NCBI GenBank assembly: GCA_025716815.1
Contig: JAIXMN010000004.1
Coordinates: forward strand, 930,001-994,000
Origin: Dichotomocladium elegans
Lineage: Eukaryota; Mucoromycota; Mucoromycetes; Mucorales; Lichtheimiaceae
Direction of reading: 5' to 3'
DNA: 64,000 nt
Shown here one piece after another: positions 1 through 64,000 of the stretch; position 1 is the stretch's first letter; the number at the start of each line of letters is the position of its first letter. The translations under genes were made by a program, and so were the position numbers. The notes beneath the pieces were generated by a model. It saw nothing but the letters and a program-made list of their open reading frames with translations. It had not been told where the DNA came from and searched no databases.

Positions 1-514
1 CCGACGCTGGTTATCAAATGGAGTAATAATATTCAGAGAAATTATTCATTATGTACCTACACTTCCTGAACGTATGGATAAGGATGACAGCAGTGTCGTA
101 TTTTGTTGTGTTGTAAGAGACTGAGAGAGTACGAAAAGAAGTACAATCTTCCTACACTACACGAGTGCCGGATATATATCGGATTATTCTTGAGATGGTC
201 TCTTGGAATTACTTGTTGGAATTGTTTGGTATTTCATTGTTGATTTCAGACCGCCCTCACGTCGGTATGTAAAATCTCATAAAAGAACCCAGTGGGAAAA
301 AGAAAATGACTGTGGAGATGGATCATTGCTGACACTATAAATAGTGATGCTCAAGCAAACTGTACCTTTCCATTATCCACATACAAAACTATAGCCCATA
401 CAGCCTACAGAAAATAACACAGCACCACATTTACGGTAGAAAGGTAATACGGCCGCTTTCATACTCGGCTCTGCGATACTAAGAAATAATATACCCTAGG
501 TCTTCACCCACCAA
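1..514. other. Left-edge non-coding stretch upstream of the Fanzor gene
   Basis: I see no convincing coding region here. If the Fanzor element follows the pattern of the other two elements in the window, its left terminus should carry GTCGCA-type subterminal motifs. I could not find a clear copy, so the left end is either eroded or lies outside the window. Confidence 0.4.
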
Positions 515-2711
515 ATGGCCCAACCCCACCGCCCCGTCATTCCCGAAGGCATGCGCACTGGCCACAGCATTGACCGCACTGGCCGTATAATTGGGGTGAA
601 ATCGTCCATACGGGGCATCGGCTGGCGACAGCAGTACCGTGAACGTCTGTATCAGTTGATTGACCTTGTCCACAACACCACAACACAGGCGTATGCGTTC
701 GCCAAATATATTTTCATCAACGAGGCAGCGCGCGATCCAACTTTTAACATCCAGGAAAACATCACGGGGTAGTTCTTTTCAGAAGTTCGGCTCTCCATGG
801 TTAACAAAGCCGAATGCCGAACCCAAGGTGAAACTGCCCGCATCCGAGAACTAATTAATCGCCACAAGGATGAGTATCTTCGGATATCCGGATACGACAG
901 GCCTGCGTTCCCTTATCCCCAGCAATGTCCTTCTTACGAAGGCACCAAGATTTATACTGCTTACGTGCATAATGCCCACATGCGGCTCGGGCAACACCTT
1001 CGGCGTGTCATCAATGTCATCCTGAATCTTCGTCAGCGAAAAGCCGACCGCAAGCGAGAGTTAATCGCACAGGGCCTAAGCCCCGATCAAGTACGCCAGG
1101 ATCTTTATGAAACCATCACCCGGCATGCCACAGGATTCAAGCTAGCAATTGCCCGTCGAGGTGTTTTGAGGGAAGACATTAATGCCGAACCTGGATTTCT
1201 TCGGGAAGCATACGATATCTTACAGCCTGTCTTAGACGCTTACCCCCGAAACCACCAATTCCAACACAAGAGTATCTATTACGACGCCAAGGCCAATCCT
1301 GTTAAGCATTTCAACGCCTTCTTCCAGCTTGCACGTGTTTGTCAACAGAACGGAATACGCGGATTCAACTGTTTTCCACTTCATCGCTCGTGGTCACCAT
1401 GCTACATGGAGATCGATACGAAAATCCTTTGCTACCATATTCTGGGCTGCAAAATGGAATCCCACACAAGCAATATGGAGTACTGGAGACGGGTTGTAAA
1501 CCTGAAGTCAAGAGCTTTCAATCCCCAAGAATCCGAGCTGCTCCAATTCCGTGGGACTATTCACACAGACGGCGTCGGTGTTACTGTGTTCAAGAAGACA
1601 AATGGCCTTCAATCGGTTTTCGGACAGAGATTTGGCATCCAGAGCGAAGATATCGAGTACGTCGCCCCACAGATAGTCCGGAACGAAGACTATAGAGGGC
1701 AATGGGTCACCATTGATCCTGGCAGAAGAGACCTGTTGTATTGCGTTCATGAGAACTCGTCACCCGACAACCACCAGACCTTCCGATATACAAAGCAGCT
1801 TCAAGATCATACACGGAAGACCAAACGGTACCGCAGACTCCGAGAACGACTCAAGTTAGAGCGTCCCGAAGTCGCGTTGGCTGAGCAGAATCTATCTCAA
1901 TTTCAAAGTCATACGCTTTCCGTGCCCAACTACGACGACGGATACCTCGCCGCCAAGAACCGGGTCTCTGTAGTTCTCAAGTCTTTCTACGCGACAAACA
2001 CTACCAACCACCCGAACCCGCAATCTCTTTTTCGAAAACTTCGCCTATCAGCGTTTTACAAGAAGCAGCAAGCAGATGAAAAGCTTCTCGAATCTTTGAA
2101 TGCGAAGTTTGGCAGTAGGTCCGTTTTCGTGATGGGAAATTGGTCTGCGCCGCATACCAGATATCATGAGCCTATCCGTGGTGTCGGCTTCCGGCGGCTG
2201 TTGAAGAAGAACAATTGCAATATTTATTTGATCGACGAGTACAAGACAAGCAGGTGCTGCCCTGTATGTAGCAATGAAAGCCTTGCTACCTTTAAAATGG
2301 TTCCTAATCCACGCCCCTATCGACGACCCGACAATCCGCTCACGATCTGCCATGGCCTGCTACGGTATGAAGGACGGGCATGCTGTGTTATATTTCCAAA
2401 AGATTTTAATATTTTGATGTTTCAATAGATGCACAAATCAAAACTGTACAGCAGGCATGGCAGAGGGTGTTCGTCAACCAAGGTTATGGAACCGGGATCT
2501 GGCGGCGGCTCTCAACATGCATCATATCCTCCGGGGTCTTCGGGAAGATGGTATCATCCCAGCAAAGTTTCAGAGAAGAAATGCTGCACAAGCGTCCGCA
2601 GCTGGTGGAAGGCCACACTCACCTGAACCAGAGCAGCGCAGCGTGAGACCACGACGGGCAAGGCCAGGAAGGCCACGAGGTGCACGCTCTGGCGGGTCGA
2701 GACGACCGTAA
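515..2711 (+). CDS. Fanzor (eukaryotic TnpB-like RNA-guided nuclease), one in-frame stop, one intron
   Basis: Exons are 515-2364 and 2429-2711; the 64-nt GT-AG intron (2365-2428) joins CG to A, giving an Arg codon. The joined frame has about 710 codons. Visible hallmarks are RuvC-I (TIDPGRRDLLYC, catalytic Asp), then GNWSAPHTRYHEPIRG, then IDEYKTS with the Glu likely used as the rearranged RuvC-II acid, and a zinc finger CPVC plus CTNQNC whose second half is completed only by splicing. RuvC-III is WNRDLAAALNM. The C-terminal tail is rich in Arg and Pro. TAG at 770-772 interrupts the frame where the second copy (49.2 kb) reads QEKFFSE. Met797 would give a 616-residue product keeping all catalytic parts. 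A bypass intron 691-782 does not restore phase. Family knowledge: Fanzors are RNA-guided DNA endonucleases carried by eukaryotic transposons. Activity is inferred. Confidence 0.85.
2365..2428 (+). other. Intron of the Fanzor gene
   Basis: The donor is GTATGAAG and the acceptor TTTCAATAG. Removing it turns LLRYEG-stop into LLRCTNQNC and joins the zinc finger to RuvC-III. The second Fanzor copy has an intron at the same codon (50933-50999). Confidence 0.85.
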
Positions 2712-2730
2712 GCCCGACCAAGAATTTTCC

Positions 2731-2750
2731 GCGTCAGTTATCGCTGACGC
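2731..2750 (+). ncRNA. Candidate Fanzor guide-RNA scaffold hairpin
   Basis: GCGTCAG-TTATCG-CTGACGC forms a perfect 7-bp stem with a 6-nt loop just after the Fanzor stop codon. It is followed by GCCC-TTCG-GGGC (about 2768-2780) and a CCTTCC...GGAGG pairing. The second Fanzor element has a hairpin at the equivalent place with the same loop and a different but paired stem (51130-51149). TnpB and Fanzor guide RNAs are known to arise from the 3' end of the element; the RNA role here is inferred. Confidence 0.55.
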
Positions 2751-2810
2751 ACCCAGGATAACCACAGCCCTTCGGGGCAAGCCCCCTTCCTTTGGAGGGA
2801 CGGTGTGTTG

Positions 2811-2990
2811 TAAGTTAACGGGATTGGAGAAGGCATAGTGTTTTCTGCTGACTAACAGGGTTTAATCCCTGGATGCGAAATCTTTTTACCTATTGATACG
2901 ACAAATTTATATAATTCTATGCGACATTTTTCTTGTATTTTGCACGTCATTATTTTATCTTGTTTACGACACTTATTTTTGAAAATAAAG
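2811..2990 (+). repeat. Right terminal region of Fanzor element 1 (CGACA-repeat end)
   Basis: This AT-rich tail carries CGACA/CGTCA motifs about every 25-30 nt. It ends GAAAATAAAG followed by TA (2991-2992), identical to the right end of the Tc1/mariner element at 57843-57854. GTAAGTT and TTTTCTGCTGACTAAC are also shared with 57665 onward. The end lies about 40 nt from the hexokinase stop codon, so the element sits in the hexokinase 3' flank. Confidence 0.75.
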
Positions 2991-3029
2991 TATACAACAT
3001 TTGCTTGGATCTAAAAAAAATGGAACGCT

Positions 3030-4680
3030 CTAAGCAGTAGTAGCCATGTTATCACGATTTTCCATGGCAGCAGCCACGCATGCTGTCAGAGCAGCACCAA
3101 CACCACTGCCATCCTTGGCAAGACCTAATCGGATCGTTTTGCGCACGTCCTTGTACTCGGGAAGGAGGATCTGGAGAGCATCATAGATCCGGTCTTCGAA
3201 AGAAGGATAGAATTCATAGAGTGAGCCATCAATGCCCACATCAGTACCCTCGTCCTCCTCGACACCGCAATGGTTGACCACAGCTGCAATAGAAGCAGCA
3301 GCCAAATGTGCGGCACGCGTGCCAACCAGCTCGCACACGCGCTTGATCATTCGGCGTTCAACAATGGTGACATTGCTCAAGTTAAAGTTGAGATCAAGGA
3401 CATTCTTGATTCCACTCAAATCGCTGGATCCATCCTTTTCAATTTCGGACATAAATGCTGTTTCAAAAGCATAGTGGGCGGAGAGCTCCTTGCACCAAGA
3501 CTGTTCGTTGAATTTGCCGTTGGAAGGGCCGAATAGGATCTCCCGATCCATCATGTCCGCGAGAACGTTTCGAGCAATCTCGCCGAGATACATGCCTGAA
3601 ATCATCTTTTCAAAGATCTGGCTGTTTGGATTGATGGACTGGCGGTCGACCTTGTTGTCAAATTGAGTGACCGGAAGAACGAGACGCTCGTTATCGAAAG
3701 CACCGCACTCCATGTTGATAATCATCTCCGAGCTGGTTGTCTCACCCCCTTTCCACTTGCCAATCTTGCTCATCTGCTCAATGTATGCACCATTAGACCC
3801 GGTACCAAGAATCATGCCCACCGTTGTCTTGGGGTTTCTGTAAGCGTGGGAGAGAAGGGTTCCGACAGTGTCATTGACAAGGGCCGAGACTTTGACAGGC
3901 AAATTCTTACGGAGTAGGGCATCCTGAAGGAGCATAACAGGATCCTTGCCAACAGCGCCAGAGCAGTTGAAGCCTTTGGTCCATGATTTGAGGATACCTC
4001 GGTTTATCTAATTACTAGGGTTAGGACCGAGCGGAGCTGATTGGCTCCGGGGAAGTTACTTGCTTTAGATTGAAGAACAGGGAAGGAGAACGTATAGCCA
4101 AGATGCAATGGCTCCTCAGAGTTCGAAAGACCTTCCTGTGTCAAAAAATCGTCGACGCACTCCGCAATGTAGTCTAGGCAAGGATAATTCAGCCATCAAG
4201 CATTTATGAACGGCATGGCCAAAGCAATCTTGTCTAAAGACGTACCACAAAGCTGGCGCATGGGCCCGGTCTTGAGCTCTTCTGTAACTCGGGACTTGGA
4301 GTACTTTGTCTTGTACTTCCCTTCGCCTTCCAATGTCACCAGAACAACCCGGAGATTGGTTCCTCCCAAGTCAAGGGCAAGGAAATTCCCCTTTTCCTGG
4401 CCTAGCAAACTAGGATATTTAGTGAAGACGTCACAGTTATTTTAAGCAACTTGGATATACCTGTGAGACGGCCCTCCACGTAGGATGGAATCATGGCCAC
4501 TGTTTGACCCTCATTGTTCAAGCCCTTGGTCATCTCTGACATGAAATGATCTCTTATTTTCTTGAGATAATCGGGCGGGATGGAGAACTGCCGAGTGATC
4601 TTTTCGATGTAGGCTTCCTGTTCTGGGGTTCCACCAATACCACATGTCAGGGGAACGGCCTCGGAGATGCGACGAACCAT
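3030..4680 (-). CDS. Hexokinase
   Basis: Phosphorylates glucose and other hexoses with ATP, the first step of glycolysis, in the cytosol. Exons (minus): 4680-4461, 4401-4246, 4173-4060, 3997-3030, with introns of 59, 72 and 62 nt. The start is the Met of MVRRISEAVPL. Motifs in order: FLALDLGGTNLRVV (phosphate binding), GYTFSFPVLQ, SWTKGFNCSGAVGKDPV (sugar-binding region), LVNDTVGTLLSHAY (catalytic Asp), GMILGTGSNGAYIE and a glycine-rich C-terminus GLAKDGSGVGAAL. The exon 3-4 join reads KASILKSW, one residue shorter than I expect from relatives, so that splice site is the least certain. Total length about 485 residues is normal for a fungal hexokinase. Confidence 0.93.
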
Positions 4681-5050
4681 AATTTTTTTTGAGCAGATTT
4701 GAGAGTGAAGAATAAAGGAATAAAAAGGAAATAAATTCATGCACAGCAAGGAATTATTATATTTGCTGGGTCCGAAAATAATCACCCGACAACCCCCAGG
4801 CCATCCCCACGAGAAACTCCATCAATCCCCGCTCTCCCAACTATCCCTCGCTTCTCTCGTCTGCATCGATGGCATCTTCGCCCGTCAGCTTGACCCCGTG
4901 TCGAGTAAAATGGTCCATCCTCAACTTCAAGTAGTGGTCCCTAGTCTGCTTCAGGTGGAGTTCTGTGTGTTTGTTTGTGTGAACGTGGTGAAGATTTTTC
5001 TTGTTGTCAGTATACCCCTAGTAAAAGAAGTGGACGCTATTTGTTTGACT
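4681..5050. other. Spacer between hexokinase start and LYR-protein stop
   Basis: About 370 nt upstream of the hexokinase start and downstream of the LYR-protein gene. It holds pyrimidine-rich stretches on the minus strand close to the ATG and nothing that looks coding. Confidence 0.5.
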
Positions 5051-6090
5051 CTACTTGCCGTATTCGCGAAGATCCTCTGGTACTTTGAGATTCGCATAAA
5101 ACATCTTCTCCTTGCGAACAATGTCTATTAAGTTTTGGCATCTGTGCACCTCATCCATCCACTGCTGTAGCTTTTTCACTCGTGCTTTGATCATCATCGA
5201 CGTCCGAGCCGGCTGTCGCCACCCGCGCACCCGCATAAACACTGATTGCGCCGCATCTCTGGCTTTGATGGCAACCTGATATGGCTTGCGTCGGGTAAAT
5301 TTCGGCTTTCTCCGCGGGGGTGTGTAAGGCTTAGGTATGCTAATGCGTGCCAGCTGAAGCACCTGGGCGGGCGCTTGAATGGGGTGGCCGGGATCTCGCT
5401 TCCGCGACGTCCTGGACCGAATATCCATTGCGGCCGATGCTCGTTTGTCAAGCTACAGACATAATACATGTGCATGCAACAAACAATGGGAAAATGTATA
5501 AACAAATAAACTGTGCTCGTTTCAAAACAAAGCTCCTCTTACATTTGGCTTTTGTCGCAACTAACCGTGCGGTGTTGGATATCGTTGAGTACCCTTGTTT
5601 ACCGTTTTCCTTCCTCCACAAGCGAACTTACCTTGTGAATAACATGTCGAAGAGGGCCTGCCTTTCCACGCGCTAAGGTATCGATTCGTTCTAAGAACTG
5701 GCTGTTGTTTTGCGCTTCGTTTAGCAGGATATACGCCTAGAATGAACCCCACCCCAACTCTCAAGTCGCGTTAGTCACCACGTCCATCTGTATCGGCTTG
5801 CAATCTTTCCTTCACCTTGTTGCCTTCAGAAAGTCGTTTCAAAACCTGTGATCGTGAGGTTTCATGTCTATGAAATCGAAATCGTTCGCGGATCGTTGCG
5901 TTGACAAATTGTCGCTGGTGAGGTTCTGGCAATTTCCTCGATGCTTTCAATAGACAGCGATACAATTCTAGTGTCTAGAAACATGGATTATCATTAAGAA
6001 ATCGTGAGTGTCTTTTCAACATACCGCTTGCCGGGCTTCAGATGCCAAAGCAGGGCTTATTCCTAAGAATGCTGTTGCCACATGTTTCAT
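5051..6090 (-). CDS. LYR-motif (Complex1_LYR-like) mitochondrial protein with long basic C-terminal extension
   Basis: Four exons (minus): 6090-6025, 5974-5816, 5736-5632, 5452-5051; every junction is in phase 0. The product is about 243 residues. Residues 1-22 (MKHVATAFLGISPALASEAR) could act as a mitochondrial presequence. The LYR core follows: TLELYRCLLKASRKLPEPHQ, then TIRERFRFHRH and EGNKAYILLNEAQNN...LARGKAGPLRHVIHK, the usual helical LYRM layout. From about residue 112 an Arg/Lys/Pro-rich extension (PYTPPRRKPKFTRRKPYQ) ends in a helical segment. LYR proteins bind acyl-ACP and act as assembly factors for respiratory complexes or Fe-S clusters. Which one this is cannot be told from sequence. 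Confidence 0.7.
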
Positions 6091-6448
6091 GATGCTGGTA
6101 ATGAGGTCGTGCAGAATAGAGTGGAGTCTACTCACTATTTTTCTCTCGTTTTTTGGTTTATAGTGCGGAGAGTGGCTTTGCCTGTCCGATTTATGCTAGC
6201 TCAAGCAGGCAGAATCAAGGGAATGGCCTCCGAAAAGCCCGCGGACCATGTGGAAGGTAGAATTTAAAGCGTTCTCCTGAGTAGACCATGGATTAGCGAC
6301 ATGCTTTTATTTAGCCTGTCAGCAAATCTACTATGTGGAACATCACAATTTCCCATCATTTTTTTTTTACTTTCTCTTCTTCCTTCTTCCGCACTCCCCT
6401 TTTTTAACCCACTACATTCATTTATAAACTCTTCAACTCATTGTCACA
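6091..6448. promoter_or_regulatory. Divergent promoter region, LYR protein / IML2
   Basis: A 358-nt spacer between two divergent start codons. It has a poly-T run (about 6360) and a pyrimidine-rich CTTCTTCCTTC tract immediately before the plus-strand ATG. I see no clear TATA box. Confidence 0.45.
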
Positions 6449-9400
6449 ATGGCAAAGGGGAAACCTGACATCTCTAAACCCACTAATGCCACCACTGCAC
6501 CGAAGAAGATGGTGTGGAAGGGCATCAGCGTCAAAACAAAATCGCCCAGTCGTCCGGGATCAACTGCCTCGGCCCATTCTCAGGAATCGCGCAAATCAAC
6601 AAACACAATTGCTTCCTCAGCAATATCGAATGAGGCAACATCGCCCGTCTCGGCTCATTTTGAGGGATTAGATACACCAACAACTTCTTTTCCTGCTAGT
6701 GGATCTACTGTGAACGGAGATTCAAATAAGGTACGTACCACATTAAACTTGCCTGCCTCTTTCAATCAAAGTGATTCATTTCCTTTCTCCCTTCTTCCAA
6801 CAAAATAATTCTACTCTAACTATTATAGTCCGCCACTACCGACAAGTCAATTGATATTATAAAGAAAAAGGATGATGCGCATGAGGATTACATTACATGT
6901 ACTCCGAGAGCCAGTTCGCGCAAATCATCCATTGCACTTGACTCAGCAAGCGAGATCTTTGAGGACGCGTATGATGATGATGAATATTTCGACGACGTCC
7001 CGACATTTGAAGTCCCGCTCGGGTCGAACAAAAATGTGATTCTCCCAGCACTTGAGGACAACGAGAATGATGCGGAGACACTCCAGGCCTACTACAGAAA
7101 GGTGGAGGAGGAGGTGGTGGAGGAGGAGGAGGGTCAACGCAGTACAACGCCGACGCCTGCAGCAATACCAGACATCCGCCCGGATAGTCCACTACTTCAT
7201 GATGAGTTTGACTTCATCCACCACAATGTCTGGGCAGAACAAGACGAAAAAACCGGGGCACCTGCTGCCCATGCTATCTCCGCATTCGATAAAGATCATC
7301 CCGATACTTTGTCCCGAAGCGCTGTTACGGTGCTACCAGAAAGTACATTTTCTACTGCTCATACCGATCCCGTTCACGCTCGTTCAACAGAGTCCATGGA
7401 CGATATATCGCAGTTACCGGTTCAAAAACCAATGGAACCTGAGAACGCAGATACGGCAAACATAAAGAAGAAAGAACTCAAGGACGAGATACATCTCGAC
7501 GAACATATACTTGATTTAGGCAACGAGAGCAAAAATGTTGTGAGCGTCCTGGAGGATCTGGACTGCAATATTCTCAAAATGCCCCGGGATACAGAACTTC
7601 CTAGCCCTCATGCCGAAAGCAATAGTAAATGTCTTGACCCTAAAATCTCTGAAGAAGCTTGTACCAGTACACCTGTATTAGACAGCAACGATGTCCATCC
7701 GCTTGACAATCATAGTCCAATTAATCAAAAGGAGAATAACGGCAAGGAGGACCATTTAGGCGCCATATTACCAGTTATTGAGGAAACCGCAAAAGATATT
7801 CTAGCCCAAAAAGACGGAGCAGAACGTGCAGCTGCTCGTAGCCTAGAATTTGAGCATCCAGTTGAAGACCCAGTTGACTTGGATATGTTCAGGGATAACG
7901 TGATCACTTTGCCCACGATTGACCCGAAGGTTGTCCCCATTAACTATCTCTCTCCTCGAGAGCAGGAAGAAGCAGGTGAGAATTCAACAACATTGGGGCG
8001 CATCGCATACGCATTTTTCCTAAAAACAAAAATAGACGCACCTGTACGGGAAGGTATGAAAAATCTGTTTGATAACAGATTTATGGCGGCAAAAAATGTG
8101 TTTCAATCGAAGGCGAGCGTGTAAGTTTCGCGGAACGTTAGCATGTTCTCAGGAAAGCTGACCGGTATCATCCTCAAGTGATCCTTTGTATGCACTTGGA
8201 CTAGGCTCAATGGCATTCATCAAAGGTTAGTTCTCTCTATATATAATTCGAATTTCATATGCATATGCCTAATTCATTTCTTACAGCTATGATGGTAGGT
8301 GTTGGACAGAGAAATACTACAATCTAAAGTCTAACCCAATGTTGAAGACATACCAAGAGCGTGATATTGAGATTGCTATGAATGCCCTCGCAATGTCCTA
8401 TGCCATTGCAAAAGCACAGATCGACAACGCATGTTTCAAGAAACCGCTGAAAGATGCCGTTTCCCAGTATTTTTCATCATTTATTGGTGCAACCAATACG
8501 CCAGGCCTCCCGTCGAGTCCGTCTCCTGTTTTGCGATCCAACGGCCCTGGTCGTCCCCGCGAGGCGCCTATCTTCCTCCCCAATGGCATCTTGCGCGCGC
8601 ATGTGATCAAAGCGGAGAGCTGTTTATTGATGGCAATCCTTCAACTCTCTCAAGAAAGTGTAATGAGCTATATCAAATGCGGACTTAATCTACGTCGAGG
8701 CAGGTTTGCGATGATGAAATTTCCTTACTTAAAACGCGTTCTCATTCTCTCCTCTCTAGCCTACAGTAGTTATAGTATTGTGTGGCAGGAATATAAGCGG
8801 ATGGGCCAGGAATACACAAAGCATATGGATCGAGATACAGTATCAGCTATTCAGTTTGGGATTGGAGCTGTCCATCTATTATTATCGTCGATGCCTCCAA
8901 AGGTGCTAAGAATATTCTCGACGCTCGGGTGGCAAAGCGATAAACAACTTGGATTTGCGTTGCTGAAAGTTTGTCTTGAGGGACGAGGGATCCGTGCACC
9001 TCTTGCTTCATTGACGTAAGTAAAAGAAAAAAATGGGGTAAGCTTGGGCAGTATGATACTGATATCAACTCAGATTATTGTCTTATTATACCATCCTTTC
9101 TTCCTTCGCGCCTCAACTTTATGCTAAGCAAATGATGGGGCCTGCGATAGAATGCCTTTTGGACGCTCAAAAGCACCATCCAAGTTCTTGCTTCTTTTTA
9201 TTTTTTGCTGCAAGGATTGCTCGTGTAGCACGCAACATCCCTCTATCGACACAATCATTTGCCTTTGCGGTCGAGTCCAGTCGTGGCGAGTGGGCTGAGA
9301 CAGCTATGCGCCAGATGGCGGACTATGAGACAGGTTTCAACATGGCTCTGGAACTGGATTGGGAAGGTGCTGCGATCTACTTTGAGCAGCTCAGTCACGA

Positions 9401-10234
9401 AAACTATTGGTCTGCTGCCTTTTGTCGCTACTTTGGTGGCGCTTGTCGCGAGATGCTAGGCCAGCGAACCGAGTGTATCCTAGCGTTCGCAGAGGTGCCA
9501 CAGATGGTCAAGGACAATCAAAACCGGAAGACATATATTGACGCTCACGTCCAACGCCGAGTCGAATTCTTCCAACAAAGTGGATACCAGGACATGGACT
9601 TTTCTTTACCGGGCCTAGAAATCTTGCTGGTATGGAATGCCTTCGAACAGATGGAGGCTGAAGCTCTCGAAAAGTGTCTGGAGCTTGTCCAACACACCTT
9701 AGAGCTTGTGTACGAGCGTGAGAAGATGGAGTACAATATACGTCTTCGTGAGCTTGTGCCGACTACGACACCCCCCGATTATTACGATCAGCGGGGTATT
9801 CTGTTGCTCACTAAAGCTTCCATACTAAACGCTCTTGGTCGGTATAACGAAAGTATTCCGCATCTCAATTGGGTGATGGACCACAAGGATACGATTAAGC
9901 ATGAGACATGGGTCGTGCCATTTGCTTATTGGGGTAAGATATCGGATGTGAAAACCAAACGGGGTCTGTGGGTACTTAGCATATACACATATATATTATT
10001 TCTATGGTTGCAGAGGCAGGCGTAACAAGCTGGGGACTGGGCAACGTAAAGAAGAGCCGCAAGCTCTGGCAGCTTGCGCTTGCTTGCAACAAATATGACT
10101 TTGAGTATCGCATGGCCGTCCGACTGAGCCTCGCACTATCAAAATGCGATGAGATTGGTGTGAGCCAGACGGATGCAAAGGACAAAAAAGGTCTTACGAC
10201 GAACGGTCGTAAACGCATGCCCATCGTAGAATAG
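6449..10234 (+). CDS. IML2 / TTC39 family tetratricopeptide protein
   Basis: Eight exons: 6449-6730, 6829-8120, 8179-8225, 8287-8294, 8348-8699, 8760-9015, 9074-9933, 10014-10234; phases close to 1105 residues. The first ~520 residues are acidic and probably disordered. The domain begins at DPLYALGLGSMAFIKAMM-TYQERDIEIAMNAL and continues with ESCLLMAILQLSQESV, GIGAVHLLLSSMPPKVLRI, YYTILSSFAPQL, ECLLDAQKHHPSSCFFLFF and TKASILNALGRYNESIPHLNWV, the TPR-like IML2/TTC39 pattern. In yeast Iml2 is tied to lipid droplets and clearance of protein inclusions. Two oddities: an 8-nt micro-exon (8287-8294) and a GC-AG intron (8700-8759) needed to give LNLRR-AYSSYS. That intron is 60 nt and open, so retention would stay in frame. 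Confidence 0.85.
8287..8294 (+). other. 8-nt micro-exon in the IML2 gene
   Basis: CTATGATG lies between TTACAG and GTAGGT. Including it joins FIKA to MM and TYQERD in phase, matching the family's 'KAMMTFEE'-like signature. Confidence 0.6.
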
Positions 10235-10847
10235 GCTTTATTCGTTCCATTTCGTTATATTATAATCATTATTATTGAAAACACCTGGGTTGTCTTGTAA
10301 CATAGCAATATCTGCATTCTGCCGAAAAAAGACAAGTGCGTATAATTACTTTACACGATCAGACGATACTCAGCTGTGTGAAAAGAGAGATGAGGTTGGA
10401 CTTGCTAGACTAAGTTAGGTTTTAAAGGAGGGGGAAAGAGATAAGTAGCATGGTCAAGGTTCTAGGAGAGGGTTTAAGGAGAGGGGGAGTCAATGGTGAA
10501 CAAAAGCGAGCGTATCCAGGAACGCAGCTCATTTAACGAAACCTAGACTAAAATCAATTTTGCCACGTTGGCCGGCCAGCTTTAGTCAGGCCGTAGTCTT
10601 TTTAATTGAGTTTATGTAAAATGACAATGAACCGTTTACGGTTTACTTCTTTGACCTGGCTCTCTCCTTTTCATCGCTTCTCAAAACTCCTTTCCATCCT
10701 CTATAATCCATCATCTTCTTTCTCTTTGTCTTTCCTTCTCTTCTCTTCAGATATACTTCACTTTCACCAGACCGTTCAGTGTCCCCATTCCATTCTCTCT
10801 TTTTCTCCACACTGTATCCATCATCATTCTTGTTTAGGTAGCCCAAC
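10235..10847. other. Spacer: IML2 3' end and promoter of DPBB protein 1
   Basis: No coding region seen. The last 200 nt before the 10848 start are strongly pyrimidine-rich (CTTTCTC...), a common feature of highly expressed fungal promoters and 5' leaders. Confidence 0.45.
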
Positions 10848-11658
10848 ATGAAGCAATTCATCTTTTTTCTTTTGATTGTCGCCCTCTTCGGGTCGACACC
10901 CGCGTTCGCTGAGGAGCTCGAGCGCCGCGGCATTGCAACCCTTGGCGACTTTGGAAATTCAAGTCTGAGTCTCGTCAAACGTGGCGGACGTGGTACATGG
11001 TACGTATTAGCTATCCAATGTTTTTTCTTTTGCGGGATCATCATCTAACGGAATCCCACAGGTACACTGGTCAAGACCTCAAGAACGCGGCTTGCTACGA
11101 CCGCAACGGTCTTGCTCCTTATAGTGCATCCAACGATGACATGATTGGCGCCATGGTAGGTCGCTTTTCCCACAAATCGTGACTTATTCAATCTCTCTAA
11201 TACCTAAGCTTACGTAGGCTATGGACTCCTTTGAACAATGCTACAAATGCATGCAAATAACAAATAACAAACACAAGCATCTCTCTGTTGTTATTCGCAT
11301 TGTCGACAAATGTGCCGGTTGCAAAGTTGGCAAGTCTGATTTCTCCCTCTATCTCTTCTCAAGAACCTTGCTCATCCTTCTTTTTTTTTTATATCTATCT
11401 ACAGGTAAAGCCATTGATCTCACTCCCGCAGCATTCAAGCATGTTGCTCCTGGAGGTGACCTTGATCTTGGTGTGCTTGATATTAGCTGGAAGCCGCTTG
11501 CGAAGTGCCCCAAGTCAAAGCTCTTCCCTTCCCATCCTCCCAGCTATCCTCGTCCTCGTCCCCGTCCCCACGCCCACAACCCAACCCAAGCACTGACAGA
11601 AGCCCTCACCAATAGCCTCACCCGGACCCACACCCGTCCTCGCGCGCGTCCCCACTAG
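10848..11658 (+). CDS. Secreted double-psi beta-barrel (RlpA/expansin-like) protein 1
   Basis: Exons 10848-10999, 11062-11155, 11218-11329, 11405-11658; 203 residues. The signal peptide is MKQFIFFLLIVALFGSTPAFA. After a spacer containing a possible KR processing site (SLVKRGG) comes the barrel: GTWYTGQDLKNAACYDRNG, then DSFEQCYKCMQ, RIVDKCAGCKVGKAIDLTP and LDLGVLDISWKPL. The tail is Pro/Arg/Thr-rich (PRPRPRPHAHNPTQ). Barwin/RlpA-like proteins of this size act in the cell wall or secretome. The third intron starts with GC (GCAAGT at 11330), required to read KVG-KAIDL. A paralog lies at 21142. Confidence 0.85.
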
Positions 11659-11944
11659 CCCTGTATCAGAACATCACGCACCCAATAAATCAGCCCTGTT
11701 CCCCTCTGTCTCCATACAGCCCCACTATCCCGCCCGCCCTGTGTTCAGTATCTGTCCTTATTTACTATACATAAACCAAAAGATTCGTTTCATATATTCA
11801 TATAAAACAAACGACTCTCGCTTATTTTTTTATAAAAAAAATGTAGGCGTGTTGTACGGTGCGTTGCTTTGGACGTTTGGATGCGTGTGTGTATACATGT
11901 ATTTTATACGTCTGTGCCGACCGCTACTTTTGTCTTTTCATTTT

Positions 11945-12221
11945 TTATTGCTTCTCCTCGGCAGCCTTCAAGAACTCCTTGATGAAGTTTTCCTCGTCGG
12001 CAGAGCTGGCCTTGATTGGGGGAGTGGCAGGCTGAGGAGCCTTGGGCTTCAAGGCGAAGTAGCCGCCAACAGCAGCGTAGGCGGAAAGGAAGCCAATGGC
12101 GATCTAAGCAACAAATATCGAACATTAGTCGTGTATCTTTTGGAGAATAAAAGGCGGCATATGTGTAAATTACCAGGTGATTGGGAACGGCCTTGCCAGC
12201 AATAACGTAGTGTCCAGCCAT
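11945..12221 (-). CDS. ATP synthase subunit K (Atp19-like)
   Basis: Two exons (minus), 12221-12174 and 12103-11945, give a 68-residue protein: MAGHYVIAGKAVPNHL, then one membrane helix (IAIGFLSAYAAVGGYFAL), then KPKAPQPATPP and a charged tail ending ENFIKEFLKAAEEKQ. Length, single helix and C-terminal pattern fit the small fungal F1Fo accessory subunit associated with ATP synthase dimers in the mitochondrial inner membrane. The assignment rests on motif memory only. Confidence 0.75.
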
Positions 12222-12691
12222 GTCGAGAAAATTGTTCGCTTTGGTTAGAAGGAGAAAAAAAAACTTCGCGCAAGGGGTATGAGCCGCTACACAAATTGAC
12301 CAGCCCGACTGGCAAAGATGACGTCGACTCTAAGAAACTCCGGTTTAGCGTAGAAAAGCTGGTGGTTTGAATAATAGACTTCCTGTCTCTGTAAAGAACT
12401 GCTTCCCGTTTTCTATGTTGAAAAGAACTACAATGGAAGAGAAACCGAAAGTTTGACTCAGGCAAATGGAAAGTTCAAGCACATTTTCTCAGGTCCACTC
12501 GAAACGGTTTGCTTTGAATAAAGTAAGGAAATTCTAGCTGACGCTTCGAAACAGAGGGCCCGCAGTATTTCTATATCTGTTGGCGGTGTTCCAAAGTAAG
12601 TCAGCCATCATCAACCTCCAAAGCACAACTACTCTCCAGTTTCCCTTGCCCACTCGATAAAAGTTGATCTGTCCCCATCTTCATTCAAATC
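12222..12691. promoter_or_regulatory. Divergent promoter region, ATP synthase subunit K / PHD protein
   Basis: A 470-nt spacer between divergent starts. There is no obvious TATA box and no coding potential. Confidence 0.4.
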
Positions 12692-13680
12692 ATGACATCT
12701 CTTTTCAAATTCGAAGACTACATTGATCTAGACAATCAGGACAACAGCGACTTCTCTACTGAAGACTTGCCTTCCGACAGGGCCACAAACCCGATTTGGA
12801 CTTCACTCTCTCCTCCTGGAACACCGACCGATCCAAAGGACTGGTTGTCATTGGTGAACTACAACGACGATAGTACTTTTCCGTCCATCCGTGAGCTGTC
12901 CTGGCCTACGGATAGCCCTGCTTTCTATCCGCAAGACCTACTTCTTAAGCAAGATTGGACATTGCCACTTCAGTCCTCATCGATAATGTTGTCAACTGAT
13001 GATCCGGTCCTTTCTGCGCCGCATGAGTTCTGCGCAAAGGGGATGAAACCACTCGCCTCTGACGGCAAAACAGGTGCATGTGACATTAAAAATCCACCCG
13101 ATTATGTCACTGCCAACACAACCTCCTCAATGGCGACCTTAACTCCTGAACAGCAATTAGCACAGTGTGGCCATGATCTCGCGGGCATTGAACCAAGCAC
13201 TCTTGCACTAAGGAATAGCAAGAAACCCAGAAATGGAAAAAGAAATGCAGAGGCCCTCGAACCTATCCAAGAGGGTGCGCATAGCGGTGAGGCTAAGCAG
13301 CCCACTCGCCCCAAAAGAAAGAAGACAAGAAGGCAGAATGTATATTGCATTTGCCAGCAGCCAGATACAGGCGAAGCCATGGTGCAGTGCGATCAATGCG
13401 ACAAATGGTATGTTGGTATCACGTTTATCTAAAACGGGGAGGAAGACAATTAACCCATTGATTTTGTAGGTACCATTGCCGGTGCATGTTCCTCGACCTA
13501 GACAAGGCATCATCGCTTGATACGTGGAAATGTAGCACATGTGATACAAATGCAGCAACAGCTGCCAAAGGTACGTCTTCTCTCCTTCCTCTTGAGATGG
13601 CCTCCACTTCGTTGAACCCCAGCAAACCATTACGTCGGTCATTGCGCCAAACAACAAAAGGCAAACATCACCGGATGTAA
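12692..13680 (+). CDS. PHD-finger protein
   Basis: Exons 12692-13407 and 13470-13680 give 308 residues. The N-terminal ~200 residues are acidic and Ser/Pro-rich. A basic stretch (RPKRKKTRRQ) precedes a single C-terminal PHD finger: YCICQQPDTGEAMVQCDQCDKW-YHCRCM...WKCSTC, the C4HC3 zinc layout, with the intron inside the finger. Such fingers usually read histone H3 tails, and the QCDQCDKWYH core resembles the Spp1/CFP1 type. A second intron after AATAAK (GTACGT at 13571) is possible and would change only the tail. Confidence 0.8.
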
Positions 13681-15385
13681 AATCCTTGTCTTTCCTTCTC
13701 CTCCTACTCCGCAGAGCACACGCGTGCATTTACTTTATTGTACATATATGTCACAGAGTGCTGCTATCGCTACAATACATACGAATATATTCCTCGAAGC
13801 ATTTATCGGCCGTAGATAATAAAATAAAATGCAAATAATTTAACCCAATTGACTCCACGAAAGTCACAAGGACAATGGAGTAATTTCCTTTAATGGTATG
13901 CGTTGCCTATTTTTAAATTTCTCCTTTTTGTTCTTATGGAAAAAAGACGCTTCAATGGTACTGCTGCTACTATTACGATTGAATGAAAACACTGGACATA
14001 CTAAACTTCGCAGTTACCTGACACGATGAATGCGGCTGTGAGTTTTGAGTTAAAGTTGCGTATTGTCTATGGCAAAAAAAGAGGATCACAATAGAGTCTG
14101 TGCGTGTGAATATGAGAAGAGTGGATATATCTGGGGTAGAATTATGCAGCGCCTTCTTGCCGAATTAAAATGGTCCTTAAATCAGACGTGCATGACAGAT
14201 TTTCCGGCCCTCTCCCTTGTATGGTCAGGTTTGCCCTTTATAAGCTGTCACCACGGAATGCGTTCCTTCATGAATAGTGATACGGCAGACGGGTCGCGAG
14301 GATCCGAAGGGGATGGGGACGGGGGTGGTGGTGGTGGTGGCGGCGGCAGGGAACCGTAATGAGTGCAATGACCCATATATACGGGGCTGCCATTATCTCG
14401 GAGATAGTGTGCGTTTTGACAAAACAGCCTGACAATCAAAACATTGAGGTACTGAAGTCATATTGAATTTAAAATGCAGAGGTCATCTACGGCACGGTTG
14501 CTGTTTACCACGAAGAGCTGCGTGTTAGCACGTGCAGGCATTTGGGTTATGTGTCTGGATGCATCCGCGTCGGATAGCTGGGGGTTGGACAGTGCAACCG
14601 GGAAGTCACACAACGCCACTCTCATGTAGACAAGAAAGAAGGAAGCCGTCTATCGTACAACATGTAATGAACGATCGGCTCGTACAAACATGCCCGACTG
14701 GCCAGTCTCGTACGCACACAAAACAATGGCTTTGTCAATATAGTGAACTGCAATTAATGATTATTGCACGACATAACCGATCTCCTGGTGGCCTTTATAT
14801 GGGATCCATGCAAAGATGCGGATGTTTCTGAGAGAAAAAAGTTAGACAGAACAGATGTGACGGGAAGAGTCAAAATAAAAAGTCAAGCCCTTCAGTTATT
14901 TTTGGAATAGAGGACTTATCCAATCGAGACAAGCAATTGTCGACCACTGCAATAGGTGCTCTAAGATTGCTTTTCTCCCCCCCTCCACCCTCTCTCCTCC
15001 AAGATAAAGGGCAAAGGCGTGTATACTAAGGCATCTGTTGGAGAAGACTGACGTGAACAAAGTGAAAGGCGCGCGAAAAGGAGCACGGGATTTGCGCCGC
15101 AACCGAGCAGGAAAAGGCGCCATTGAAAGTCAGCAGAATTTTTTGTGTATAAAAGCTGGCAACGAGAGAGGGAGTTATCTGCGGGTTTGCACATTTTCTC
15201 CTTCCTTTTTTTCACACCTTATAGCGTCCCACTTTTTCACTTGTACCCCTAGAGCTTCACACACACTCTCTCTTTCTTTCTCACTCTCTCGCTCTCTACC
15301 ACCCTACTACTTGTCTCGCTCTCTCCACAATTACTCTTACCGCAACGTACTTTTAATCTTGGCATCTCTTCTCACCTTACTCTAT
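13681..15385. other. 1.7-kb spacer with promoter of MED15
   Basis: No gene recognised. It holds a G-rich (GGT/GGC)n tract near 14320-14347. A TATAAAA box at 15148-15154 is followed by a pyrimidine-rich CTCTCTTTC leader up to the MED15 start. Confidence 0.5.
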
Positions 15386-18300
15386 ATGAATCCTCAAAAT
15401 CCCAATCTGGCCAATGGTCAGCAGTCTGCTCCTCAGGCTTTGAACTTGGGAATGCAAAACATTCCAAATGCAAACTGGCGTGATGAGTTGACTCCAGGTG
15501 ACAGGAATAGTTTCGTAACCCAGCTGTAAGTGCATGGGCGCCCGATCCATATGAGAAAACGTTGCCGAACAAGCCAGTTGCTGACTGCGGATGGTCATTA
15601 CGCATACTAGGTTCGATGCTCTACGGCGACTGTCGCCTACAACGCCTCAGAGTGATATCTATACGGCCGCGAAAAACTTTGAGAATACGTTATACACGAA
15701 CAGCATCAATAAGGTGAATAAAATGAGGGGTAATTTCCCCGAGGCACGCAAGACAAAGACTAACGTTTATATACGCATATATGACCGGGTCCCTTGGTTA
15801 GAATCAATATATACTTGCCTACGCAAAAAAAATACACCATATCCGATCAAGTCTACGGGAGCAGCCGATAATCAACCAGAAAGCTGCATCTGGTGCTGCG
15901 GCCACTGGTCCTCCGAATATGGGTAATATGATCCATGACGGTCAGGTGCCACTTAATGTTGCCAACATGGCTATGCAGCAACAGCAGCAACAACAACAGC
16001 AGCAGATGTCTCCGCTGACCACACAACAGCAACAGCAGCCACCGCAGCAGCAGCAGCAGCAGCCACCACCACAGCAGCAGCAGCAGCCACCACAGCAACA
16101 GCAACAAAACGCGTCCCCTCAAATTCAAAACATCCAACATCAACAGCAACTTCAGCAGAATTTCGCTTCACCTTTAAATATCAACCAAACAATCATGGGG
16201 CAGAATCAAATAAGGCCAAACATGTTCCCGCCAAGCTTGCTGCAGCAGCAGGCACGTCCTCTCCAGCAACAGCAGCAACCTGGTTTGCCCGTGAACATGA
16301 TGCCGAAACAGCAACAACAGCAACAGCAGTCTCAGCAACAGCCTAATTTGATAGCACTTCAACGAGCTGCTGCTGCTGCTGCTGCCGCCGCTGCTGCCGC
16401 CGCCGGAGGACAAGCGCAGGGTTCTACAAATCAGCAACAACCTAATATCCAGTCTGCAAATCAGCAAGCTCAGCTGAATGTATTGCAGTATCTCACGCCT
16501 GGGGGTATAGCACAGGCTGGTGGAGCACCGTTCTCACCCCAACAGCTCCAACTGTTTCTCAACCAACAAGCTGCTTTCCAGAATCAAAAGAATCAGAATG
16601 CGCAGCAGCAACAGCAGCAACAGCAACAGCAGCAAGCTCAGACACAAACCCAGACTCAGGCTGCTGTTCAAGCATTTTCACAAGCCAATTCGGTGAATGC
16701 CTTAATGAATATGGGTCGACCCAATGGGTTCCAGCAGAGTCCAAACTTTCGCCCTTCTGTTTCAACCTCAACCATGCAAACCGCTTCATTTCCTGCTGCC
16801 ATGGTGCAAGGATCTATGCCAGCAGCTACAGCAGCTCTTCTCGCGAGTAATTTGACACCACAGCAGCAAATTCCGAGACCGCCTCAGCCTCAACTCAACC
16901 AGTCTCAGCAACAGGTTAACAAGGCATTGACGCAAGATCTTTTGATGCAACATCTTCAGCAGCAGCAGCGCCAACAGCTCCTGAGGCAGCAACAGTTGGT
17001 GCAACAGCAACAGAACCAACAGCCGCAAGGCTCTCAGCAACCATCACAACAGCAAACGCAACTCGAGCCCTCGCCGAGGCCTCAGCAGCAGATTCCGATC
17101 TCACAAAACTCGCAGGCTTCTTCTTTGCTCCAGACAGGCATTAATGCCTCACCACAGCAACAACCACAACAAGCTGGTATCAGACCACCGATGTCTATCA
17201 CGCAACGCACTGCGGCCGATATCGTGCGAGAATTGGATGAGGCTATCCGAAGTAAAGGGGGTCAGTAGTACCACTAAGCAAGAGGAAGCATATAACACTC
17301 ATGCACAATGCGCTTTTTAGTTCATACACAACTCATTGAGAACTTAAGTCAGCAGGAGAAGAACGAAATTGGCGAACAAATCCTTCGCATGAAAGGAATG
17401 TACGACAGAATTGATGGCCTTCTTCCCCTATTTTTGCAGATAACATCACATGTGGAAGCAACGAAACGGCTGATTCTTATGAAGCACATGTTCGAAGACC
17501 AGCTTCGTCTGCTCCCTCAAGGCCAATATATCTTCACGCTGGACCATCTGCAGAAACTCCGTGACCAATTCCTTAAGTATTTCCAATGGATACAAAATAA
17601 TGTTCCTAATCAGCAGATGGGCGTTGCTGGCGGAAGTGGACCATTACAGCAGCAGCAGCAGCAACTACAACAACAAGGTCAAGCACAATCGATGACGCAG
17701 ACGCCACAGCAGACGCTTACACCTCAGATGGTCCAAGCACAGACTCCGCAGCAGCGGCCGCAACATGTACCATCGCCTTTACCACAGCAAGCTGCTCTAC
17801 CCCAGATGCAGATGCAGCAGCAACAACCCCCAGTACAACAACAACAGCAACAACAACAACAACAGCAGCAGCAGCAGCAGCAGCAGCAACAAGCGCCAGT
17901 GCAGATAAATACCAATAATACCAACATGGCGCTCAAACGTACCAATATCGATCTCAAGCTGCCACCAACAAAGAAGCAAAGAGGGGCTGCAGAACAACAG
18001 CAGCAGCAATTTGTCGCTCCTGGGCAACCGCAAAGCTCGGTTGTTGCGTCACCTACTGTTGCAACAACAGCTTCTCCAACGCCAGCACCGGTCCCTGCAT
18101 CGGGAGTAGCTCAGGGTAGTAATAATGGCGCGGGAGCTCCCGGGGCCTTTATGTCGAACATGAGGCTACTCCAGTTTCAAGAGATTGCTGCTCAAAAGTA
18201 TCCAGTCGGACTGGTTAAACAATTGCCAGAACGCATTCTGCAGATGATCTTTATTATTAAGCAAGCGGAGGAAAAGCAATTACAAGTCCCTGGAGCTAAT

Positions 18301-19107
18301 CTCAACCAGATGCGCAAAATGGTCGATGAATGTGTTGATAAGCTGCAGAAGCATTTGGAGAAAGATCAAGGAGCTCCGCCACAACAACAGCCACCGTCAG
18401 CATCTGAGCAATTGCATCTAGCCATGGCGCCACTACCACAGCAACAGCAAGAGCAACAGCAACAGCAACAACAACAACAACAACAACAGCAACAACAACA
18501 GCAACAGCAGCAAGTTTCTTCTTCTGCTGCTGCTACCGCTGCTACCGCCGCCGCTGCCGCTGCCGCTGCCGCTGCTGCATTAAGACCATCGTCATCTTTA
18601 ACACCTACCTCTTCTATGGTGACCACGCCTACTATGGCTACTAGTACTCCTGCTATTCCTCCTCACGTCACAAGCAGTCCACTTGCATCAACCAATGTAA
18701 CAACCACTCGGCAGCTTGCAACGACGCAACGTCCGGGAATGAATCCCGATAACAAGGTGGTCAACACGATGATGTATGCCAATGATGTTTTGAAAGATGT
18801 TGGGGCAATACTTTCACAGAAACATTCCGAAGAAGCATTCGAGCGCATACCCGTAGAGATTGTGCGAGGTGGACCAAATTGTGCATTTGCATATGAATCA
18901 GCGCTCAAGGAAGGTTACAAGGACGAGACATTCTCGATTGCACTTGAGAGCAGAGGATTCAGGAATGAGATTTCAGAGAGCAGTGATTCGAGCGATTCGC
19001 AGATTGATTGGTATGAGCCCGGCATGGCTGATCCGGGCATCGCCGGGATGAATGAGATCATGAGAGGATTCGAGTGGGACGAGTCAGGAAAAGTGATATT
19101 ATCATGA
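15386..19107 (+). CDS. MED15: Mediator subunit 15 (GAL11-type), polyQ-rich
   Basis: Exons 15386-15525, 15611-15713, 15802-17251, 17321-19107; phases close to 1159 residues. The N-terminal KIX-type domain reads NWRDELTPGDRNSFVTQLFDALRR (in exons 1-2), AAKNFENTLYTNS and NQYILAYAKKIHHI, the fungal GAL11 KIX pattern. Long Q and A tracts follow. A helical middle begins IHTQLIENLSQQEKNEIGEQ. The C-terminal part includes EIAAQKYPVGLVKQLPERIL and an acidic end. MED15 is the mediator tail subunit contacted by transcription activators. The frame is open and interrupted only by three short introns, so this is one gene. AATAAA lies just past the stop (about 19152). Confidence 0.88.
15973..18583 (+). repeat. 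CAG/CAA and GCT/GCC microsatellites coding polyQ and polyA in MED15
   Basis: Multiple mixed CAG/CAA runs (for example about 15978-16005, 16600-16640, 17835-17895, 18440-18513) and GCT/GCC alanine runs (16365-16400, 18523-18579). Mixed codons suggest selection for the amino-acid tract rather than pure repeat expansion. Confidence 0.8.
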
Positions 19108-19564
19108 AAAAGAAAATGCCAGCATCAAAATCGACCTCTTTGTTACCCTGTGAATAAACCCAACCCTATCATCCCTGTACTTGCTCTCCCTTACCCTATC
19201 CCCACGCCGACAAAAATTACCGTGTGTGTTCCTGTCACCATGAATACACTTTCCCTTCTACTTTCACAACCTCTTGCGAGACTTTCGTCATTCATTTCCA
19301 TCTCAACATTCACAAGTAGATACACATGCATTCAAATTCTATTAAATACAGTACAGTATTATCATTTTTACTCTGCATTACTCGATCACATGTAGAAGAC
19401 TCCTTTACCCTTCCTTCCCTCTCTCCCCCCCCCAAAAAAAAAAAAACTTTTTTCCTCGGGTGCACTTCTTGTGCCACCTCATAAGCTTTCAAGCTCCTCC
19501 AACAAAACAGATCGGTGCGCGCTGTAGTTCAGCAGCCGTCAGTCAGCTTATACACACCGAAACC
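19108..19564. other. Spacer between MED15 and aminotransferase
   Basis: It contains the MED15 3' end, a C8/A12 homopolymer pair near 19427-19446 and the aminotransferase promoter. Nothing coding seen. Confidence 0.45.
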
Positions 19565-20952
19565 ATGGTCAAAGAAGTTTGGGATTCCAAGACACAAACC
19601 TTCCATGGAGGTCAGGAGCATCGGTTCATCCAGAATTTTGTTGAAGACTTTAGCGTGACGACCAACTATCTTGGCACACCTGTCAAGGCCCTTGAAGCTG
19701 CGCGCGATGCGGCAAGTTACTTTTGATGATGATGACAGTGGTGGTTAGAATAAGGGCGCAAAAGAAAAAGTAAAACTAACAGAAAAAGTCGTGCACGTCT
19801 AATAGATGAAGGACATTCATCACTACCCTGCGGCTAATCAGGAACCTGCGAAGACATACTTGGCCGAGTTTCTGTGGCCTACAGATGCTGAAAAGCATCA
19901 TGCCCGTTTGCTGATGGGCAATGGTGCGTCTGAGCTCATTGACCTCGTGGTGCGCAAGGCTCTGCAGCACTGTAATGAACGGGGCGTGGAGACACCGCGT
20001 TTCAAGGGCGGACCTTGGAATGTGCAGGTATGGCTTACAGGCACCAAACGTGGGTTGGGGGGGGAGACGTGGTGTGTGTGCATACAAGTTCTTGGAGACT
20101 GATGGCAGAGGTATCCAAAGTACCAAGAATATCAGCGCAGTGCGCAGACGAACGGATTCAAGATCGAATCGCCAACGTACGGGGACCGCGTTGAGCTGTT
20201 GTGTATTGTGAACCCATGCAATCCTACCGGCGACTACTTTGAACGCAAGGAACTCGAGGCATTTATTGAGGCGAATGTGGCCCGAGGCGGCACTGTGATT
20301 GTTGGCAAGTCCAAGAAGGGAGAAAAGAGAGAGAACGAGAAGGGCTAACGTGCAGGGCGGTGGGCGGTGGGTGTTGGGTTGGGTATGAATAGATGAATCG
20401 ATGCAACCCTGGGTGTCCCGCGAGTTCCGAGCCGACTCGCTGATCACGGCGCACGCGTTTGTCTCGCGCATGTGGGCTGAGCACCAGGTGAGCGTGCACA
20501 TCATGCATTCGTGGACGAAGATCTGGTGCTGCACTGGTTTGCGGGTCGGATCGGTGATCTGCCCCACGGATGGCCACTGCGAGGCGCTGCGCAAGATCCA
20601 AGTGCCCTGGTCCGTGAACGGCCCTGCGCTGGCCTTTGTCGAGGCGGTCGTCCGTGATCAAGCGTTCCTCGACGAGACGTGGAACAACACGACCCGTTTG
20701 CGGGCTTACCTCTGCAGCAAGCTTGCCGAGCTCGATCCCACCTGGGTCCCGCACGGCAAACCTTTCCTCAGCTGGGTCTGGCTGGACATGCGCGACGCCA
20801 CCAAGGCCGCAAAGGCCATTGATCTTGCTCGGCAGGCGGGCGTGCCCGTTCGAAGCGGCAAACCGGGCTACGAATGCCCAACCTTTGTCCGTGTGGCAGT
20901 GCGCAAGGAGGAACATGTTGATCATCTTATTAATGCCTGGAAGGCGCTGTAG
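19565..20952 (+). CDS. PLP-dependent class I/II aminotransferase
   Basis: Exons 19565-19711, 19806-20027, 20109-20304, 20393-20952; 374 residues. Fold type I motifs: MGNGASELIDLVVRKAL (cofactor-binding loop), CIVNPCNPTGDYF (NPxNPTG), VDESMQPW (Asp contacting the pyridine nitrogen) and HSWTKIWCCTGLRVG, whose Lys should form the Schiff base with PLP. The C-terminal Arg in PTFVRVAVR should bind the substrate carboxylate. The arrangement resembles histidinol-phosphate/CobD-like aminotransferases; the substrate is unknown. Introns 1 and 3 need GC donors (GCAAGT at 19712 and 20305). GT alternatives nearby break the frame. Confidence 0.85.
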
Positions 20953-21141
20953 AAAAGAAAGATAAAAAGAAGCATGCTTTATTTCTGTAAATATACCCAT
21001 CAAGGGGAGGGGGTTGGACCCAAATGGGTTTCTTTTCTTTTTTGTAGTGCAATATTCATCTCCTTGCATTGTAAACCGATATAAATTGATTCTACCGTCA
21101 GGTGGTTGTAAGCGATACTCCCTCTCTCTTTTCCCTCTTCC

Positions 21142-21683
21142 ATGATGAAACTCGGACTCTGGCTCCTTCTCCTCACATGCCTGTACCAAACAACCACGGC
21201 CATCTCGGCCAAGAGCCTATTCAGTGCAATCGAGGGCGAGGCTATCTCGGGGGATTGCACATACTACACGCCAGGGCCGGGTTCGTGCGGCGAGACGGCT
21301 ACTGAAGACGAAATGGTCGTCGCTGTCAACATGTCCCAAATGAACAACGGAGTCAATCCAAACGAAAATGAGCACTGCAACAAATATGTCTACATCAAGG
21401 GTGCCAAAGGACAGGTCAAGGCGAGGATTGTCGATACTTGCCCTGGATGCAGTTCGGGTAGAGATCGATAGGACGACGCACGGAATATATATTGATCAAC
21501 TGTTTTTTCTTTTAAACGTAGGAGGTCTTGACGTATCTCCTAAAGGTAACAACAGACAGACAGAGCCGCATGCTTTCTAGCCGAACAGGATCACGCCGGG
21601 CTGAAACCTTTTCTATAGTTTTCCGAGCCGTGTGTGGCAATCTCGCCATGGGTCGGTGCTCCATCCTTTGGAAATGGATGTAA
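21142..21683 (+). CDS. Secreted double-psi beta-barrel protein 2
   Basis: Exons 21142-21457, 21522-21545 (24 nt), 21619-21683; 134 residues. The signal peptide is about MMKLGLWLLLLTCLYQTTTA. The barrel motifs are GDCTYYTPGPGSCGE, VAVNMSQMNNG, CNKYVYIKGAKGQVKARIVD, TCPGCSSGGLDVSPKVFRAV and a final CSILWKWM. It is shorter than the protein at 10848 and lacks its Pro/Arg tail. Fungal relatives are small secreted wall-associated proteins. Confidence 0.82.
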
Positions 21684-22601
21684 GGCCTAGTGCTGGTTCT
21701 TGCTTTTCCATCCATATATCAATGCGTGTATGCCCTGGAGGATATATCACTTGATTGACACTGACCAAAAGGTCTTACATTAGTGTAATAAATAACATCC
21801 ATTCACGTTCGCAGATAGAGAACGCATTTCAATTTGTACACGAGGTAATCTGTCTTCCTAACCCGCCCACGCCCCTTTCCCAATGATGTTGAACACACAC
21901 ACACTTCCAACCCAACCACCCGGCCGCGGGGGGGGTTGTTGGGCACGCGGCGGAAGCGAAGGTGCAGATACAAAATTCAATCGGCCTCCACTTTGCATGA
22001 TCATCACTGTTCTTTATATCGTACGCTCCTTGATATAACCATCTACGCAGGATCCGTAGCATACATATTATCCGGAATAGGGTCAATTCGACTCTATGAC
22101 ATGGTTCCTCATTTTCATTTAATTCGCCTGCTTTCTCCTTTCTCTCTCTCTCTCTCTCCTGAATGCAATAAAGAATAACACAACGTACCGATCTTCTCCC
22201 AAGACGAGGCTCTTTCCCCAACATGTATGCAATCTAAAAATAAAATATAATAAAAAGACAGGCAAGCTCATCCTTTACACGCAGAACAGAACAGAAAACA
22301 GCTCTTGCGCACTGTTCCCGCAGACCGCGAGTCATGTTTACATGGCGTAGGATAATCTTCTGTATGGAAGAATTCGAGGACGCAGCCCAACAGACAGCGT
22401 TTTAGGCCGCTTCTCGATGCAGGCGTGCGGGTCTCAGCGTCGATCCATGAGGTGTTTCTGGATCGGAGATGACTGATCGCTCCGTCCCGTCACCCGGATT
22501 TTCAAAAAAAAACCCAACGCTTTGGGTTAAATGGGGGTGGCTGTACATAAATCAGCTTACAATACCAACAGAAGCTTTCTTTCACCACCACCCCTTCCGC
22601 C
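21684..22601. other. Spacer with promoter of SGF11
   Basis: No gene recognised. Features seen are a CT run (about 22140-22158) and a perfect inverted repeat AACCCAA-CGCT-TTGGGTT at 22511-22528, about 75 nt before the SGF11 start. Confidence 0.45.
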
Positions 22602-23877
22602 ATGCATAATACTACGAAACCCACCCATCCGAAAGCAGCATCCGGCACACCATCATTGGCTCATGCCACAGCCGACAAGCAACGCGAGGCCAATGCTGGG
22701 TACATTTGAAGTTGTCTCCAAAAAAATAACAAATCTGATCGATCTCGGCATGTTGATAATGTAGATACTTGAAAAAACTTGCGAACGATCGTAAAAAGCT
22801 CGACGAGCTCCAGAACACACAGACCGTGCTTCAGCAGAAACTTCCCAAGCTGATGGAAAGCAACAAGGACGGCATGATAACTAAAGCAACGCTCGTAAGA
22901 GAGTGAACATATCGATGCGTGCGTGTGTGCGTTCGCGAGCGAACAAACGAACGAACGCACGCACGCACACGGTGTTAGTTCTATAAGGCCAAATTTATCT
23001 TTTGTTGTATATGTTGTGTTTTTTTTTTTTCTATAGGCATACTCATTATTGAGTGATCTTATCGACGAATGCATCTACGACGTCCTCTTTGAGGCACACC
23101 GAGATATCAAACAAGCAAAAAGTATATGCCAAATATGCCAGACACGGTCTGTAGATCTCATCCCAAGTAGAAAAAAAAAAAAGAAAACAGAAGGAAGACA
23201 GGCTTTCTTTTCTAACAAACCCGCCCTTTTTTTTTGTTTTTCTCTTAGTTGCCGTGCGTATGGTAAGAGGGATCTTTTGCTGCAGCAGAAAGATATATAT
23301 ATGTATATAACCATGGTCTGTCCTCACACACATATATATATACGTTCAGTGTCACGGCCGGGATGCGACATCTATGGTAACAGCTATCAGGCAAACAACC
23401 TTCCCGCATACGAGTGCGTGAATTGCCACAAGATGATTGCAGCGGGTCGGTACGCGCCTCATCTCGAAAAGTGTCTTGGACTCGCAGGAAGACAATCCAG
23501 CCGTGTGGCCAGTCGACGGTAAACCCTTTAGCGCATAGACGCACCGACCACATGTGGGCGAGTTGGAGGAGAAATAGTATCTTGACCTAGTCGGATTTTT
23601 CTTTTCTTTTCGAACGACAATAGACTCGGGTCCGCACCTCCCTTTGCACTGTCCGACGACCCATCCACTCCATCAAGCGACCCAGAGTCTGACGCCCGAA
23701 AGAAGAAGCGACCGGTCTCGGTAAGAGCGAGTTGGGGGAGAGGGGGGAGACGGAATGGGTCTATGGAGTATTTATCTGTTCCGATATACACAGTCTTCTT
23801 CTTCTTCCGGGAATGGCATTGCAAGGGTAAAGAAACTCAAGAACGGAACATCATCGTCTTCTGTAGATAGAATATAA
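22602..23877 (+). CDS. SGF11: SAGA-associated factor 11 (Sgf11)
   Basis: Six exons: 22602-22699, 22765-22894, 23037-23121, 23350-23518, 23624-23720, 23794-23877; phases close to about 220 residues. After a coiled-coil-like N-terminus (LKKLANDRKKLDELQ) comes the SAGA-binding helix LLSDLIDECIYDVLFEAHRD, then the Sgf11 zinc finger YECVNCHKMIAAGRYAPHLEKC followed by GLAGRQSSR. A Ser-rich, basic tail follows (KKKRPVSSSSSS). Sgf11 belongs to the histone H2B deubiquitinase module with Ubp8, Sus1 and Sgf73, and its finger touches the nucleosome acidic patch. Exon 4's 5' boundary is the least certain. Confidence 0.85.
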
Positions 23878-24035
23878 GCAAAAGATATGATCAAGGGTAA
23901 ATCCCATTTATTGGATTGGAAGGAACCAAGTAATGTAATATGGAAGGGGTTGTATGATACAGATGGTGAGTGCACAACTTTTGGAAGAGAGAAGGGTATA
24001 GGATATACAGCGAGAGAATGAATGAGCAAGGCAAA

Positions 24036-24976
24036 TCATTGGTTGGATGGGGGTTGGGGAAATGCCCCGTTATCATATGCTTCGGCTGGAGTCGCAGGAA
24101 CGGCGGTTGTTGCGACATTGCGCACACTCCGCAGTCGATCGAGCCAAAGTTCTGCGCGATCGACTGTGTCTGAAAATACGACGGATACCGACTGGAGCAT
24201 ATCGACCGACTCCTGGCCAAAGTTGAGGAGGCGAAGGGCCGTCCGCTCCTCGCCCTCGCTGTGAACGGAAGAGGACGAGATTGGCCGGATGGCGGGCGAA
24301 GACGAAGGCGATGTGGTCGTGGACCGAATGTCGCTCAAGGCGGCCTACAACATTTTTTTCATTTCATCATGTGTCAATAATATACAGATGGGGTGTGTGC
24401 GTCCCTCCCTTCTTGTTGCGTGACTTTTACCCAGCGACTCGGAAGATGGAGAATGAAGCCGCGCACGGCCACTTTGCCTTGATGCGGTAGGCTTGTGGCC
24501 GCGTACCGACTGACGACCTCAACAGCCTTGCGCAACGTGTTGACGATATCCCTCTTGATCAATGCGAGCTGCGAAGGGCCGCCGCTCGGTTTTGCGTTCG
24601 GTCGGTCCTGCGTGAGCTGCTGAGATGAGGCAAGTGATCCGAGAAAGTTCCGGAGGAGGGACATCTGCTGCTCAATGTGTTGGATAGCGTACTGCAGCCA
24701 GCTCAGGCAGTACTTGAGGCATTTCATCGACTCTTCGCTGATGACTGCCGCTGTCGTGCCTGCGGCCGAACTGGCGTGCACAACGAGCTGCTGCCAGGTA
24801 CTCTGGGCTGAGGGTGGCAGAGGAAGACGGTGTGGATGGTGCGATACGAAGGCCGAGCCGGTGGATCGGCTTGCTTGCGGATAAGGTGTTGGACGGATTG
24901 GCGATGTAGCCCGTGTAGCTGGTCCACTTGTGCGAGTACGCGACCGAGGTTCGGTGGTTGATGTCGATATGTTCAT
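24036..24976 (-). CDS. OPI1: Opi1-domain transcriptional regulator
   Basis: Exons (minus) 24976-24431 and 24344-24036; 284 residues. The N-terminus is Ser/Thr/Pro-rich and basic. The conserved core is EESMKCLKYCLSWLQYAIQH, VVSRYAATSLPHQGKVAVRG, FILHLPSRW, then after the intron ALRLLNFGQESVDMLQSVSV and FSDTVDRAELWLDRLRSV. In yeast Opi1 represses phospholipid (INO) genes, held at the ER by phosphatidic acid and Scs2. Mucoromycete wiring may differ. I see no FFAT motif or leucine zipper in this shorter protein. It is divergent to HSP70. Confidence 0.83.
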
Positions 24977-26337
24977 ATAGAAGAGAAAGAAAGAGAGGTG
25001 TGGACGGACGGGGATGGTAGGCGGAGAAAAATATAAAAATGCTTTTTCACGTGCTAGCGTCTGTTGCCCTCCTCTCTCCTCTCGTCGCCCGCGCCGCGCG
25101 CACTCCCCCCCCCCAAAAAAAAATCGCACTGCATCGTTCCTTTCTGCCATTTTTTGCCGAACGTCCGTTGTGTTGGTCTACATCCGGTAATCCCTCTCCA
25201 ACAACGCTTTCCTTTCTGGGGCCTCTTCCCCCACCACCGCTGCCGCTTCTCTTGCAAACCGCTTTTTCGTCCTCTTGCAAAGCTAGGTTGATTCATGGTT
25301 AATTTTTTTTTTTAAAAAAAAAGCACTAACGGTTCAAGTGGCGTGATTGCGAGATAGCGTTGCACCCGCAAAACATTTTGTAGGTCGCAAAAGGCGGGAA
25401 GCGGCACACTTAAGGGGACAGACGTCAAGCTCTCGATGGGCTCTTTTTATGGACTCAGGTCCTTAAGCCATCACCCCGATAGACAGGCTCACCCGGAGGA
25501 ATAAAGTACAGGTTGCTGTTTCGCTAAAATGAAGAACGCGTGTTGACCACGTGTCCAGAGTTCTCTTCATCGCCCTCATTAGAGCCGTCAACGTGTTTGT
25601 ATTAAGGGAAAGACAAAGAGTTGAGACGGTTTAAACAAACATCCTTCTTCTAAGGAAATATGTACGATGGGCCAGGAAGTGTGTGCTTCGATAGATAAAT
25701 AAAAAAAAATAACGCGTGAGAGATCATCTATGAAGGAAGAGACGGAGCAGAGGGCGGGAGGCGGGGACGCAGGATAGCACAGGACAGGATCTCCCAAACA
25801 TGCTTGTTGTACTCGCAACGGGGGGGGTTATTTTTCTTGGGTTGCCGTCGCTTGCCCTGTGCTGCGGTCGGTGTTGGAAGACTGAGGCAGAGCGGACAAG
25901 GAACACCAATTTATGCATTGACGTACATGGGTCAGAAAATGATCGTGAACAAGGGAGATCCTTTTCTCCTTCGCGCCTCCCTCTACCAATCCCCCCCCAA
26001 ACCCCAACCTTTGTCTGCTGACTGGGGAGCGGGAGAGGGGCTACCAGAGGCCGCACTTCGGGGAACTCCAGAAAGAAAGTATTGGATTGGTTTAGAAGGT
26101 CTTAGAGAACTGGTTCTTGCTAGAAAATGCCATCTGGGCCTAGGCATGTTTTCCATCGATACCAAATAAGGCTAGACCGTGTGAAACCTTCCTAGCGATT
26201 CTCTCAGTTTCGAATTTTTTTCATGCAGCTCACGGTATATAAAACGGATAGAGAGAAACATGGAAAAAAAATTCCCCCATACCTAATTCTTTTTCCTTTT
26301 TTCTTTACGCTTAGTCTCCTATAACCGCATATTCATC
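24977..26337. promoter_or_regulatory. Divergent intergenic region OPI1 / HSP70
   Basis: It contains a TATATAAAA box at 26236-26244, about 95 nt before the HSP70 ATG. I could not find a canonical contiguous heat-shock element (alternating GAA/TTC at 5-bp spacing); only a loose GAA...TTC...GAA cluster occurs near 26108-26130. Homopolymer C/A and T/A runs occur at 25107-25123 and 25302-25322. Confidence 0.5.
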
Positions 26338-28453
26338 ATGTCCAAAGCCGTTGGTATTGATCTCGGAACAACCTACAGCTGCGTGGCTGTATGGCAAAAC
26401 GATCGCGTGGAAATCATCGCTAATGATCAGGTAAGAAGCGCGCAGTCTGAGGAAGCGCTGGAAACCGGCTCCTCACTCTCTCAAAAAATGGTGATGTCCT
26501 CTTGCTCGCCACTCATGTAGGGTAACCGCACGACACCCTCTTATGTTGCCTTTACGGATACCGAACGCCTTATCGGCGATGCTGCTAAGAATCAAGTCGC
26601 GGTATGTATCGATTTTCGTCATAATGTAGACAAAAGTTGGATTCGACTGACGGTGTCTTTTGTTCCCTCGTTTGTATATCCTCTAGATGAACCCACATAA
26701 CACTGTATTTGATGCCAAGCGTCTCATTGGCCGTCGTTACGCTGATCCAGAAGTCCAGGCGGATATGAAGCACTGGCCATTCAAGATCATCGACAAGGGC
26801 GGCAAGCCTGTCATCGAGGTCGAGTACAAGGGCGAAAAGAAGAACTTCACACCAGAGGAAATCTCGTCGATGGTTCTCATCAAGATGCGCGAGACGGCTG
26901 AAGGCTACCTGGGCAACAAGGTTGAGAGTGCGGTCATCACCGTGCCTGCGTACTTCAATGACTCACAGCGCCAAGCGACGAAGGATGCCGGTGCCATTGC
27001 GGGCCTGAACGTCCTCCGCATCATTAACGAACCGACGGCGGCGGCCATTGCGTATGGCCTGGATAAACAGACCAAGGGCGAGCACAATGTCCTTATTTTC
27101 GACCTGGGCGGTGGCACCTTCGATGTATCTCTGCTGACCATCGAGGAGGGTATCTTTGAGGTCAAGGCCACTGCAGGAGATACCCACTTGGGTGGTGAGG
27201 ATTTCGACAACCGTCTCGTGAATCACTTCATCCAGGAGTTCAAGCGCAAGTTCAAGAAGGACATCTCCAACAATGCACGTGCGGTCCGCCGTCTCCGCAC
27301 CGCGTGCGAGCGTGCGAAGCGCACACTTTCGTCCTCTGCGCAGACCTCGATTGAGATTGACTCCCTCTTTGAGGGTATCGACTTCTACACATCGCTCACC
27401 CGCGCCCGCTTTGAGGAACTGAACCAGGATCTCTTCCGTCAGACCATGGAGCCTGTCGAGAAGGTTTTGCGCGACGCCAAGATTGACAAGGGCTCTGTCC
27501 ACGAGATTGTCCTTGTCGGTGGCTCGACGCGTATTCCCAAGGTCCAAAAGCTCGTCTCTGACTTCTTCAACGGCAAGGAGGCCAACAAGTCCATCAACCC
27601 CGACGAGGCCGTTGCTTACGGTGCCGCCGTTCAGGCCGCTATTCTCGTTGGCGACACCTCGGAGAAGACTGATGCTCTGCTGCTACTCGATGTTGCGCCT
27701 CTTTCGCTTGGTATCGAGACGGCTGGTGGTGTAATGACCGCGTTGATCAAGCGAAACACGACCGTGCCAACGAAGAAGTCCGAGACTTTCTCGACGTATG
27801 CCGACAACCAACCCGGTGTGCTGATTCAGGTCTACGAGGGCGAGCGTGCGCGCACAAAGGACAACAACCTGCTCGGCAAGTTCGAACTCACGGGTATTCC
27901 TCCTGCCCCTCGCGGCGTCCCGCAGATTGAGGTCACATTCGACGTGGATGCCAACGGTATCCTGAACGTCTCTGCGGTTGACAAGACGACCGGCAAGTCG
28001 AACAAGATCACGATCACGAACGACAAGGGCCGCCTGTCGAAGGAGGAGATCGAGCGCATGGTGGCCGATGCCGAAAAGTATAAGGCCGAGGATGAGGCTG
28101 CTGCTGCACGCATCCAGTCGAAGAACGGCCTCGAATCGTATGCATACAATCTCCGCAACACGCTTCAGGAAGAGAATGTGGCGAGCAAGATCGATGCGAG
28201 CGATAAGGAGAAGCTCAATAAGGCGGTCAACGAAACAATCGAATGGCTTGATCATAGCCAAGAGGCCAGCAAGGAAGAGTACGAGAGCAAGCAGAAGGAG
28301 CTTGAGGAGATCGCGAATCCAATCATGCAGAAGATGTACGCCGCGGCTGGAGGGGCTGGCGGTCCTGGCGGTGCTCCTGGCGGATTCCCCGGCGGTGCTC
28401 CTGGTGGTGGAGCCGGTCATGACAACGGTCCAACTGTTGAGGAGGTCGACTAA
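26338..28453 (+). CDS. Cytosolic HSP70 (SSA-type)
   Basis: Exons 26338-26430, 26521-26601, 26687-28453; 646 residues. The ATPase begins [18 protein letters not shown] (phosphate 1), then [13 protein letters not shown] (phosphate 2) and [14 protein letters not shown]. The substrate domain includes [15 protein letters not shown], and the lid is followed by a Gly/Ala/Pro-rich tail ending in EEVD, the signature of cytosolic HSP70s that dock TPR co-chaperones. Length is typical. Codon use in the long exon is noticeably more GC-rich and uniform than in neighbours, as expected for a highly expressed gene. Confidence 0.97.
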
Positions 28454-30594
28454 ATCCATGTCATTCAAGTGAAACGCTCCCCCCATCCTCTCTCAAATCA
28501 TCCCTTTCGCCAACATTTGCACGCGAGTGCTTAAACACAGAAACAGACACACAAACTCTTCTGTATCATATGTATATTCCTTGCTCTCTTTCTCTCTCCC
28601 CATCGTCTTATCCTCATATTAAGGATCTGTGTTTGTTATTTTTTTCCCTGAAATAAAAATGTCTCATTACTTACACGTTGTTGAAAGAAACATCCCTGTT
28701 TCGTATATAAACTCTTGACGCCAAAAACAAAGTGGCGCGAAACATGTATACGCGCACATGTGCCTTTCTCCCGCTCCTCCCTTCCAAGATAGTATATGTG
28801 TGTAACCCTGGAAATGCTTCGGTTGCTCAAAGTGCTTCCTGTCCGACTTTACCGAGATCCTCAAGGGACAGTGGGGATGATTTTTGATTTTAGTGTCTAT
28901 CTTTCATACCGAAAGATGATCGGGGGTGGGTCCACCTATCTACACAAAAGGAAAAGCAGGATTTTATTTAGCCAGAGAGGGACACCCCGGGGTTTCTCTC
29001 TCTCTCTCTATCTCTCCTTCTCTCTCTCTCTCTCTCTCTCCCACACACACGCAACTTTGATGGACCCGGGGCAAAAAAAAAAAGTGTTTAGCAAGATGGC
29101 TTGTCTGTCTGCCATCCGTTTCGGCCTGATGCCGAACTTTATTTCGCTTTCCAGCGAACACGATTACGCCCATGGGCATCTACTGAAGCTCAATGGATCC
29201 GCCATTCCATTATTTGTTTTGTTTTTTTACATGATACAATGAGCTTATATGTGTGTGTGTTTTTTTTTTTCTGCAACGGTTCGTCTTTTGGGGGGGGGTG
29301 GACTTTTTATCTGCAGATTGGAAATCCCCAACCCCTGATGGACCCCACCATGCCTTTACACGTCCAGGCATGCGTGCAGGAACATATACACGCGCGCGCG
29401 CGCGCGCGCGCGTGCGAGCGCGTTAACCATCGCACAATATTCCCATAGCGTCCTTCGAATTGGGGGAGGACATACTCGATGGCGGTAGGAGGGCTGGAAA
29501 GCTGGGGTCGGGCGTAGTGGTTTTTATGTTGCTTTTCCGTATGATTGCAGCCCCCCTTCGGCGGCGCCGGCAATGGGCGGAGCTCGTCTCTGCTGCTACT
29601 AATGAAGGATCCAACATGGCTTGTGTATCCCAAACCCGGACTATTAGGCCATGAACAAAACAAAGCTATACCGCCCACAGCAACGATGATGATCATTCTC
29701 TGACGATGCGGCAAAAAATGCATACCAAGTCTAATAGCGCCAAAAAAAAAAAGAAACGCACGCGCGAAAATAACTTTTTTCTTTCTTTTCTTTTCGGTGC
29801 ATAGTAAAAACTGCTCTATCTAAGCTCAGCATTTGGATATGGCCCGCATGGAAGGACACTTTCTGGTAAAAAGTGTTGCGTTCACGTTGCAAAGGGTGTT
29901 GTATATATATATGTGTGTGTATACATATATATAAAAAAAAAAAAGCGCGGCTTTTGATATGTGTCACGCTTGTGATACGTTTCCAGTCCGGCGCTATTTG
30001 ACATTTGTATTTACACACACACATCAAACGCCTAAGGTTGTCGTCATGGTTATCTGTTTTGTTTTCATTTTTGTTTGAAGAAGAGACTAGAATCGTCTCA
30101 GAACATAGAAACAAAAGTATCCTTCTTTGCATCGCTCCGAGAAATGGTTCGTCTCTAGATGCGACAAGGGCTTTTGTCCACGCTTCGAGTCGGCAACGAC
30201 GCGCCACGTGGAGAGAAAGAGATCGATTGGCGGATTTCGGGATCTCAAGGGCGCACACGTACAACCGACGACGCATGTTTTTTACTTGGTATCGAAAACG
30301 CCCCTACCCCCAGCCCGTCCATCAAGGAACGTTCCGACGGACTCAAAAAGAGGAGATGTGTTGGTGAATTGTTTTGTTTTTTCTTGAAAAAAAAAACAGC
30401 CACCATGGCGCAACGCAGACCTATGTTTGCTATCCATCCAGTATGGGTAGGCGTAGGGGCGGGCTGTAGTGTGTATATGTGTGTGTGGAGTGAGGCGTAC
30501 TTTCTACTATCCATACGAACCTGAACTCGTGGAACCTTCTGTTTTATCAACTTGTCAAATTTTAAATGATCCGACATCCTCTTCCGGCCTTGCG

Positions 30595-30602
30595 TATAAA
30601 AG
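30595..30602 (+). promoter_or_regulatory. TATA box of a candidate micro-gene
   Basis: TATAAAAG stands about 94 nt before an ATG, the same spacing as in the HSP70 promoter, and is followed by a pyrimidine-rich leader with an (AC)n run. Confidence 0.4.
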
Positions 30603-30695
30603 CTTCCGAAATCCACACCCACCCTTTCCGTTTTGTTGCTTTCACTTCCTCCATACACACACACACACACACACCATCATTTGATCTCATCAATC

Positions 30696-30770
30696 ATGCC
30701 TCCAGAAAGACCTCTCAGACCGGCCCTCCCGAGACCCTATCCAGAGCCCGTCAAACGTCCTCCAAAATAA
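30696..30770 (+). CDS. Candidate 24-residue Pro/Arg-rich micro-protein
   Basis: The ORF encodes MPPERPLRPALPRPYPEP and a VKRPPK tail, with 10 prolines in 24 residues. It sits downstream of a well-placed TATA box and pyrimidine leader, in a region without other genes. I do not recognise it; it may be chance or an exon of an unseen transcript. Confidence 0.3.
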   Translation: MPPERPLRPALPRPYPEPVKRPPK

Positions 30771-30853
30771 GCAATCAACGCGACAGTTCCTGTCAATGCG
30801 ACCATCGTTTGCTCTATTTTATGCCCCGCCACGCATTGCCTTGTCTTGCCCTG

Positions 30854-30891
30854 CCTTGCCTTGCCTTGCCTTGCCTTGCCTTGCCTTGCCT
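30854..30891. repeat. TTGCC pentanucleotide tandem repeat
   Basis: About eight tandem TTGCC units, with degenerate units on the left (TTGTC, TTGCCC). It is followed by a (CT)n run at 30939-30962. Confidence 0.85.
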
Positions 30892-33170
30892 CGTCCAGTC
30901 TGTCCTTTCCTTTCTTGTGTACATAGCGTTACCTTCCTCTCTCTCTCTCTCTCTCTCTCTCTTTTTGTCTCTCTTATACTCCCAAAGCAAGAAAAAAGTA
31001 TTCCAGTCTCGTAAACAGTCCCAATACCACTACCATTACTACTACAGTACTCATATCCAACGCAATCTCTGCCCAATGCTCAGTCCTATTCCACCTTCTT
31101 CGCTATTATTCTTTTTCTTTCTATGTGTAGTCATCTACATACGCATATATAAACATACACATACACACACGTTCTATATACCAAAATAAAAATTTGCTCA
31201 TCTATACACAGTCATTTTGCTTTTCCGTCAACCATGTGCGTGGTGTCACCACGGTGACGGTTTCCGCGTGCCACGCGCTGTGCCTGATGTGATTTTCCCT
31301 ACGCGTCAACAGGAGTAACGCATATATACGTCATTGTATAAATACTCTCACTGCCCACTTGCATGCTTCTGCTCTTCACCATCTTCCAGGTACGCATGAT
31401 CCACTCAAAACCCCCATGTTGCTTATTTTGCACTCACTCATCGGCGGGGGGCGGGGCGCAGATAACGCGTGGTTATGTTCCTCGCGCATAGAAAAAAGTA
31501 GCAGGGCTTCTCAAAACGCTTTTAATAGGAGTACGTACATGAAGTATCCATCCATCCTATTTCACAATGCCACAAAGAAAAAAAAGCACGTGGCACGACA
31601 CGACACGACAAAAAAGAAATCGTTTTCCATGCATGCTCCATGTTATTCCATCAGAATAAGAGCAGCGAGGGAACACGAAACGAACAGAGTGGCTCCCTCC
31701 AGTAAAAAAAAAAGACCCAGCGGGGCTACATACTATTTGTCATTATCATCAGGATGGGTTGATAGTTCCCATTCAAACGAAGATGAACCAACGCGAAAAC
31801 AAAATGTTGCATACGCTCGTTTTCATTTATCGATCGACAAACGTATCAAGCTTTATGAGTCTTCTTCCAGTCCCCACTCTGCATGAAACCTTTTCGATGT
31901 GGGGCAGGTTGAATTTTTTTTAAGGAGAGACAGAAAGAGTAAATAGCAAACAGAAGCTGTGATATGCTCCTAATTCTTTGATGCGAGAGAGTCTCTCTCT
32001 CTCTCTTTCTCTTTCTCTCTCTAGCTGCGTAGACGTATTGTATGTATTCTTCCCTTTTTTATTTATTTTGTATGTGTTTATGTGTGTGCGTAAACTGTCT
32101 GCTAATAAAATTAAAGGAGAGCAAAGGAAAGAGAAGGAGAGTGGTGTGATTGCATGTACGTGTATGTGTGAAGCGCGTGCTATTTATTCAAGCGATACGT
32201 AATTTGGACAGGAAAGCAAATGACTACTGTGGAGCTTGTCATTTAGTTATCTACTACTATCCAAGAAGAAGAAAAAAAACATTGCTGCACCCTGTACATG
32301 TAGATTATTTTTAGCTTCAGGAGAACTTTGATTCATTTGTCGTTCGTTGCCGCCTTGGCAATAGATGAGCTTCCTCCTGTCATGCTATAAGCGATTTCGC
32401 AGATTACATGAGAAAGGCAAAGAGAGCGAGCAAGAGAAGCAGCAACAACAATTCTTCCGTGTGACATGTGGTCGAGGTTTGTTGATGAAGGGATCTGTCG
32501 ATAAATTACTGCAGTCAAATTTTTGGTTAGTGCTTAACGAGAAAAGCACAGTAGATAAACCGCCTCTTTCCGCGCACGGTCACGAAAAACGTGGGGGTCG
32601 TCTTATCTATTGGACATTCGGACCGAGTCGTCTGTCTTCCCGAATGGACTCCAGGGATGAAAGAGTGATTAGATACATATACCTATAGAGAGAAAAGAAA
32701 GAGCTGGAACGAAGTTACGGGGGGAGAGGGAGCAATGGGCGTGAGGGAGGGACAGAGGGGTAAAGAAAGCGAGAGGGGAGAGTTGGAGATTCACGGCCCA
32801 CGCCCAAGGATAGCACTTTGTCCACGCTATCGGTTGTTTTCCCCACCCCTTCTCCAAGGGGGTTGGGAGTACTCAAGAAACTTGCATGGAAGACGTACTA
32901 ACACTCAAAACAATGGAACGTTTGCATCCAACATGGCCCCATTCTGTCAAAACCAAGTTGCCATCGTGGTACGAGCTGTGCGTGTGCGTGCGCGCGCGTG
33001 TGTGCACACACGGGTTAGCCGCAAACGGCCTTCCAACCCGCCGCTGCTACTACCTCCTCCTCTCCCCTTTTATTTTATTACTACCAAAAAAAACCCGTTA
33101 AATACGTCTCACGCCGCTTTCTACCCTCCCCCCCTCTTTTCCTTTTCTTGTCTGAACCCATCTCTATCAG

Positions 33171-33518
33171 ATGACCTTTCAAGTCGATAGACCCATCAAT
33201 TTCTTCCATGGCCCATCCACTCTAGTCAAGGACGACCTTGTTCCCGCTGATGCATTTCACCAAACACACATGGCGTATTACAACCATCACCCCCACCATC
33301 GTCAGTGCCCATCACCCACTCCCACAACAACCCACTCCATCCTCGATCCGGCTCCAACCACTCCCATGAGCGCTCTACCTCGTCTGGACTGCAGCTCGCC
33401 GCTTCATCAGCATACCTTGTCAGTCATACCAAACCATCGTGGTATGACTACCGCCCTGTCGTTTACACCACCACCACAAACTCCCGCTCCTACTACAACA
33501 TCATCCTTCGAAGAAGCC

Positions 33519-33560
<42 letters not shown>

Positions 33561-34120
33561 GCAGCAGCAACAATGTCGCCACCCCTTCCTGACCGGATCC
33601 GATCTATCCCGTGGTCTTCGTTCACCGCCTCCGCCAACGCCACGACCGATCCAGGAGTCCTGCAGCAACAACAATCGTATTGGCTCTATGATCACCCACG
33701 TCAGCACCATGATATCGTGGCAACAACATCGCCCGCATCCGCACCGCTTTCATCCTCTCATCCCCTTCCCAAGCGACGATCACAGCAACAGCTCCATGCG
33801 AGGAAATCGGGGGACGCAACGCCTCGCCGATACAAGTGTTCCGTTTGTGACAAACGATTTTCTCGTCCCAGTTCGCTTGCAACCCATATGCACAGTCACA
33901 CAGGCGAGGTACACTTCTCTCCCCCCCATCCATCTACAGAAGAGAGAGAGAGAGAGAGATGACATGGGCCTGTGTGTGTGTTCGCCAATCTATCCAGTAT
34001 ATTAATATAGACGTATAGAAACCATACACATGCCAAGTCGAAGGCTGCGGGCGCCGGTTCTCTGTCGTTAGCAATTTGCGCCGTCATGCAAAAATTCACA
34101 TCACCAAATCCTCTCCGTAA
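33171..34120 (+). CDS. Two-finger C2H2 zinc-finger transcription factor
   Basis: Exons 33171-33908 and 34019-34120; 279 residues. The first ~210 residues are low-complexity (His/Pro/Thr/Ser-rich, with an alanine tract from a GCA run at 33521-33569). Finger 1: YKCSVCDKRFSRPSSLATHM followed by HSH. The linker TGE-KPY is split by the intron. Finger 2: YTCQVEGCGRRFSVVSNLRR then HAKIH. The TGEKPY linker and C2H2 spacing indicate sequence-specific DNA binding; the target is unknown. Confidence 0.85.
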
Positions 34121-34293
34121 CGAAAACATATCAACAAGTGCTTGCACATTCGTCATGCTCCTTATTCTCTTCGCGGCTTGTACCTATTTTGTTATTTGTT
34201 CATTCCCTGTCAAAGAGTTTCCATCCCCCATACAAAGTGTAATGTTTTATTAAAGCCATCCCAAGCATCCTATGTTCTCTCTCTTTCTCAGCA

Positions 34294-36548
34294 CTAAGAT
34301 TCCGCTAAACCTTCCGTTTGTTCGAAATACGACTCCCAAAGCGCAACGATCTGTCAACATCCATTCGTGAGCTGAGGGAGCAGATCATAGACCTTTCCCC
34401 CCCCCTTTGTTTTTACCTGTTTCTGATGCTCAATCATACTACCCAGAAATTGTTCCACACTGTCCCGGAAATCTTCCACCTTTTCGTTGTCGAACCGGTC
34501 AAGCTCACTCTTTATCAGCCTCGAGATATCTTCAAATTCGCGATGGTGTTCTTCCATGCGTTGCTTTGCCTGTCATTGCTTCCGTTCGTAATTCTCATCG
34601 AGGGACTCACACACACACACACACACACCGTGCAATAAAGATCGCTTGCGGGAGAGAACTTTTACCTCATGAATGTCCTGTTGTGCGCCTACTAACCGCT
34701 CTGTCTTTGCACTTTTGGATTGGGCGTTGTTGTGGAGCCGATCATACACCGCCTGCTTTTTTTGCAGTTCCGACTCGGCTTGTTGGTAGGCTTGATACGC
34801 CTTGATCCGAGCGTTGAAGGATACCTAAACCACACACATACACACTCCTTCAGTCCTTATTCCTTCCCCCACCCCAAGTAAAGTGTTTCTTGTTTACCCT
34901 GATCGATCCGATGATGCGGATATATTCATCAATGGTATGCTCGAGCGTAAGGACATCATGATGCGCCTGCTGCTCATGGATCTCCTTCATCCGTTTTTGG
35001 ATATCCGCAAGGACAATGAGATGCGTCGACAGGTCACGGTCTAACTCAGCCGACGCAAGGGGAATCATGCTCTCTCCGAATTCGGCAATGGCGCCACCAA
35101 GATCTACATGAAACGTTGTTGATAGGTTAAGGACGAAGTCTCCGGTCATTGTCTTGTCAACCTGCCCTTTCTTTGCTTCACAACACCCTCCACGCTCTTT
35201 AGTAATCCCTTGAGTTGGTTCTCAAGCCCGTCGAGCTGACTCCGTTTGGATGCAAACCACTCGTCGACCTCGACAAATTTGGAAAATGGACTGGTCGCTG
35301 CGTTGGTAATTGTCTCACCGAACGATCGCATCAGGCTGACCTTGGGCGTATCGGGTTCGGCTCGTTTCTGTCGTTTCTACAGTGCATACCCCCACCAAAC
35401 CCCTTCAATGCATCAGGGATTGTCCCTACCGCGTTTGTTGCCTAACTATATGGGGGGGGTGTTCTCTTCACCTCGATATTGAAAGATTCGCTCTCTAGAA
35501 ACACTTTGAGATCCGGATCACCATAAAGCATCGGATGCCGCACAATCTTCTGGAGACACCGTTCCAGTGCGATCCGCCGCGATTCGACAAATTCATCCTG
35601 AAACCGACCTATGCGGAATGATTGAGTTCTCCTGCCGTCTTATATCCCCCACCTGCACTCTCTCATGCTGACCGAGTGCATGCTTCTCCGGAACGGGCGG
35701 CACAATCACACCCGGATTGCCCAATGTGAGCTGATTGTATAGCCAGAGAAAGTCCCGATACCTTCGAGCCACCACAAACTCGGGTTGTCGAAATGCTGGT
35801 GAATTCGTCTAAAAAAAAAAAAAAACAGGAACGATCCCGTTAAACGTGCGTGTGCGCGCGCGCGTTCATTCAGACCACTTTTTGTGCCTTCTTCTGAGCT
35901 TACTTGCCTTGGTCTTGACCTTGTAAACAATGTGTGCATTGATTGCATCGCCCACCTTTTGCGGATCCTGCACGGCAACGTGAAAATACGGCCGGGATCC
36001 GCTTTCGGGTACACGGAGACTCTCAGACTAACAGGGTCAGCCCGGCAATTTGTTATTTGAATGCTATCGATTTATCCGTAGCGGTGTGTGCGTGTGCGCG
36101 TATATACATGCTCTCTCACGATTCATGCGCTTTCTTCCCCTCAACCGCAACCCCCCTTTTTTTTTTTTACCTGACTGTACTCTGATTCTTCTTCCTCTTC
36201 TTCTTCTTCCACCTCTGCCTCATAGACATTTTCCTGGACTTCCTCAGACAGGTCATCGTGTTCTTGATGACCATCTGCTGGTGGTGGCAGAGGCTTTGTT
36301 GATTCAAGGCGGAGTGACTCGAGGTCATTGACAATAGGGTCATTGGGTTGCGGTTGGTGCTCACTGCGGGTACTTTGGCTACTTCTTCGGCTGTTCGTCC
36401 GTACGCTCGTATCGTCATTATTATGCAAGTCCCTCTCGGCGGCAGCGCCGGCCGTTGTCGCAGACGGCGAAACAGCATCTGCAAATGGGTTTGCCTCTAA
36501 TGCACTGTCGTAGTCGAGGTCTGCATCATGCATACCAAAGTTGTTCAT
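34294..36548 (-). CDS. Sorting nexin of the VPS5/SNX1 type (PX-BAR)
   Basis: Nine exons (minus): 36548-36171, 36027-35908, 35808-35653, 35597-35472, 35376-35166, 35103-34898, 34824-34666, 34569-34417, 34350-34294; phases close to 521 residues. The order is an acidic disordered N-terminus, a PX domain (FHVAVQDPQKVGDAI...ARRYRDFLWLYNQLT...PPVPEKHALGQ) and a BAR region (SKFVEVDEWFASKR, SVEGVVKQRKDLGGAIAEFG, LTLEHTIDEYIRIIGSIR, SMIEHQKQIVALWESYFEQT). VPS5/SNX1 proteins bind PI3P and tubulate endosomes with retromer. Two introns need GC donors: GCAAGT (35907-35809) and GCAGGT (35165-35104). Without the latter the gene would look frameshifted. Confidence 0.88.
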
Positions 36549-37434
36549 TTGTGTATTTATGCCTGTCGCGTTGCTAATAATTGGGTAGGTGGAGGGAGAG
36601 AGAGAGGGGGGGGCGGTGCGCGCTGGGAACTGTCCGAGAGACAACTGTAAAAAAAAAAAAGGATCAACCCAAAAAGCTGGACACCCACCCGCTTATGTTA
36701 AAAATAAAAACGTTGCGTCACGGAATCACATCAAGATAAATCCATGCGTTTCCCATCGTTACTAGAGGCTTCTTTTGCATTGGCAATCGCCGGGGGGACG
36801 ACGGTGACCAAGCATTACAGTATTGGAGGGTTAGCGAAAAACTGCGGCGCTCGTCGGCTCGATATACATCTACATGTAAAAGAAAGAAAAGGGAAAGCCA
36901 CTATGCCAGCTGATCCATCTACGCTGGGACACACACACACACGCACGCGCGCGCACGAGCTCCCTTCTGTTGGCCATGATCCAAATCCTCCTTTTGTATG
37001 TATGTGTTTGCAGCACAAATGGGAAAGAATGACAGGACCAGCAAGGTTGTTGTGCTGGATTGCTTCTTCGTTACATAACGACTCCAATAAAACGCTTATG
37101 CAGTTCAATAAATGATGAAATGGGAGGCAGGAAGGGGGCAAAGTACAGAGCCTCCCATTAGCAGCATGGATGGAGGGAAAGGACATAAAGTTTAACGAGG
37201 AGCGCGCCATCCATGACCCACAGTCGTGGCTTTACTTTCCAGGAAACACTGTATTATACTCTTAAAAATGGGAATTATCGCAAGTTGTAAAATGGAAGGA
37301 TGGGGGAAGAGGAGTGATTTGGGAAGGTGAGAAAGGAGGAAAATATGTTCTGAAAGTGCCTTGGTCCGTTTCTTTTTTTGTTGTTGTTGTTGCGTTTGGT
37401 GTTATCAATGGCAAATTGTGGACAAACAATCCAT
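36549..37434. other. Spacer between VPS5 start and beta-tubulin stop
   Basis: Promoter of the VPS5 gene plus the 3' flank of beta-tubulin. There is an A12 run at 36649-36660 and an AC/GC alternating tract at 36931-36956. Nothing coding seen. Confidence 0.45.
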
Positions 37435-39113
37435 CTACTCATCATCAAGAACAGCCTCCTCCTCTTCAAGGTATTCTTCATCCTCGACAAGGTCCTCATC
37501 AGCAGTGGCTTCCTGGTATTGCTGGTACTCGGAAACAAGATCGTTCATGTTGGACTCGGCCTCGGTGAACTCCATCTCGTCCATACCCTCACCCGTGTAC
37601 CAGTGCAAGAAAGCCTTGCGACGGAACATGGCGGTGAACTGCTCGTTGACGCGCTTGAACAACTCCTGGATGGCTGTGCTGTTGCCGATGAAGGTACCGG
37701 ACATCTTGAGGCCAACAGGAGGAATGTCGCAAAGCGAGGTCTTGACACTGTTGGGGATCCACTCAACAAAATAGGAAGAGTTCTTCTGCTGAACAGCCAG
37801 CATCTGGTTCTCGACCTCCTTCGTGGACAAACGACCACGGAAGATGGTGGCGACGGTCAAGTAGCGGCCGTGGCGAGGATCAGAGGCAGCCATCATGTTG
37901 CGGGCATCGAACATCTGGGCCGTCAGCTCAGGGACGCTGAGATTGCGGTACTGCTGTGAGTTGAAGGCAGTCAAGGGAGCGAAACCGACCATGAAGAAGT
38001 GAAGACGAGGGAATGGCACTGCGATTTTTTTGTTTGTTTGTTAGCGAATTCCCCGCACAGCAAAGGCGTGTGTAGTGCACCAGGGAGAAACCCACTTACC
38101 CATGTTCACAAAGAGCTTGCGGAGATCCGAATTGAGCTGACCAGGGAAACGCAAGGAGGTGGACACACCCGACATGACGGCAGACACGAGCTGGTTGAGC
38201 TCACCGTAGCCAGGGTTGGAAAGCTTCAGAGTGCGGAAGCAGATATCGTACAAGGCCTCGTTATCAATGCAGAAGGTGGCATCGCAGTTCTCAACGAGCT
38301 GGTGCACCGAGAGGACCGCGTTGTAGGGCTCGACGACGGTGTCCGAAACTTTAGGTGATGGCACAACGGAGTATGTGCAGAGCATGCGGTCGGGGTACTC
38401 CTCGCGAATCTTGGAGAGCAAGAGCGAGCCCATGCCGGAGCCGGTACCACCACCGAGCGAGTGCGCAAGCTGGAAGCCCTGGAGACAGTCGGTGTGTTCG
38501 GCCTCCTTGCGGACAATGTCAAGGACAGTCTCGACGAGTTCGGCACCCTCGGTGTAGTAGCCCTTGGCCCACGAGTTACCAGCGCCAGACTGGGCAGACG
38601 CAAAGTTGTCGGGGCGGAAGAGCTTGCCATAGCCGCTGCCACGGATGGCATCCATCGTAGCGGGCTCAAGATCGACCAAGACAGCTCTGTAATTGGCTCA
38701 CATGAGCAATACAAGTAAAGCGAGAAAGATGGGTGCCTGTTTACCTGGGGACGAACTTGCCCTCTGAGCCTTCATTGTAGTAGACGTTGATGCGCTCCAA
38801 CTGGAGATCGTTGTCGCCAGCGTAAGCACCGGTGGTGTCGATGCCGTGCTCCTGGGAAATAGTTTCCCAGAACTTTTGACCAATCTACACAGAGATAACA
38901 AAAACAAACAGGGCCAGGCACACCCGCGTACGCGTTCCTCAGTCAGTCTTCGGCATCTTCACCTCGCTCCGACAACCAGTTTGATACCTACTTGATTGCC
39001 GCACTGGCCTGAAAGAAACAGAGTAGGAGGACAACAAAGACGAGTCAGTCGATTATCATCTTGCTCTGTCCATCGTCTCACTTACCAGCCTGAACGTGAA
39101 TGATTTCTCTCAT
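37435..39113 (-). CDS. Beta-tubulin
   Basis: Exons (minus) 39113-39086, 39008-38992 (17 nt), 38884-38745, 38686-38100, 38018-37435; 451 residues. MREI autoregulatory N-terminus, [21 protein letters not shown] loop [48 protein letters not shown] and an acidic tail ([13 protein letters not shown]). By alignment to the standard numbering, residue 198 is Ala (GCC at 38278-38280, [10 protein letters not shown]) rather than Glu, residue 167 is Tyr (TAC at 38371-38373, CTYSVVPS) rather than Phe, and Phe200 is present. Changes at 167 and 198 are known from benzimidazole-resistant fungi. Confidence 0.96.
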
Positions 39114-40992
39114 GATGAAAAGACAGAAGCTAAGATGAACAAAAGAGTGGGCGTGAGTAAGAAGAAGATGAAGGTGTCAAGCTAGACACTTACTGTTTGA
39201 GATGGGAAGGGTGATGAGAAAGGAAAAGAGAGGAGCAAAGAGTTGTTTGTTGGCGTGCACTCCACCAGTCAACTATTGTCGGGGCAGGTCCACGTGCGTT
39301 CCATCCGAATTTGGTGGCCTAGGCCACAGCGTATACTTGTCCCACTGCAGCAAAACAACCAGGCCCATTCCACCCACACCCAATGATTTGCCCTTCTCCA
39401 GGACGAGGGCGGATACTGCTACCACCGCCGCCCCTCGTCTACGCTTATCACCTCACAGTACAGATCTGCCCTCCTCCTCCTCCTTCCTCCAAAACACCCC
39501 CCTTTCTTTTTCTTTTTCTCTTTCTCCTGGGGTGATGGTTCCTTCCTTCTTCATCCCTCGCCTTCAATCTCTATCCGTTTCCCGGTTCTTTTCCCTGCCT
39601 ACGCATCCCCCCTTCACGTCGCTCCACATCATTTGTCTTTGATCACACCAAATAGAAAACCTTTTTTTGCTTTAGACATAAAAGTGCTGCGACCATGTGT
39701 AACTGGAGCTCGTTGTAGGCGCGTGCACTTGCCATATTTTGCTACGTGATCGCTGTCATCTTCTTTATATAGCAACCCTTTGTATTGTTGCACATCGATA
39801 TTCGGCCGAGCTCTATACAGTGGCACGACGAAAAAAAACATGGCCAGTGACAAGCGGATGCAGTGGAAAAGGGGGGTGGTGGTATGTTGTGTGTTTAAAA
39901 AAAAAGTGAAGTGAGAAATCCAAAAAAAGAGGCCATTTTCTGATGCACCTACTCCGACAGTTTGCAACACATACACACACACGCTCTCTCTGTCTTCCTC
40001 CTCCCCCCCCCAACCACCATCACCCCTTTTCCGTTTCCTCCTCAACATCTCCTGAGTACATCTTCAGTTCCATAATCCCCCTTGTCTCCATTCTTATCAG
40101 CGGGATAAACACTATCATATATTCAGACACTGGTGGTGGAATGGCTCATTTTCTTTCTCGTTATTGTTATGAAGAATTACTTTGCACGAGAAAAAAAAAA
40201 GTCGGACTCTCTATCTCTCTCTCTCTCTCTTTCGTTGCATAAAGGTGCTGTGTGTGTGTGTGTGCATGTGCGTACGTGTGTGTCACCGCTCATCTAGAGC
40301 ATGCAGCAACCGTCTCTTCTAATTAAGGTGGGGCTTTGTGATGCGGTGTTGCTACGTACGGGGCAACCCAAAACTTTCCTCGAGGGAAGCAAACCGACTT
40401 CCAAGTACCACCCAGTCAAATACCTCCTTTTTGGACAACTGCGTAACTCCTACCTGACTGGACCCACCCATCTTTCGTCCACAAAACACGGAGTATGCAG
40501 CCCCTCCACTCCCACTCCTACTCCAACCTTGCCGGCAAAGACCGGTGCCTAGAATAAAAAAATAATCCCGGGCGACGTACGTAGCTGAATCGAGTGATGT
40601 CTGTTATGAGATGCTTTCTATGGAATGGGGCAACCGTCTCGTACAGCGCTCGGCTTGGCCGATTCGCAATCCTCTAGCAAGGACTACACATGTAACAGTA
40701 GGAATCCCCGCCCCGTCGGCGTGCGAAAGCTATCACGAACCAGTCATTACGTACGAGCGGGCGTAAGTCAATGCCGTGTATCAGATATTGTGTCCCGTCC
40801 CTGTTGGCACCCTTTCTATAAAGACATTCCACATTGCATAAAGTCGGAATTGCCAAGGCACTCTACAGAGTTTAAAGGGAGCAAACAACAGTCCCTTGGT
40901 AGATTATCCTTTTGGTAGTGGCATGTCACGATATTTTATTCTGAAGAAGCCGGCTGTTCCGATGAAAATTCAGGGTCGTCAGCGGCAATACT
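39114..40992. other. 1.9-kb spacer
   Basis: Promoter of beta-tubulin (pyrimidine-rich on the minus strand) and sequence downstream of the CENP-I-like gene. Simple repeats: (CT)n at 40210-40229 and (TG)n at 40248-40262. No coding region I would defend. Confidence 0.45.
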
Positions 40993-43900
40993 TTACGATT
41001 TGTCTACTAACGACCCGATGCTGGTATATAACAAGTCGTTGATGCCTCGGAACCCCATTTCTTGCAGATACCCCAGGAATTGAATACGGTACTCTCTAAA
41101 TGAAAGCTGCCGGGATACGTCGCTAAGTACGCGTCTCCCATGATACATATCTATCATGACTATAGAGCCTTACCGTTATCCCCAGATCCTTCAATAAAGA
41201 AGGAGTCACTGGCCTGTTGTGCAATGTGGCATCGATGCCTTCTTCATCCAATATGCTCTGCATTATCAGGATATCAGATATACATCCGTACTTAAATTAG
41301 TTCGATTTGTACTTGCATTCAAGAAACGGTATGAGAATCCAGACAGAGATGCAGCATGGGTGAGGGAAAGCGCAAGCTCCAACGACTGATTGCGAGACTC
41401 CATGATGGCGTTATATGTATCGTAAATCCCTCTTATCAATCTCGGTGTCAGCCATCCGACTTTAGAGTTATTTTTCCCAATTCGCTTACGTCGACAGAGA
41501 GAATGGCAAGTACTCTGGATTTTCTCGTTTGTATAAAACATTAGACCACAGAGAGCTGCAGATATCCATCATGTACGTATTGAAATTATCCAGGTACTCT
41601 GACGAATGCGTAGCAAACCAGTCCCCCGTTTTGTTATCATTCTCCTCGAACGCCATCTTATACCGTGAAATAATACCGCAAATCCGTGATACTGCCATTC
41701 CTGACGATGAGAAGAAGCTGCGATATACGACCGGCGCAGCAGGAATGATAATTTCCGGAATGTTGTGATCTAAGGACATTGATGAAACGACTTCGAAGAA
41801 CGATAGCGTAGCATGTTGTAAAAGAGGATGATCTCCCTCAATCACTAGTCCAAGTGCACTAATTCGATCCACATGCTGAATGAACTGGTGCATAGTAGAG
41901 AAGTATTCAACGTTGAAATCGAGCCCTTTGAAAAGCCAAACCCTGTACACATATTGAACCCCTTTAGCGCAAAGAGAGCAACACCTATGCATATACGTAC
42001 ATATCATCCACATCGGAATCAAATGCCATGTCTTTCCTGCGCTGGCCGTGAGAATACCAGTCAACGAGAATAAAGTTCTTCACCCACTCGGTGTAGCAAA
42101 GAATTAGTCGCGCCTGCACAGTAACATGAGAATTCGTGCAGCATTTCTCATCAGCAGACGCTACGTACCTTCCATTTCACATCAGATATGCAAAATAGGC
42201 GATAGAGTGCCTTCAGGAATTCATCAAGTTCTGCATAGAGACACCAATCAGAGTTTAAAATCCATGTAACCCCTGAATTTCTACACTTACGCTCAAAAGC
42301 AAGCGGGCGGATGTAGGTCAACATCTCAAATATTTCATCGCAAAAGTCGAAGCCATTCCAGGTAGAAATGTATCTTGCCAGAAAACTTTCGACAGCGGGA
42401 AAATGAACCTAATAATCATGCGTTCAGATATTGGATTTGACCACCATCAATGCTTTATCACCCATACTCTGGACAGTCTTGCCATGGCAATTAGTTTGCT
42501 GAGAATATCTTGGAAGGATTTCCGGTACACATCGGAGCGTTGAGCCGGCGCGATGAGGCTAATGAGCGTGTCGCTCAGCCAGAGATTCAGTCGGGCGAGC
42601 GTGATTTCTGCTTTCATGGTGAGCATCGTTTACAGGCGCGATGATGATATTATTTACCGTTCGAATCGCAAATGACAAGATGCTGCAGAAGTCTGTTGCC
42701 CAGTATAGATGCTATCTGGTCAGGTAATTCCAATCGATCAATGCTCTCAGCAAGCTGGACAACGGTATGGATATCACTGATAGTAGTACTGTCCTGAATA
42801 GCAAGGTGCAGCATGTTAGATTTTACACCATTTGATAAATCAGTGCGATGATACTTACCAGACTGCGCGCTATATTCTGCGAACTTGGGATAGCAGCCGC
42901 CATATTTAAATTCACTCGTCGTTTTTTCTGAGAACTGTTAGGAAATTATACTATCATTATCGATCCTATTACTTACTATTGTACTATCCTCCATATCTGG
43001 CCGGCGTGTAATTTCGGTCTGGATCTCCTCGGTTTCCCAGTCAGACTGGATCTTTTTAATGGTATTCCTCATTTCAGGATTAGGAATCTGGAGGTAATAC
43101 GCATACTGGTAAGTGCCATATCTGACGTCTCGTTCTGCTTATGCAATGACATACGCTGAAATGCCATTTTCTTCGGGAAGGCTTCTTTGGTAGAGTAATG
43201 GACGGATCATAAGTTGCATAGACCGTTAGCAAGGCATAGATGCTGGTGTCTTCTCCGGATTTCTCATATAAATGCAATCTACACCGACGTTAATTTATTG
43301 CCTCGGTCGTTTTTTATTAACCTACAGCTTTGCGACACGATATGGTCTAACGTGGGCTCGCTTAGTCATATAGTAAAGCAGATGACAAATCTGAGGCCTG
43401 TGATCGATGTCAGTTTCATAATGACTTCCCAAACGCATTAAACGCACCTCAGAGTTTCCATAGTGAGATAATGGAATAATACCGGGTAAAATTTAGAAAT
43501 GTCTTCGACCGAATCAACATAGTCGTAGATGACAAGAACCCAGTTGAGCAAAGAAGCCTATCCCACGCTATATAAGAGCTCCTTTTCTTCTTCTATAAGC
43601 CAATCACTCTATTACCATCAGTTTTGGTGAGAATTCACGATCCGAAAGCTTCCCAAAAATCTGAACAATGCATTTGCTCGGCACTCTCTCTCGTGGTAGC
43701 AGACATGATATGACGCTGTTTGCAAAGTTCATTGCTAAAGAGCCCGTTACGATTCAGTTCCTTGCTATCTAGTTCGTCATTGAACTGCTTACCGCATTTC
43801 TGGCTTGTTGCAAGGTCGAGGAGCACCTTAAGCTGATCTTCGTTTAACCCATATGTATTGATGATTTTTTTGAGAGTGTCGAAATCCTGTCGGAATGTCC

Positions 43901-44215
43901 GTAATAATGTGCTTTTCGGTAAAACTAATTCAGGTGTGTAGTGAGAGAGTGAGAGAGAATTAGTCCGTTTGCGATGAGTACGTTGTAGATCATTGATCAG
44001 GTACAGCTGCTGTAATTATTCAACTCCTTTTGCAGGAACAGATCAACGTTGGTGATGTTCACGTCGTCTACTGTAATAGCTGCAATTAAATGCTCGTCTT
44101 GGGATCGGTGGACTGATATCTCATCCTCAAGGATAGCTATTTCAGATAGGTCGTGAGGATGTTGTTCATGAACAAGTTATCGTGAACATTACAGACATTT
44201 TGATTCAGACATGGT
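40993..44215 (-). CDS. CENP-I / Mis6-like inner kinetochore protein (exons approximate)
   Basis: A multi-exon gene on the minus strand with many small introns that I did not resolve fully. Recognisable blocks in order: MSESKCL start near 44215; LKKIINTYGLNEDQLKVLLD (43.8 kb); LYEKSGEDTSIYALLTVYAT with PKKPSRRKWHF (43.1-43.3 kb); FKGLDFNVEYFSTMHQFIQH, LLQHATLSFFEVVSSM, IIIPAAPVVYRSFFSSSGMA and EYLDNFNTYMMDICSSLW (41.5-42.0 kb); and a C-terminus YRIQFLGYLQEMGFRGINDL ending at 40993. The 'yR..fL..l...g..GI...l' ending and the helical repeats fit CENP-I, the constitutive centromere component. The assignment is from memory of the family, so it is moderate. Confidence 0.62.
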
Positions 44216-45150
44216 AAAACGCGGAGTAAAAGCGACGTGAACTGTAAACGCGGGCGCGGTTCGCAAAAAAAGTTTATAGTAGATCCCCGCTTTGCAGCTG
44301 TATCATTTCGCATATGGGTGTACGTTTAGCATGCGCTTCTAAGTGAGCTCTACGTCCTTGTTACTATATATCTTCTCCGGGGTTCCATATTGCATAAGTG
44401 GCATGGATAAAGAAAGTGGTATTTATGCTTTGACGTGATGCTATTTACTCTTTTCATCATTGAAAAAATATATACGTAGTGAGAGCATCATTGTCCGCTG
44501 AAGCATGATTTGTGTCAAAGAAGGACACATCACAGCGAACAACGCCTTTTAATACGATAGGACCCCATTTCAAAAGGACACTACTATACACACGTGCAAG
44601 AATTGCCGCTCAGTCCACCTGAGCGTAGTCCGTGCATAATTACTCCCCCTTTCACTTTCTCCTTCCGTAGCCATTGCATAAAGATTGTGTACCAGCATTA
44701 GTTTTAAAATGTGAACCTTGTTTATAAACAATAGCGATACCTACTAATGTGGGAATTGAATGCAATGTTGATAAACAATGTGCGTGTCTTTATCTATTCC
44801 GCCCTTGCCCTTCAGCATGAACTCTTTTATAAAGCCATTGGAAAAGTTGCATGTGTCCATGTGTAGGGGGAGGGAATATTTCTAGTTCAAAATACCTTGT
44901 TTGTTCGTCTCGAGATATCAATCGCAGGCTGACGCTCAATCCTTACGCTCGCACTTGGGTACCTTCAGATTCATACATAACCACACAGAGAGATTCAAAC
45001 ACAGAGAAGTCGTATGTGCGTATGTGTGCGCAAAAGAGAAATGAACGAACAAACGAACCAAGAATACGTGCGTAGGAAAAAAAAAAAAAACGAAAAGGTA
45101 TCCTGGGCTGTGTATCTTCGACTTGCCACCCGAGGTCATAACGCCTCCTC
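44216..45150. other. Spacer upstream of the CENP-I-like gene and membrane protein 1
   Basis: Divergent promoter space. AT-rich with an A14 run near 45077-45090. Nothing coding seen. Confidence 0.4.
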
Positions 45151-45792
45151 ATGAACGAATCTTTCGCCAACGAATCCTTCTCTGCTTCCGGCAACAATCC
45201 GCAATCAACTTCAGCCAGGGCGCCTCTATCTACTTTAATTGTTTTTGGTGTACAGCTACCGGCAATGGCGATCGGGATAGCTGTGGTGTGCATTCTGTTC
45301 TGTTTGACATTTGCCGTTGGGACGGTCCTTTTTTATCGGCGGAAGAAGCAGCGGCAACGGACCGCTTGCGGTGTCGGCACTTACGACGGCAATCAAGGAC
45401 GCCGGCCCAGTTTCAAAGAGCGCATGAAAGATCGTCTCCGGCCTTGGAAAAGGTCTGGTGAGGTCCCAGAACCACCCCCTATAGACGATCTCGTCTTCTC
45501 AACCATTCAACAGCTGCCTCCAACACCACACCCACTCTTCTTACATCCCTATTCTAGATACACCACAATGGAGAGCAGTAATAGCGTCCACGATCCTTGC
45601 TCGTGCGCTCGAACGTCAACCGCTGCTCCTCGCACAACCGAAGACCGCCTAATCCTTCAATCCCTTGCACGACAACGGGAATTTGACAGGGCAGGCTATT
45701 TTGTAAAGCCACAAGTCAGCTCTTCCGTTTCAGACCAACTTGAAGAAGCCATGCTCCAGCATCACTCTAGGTCTACCTATCATGTCTGGTAA
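45151..45792 (+). CDS. Orphan single-pass membrane protein 1
   Basis: An intact single-exon ORF of 213 residues. A short Ser/Asn-rich N-terminus is followed by one strong hydrophobic helix (about residues 29-58: VQLPAMAIGIAVVCILFCLT...VGTVLFY), then a stop-transfer run RRKKQRQR and a cytosol-like tail with GRRPSFKERMKDRLRPWKR and PPTPHPLF. There is no cleavable signal peptide, so the topology is probably N-out, C-in. I do not recognise a family. It is convergent with a second single-pass protein 190 nt away. Confidence 0.6.
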   Translation: MNESFANESFSASGNNPQSTSARAPLSTLIVFGVQLPAMAIGIAVVCILFCLTFAVGTVLFYRRKKQRQRTACGVGTYDGNQGRRPSFKERMKDRLRPWKRSGEVPEPPPIDDLVFSTIQQLPPTPHPLFLHPYSRYTTMESSNSVHDPCSCARTSTAAPRTTEDRLILQSLARQREFDRAGYFVKPQVSSSVSDQLEEAMLQHHSRSTYHVW

Positions 45793-45975
45793 TGTTCCAC
45801 GCAAGCTATCATAAAGTACTGTATCCATGCACCCCTTTCCAACTCCCACCATGTAAATTGATTCTTTGGGTACTTTCTCCCTTTCTCTTCCTCTCTTTCT
45901 CTCCCATGGACGGCCCGCGTCGTTTATATATACACACACAGATATATATATATATATTTATATATATTATTATTA

Positions 45976-46391
45976 TCACCTTTTCTCGTCTTGCAAAGAA
46001 AAGACCATTTTCTCGTTGTTGCGTTGCTGAATCTCGGTGATGAGGGCTTCCATATAATTGCCATGACTATATCGGCAGTATCCCATTGCAACACTCCATT
46101 GCCACATGAGTCGCCGCCGCCGTTTCTTGTTATTATACATCCACTGTCTCTTTTTCTGCCGCTGGCGTATACATTGTTGGGATCGACGAAGAGTGAAGGG
46201 CGGTGGGCGGATGGAGGAGAGCGTGGATGCACTGCACGAAAAGGAGAATGACTGGCGTTGCTCAATCATGGCTGCGCTTGAACGTGGCCGGTCATATATG
46301 CCGAGACCAATATCTGATCCACACACTATGGTGGTCATGCTCGGAAAAGTGAGAGGTCTTTCTTTAACCGGCGAGTGTAATCGGTATCGCT

Positions 46392-46426
<35 letters not shown>

Positions 46427-46683
46427 TGAAATGCCATCATTCGTTCCCAACGAAGCCGAAGCTTTCCACGCTCAAACCATAGAGCCCGTTTCCGTCGCTG
46501 TCGGTAATGCCAGTAGATGTATCGAAACATGTAGATGAGGCTATAAAATCCAGAGAGACAAATGACGACGACGGGCATATAGTGACTGTATGCCGCATAT
46601 TGATCAATCCTGGCGTGTGGAACGGTCGACGTCGATGTAGGTAAGACTGTGGGCGCCATGTTGAGGTTGATATGCTCATACAA
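45976..46683 (-). CDS. Orphan single-pass membrane protein 2 with polyQ
   Basis: An intact single-exon ORF of 235 residues. The hydrophobic helix is at about residues 35-56 (YMPVVVICLSGFYSLIYMFR), directly followed by a strongly basic run (HYRQRRKRALWF). A 13-Gln tract follows (46391-46429), then a Ser/Arg-rich tail containing NNKKRRRR. It has the same plan as the convergent neighbour (short lumenal end, one helix, basic stop-transfer, disordered tail) but no visible sequence similarity to it. Confidence 0.5.
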
Positions 46684-48309
46684 TTGTCACCACAGTCTCC
46701 GCTGCTAACCGAAACTACCGGGCTTATCGTAGCTTTGATAGGAAGATCAAGAAGGGAGAGAGAGAGAGAGAGAGAAGGCAACGAAGAGTTGTAATCAACT
46801 TGTTCACTGAGTATACTTGTAGTAGTGTAGTTTGTATCTGAATATGATAGGTAAGGAGCAAAAACAGCAACAAAACATTAGAAGAGGGAATCCACCCCTC
46901 GTCCGTGCTTTAACACCATATCCGGGTGGGGGTTTATGGTTGTCGGCTGCTGCTGCGGTATTGCAGAAAACGAAAATATGTCAAAATCTCATCATATCGA
47001 TACCGGGTAGCTTTACTAAATGCTGTTGCTGGCCTTGTTCTGAATAATATTCGGCTGAAACTGCCATTATCATTACCTATGGTCGGACCGAGCATCAAGA
47101 AATGTTAATGCAACGTAAAAAGCGCCTCATGTCACTTTTAGTTCTGCGCTTAATCTTATCACTCAAAGTTTTTGTTATCATCTCGTATCTTAAAAGGGGA
47201 AAGGGGAAGGCGAACAAACGAATAGGAGAATCTGAAAATCTATTTCGACATGGACGGCTTTATAACAAAGACTGATACTCTGCTCGCTAATAAGTAAACG
47301 GTCCACGCTCAATGGGTCTATTATATTATGTACTCTGATGAATGGAGATATGTCTTACGCTATGACAAATGTCAGTAGAGTGGATGGATGCATATATATA
47401 TAGCATTGCTGACCTGCAAAAGCCTCTCGAAAGAAACCCTCGATATCGAGTAATGAATGATCAATAAAGTTTTATCGCGGATTCTTGATGAGTTCAATAG
47501 ACGTGATCAGCAAATCCCCCCCCCCAGGAGGTGGCCGGTTCACAATAAAAGGTCCTCACCCCAGTAAAACACACGTGATTTACTCCTTAATAATCTCCCC
47601 TGGTCGCTCTCTGAAAAATAAAGTAGTGTACAGGGCTTTTTTAGATACGGGAACTGATCGTCAATCGCACCCAATAATCTGCAATGCTCTGAATCAACTC
47701 TGTTTAGAGTCTAAGTAGAGTTAACAATATCAGTGTTACTTACCGTCTGGGTCCAAGCCAGATATCAGGTGATAATAAATCTCCATCGGTACGGCCTAGT
47801 TGGCCGATATGTATGCGGCGCATTATTCCGGTCATATCAGTATAGAATACAAGGGCGTTCATCAAAGATATGCTGCATGATGCGAGATAGTAGATATCCT
47901 TGTGTTGATTGTCCAAATCATTCGCTCTGAGCCATTGACAAGTTCCAACATGACTTTGTTTTGATATGCATAATTATAGGCATTGGCTTGATACCACGTG
48001 TCATCAGAGATCAGACATAGAGAAAGAACACATGACGCTTGGTTGACCACAGGCACCAGTTGAGCTTATAAGCCGTGTGCAAAGAGGCCCGGATGCAGCA
48101 TACTATGACGATAATGCTTGGAATCAAATCACTAAGCGCTGTGCAAGAAGACGGGACATTATCATAGAGGCTGACGTGACCGTTGTTTAGGAGGACTGTT
48201 CATAAGAAGCGAGTATACTGCTTAGAGCGAAAAAGAGTTGGAGGTAAGCGCCCTGGAGGTTGCTGCTCGGTGGTAATGCTTATGATGGTGTCGAGCCCTT
48301 GCATTTCTG
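46684..48309. other. 1.6-kb spacer, no gene recognised
   Basis: AT-rich with only short ORFs and a C10 run near 47516-47525. It separates the membrane-protein pair from the second Fanzor element. I looked on the minus strand for the missing NOT1 3' half and did not recognise it. Confidence 0.4.
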
Positions 48310-49189
48310 GAAGTCGCAGAATCACAAAAATTGAAGTCGAGTGTCGCCGAGAATCTTTACGTGTGGTGACAAAGCAAATGTCGCATAAATTGTATAAAGT
48401 TGTCGTATCAATAGGTAAAGAGATTTCGGATCGATGGATTGATACCCATTAGTCAGCTGGAAACACCAACTCTTTTAACTTAAACTCAAGGGATGGAAGG
48501 AGCGGAAGGGACTCCAGGAGCCCCTCCCTTCCATGACTCATCCATTACGGGCACAATTGGGCAATACTTCAAGGATAGTTGGTGTTAGAGTACAATAAAA
48601 CAAGTTAGTGTGGTGGTGATCATACCGAATGAGAACACACAGTAGATACGACGGCATGTGGATGACTTCTTTGTGGTGATCAATCATGCATGAACTCCAG
48701 CTCACCCATGGGATATGCGTAGAGTAGAGATAAAGAGGTAAGAATATGGTTATATTCGAATATAGTACAGATAGACTGTAAGAAAACTCAAAGGCTGACG
48801 ACACTTCCTCGGTACCTTTCAGTTCAATTCTAAGTTTGTGATTGGCCTGATGAAAGCAGGCGGTGCTCGGATTGATCCACCATCTCAGTGTATACGTTGG
48901 GATCTCATCAATGCATAAAACATTTGCACACTTCCTTTACTTTCACAACCCCATGCAGCTCTTCCAGCTCACAGAATCCATAAACTCGGCAAAAAGTCCC
49001 TTCCGGAAGGACCTAGCCCGACGTGAAAGGTTAAAGGGGGGTGAGCCCAACAATACAAGATCAGAAATCGAACGGCAAGGCACAAATATCATATTTGGTC
49101 CTAGATACTCAGATTGCATTACAGTCCGCCACAGAGGAAGACAAGAGCAGGCTGTCGATCCTGTCAGGACGAGGGGTTGTAAACCCTAC

Positions 49190-51110
49190 TCCACCCAATC
49201 TTCGGCGATCTGACCGCATGTTGGCACTCAATACGTTCATATGTGGCATCTGCTGGATCCCTCGCTACCACCAACCGCTGATGGACTTTGTGTCTGTTGT
49301 CCAGAGGACAACAACACACGCTTACAGCTTCGTCAAGTCCAATTTCCTTCGAACGAGGAAGCATGAGCCTAACTTCGACATCCAGCCGTTCACGCAAGAG
49401 AAGTTCTTTTCTGAGATGTGGCTGTCCATGCTGGACAAGGGGATTTGCCCCACCGATGGGGTTGTCGGTGACTGCCGGGCACTAGTCGTCAAGCTTTTGG
49501 ACGAGTACCTCGAGGCCACCCCCAATACCGACGGCCGATATTCAGGAACCCTCAGCAATACTCTACCTACGGAGCCAAGAAAATGTTTGTTGCAGTATGT
49601 AACAATAGCTACATGAGGTTTGGTCAGCACCTTCGACGCGCGGTCAACACTGTCCTGAATCTTCGGGCGCGGAAGGCGGCGATGATACGAGAGCTGAACA
49701 CACTCGACTGGACCGAGGAGCAAACACACCAGGACATCTAAGACACAATCACTCGCGATTAACCGCCAAGATGCCCAGAGGGAAGACATCGCCGTAGAGT
49801 CAGCGTTCCTTAGAGAAGCATATGTCTAGATCCGGCCGGATTTTGATACATGCCATGCAGAGCACCGGCTCGAGCAAGAATGCATTTATTGCGACGCACT
49901 CCTCCAACCATTTCCATGCTTTTGTGGAGCTTGTGCATGTCTTTCAATGTTTTCCTCTTCGCCGATCCTGCACCTCTTCCCATATGCAGATAGACACGAC
50001 GGTCCTCGTGCAACGCATCTTACGGAAGGTCAAGGCACCACGTGAGTCAGAGGTTGACTCTTGGAGAGATGCTTCTGACCTAAACTCCTCTGCGTTCCGA
50101 CACCAAAGAAGACGGTACGATTAAATTTCAGCGCACGATTCACACTGACGGAGTGGGCGTTACCGTTTTCAAGAGGTCGAACGGCCAACGACCATCGTAT
50201 GGAGCGAAGTTCAGAGGAGTTGAAGACGAGAAAAATTGTGCCAGCACTCTGACACCGCAGGAGCACCAGGACTTCTCCAATAGATGTGCCTCCATAGACC
50301 CTGGGAGGAGGGACGTTCTCTTCTGTTATTTACGAGAACTCCAGGGCAGAGCGCGGTGTCCATGAGAAGTTCCGAAATTTGTAAGACTAAAAAGACCGAT
50401 GGATTGCTGGAGCAGCTCAAGGATACGAATCATGAAGTCGCTCATGCCGAAGAACACATTGTTGCTGTTCAAGCATGTGCCTTGGACAGTACTGAATTAA
50501 ACCGCTTCCTGCTTACTCATTCCCAAGTGCTACCCATTCTCGAGAACTTCTACGCGAAAGTTGCCACCCAACAGGTTGACCCTAACATCTATTCCTCGAG
50601 CTCCGTCAGTGAGCATATTTCAACAAGCAACGAGCGGACAGAAGGCTTGTATATGACCTAAAGAGCAAGTTCGAGGCGGATTCTGTGTTATTGATAGGTA
50701 ATTGGTCCGCCCCGAACACGAGATATCACGAGCTAATCCGTGGTGTTGTCTTCCGGCACCTTCTCAAGCGTGGCGAGCACCGTTTCGACCTGTAATCGAT
50801 CGACGAGTTCAAGATCGGCAAATGTTGACGTACATGCGGGAACGAGAGCATTTCTACGTTCAGGATGGTGATGAATCCAGCGCCTTATCGATAAACCGAG
50901 AACCCCAACGCCATTTGCCATGGCCTGCGACGGTATGGAGATTTCTTAGGGTGGAAAGGCTTAAAATAGTAAAATCCAACATTTTCCTACTCTCTGTAGA
51001 TACACAAATCAAACCTGTACAGCAGGCATCGAAGAGGGCACCCCACATCGATTGTGGAACCGAAATATGGCAGCATGCCTGAACCGCACCATATTCTCAA
51101 GCACTTGTTG
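49190..51110 (+). pseudogene. Fanzor pseudogene
   Basis: Collinear with the Fanzor at 515-2711 but broken by several stops and frameshifts. Matching blocks: VQRTTTHAYSFVKSNFL, QEKFFSEMWLSMLD, YMRFGQHLRRAVNTVLNLRA, FLREAYV, IHTDGVGVTVFKRSNG, SIDPGRRDVLFC (RuvC-I Asp kept) and GNWSAPNTRYHELIRG. The zinc finger is damaged (TGA in place of the second residue after GKC). RuvC-III reads LWNRNMAACLN, so the catalytic Asp is Asn. The intron (50933-50999) is retained at the same codon. This copy cannot encode an active nuclease. Confidence 0.82.
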
Positions 51111-51129
51111 GAGCTGTCAGGAATCTACT

Positions 51130-51149
51130 ATGCTGGTTATCGCCGGCAT
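51130..51149 (+). ncRNA. Candidate guide-RNA scaffold hairpin of Fanzor element 2
   Basis: ATGCTGG-TTATCG-CCGGCAT has the same 6-nt loop as the hairpin at 2731-2750. Five of seven stem pairs are replaced but still paired, one as a G-T wobble, and an eighth pair (T51129-A51150) extends it. Its position, just after the RuvC-III coding part, is equivalent. Confidence 0.5.
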
Positions 51150-51559
51150 ATATCTTGCTAGCGTAGGGGTAAGTGAAAGGGTAAGAGGGTAGAATGGCTG
51201 TTTTTTTTGGCTGCCTAGCGAATATCAATCTTTCTTTACCCATCTATGCGACAACATTTTGTATTTTAATCCGACATTTATTTTATCTTTTTATGCGTCA
51301 AAATTTTCTTCTCTTTACAAAGTTATTTAACCAAAAATTCCTATGATTTCAGCCGAACTCGCTCTTTTAATCTTCAAAGTCACTAGCATTTATCTACTGA
51401 GGTTGACTGTACATGTACACGGTGATTTGAGGATCAAATACATGGAGCAATACTTGCCGATGATATTAGGGTTCATCGAGGATTCCGTTATTAAAAACAA
51501 CTCAGAAGCAATCTTGTTTGGTCCAGGGGATTTAACACATATCTCTAAATCACCTGCGG

Positions 51560-54500
51560 TAGTCTTATTCCTGACGATGCCCTTGATGAGGTTTGAAGGC
51601 GTCTATTTTGTAATAATGAGCTAGCTTGGATTTCTATGTAAAGATCAGCAAATGCGCAAGTTGTTAAATATCCCTCAATAGCGTACCGTTAACCTCAATG
51701 GATATAGTCTTGCATAGAACCTCGATTTCGAATTTAAGATTGAGTTTAAGATTGGCATGCCGATATAGTTCAGCGAGCAGTTTCACAATCGCCATAAGCC
51801 ATGGATTAGGAGGCTTGAAAACCACGCTTCTGTTGCACTGCTCCAACACCTTGCAGACGAACGGAATTACAACAATAAGACGATCATTATCGAAACCCTC
51901 AAGTAGTAGCTCCTATACAAAACCATTAGCGTCGCTGCCTTTTTACAGTCTCGGATACATACCTTGAAATCAAGGTGCTTGTGTTTTATTGGCCTGCTGC
52001 GAGCAAGCGTTAGTCCTCCCAACCAAGATCCTAGATTCTTTAGCAAGTTTCTCTCGGAAGATGAAGTTACCGTCTTCTCCGAGTTTAGAAGGGCTTGGAT
52101 ATTGATAAATGTCTCACGTAATACATGTTGATACAGTAACCTGCTATCAAGCAAATCCAGTAATAGCAAATAAAGCTCATGGTAATTCGGCTCGAGGCTG
52201 ACTCGCTTCTGCACAAGGTAGTTGCTGAACCATCGGTATGCGGATTTGTTGAGGGATATTGCGAGTTCCGCAAATTTCTCATCGATATTGTGAGACGCCA
52301 CATTATTGATGATAAACATAATCCTGTCTTGTATGGACTCAGCGGGAGATTCATAAACCTCTCTGTCGTCTGTCGCAGGTTGGGGTATATGGATCGCAGT
52401 AAAAGAAAACTGCGACACAGCGTTGTCGTTATTCAGAGGTACAGGAAGCGTTGATTGTTGAAATAATGTGGGTGCGTCTTGCAGTTGAAGTTGTGGTGTT
52501 CGTACGATGGCAATAAGATAGCGCATTAAATCACCATTCGATTGCCGCATATGAGGGATCTGGAGTATGTTGAGACAAAATTGCGGCCATTCGGCCAGAC
52601 GCGACTGGAAACGAAGGAGCGTTTGATGGCCAAAGTTGAACATCTTTGATCCAACTGGGTGGCGCACTGCATCAAGTATACATTGGAGAGCAACGCCAAG
52701 CGACATAGATGGCATGAGATGATGCTGGATCAATGATCCAAAAAGAGCGCTTGTGATAGATAGTTCTTTTTCTGGATACTTGGGGAAGAATTGATATTCG
52801 TCAAGGAGGATATGAATCATGCAAGCATAGACGTCTTGATCACGAGGATTTTTAGATTGCTTGAGCTTGGTAAGCAGCTCGGTCATTTCATCGATTGACA
52901 TTTCACCACTGTATATCTTTTCATAATACGAGTTCGCCTCTCTGTCCACATCTGCACTGAATGGCAATTCGACTTCTGTCACCTTATTCACTGCATTCCA
53001 CGAAGCGTTGCTAAGCATTGGGTTTGTTTGTATACATATGCTGTGGACGATGTTAAGGCGTTCTGTGTTCTCTGGGCCCATTTGACTAAGCAGAATGAAA
53101 CAGTGGTCAGGTAGTTGACTAAAAACGGGTAAAGCACAGTTTTAAGTTTACCTTTCAGAAAGAACCCTCAAGAAGGTGTTTGCCGTTTCAGGCAGCAGAG
53201 TATCATCGCTTTGGCGTGAATTCTTATCTTGATAAGTCCTCTCAGTCACCATCTTCTGGCTTAAAAACTCCAAACACGCATGTATAAAGGTATCCTTGTG
53301 TTTCGCGATCTGTTCCCGCAGCCATTTATCCAGATTGAGAAGGTCTTTCTGGGATGCAAGCGCTGCAAGATCAATCGTAAAGAAGAAAGGTTGGTGACCA
53401 AGGACAGTCGATAAGATCTGAAATGCGATCGTTGGTTATTTTCCTCATTCATTAAACATACACACACCTTCAATTCGTGCAATATGTCCAGGATACGTGA
53501 CAGCGAAGCACTGTCGGTTTCATACATCTCCAGTATACTTTTGAAGAAGAGGTTTGGATTGAGAAGCCACAGTTTGGTTAAAACCAGAGAATTGCTTGGA
53601 TGTCCCGTCAGAAAGAAGAGCAGCAGCCGACTAAGTATCTCCTTCTGATACAATAACAGGGGATTCTAAGGAACGGGTTAGTATATCCGTTCGGAAGTAG
53701 TGTACCTATAATATATTACCTGTGCCTGAAGGAAGCCAAGAAAAACTAACTCGGGAGATATACTGACCATCATCTCAATAAAGACCTTCACTTCAAGTGA
53801 CACTGCAGTGTCAGAAAGTCCCAAAACGCATTCAATCAAGTCCAAGGAATTAAGTTGGGATTTGTAGAGCTCTAAAGCCGTATTGCGCACATTCAAACTA
53901 GAATTCGAGAAGTCCTCCAACTCAATGACCTTGTAGTCAGAAGATTCAGCAGTACTGAGGATGTCTGTGGGTGCTCTTGCCATTTGGTATAAGGCGCTAA
54001 GCTGGCCTTTTAAATTACGCCATTTCCCAAAAAACATATTAATAGGGAAAGGCCCTGCTCCCTACAACGATGCTTGCATGAGTTATGTCGCACACTTACT
54101 CTGATCTGCTAATATTCACCCTTGGACTTTGCCTCCATGCTCGGACGAGAATCTCTAAGCCTTTTACATCGTACAAAAAGAAATGGGGATAATCGAAATT
54201 CTCGATCACCCTCATCCAATCAATATCTGGTACCTAAGGAAACTTTGGGGTCAGGTACCATCCCATTCAATCCTTCTTGCTCTCGTGGACTGCTGGATAC
54301 CTTCTCTTGGATGACGGTGACGAAATTTTCTACGTTCCAATTCGACTCAACAGGAGATCCATTGCCCACTCCACTCATATTGGTGTATGTGCGAGCCATA
54401 AATCCAAGCGCGACAGCGACATCCTTTTCCATCGGCCAGACGTCCCCAAATAGCTTCCGTAGTGAGTCGAGTGAGCTGCAGCATTCATACCCAGCTTCTA

Positions 54501-55538
54501 GCATCCGTTTACTTAGAAGGCTTTCTCTCCATTCCTCGTCATTCACATCGTTTCTATATAATCCATTAATGCATATCTGAGAGAACCATCCTCGCATTTT
54601 TTAAAGATGCTTGGCACACATACTTGGCTCTCGCTCGTCTTTGGATGTCTTGTGCCATGTTAATGATATTTTCATCGGTACAATGTTCAGGAATCAAGTG
54701 GGCGAACATCTGGATATCTTCAAGACTGAAGAACTCAAAGCCGGACGAGGTACATTTGTTGATTGCATCGACGCACCAGAAAAGTAATATTCCTGGAAGG
54801 GTGCCAAGGTTCGAAAGCTGATCGATGGTATTCTTAAATTTGATAGACGCTATTGTTTTGGCTACACAGGAGTAAAAATGAGCGCGAATCCATCCCTGTG
54901 GTTCTAACCGGGATTACCTTGCTCTGCAACAGCATCACTTGCAGTCAAATACAGCAGAGATGACAATACAAATTGCTCAAAACTGTCCAACCGGAGCTGC
55001 GTGAAAAACGAGTCGAGTTCTATAAGCGACGCTGCCGAGTCGGATTTACAGAATTGTGAAAAAGTTTCAGCAAATGTCACGAATGCTTTCATCGAGTTAT
55101 TGTCACTGGTGTTTTTAGAAGTAGCCGTTCCAATCATTTCCCTGAGCTGCAAAAGCTGGGGACACCTGTCCATTGGGTCCTGAGGTTGCTTGTAAAGCCC
55201 TGTAAGAAGAAAACGGATGAGGTGTTGCCGGATATCTTCGCCGTAGGTCTCGACAAGCTATATAGAAGCATAACACAGAATTAGTGTTGTCTATCCTCAT
55301 GATAGCAATAAGCGCATTTCGATAACCGAGACGCAAAATATAGTGATATTACACCCACCCCTTTCATCTCCGGAGCAATCTTTGCATAGTTCTCTGTGGT
55401 CAGGTTAGAAGCCAGCAATCCGATTTGTGCCTTGACGATCCGGGCTAAGGTAGAAAGATGGGCTTTTGATGCAGGATTCTGAAGTGGTGAGATTGACGAG
55501 GGAACTGCACAGGTGAGATTATCTGGATCACTGCTCAT
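51560..55538 (-). CDS. NOT1 (CCR4-NOT scaffold), 3' half missing
   Basis: The multi-exon minus-strand gene starts at [15 protein letters not shown] (55538; exon 1 55538-55359). Blocks in order: [100 protein letters not shown] (MIF4G-like CAF1-binding domain), [40 protein letters not shown]; and [18 protein letters not shown]. It reads on to about [15 protein letters not shown] near 51600 and then degenerates. The CAF40-binding and C-terminal NOT-module regions expected next (roughly 900 residues) are not seen. A Fanzor element end lies about 200 bp further. NOT1 is essential in yeasts, so an intact copy elsewhere is likely. Confidence 0.8.
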
Positions 55539-56048
55539 AGTTGTTGATCACAGGGCATGACGACGTGTACGATGACACGAATCGAATGCAATTGAATAGG
55601 GCTCACTACTGAAAGAAAGCACGAGGGAGATCCAGTTGGTTCGCGACAAACTGGAGATTGACGATGCACGATTATCTCAGAGAAGATAGAACAACTAGTA
55701 TAGTCGTATGCCGAGTTTTAATGATCTTGGATGAACAGACAAACAATGAATGTGGAAGGAGAAGCGTAAGAGCTGGGCAGGTTACTACACCGGGAATACT
55801 GTAAAGTTGGTCACGCATCCCGCCAAATCGAACGCGCTGTATCGGTGATGAATTCGTAGCAAATAGATCCGAATCCGAGGTTTACGCCAATGTGCTTTGT
55901 CAGTTTGCTTCTCGTTGCAGGTATTGTTTACAGTAATGTTCCCTAATATGCCAGCTATTTCCTCTATTTCCATAACTCCTGCGTCCGTAGTAACAATCTA
56001 CCAAAGCGGTTTAAGTAGCGGAAACTATTGACTGCCATCTGAAACATA
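55539..56048. other. NOT1 promoter region
   Basis: About 500 nt between the NOT1 start and the left end of the Tc1/mariner element. No coding region seen. Confidence 0.4.
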
Positions 56049-56213
56049 CACTATTTTCCAAAAACCACCCCAGTTCTGAAGTCGCAAGATCACAAAAATA
56101 AAACCAGAAATCTTTACGCATACACGGAAAGACGTCGCACAAAAGAAGCTTCCATCCTTTTAAAAATTCATCCTTACGATTCTTTCGCTTTTATACACTT
56201 TTACATTCTGAAA

Positions 56214-57345
56214 TGAGCAATTTATCTTTTTGCAAGGTGGTCCAAGGTCATGTCGGTTATGAGCGCGACTATCCTGAACCTATGGACTATGATGTTGATG
56301 AAAATGTACTTTCTGCAATCCATTTGTTCTCGCACTGAATATATGCGTAGTATATCTTGTAGAGATAACTCTGATCTCACTACCACAGACGTTCAGATGA
56401 AAGAAGCAGTGATCAATCGCAATTACCCAGTGTACACTGACCACGACAAGGTTAGATTCTTCAAACGGACGTTTGAGAAGGTCTTGAGTGCTTCAGCTGC
56501 TAGGAATCCATGTTCGTTCAGCCCGACGATGGGCATTACAGTACGAGAAAGCCTCTGACAGCATCTTTAAGAAACCTAATGCGAGGAGTCGTTCGCGTAT
56601 TCTCAATGAAGACCATACGAGATTTATTTTAGAGTGTGTTGATGAGAATCCATCGATTGTCCTAGAACAGCTGATGGAGCAATTGCTCCAAAGATTTGAG
56701 GGTCTCAAAGTATCTAAAGCGACGCTCCATCGATTTATGAAGAAAGAATGCAACTTGTCATTGAAAATGGCTCGATTTCAGCCTGTAGATAGGAATAATT
56801 CTGTTGAAGATCCGAGAGCGTCTTGGCTGGGTGCGTAAATGGGACAGGACCAACATCGACTTTAGAAAAAATGCGTTTTTCTTGATGAGTCTGAATTCCG
56901 TATTAATATGAAACGCAGCATGGCATGGTCCAAGAAAGGGACTCCTGTAGTGTCACAATACCAAAGATAAGAGCAAAGAAAACCACAATCTTGAGAGCAA
57001 CCTCTGAATCAGGCATCAATAAATGTAGCTTGAGACTCCCGCAGCTACCAACCAAAAAGGAAGAGGACAGGTCAATCTGAAGTGGCGAGCAGAGGAACAG
57101 TAACTGGACATTATGTCAACTTCCTTAAGGCTACGATGGACGAGATGGATACGTATGAAAATATAAAGGGCCATTATTTGGTAATGGATAATCCCCCTAT
57201 CCATAAGGCCGAGGATTACTCTAAAACATCGAGTGTCGAGGATATCGATGTGCTCATCTTCCACCCTACTCGCCTGAACGCAATCCGATTGAGTTGTTTT
57301 GGTCAGTTGTCAAGAGCAAAGTAAAAGGCAATAGGTTACCATTGT
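56214..57345 (+). pseudogene. Tc1/mariner-type transposase remnant (DDE)
   Basis: An HTH-like N-terminal part (NARSRSRILNEDHTRFILEC, VSKATLHRFMKKE) leads to FLDESEFRINMKRSMAWSKKG (first Asp), YLVMDNPPIHK (second Asp) and SPERNPIELFWSVVKSKVKG (Glu). The acidic triad is visible but spread over three frames with stops (for example after VVSQYQR), so it is inactive. Confidence 0.78.
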
Positions 57346-57624
57346 TTAATTCTGCAATCTTTAATATTGCGGATCCTCTGTAGCTAACGATATAAGCCTA
57401 ACTCAAGTGCCTCGAGAGGAGAGAATACGGGCTTTGGGTGGGGTCGTGGGTTGGCTGCACCCGCACAGTGGTGCTTGTGTTTTCGTCTACTTCCTCCGTT
57501 GCTTCCCCTGATGCTTCTAGCGCTGGTGTTGTTGTTGATCCGTTGTCGTCCCTCCTCATTTCTTCCTCCAACCCTTCCGCCGTCGATGCTCAACAGCTCC
57601 GGATACTTCCTTTCCTCTTTCTTC

Positions 57625-57646
57625 TACCATTGCTACCGTAATGGTA
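57625..57646 (+). repeat. Inverted repeat near the right end of the Tc1/mariner element
   Basis: TACCATT-GCTACCGT-AATGGTA is a perfect 7-bp stem placed about 18 nt before the shared GTAAGTT block. It is comparable in position to the Fanzor hairpins but has a different loop. Confidence 0.5.
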
Positions 57647-57854
57647 CACCTGGCTACCTTAGTGGTAAGTTGAAGAGTAAGAGCAGGACTGATATTTTCT
57701 GTTGACTAACGGGTATGTCTCCGGCCTTCTTTATCCATGCGACAAATTTTACGCTTTTGTTGCGACATTGTATTATATTTTTGTGCGACATTTTATTTTA
57801 CTTTATATGTGTATAATTTTCCTCCCTTACGAAATTTATTTTGAAAATAAAGTA

Positions 57855-58822
57855 CGATATCGGGCGTGTAAGCAATCATGGTACAAGACGGCTAATCACG
57901 ATTGGATGTACTGTATCAGGTCAATTGAAAGAGCATGTTGCAGGTAATCCTACCTCTTTCTGTAAGAAACCAATCCTCGAATGAACAATTCTTGGCAGAA
58001 GAGTGCCCAAACTTCCACGTCTCTTATACTCCATTGGGCGTCGTAGATATCGGAGAAGCAGAATAAGGCCAATGCATAATTACTATTATACAGATATTTG
58101 ACAAGTACTATATTTTAAAATGGTAAGCTTGCACTGGATGAGGACTGGAGCGCTTTCTGAGCAAAGGGGAACACAATGATTGTTTCATTCAACGGACGAA
58201 CCATTTTCGTCTGTGTAACCGCGGCCATGTAACGCAAAAAGCTCAATACGAAGGCCATACCTCAAATAGTCTGATGCGCTTTAGGATGTAAACAACTAGT
58301 TACTTCGGCTTTATACTTTATTGCCTGCGGATGCAATATTTATCGAAAATTGTTAAGCTCACAACAGCGATCCGTTTGCTTATTCACTTATTAGCAACAG
58401 GCCTTGGGGAAGTAAATAACGACCATCTGCCTGTTCTTGATTACATTTTGGCTGCTCTTATTCATAGAAATGATCCTACGAGCATTATAGACAGTGTTTC
58501 TGTTACGTTCGTTCCTGAAACTGCAATATTAAAAACCGGGAGCTCAATATGATAATGTAGAAAGCGAAGCATATTGTGTGAACAAATCACACCTCCACCT
58601 TGATATGAAGACACGAGCGAAGCCGTCAGCATTTTCATGATTGTCTAATATTCCGTATTGAGCGGGAATCCGAAGGCGTTTGGGGGTTGGATCCATGTTT
58701 GTTCAAACAACGTGCTCTCCCCAATTAAACTTTGGTTGCACCAATACTGCTTTACTACAGCTGCTTTACTTCTTCTCTCACTCCCCTTCCAGTCCTTCAA
58801 AGTTAGTCCTGCTTTACGTGGT
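57855..58822. other. Spacer, no gene recognised
   Basis: AT-rich between the mariner-type element and the serine-rich protein gene. It has only short ORFs and a pyrimidine-rich stretch (58765-58795) just before the next start codon. Confidence 0.4.
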
Positions 58823-61158
58823 ATGATGAGTGAGGCCAACACTATTTCTCTGGCACCGCCAAAGTCGTCCACACGATTAGCCTCCACTTCACCTCTCAAT
58901 CAAATGGTTTCCATGCACAATCCGATTCAATTGGCCGCCATCTCAAATTACAAGCTTGCCCAACTTACCTTTGCCACGCCTGATCTCCATTCTATGCGAA
59001 AAACAGCGCTTGTAAAAAATATGCTCGAAATGCTTTACGAAGACACCCCCTCCGAATGGCTGGACCAAATGACACGTTGGGTTTTCTTCACGCCTGAGTA
59101 ACTATTGTTACCCACACTTCAACCCGCTCTATTTCCCCTCCTCCACTTAAATGAGATCGATATTAATTGACTCCGTCATTGTTTGATATCAGATCGCTGA
59201 GTGATATGACTCAGGAACATCTTGAAGAGATTTTCGCACAATATGCACAGACGATTGAAGCGTTCCAGCCACTCAGTCTCGATGATGACGACGATGGCGA
59301 CGGCGACGATGCGGATATGTGGGCAGACATTGATGACGATCATCTGGTCTGTCATCAAGCCGACGACCACTGTTTCCCAGAAACCTCTATTGTGTCTGCT
59401 CCTCCATCGCCGGTACATATTACGACATGCGAGACAGTCTCATCCATCAATGATATTCTCCCATCAAATCTTCCTCCATCTCCGGTTTCGCTTGTCGATA
59501 AGTCTCCTCCAGACAACACCAGTAACTCTGTTGAGGTTCACCATGTTGATATCGCGAGTACTATCGTCACTGCGGCTGCAGCTCCTATTGCACCTTCCAC
59601 TCCAGCTCCAAATCCGACTTCGGCTTCCTCTTCATCCGCCAATAGAAAAAGCCTAACATCGGGCCTCAGAGCTAAGAACCGCCTTAGCTGGACAAGTGAC
59701 ACTGGTGTGGCACCTTCGAGCGCTATTGTCCAGCATATGGCAAGCGAGATGATGACCTTGTTCGACATGGATTTTTCAGTGGACATCAAAGTGGATACCG
59801 CCCCCAAGTTGCCGGAGCTATCGTTCCGTAGCCAAAACGACCTTACTAAGCATCGCCGCTCTGCGCAAAGGTTCTCAGACGACTCTCTTATGGGTCTTAT
59901 TAATAAGTTTGAAACGTTCGGCATAGAGGACGATCAGATCTGCAACACGTATAATACTCAGACCACGACTCCGAAAAGGAGAAGTCGACTATCACATCAG
60001 ATGATTTTTCCGCCTCCACCAGTTGAAGGTCCACCGGATCATGTCAGGAATAAGGAACGATCTACCAGTCTACCAGTCTCCAATCCTCCCGCGCGTTCCT
60101 CATCTCTCAAATACAGAAACCAGCGCTCACTGGCGGTTTCGGAAGATCCCAAGGCACGGGCCAAATCCAGGAGCAACGAGTTACTATCCACGTTAGCTCA
60201 TGCGCTTGGTGGCGGATCATCCCATCATCCGCAGAACAGCAAAATCTTTGAAGAAACGGCAGAGCCGGATCAAACTCACGAAGAGCTCCAAAAGAATAGG
60301 TCTGTTCTGAGGATCGCATCTTCCTTAGTAAAAGGCAGTAGTAATAAGCATAAAAAATCCGCTGCTGCTGCTACTGTTGCTGCTGTTACCACTCCCTCAT
60401 CGTCCTCTTTGAACTCGACATATCAGATGACCCACAGTCAAACTACCATTAATTCGAATATTCCACACCAATCAGATGAACCCCGCAAGTCCATTAGCTC
60501 CACCATCTCCTCGTCATCGTCGTGGTCCTCCACTTCTGAAGTTTTGGTTGCGCGAAAAACATCCCTTAGGCGGCAGCCAACAAATGGCATTACCGATAAT
60601 CACAACAGCAGTAACTCCATTGTCACACCAGCAGCCTACAATAATGATCCAACTACCAAACGTCGCAGCTTCGCAGCCCTGCAGCCTGTAGTTGTCGAGG
60701 CACAAGACTTGCGTCGCGCACGGTCGCTAGGCCACAGCCGATACCCTACAAGCAAGCGGAAAAAGAACCGCCGCTCTTCGCTGTTGATGGAAAAGACCGC
60801 TTCGAAGCGCAAGAGCATCCAGCAACTCCCACAACCTCCTCCTCCTCCTGCCGTCCCCGAGGCAGAGGTTGCATTGCCTTCCACAAACAATATCCCTCTA
60901 CGACGCAAGTCCACTTTTATCCGAATCGGTCGCGGCTCCAGCGATCAACGGCCCAAAGATCCAGCAGCAGGGACAAGTGCGACAACACGACAGTCAGATG
61001 CCCACCGACGGACGACCTCTGCTCTCCCTTCTCCTTCTCCACCCCCACCACCGCGTACGCCATTCTCTTCTGCTGATGATATCACAGAGCCCGTAGAAAA
61101 GAGTTTTGTCAAGCGCATGGCTACACTTGGACGCCGTATGCGTCTGCAACGCGTATAG
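58823..61158 (+). CDS. Unrecognised Ser/Pro-rich basic protein
   Basis: Exons 58823-59097 and 59193-61158; the GTAACT...TATCAG intron joins FFTPE to SLSDMTQEHL in phase. About 746 residues from the Met chosen (MMSEANT). A conserved-looking N-terminal segment (HNPIQLAAISNYKLAQLTFA, KTALVKNMLEMLYEDTP, TQEHLEEIFAQYAQTIEAFQ) is followed by a poly-Asp stretch and a long disordered region rich in Ser, Pro and Arg with basic clusters (SKRKKNRRSS, RRKSTFIRIGRGSS), ending KRMATLGRRMRLQRV. It looks like a signalling or cytoskeletal scaffold, but I recognise no domain. Confidence 0.6.
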
Positions 61159-61294
61159 TAATATCTTCAATACACACGATTATATTGTATAGCTAGAGAC
61201 TGGCAGTTGTCTTTTTTTTTTTTTTTACTTTCTTCATACACACAAACAAACACACATGCCATCGTGCTAATGATTGTTGCTTCTTTTTTGCATT

Positions 61295-61600
61295 TCAACA
61301 CATGATGGAGGCGAACGTGTTGCTTGGCATATCGATGCTAAAGTGGGCCGGCACTATATGGAGCGAGCTAGAACAGTCGTTGTCCGCGTAGAGAGTGCAG
61401 TGTACACTGCCCACATTCTTGATCCGGTAAGCAGGGAAGTGTTGAGGGAATTGGGTGCATCGATGATCACGCCCCAAGAGACCGGAGCGTGTTTTGCCGT
61501 CCTCTGCGTACAGGATGACGCCGGTGGTCGGATCGCCAAGTTTCGCACGGACAGCCAAGACGAAGAGCAACAAGGACGTGATATAGAGTAGTTTGAACAT
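61295..61600 (-). CDS. Small secreted cysteine-containing protein
   Basis: A single-exon ORF of 101 residues with a clear signal peptide (MFKLLYITSLLLFVLAVRA, likely cut after ARA). The mature part has four cysteines (RCTQFPQHFP, VHCTLYADNDC and a C-terminal Cys) and the segment NVGSVHCTLYADNDCSSSLH. The aromatic/Cys pattern is reminiscent of small crystallin-like or effector-type secreted fungal proteins, but no family is certain. Confidence 0.5.
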   Translation of the reverse strand: MFKLLYITSLLLFVLAVRAKLGDPTTGVILYAEDGKTRSGLLGRDHRCTQFPQHFPAYRIKNVGSVHCTLYADNDCSSSLHIVPAHFSIDMPSNTFASIMC

Positions 61601-61811
61601 TTCGAACGCGAGAAGAAAAAGTAAAGGACCCTGGTACTATGTCATATTTCAAAGGATAATATGTAAAATCCATTAACGTGGGATGGGGGACGGGGGCAAT
61701 ATCCCTTCCTTTGGAAGTATGCAACCCATGCTCAATGACAAACCGTTAGTGAAACAGGACGACGTTCTATCCCAAAAAATTTTATACACAAATGTCCATG
61801 ATGTTAAATAT

Positions 61812-63409
61812 CTAAATCTTCTTGCCCGCTGCCAACCAAGCCTGGAGCTTCTTGATCTGCTCGGTAACTGCAACTTTGCTAGTGCCGCCAATAGCTGTAC
61901 GGTTATCAATGCTGGTCTCATAGCTCCAGACCTTGGCAACATCTGCCGCGAACGAAGGATGCAGTGTCTTGAGATCCTCGACCGAAAGGGTATCCAGGGA
62001 CACATTGCGATCCTCAGCCATCTTAACAGCAGCACCAGAGATATGGTGGGTCTCACGGAAGGGAACACCCTTTCGGACAAGGTACTCGGCAAGATCTGTA
62101 GCCAGCATATCGGCGCTGAGAGCAGCGCGCATGCGTTCAGGGAAAATCTATTATGATGTCCTTGAGTTTCTTTCTGCGTAAAAACCGTATATATATAAAC
62201 TCACAGTCATGGTGCTTAGAACACCAGCGGTGATCTGGAGAGAGCCGGAGAGCGAATCCGCAGCATCAAACATGGGTTCCTTATCTTCTTGAAGATCCTT
62301 GTTGTAAGTGCTAGGAATGCCTTTGTAGGACATCATGAAACCAGACATCTAAAGTATCTCTATCAGCATTTGCAAAGCTAGGCCTGAACATGCTCTGGTA
62401 CCCACGTCACCGAAAACCCGGCCGCTCTTGCCACGCAAAAGCTCCAAACTGTCGGGGTTTTTCTTCTGAGGCATTAAACTGGAACCAGTACTGTAGGCAT
62501 CAGCCAGTTTGAGGAAACCGAATTCGCTTGATGAGTAAATAATGAGATCCTCGGCAATACGCGAAATGTGAACCATGGTCAAACTGCTCCAGAACAAAAA
62601 TTCAGCAACGAAATCACGATCGCTGACGGCATAGAGCGAGTTGTTAATGATACCGCGGAAGCCGAGTTCCTTGGCCAAGAATTCGCGATCGATGTTGAAG
62701 GCATGGCCGGCAAGAGCACCGGATCCAAGCGGAAGCACGTTCAAGCGATCAATAATCTGCTCGAGACGTTCGGCATCAGCCTGCCATAACCAAGCATACG
62801 AGAGTAAAAAGTGGGACCATCGGATAGGTTGAGCACGCTGATATGAAACAGGCAGTCATCGGGCGTATATTTTTAGTGCCATATCGCTACATGGAAAGGT
62901 ATATATCTCTCCCTCACCTGCAGATGGGTATATCCCGGCAAAAGAACGTCGATCTCCTTCTCGGCGCGAGCAACGGTAATTGAGATGAGTTCCTTAAGAT
63001 GAGCAAGGATCTTGCTAGCCTCGTCACGAAGCCAGAGGCGCATATCCGTAGCGACCTGGTCGTTACGGCTACGGCCAGTGTGGAGCTTGCCGGCGACAGA
63101 GCCAATCAGCTCGCCGAGACGGCGCTCGTTAGCAGTATGGATATCCTCATCCCCAGGCTTGAGTACAAACTGGCCAGCAGTCCACTCGTCCATAACTTTC
63201 GAAAGACCTTCCAAAAGCGTGTCGCGTTCCTTCTCGGTGATGATGTTGTTCTTGGCCAAGGCCTTGCTGTAAGCCATGGAGCCGATAAGATCGGCCGCGT
63301 ACATGCGCTTATCAAAGTGAATGGAAGCATTGAAGGCATCCATGAGGGGATCGACGGCGCCAGTGAAACGGCCACCCCATAGCTTCTTTGGTGCGTCGCT
63401 TGAGCTCAT
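61812..63409 (-). CDS. Argininosuccinate lyase
   Basis: Cleaves argininosuccinate to arginine and fumarate, the last step of arginine synthesis. Exons (minus) 63409-62918, 62837-62406, 62348-62205, 62147-61812; 467 residues. Motifs: [60 protein letters not shown] (across intron 1), [12 protein letters not shown], then the fumarase-superfamily signature [20 protein letters not shown] with the catalytic Ser loop. Start chosen at MSSSDAPKK; an upstream in-frame Met (63463) would add 18 residues ([18 protein letters not shown]). Confidence 0.95.
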
Positions 63410-64000
63410 TTTCAAGAATTTGTTTTTCTCAAAGAGAATCACTGGTGTCAAATTGTGAGTCACGGCGGTTGATAACCCATTTTCAAACTATGTGTTTATT
63501 CCGTGGGCCAATCACACGCCCTTTATTTAGGCCGCACCAGGAAACTACGGGGAGCCCAGTAACATTACTTTACTGAATCAACTTGTGAGAGAGTTAAAAT
63601 TCTTTATCCAATAAATTTCATAACATTTCACTCACTACACGATTCACGGGGTTAGTAATGTGTCAAGGTCTCTGAAATGTAAGCATATTTTTTATCTGTT
63701 TACATGCTAAAAGAAACACCGTCTAGTAAGAGTGAAAACTGCAACATCTGGAGGTTCTGCGAATTCTCTTCTTTTTTATTGAATATTACAATTAGCCATG
63801 ATTAAAGGATAGAGTATCTGAAGTAGTATTTAAATGTATCTATGGTAGATGGTCTGCGGGAATAATTCGTTGTACCAGATATGCATCTCGAGAGTATTTA
63901 TTTACGTGTAGATATACGAATCTTAGTCATCGAGACGACATCCAATAGCATTCCATCGAGGATATCCTGTTCGCGGTAGCATGTCTCTATACTTCTCCAG
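63410..64000. other. Right-edge spacer, promoter of argininosuccinate lyase
   Basis: AT-rich, with no coding region recognised. The sequence is cut at the window edge, so a neighbouring gene may begin just beyond. Confidence 0.4.

What the first reader, a model, noticed from the sequence alone, without database searches (positions are those of the whole stretch)
48310..57854. Fanzor elements and a Tc1/mariner element share the same terminal sequences
Right ends at 2811-2990, 51171-51335 and 57665-57852 align by eye (GTAAGT, TTTTCTGNTGACTAAC, spaced CGACA motifs; two end GAAAATAAAG-TA). Left ends at 48310-48420 and 56078-56145 share GAAGTCGCA, ATCACAAAAAT and ATCTTTACG. This suggests that Fanzor genes here are mobilised in trans by a mariner-type transposase, with repeated CGACA/GTCGC as possible transposase-binding sites. 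Fanzor capture by Mariner elements has been reported in general; a family sharing subterminal repeats with its partner in one 10-kb region is a clean case.
Basis: seen in the sequence. Interest (0 to 1): 0.82.

Follow-up and report, generated by a model that had tools for sequence, protein, structure and literature searches.

The report
Fanzor and mariner share guide-RNA-like ends
In this fungal genome, jumping genes that carry the RNA-guided cutter Fanzor are built on a mariner transposon, and their right end contains a conserved RNA hairpin that looks like Fanzor's guide-RNA scaffold and is also found on mariner copies without Fanzor, which suggests that one Fanzor could be guided by many elements.

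Summary
The listed ends align above every shuffle and recur genome-wide. Fanzor elements (~3.9 kb when complete) read as mariner deletion derivatives: mariner left end, the start of its transposase gene, Fanzor, mariner-type right end. TA flanks both sides in 30 of 41 copies with both ends called. An intact mariner (475-aa DDE_3 transposase) with the same ends holds a Fanzor on its opposite strand.

The main addition is a 7-bp hairpin near the right end. Fanzor group B and mariner ends become similar just after the Fanzor stop, where it lies. It shows strong compensatory change (52 double-changed cells against 16.9 shuffled) and fits stem-loop 1 of known Fanzor omega-RNAs. Of 40 mariner-type ends, 26 keep at least 6 of 7 pairs. 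So a mariner transposase probably moves these elements, and Fanzor may be guided in trans. Mariner-Fanzor composites and Fanzor-less "ghost" scaffolds are published separately; ghost scaffolds on transposase-bearing elements with Fanzor ends are the new part.

Unproven but open: the right end also looks like a spliceosomal intron (GTAAGT, TGACTAAC, AG-poor up to AAAG|TA). No RNA data were available.

The parts
1..2990 (+). Fanzor A element; its left part lies outside the window and is disrupted by an inverted mariner piece; right end closes with AAAG, then TA at 2991-2992
   Evidence: 97% identical to copy L009 over 2672 aligned bases; left part L086
515..2711 (+). Fanzor A gene copy (frame from 515, in-frame TAG at 770-772; predicted intron 2365-2428; second exon 2429-2711)
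   Evidence: predicted spliced protein of paralogue L009 (709 aa) matches PpFz1 9cf0 at E 1.1e-129
2731..2750 (+). 7-bp hairpin, candidate omega-RNA stem-loop 1 (GCGTCAG / TTATCG / CTGACGC)
   Evidence: R1 model hit 2725-2782, 20.1 bits, E 0.028, not in training set; covariation
2810..2990 (+). right end: GTAAGT 2810-2815, TTTTCTGCTGACTAAC 2841-2856, CGACA-type repeats, terminal GAAAATAAAG
48302..48470 (+). decayed left end of element W2 fused to an inverted right-end fragment (48376-48466)
49041..51120 (+). decayed Fanzor gene of element W2
   Evidence: tblastn pieces; translation
51130..51149 (+). 7-bp hairpin of W2 (ATGCTGG / TTATCG / CCGGCAT)
   Evidence: R1 hit 51124-51174, 51.5 bits (W2 is in the training set)
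51169..51335 (+). decayed right end of W2
56049..57852 (+). mariner element W3, flanked by TA (56047-56048 and 57853-57854), preceded by CA
56197..57390 (+). broken DDE transposase gene of W3; no Fanzor match in the element
57626..57645 (+). 7-bp hairpin of W3 (ACCATTG / CTACCG / TAATGGT)
   Evidence: R1 hit 57620-57670, 67 bits (W3 is in the training set)
57665..57852 (+). right end of W3: GTAAGT 57665-57670, TTTTCTGTTGACTAAC 57695-57710, then AG-free up to the terminal AAAG

Best explanation
A mariner (Tc1-like) transposon family in this fungus is a platform for Fanzor. Its transposase inserts elements at YA-TA-TR sites. At least one element carries transposase plus Fanzor, many are deletion derivatives with Fanzor and only the start of the transposase gene, and many show no Fanzor. 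They share the right end: a 7-bp hairpin, a linker ending in GTAAGT, a TGACTAAC motif, CGACA repeats and a terminal AAAG|TA. Shown: common ends, TA duplication, mariner remnants in Fanzor elements, the covarying hairpin, and its presence on Fanzor-less copies. Inferred: the hairpin is stem-loop 1 of the omega-RNA; transcription through the right end adds the flanking DNA as guide; and Fanzor protein can use scaffolds from other members, cutting the empty site (TAM ATA) after excision so that repair copies the element back.
For: Shared ends. Anatomy. Intact mariner with the same ends, 99.5% identical over 2429 bases to a second copy with other flanks; DDE_3 at E 1.8e-30. TA/TA in 30 of 41. A mariner inside a Fanzor gene whose empty site, with one TA, keeps the paralogue's length next to the site. 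Hairpin covariation. Fanzor B against five mariner ends: the 110 nt from TTTTCCG on score 40-66, above all 300 shuffles in 5 of 5, the 150 nt upstream no better than shuffles in 5 of 5; element W2 above all shuffles in 4 of 5. Genome counts 151, 89 and 28 with 0 in reversed-pattern controls. Of 40 mariner-type ends 16 have all 7 pairs and 26 at least 6. Of 100 listed mariner-type loci, none has a scored Fanzor match upstream and 19 a scored transposase match. Two B loci share a Fanzor-deleting junction and keep the scaffold. In the C57 composite only the mariner right end matches the scaffold model at E up to 1. The three Fz1 omega-RNAs with solved structures have a 7-bp SL1 (PMC11423790, section 5 read). 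PpFz1 TAM ATN fits the YATA left flank.
Against: No RNA, binding or cleavage data. Fanzor A has little direct similarity to mariner in the hairpin segment (scores 13-22; 1 to 218 of 300 shuffles reach them): it is tied in through Fanzor B (34, 0 of 300), the terminal part of the right end and a weak model hit (E 0.028). The decayed A-type copy L048 gave no model hit. Eight of 40 mariner-type ends have 4 or fewer pairs or have lost a strand. Hairpin to right end is 203-246 nt in four elements, longer than the 75-150 nt of three Fz1 omega-RNAs. Persistence on Fanzor-less copies may be common descent. Co-occurrence lists scored 80 of 775 Fanzor and 150 of 1437 transposase candidates; 28 of 89 A-type loci also lack a scored Fanzor match, and two B loci counted as lacking one carry Fanzor pieces.
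Confidence: 0.64

Rival explanations
1. Passive inheritance: Fanzor elements are mariner deletion derivatives, and the shared right-end block is merely inherited mariner sequence (end recognition, transcript end). The hairpin serves the transposon or its transcript, not Fanzor.
For: The block is part of the mariner end; transposase frames at most of the listed matches carry stops. Fanzor elements keep other inherited mariner sequence.
Against: The hairpin covaries as RNA, has the 7 bp of known Fanzor SL1, and in group B the similarity to mariner starts directly after the Fanzor stop codon, the place where SpuFz1 has its omega-RNA (PMC10432273, passage).
Confidence: 0.21
2. Spliced guide RNA: the right end is a spliceosomal intron (GTAAGT to terminal AAAG). 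Splicing removes the transposase-binding repeats and joins a scaffold of about 45 nt (B, mariner) or 85 nt (A) to TA plus flank. This refines the best explanation and does not exclude it.
For: Conserved GTAAGT and TGACTAAC. AG between the branch-like motif and the end: 0 seen against 102.9 expected in 28 Fanzor A copies, 0 against 8.0 in 3 Fanzor B, 14 against 76.5 in 23 mariner ends, 14 of 23 free of it (first 4 and last 6 nt left out). AT-rich window pieces: ratio 0.93, 0 of 58 AG-free. The CACY/AAAG termini differ just where a 3' splice site would need AG.
Against: Fanzor A has an AG directly after the motif (CTAACAG) and C57 one at the next base. The reverse complement of left ends is also AG-poor (0.40 of expectation, though 0 of 36 are AG-free), and copies are related, so three lineages carry most of the weight (P of zero AG 0.003, 0.03, 0.008 by shuffling). 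Motif to AG is 111-142 nt in five reference elements. MFE folds do not discriminate.
Confidence: 0.19
3. Fanzor elements move by another route (Fanzor itself or an unrelated transposase) and mariner ends were acquired by recombination.
For: The Fanzor A element read in full (L009) has no complete transposase.
Against: Mariner end structure, TA duplication and target preference in many copies; 95% identity of the transposase start to the intact mariner.
Confidence: 0.04
4. Chance similarity of AT-rich sequence.
For: None found.
Against: shuffles; genome-wide recurrence.
Confidence: 0.01

Closest known systems
Mariner-Fanzor1 elements PUl-1, PUl-4 and PGv-1 (Bao and Jurka 2013, PMC3627910; passages read)
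   Same: Fanzor1 inside Tc1/mariner elements; Fanzor-only elements with mariner terminal repeats and TA duplications (PUl-4).
   Different: Here Fanzor-only elements retain transposase-gene remnants, are numerous (19 copies 95-96% identical to the window's Fanzor, without a stop in the compared stretch), coexist with an intact mariner carrying Fanzor on the other strand, and share a hairpin block. The passages read mention no RNA.
Spu-1 Fanzor and ghost loci of Spizellomyces punctatus (Saito et al. 2023, PMC10432273; passages read)
   Same: Fanzor-less loci with the inverted repeats and an omega-RNA scaffold; conserved CA left of the element, TAM CATA; trans help proposed.
   Different: Those authors found no transposase flanked by the Spu-1 repeats. 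Here transposase-bearing elements share the Fanzor ends and carry the scaffold-like hairpin.
PpFz1 of Parasitella parasitica (PDB 9cf0-9cf3; Xu et al. 2024, PMC11423790; section 5 and passages read)
   Same: Best match of Fanzor A among solved structures; 7-bp SL1; TAM ATN.
   Different: Fanzor A has nothing aligned to chain residues 1002-1094 of PpFz1, where its RuvC insertion probably lies; the PpFz1 omega-RNA is 75 nt.
IStrons (TnpB transposons with a self-splicing group I intron; recalled, not read here)
   Same: Coupling of splicing and guide-RNA production at a transposon right end, if the splicing reading holds.
   Different: Here the signals are spliceosomal and only the right-end segment would be removed.

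Membership tests
Tc1/mariner transposon | DDE transposase of the DDE_3 type with N-terminal helix-turn-helix | tested here: met
   475 aa in L049 and the C57 copy; DDE_3 1.8e-30; HTH_32 3.4e-6 and HTH_Tnp_Tc3_2 3.5e-4, both below curated cut-offs
Tc1/mariner transposon | TA target-site duplication and terminal inverted repeats | tested here: met
   TA/TA in 30 of 41 copies with both ends called; nested insertion L008; CACY-ATTTT / CTTT-ATTTT repeats
Tc1/mariner transposon | The transposase acts on these ends | not testable with these tools
   needs a binding or excision assay
Fanzor1 | Homology to characterised Fz1 nucleases | tested here: met
   PpFz1 1.1e-129, SpuFz1 2.8e-52. The 709-aa protein itself gave no Pfam match; most listed homologues carry PF26935
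Fanzor1 | RNA-guided DNA cleavage | not testable with these tools
   none
Fanzor omega-RNA | 7-bp first stem-loop just downstream of the Fanzor stop, before the right end | tested here: met
   B: block directly after the in-frame stop, stem 6 nt on; A: block 13 nt after the stop; covariation; comparison with PMC11423790 section 5
Fanzor omega-RNA | Scaffold of about 75-150 nt reaching the element end | tested here: inconclusive
   203-246 nt if unspliced; about 45 or 85 nt if the proposed intron is removed
Fanzor omega-RNA | Expressed RNA with flank-derived guide | not testable with these tools
   no RNA data; Rfam has no match in the window at gathering scores
Ghost omega-RNA locus | Same ends and scaffold, no Fanzor gene | tested here: met
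   W3, L004 and L008: 7 pairs, transposase and no Fanzor inside the element; L007 has 6 pairs, L002 and L089 (hairpin in L065) 5, L088 (L064) has lost one strand. L091 and L092 keep only the Fanzor 3' end
Spliceosomal intron | 5' site, branch-like motif, AG-free stretch ending in AG | tested here: inconclusive
   AG depletion beyond the left-end control, but few independent lineages and an AG right after the motif in Fanzor A
Spliceosomal intron | Short branch-to-AG distance (recalled as typical of fungi) | tested here: not met
   111-142 nt in W1, W3, L009, L033 and C57; 64-100 nt in some copies

The most novel reading that the evidence does not exclude
The transposon right end is a spliceosomal intron that builds guide RNAs: splicing from GTAAGT to the terminal AAAG cuts out the transposase-binding repeats and joins the hairpin scaffold to TA plus host flank. 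Every family member, with or without Fanzor, would then yield a short spliced guide against its own empty site for a shared pool of Fanzor.
Probability: 0.17. Interest if true: 0.88.

Novelty: new variant of a known kind. Interest (0 to 1): 0.63.

Why it matters
What Fanzor does for its carriers is open: Saito et al. 2023 state that its biological role remains unknown, and found ghost scaffolds but no transposase with the same ends (passages read). This genome appears to supply the missing partner: transposase, Fanzor and scaffold-only elements with common ends, some with open genes and near-identical copies. It makes trans-guided restoration of a cut-and-paste transposon directly testable, and offers many natural variants of a 7-bp hairpin with different letters.

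Tried and rejected
Taking GTAAGT/TGACTAAC as transposase-binding repeats was rejected: they are not part of the CGACA series and are absent from four left ends checked. A hairpin found only by a fuzzy loop search missed several copies, so an alignment without hairpin selection was used. An ungapped identity test of where Fanzor-mariner similarity begins was dropped, because it failed its own positive control: two clearly related mariner ends gave 16 of 60, no more than the Fanzor comparisons (12-23 of 60). A gapped test with shuffles replaced it, in which the mariner control pairs pass. Folding did not decide between spliced and unspliced RNA. AG depletion is not decisive after the left-end control. 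Host identification by CNOT1 gave no close named relative.

Rows dropped before counts: alignment A1 left out L060 and L063 (left part unrelated), L064 and L068 (5' strand deleted) and L079 (one-base insertion); of 51 rows, 3 duplicates were collapsed. A2 is a chosen set of 27 copies with recognisable hairpins and left out L067; it is a model set, not an unbiased sample. The AG count used the 54 ends with both motifs found. In one search the 11 of 41 copies without TA/TA include B-type loci whose left end lies outside the fetched stretch and ends that look wrongly called.
Full report
Observation. Local scores of 50-63 (right) and 34 (left) exceed every one of 1000 dinucleotide shuffles per pair. 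The window belongs to a 39.4-Mb genome in 122 contigs. The mariner right end at 57660-57860 gives 43 matches from 40 scored candidates of 261, itself included; the region upstream of it (57400-57640) gives 41 matches from 40 scored of 281.

Anatomy. The window protein at 797-2425 has 91 matches in the genome (80 of 775 candidates scored); 19 besides the window copy are 95-96% identical over at least 540 of 543 residues without a stop. Forty loci were fetched. A complete copy such as L009 runs 3.9 kb: TATA, then YACC-ATTTTTCAAAATC...GAAGTCGCA at the left, a fragment homologous to the start of the mariner transposase gene, then Fanzor, then the right end closing in GAAAATAAAG and TA. Its predicted spliced protein (709 aa) matches PpFz1 (1.1e-129) and SpuFz1 (2.8e-52) in the PDB. 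A second Fanzor group B (46-57% identical) keeps a longer transposase fragment.

The mariner partner. Copies on C57 and C44 encode a 475-aa open transposase with DDE_3 at 1.8e-30; the last two catalytic acids are spaced DD34E by reading. The C57 element is about 6.9 kb, flanked by TA, and holds a convergent Fanzor with an open first exon (609-aa frame) and a second exon. The C44 copy has another left flank, is 99.5% identical over 2429 bases, and diverges after position 3042 of the C57 copy with no right-end motif in the stretch fetched, so it is probably truncated. Fanzor element L028 matches this mariner over 34 of 34 bases at the left end (26 of the element and 8 of flank) and over a 593-bp stretch at 95%. 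In Rhizopus microsporus a Fanzor homologue and a homologous transposase have consecutive locus tags (RMATCC62417_10189, _10190), each on a contig of 191,388 bases, so the association is probably not confined to this genome.

Target. Both ends were called in 41 copies; 30 have TA on both sides. All 30 have Y-A before the left TA (read from that listing); after the right TA 25 of 30 have T and 27 of 30 then have A or G, a near-palindromic preference as expected of the transposase. L008 is a mariner inserted in a Fanzor gene; removing it with one TA leaves a site of the paralogue's length next to the junction. The left flank YATA contains ATA, which fits the ATN TAM of PpFz1 (PMC11423790, passage) and resembles the CATA of SpuFz1 (PMC10432273, passage; a sentence in PMC11423790 gives CATA and TTAA for the two other enzymes in the opposite order).

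The hairpin. In Fanzor B the similarity to mariner ends starts directly after the in-frame stop codon. From TTTTCCG on, 110 nt score 40-66 against five mariner ends, above all 300 shuffles each, while the 150 nt before score 13-16, as shuffles do (60-206 of 300 reach them); mariner-mariner control pairs pass on both sides. The decayed W2 passes in 4 of 5. Fanzor A does not show this directly (13-22; 1 to 218 of 300 shuffles reach them), having extra sequence after its hairpin; it is linked through Fanzor B (34, 0 of 300) and through the terminal right end. The block lies 13 nt after the stop in A. The stem has 7 bp with different letters: GCGTCAG/CTGACGC (A), GTGTCGG/CCGGCAC (B), ATGCTGG/CCGGCAT (W2), GCCATTG/CAATGGY and GTGCCGG/CCGGCAC (mariner). 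Over 43 sequences (34 mariner-type, 9 Fanzor), 87.3% of cells pair (68.7% shuffled), 52 cells change on both sides (16.9 shuffled, 0 of 500), and slid controls pair at most 49%. Of 40 mariner-type ends, 16 have all 7 pairs, 10 have 6, 6 have 5, and 8 fewer or a lost strand. A covariance model trained without Fanzor A finds A at the expected place at E 0.028 in 171,570 bases; its hits in the window at E up to 1 are three, one per element, two of them in its training set. Xu et al. report that SL1 of the GtFz1, SpuFz1 and PpFz1 omega-RNAs has seven base pairs (section 5 read). I therefore read the hairpin as SL1. The RNA itself has not been seen.

Scaffold without Fanzor. Patterns with up to 3 mismatches give 151 mariner-type, 89 A-type and 28 B-type loci, with 0 for each pattern read backwards. 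Crossed with the scored protein matches: of the 100 listed mariner-type loci, 19 have a transposase match within 2.5 kb upstream and none a Fanzor match within 3 kb; of 28 B-type, 6 transposase, 7 Fanzor, none both; of 89 A-type, 61 Fanzor and no transposase. Only part of the candidates were scored, so these are lower bounds. Of 11 mariner-type loci with 1.4 kb or more upstream in hand, 8 show transposase and 1 (C57) a Fanzor within the element. Of four B-type loci fetched, L091 and L092 share one deletion junction from transposase to the Fanzor 3' end, a Fanzor-deleted form with the scaffold; L093 and L094 carry Fanzor pieces that the scored list had missed, so undercounts Fanzor. In C57 the only scaffold match at E up to 1 is at the mariner right end, on the strand opposite to Fanzor.

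Mechanism. Most likely the mariner transposase moves the members; insertion at YATATR sets a TAM-like ATA beside the left end and puts host flank behind the right end; transcripts through the right end become guides; Fanzor, made by some copies, cuts empty sites after excision and repair restores the element. The first step is well supported; guide production and trans use are inferred. Saito et al. report 134 ghost loci in Spizellomyces, found no transposase flanked by those repeats, and propose help in trans (passages).

Intron-like right end. GTAAGT and TTTTCTGNTGACTAAC are conserved across groups, and the stretch from there to the terminal AAAG is nearly free of AG: 0 against 102.9 expected (28 A copies), 0 against 8.0 (3 B), 14 against 76.5 (23 mariner, 14 of them free), leaving out the first 4 and last 6 nt. 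Fanzor A has an AG directly after the motif. Left ends read in reverse are depleted too (0.40 of expectation), but none of 36 is AG-free. Shuffle probabilities of zero AG are 0.003, 0.03 and 0.008 for one sequence of each group; these are not independent. Splicing would remove the repeats and shorten the scaffold from 203-246 nt to about 45 (B, mariner) or 85 nt (A). Folding does not decide, and 111-142 nt from branch motif to AG is long. I keep it as an open, novel reading.

Literature. Searches for Fanzor alone and with Mariner, Parasitella, splicing, MITE and Tc1/Mucoromycota, and for TnpB with splicing or non-autonomous elements listed no title or abstract reporting transposase-bearing elements with a Fanzor scaffold or spliced Fanzor guides. 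The library lacks most subscription papers, some lists were capped, and of the hits only PMC3627910, PMC10432273, PMC11423790 and PMC10711439 were opened, as passages or single sections. Yoon et al. (PMC10711439, section 27 read) predict that terminal repeats and TSD form part of Fanzor1 scaffolds, which fits TA being part of the scaffold here.

Noticed in passing
window 48376-48466: An inverted Fanzor-A-type right-end fragment is fused to the left end of element W2, possibly recombination between the GTCGCA repeats.
   Followed up: partly
L009 about 1283-1472; window about 264-268: L009 holds a short insert with CAGTGGCCGC / GCGGCCACTG ends at TA. The window copy lacks it and reads TATGTA there, which may be an excision footprint of a pogo-like MITE.
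   Followed up: no
L008 176-1684: A mariner copy is inserted inside a Fanzor reading frame, so members of the family interrupt each other.
   Followed up: yes
G000:C31:604665 (+) and 610833 (-): Two matches in 452-aa open transposase frames with identical scores, in inverted orientation about 6 kb apart.
   Followed up: no
L049 349-1773: The transposase is up to 83% identical to a Rhizomucor pusillus protein, while Fanzor A homologues reach 49% and CNOT1 matches 59%: a weak hint of horizontal movement of the mariner.
   Followed up: no
L091 1091-1190: A Fanzor-deleted copy has a right end lacking the CGACA repeats but keeping GTAAGT, GTGACTAA and AAAG|TA, about 54 nt in all, the size of a normal short intron.
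   Followed up: no
window 3030-3935 (-) and 51867-53081 (-): Ordinary host genes beside the elements: hexokinase and CNOT1.
   Followed up: no
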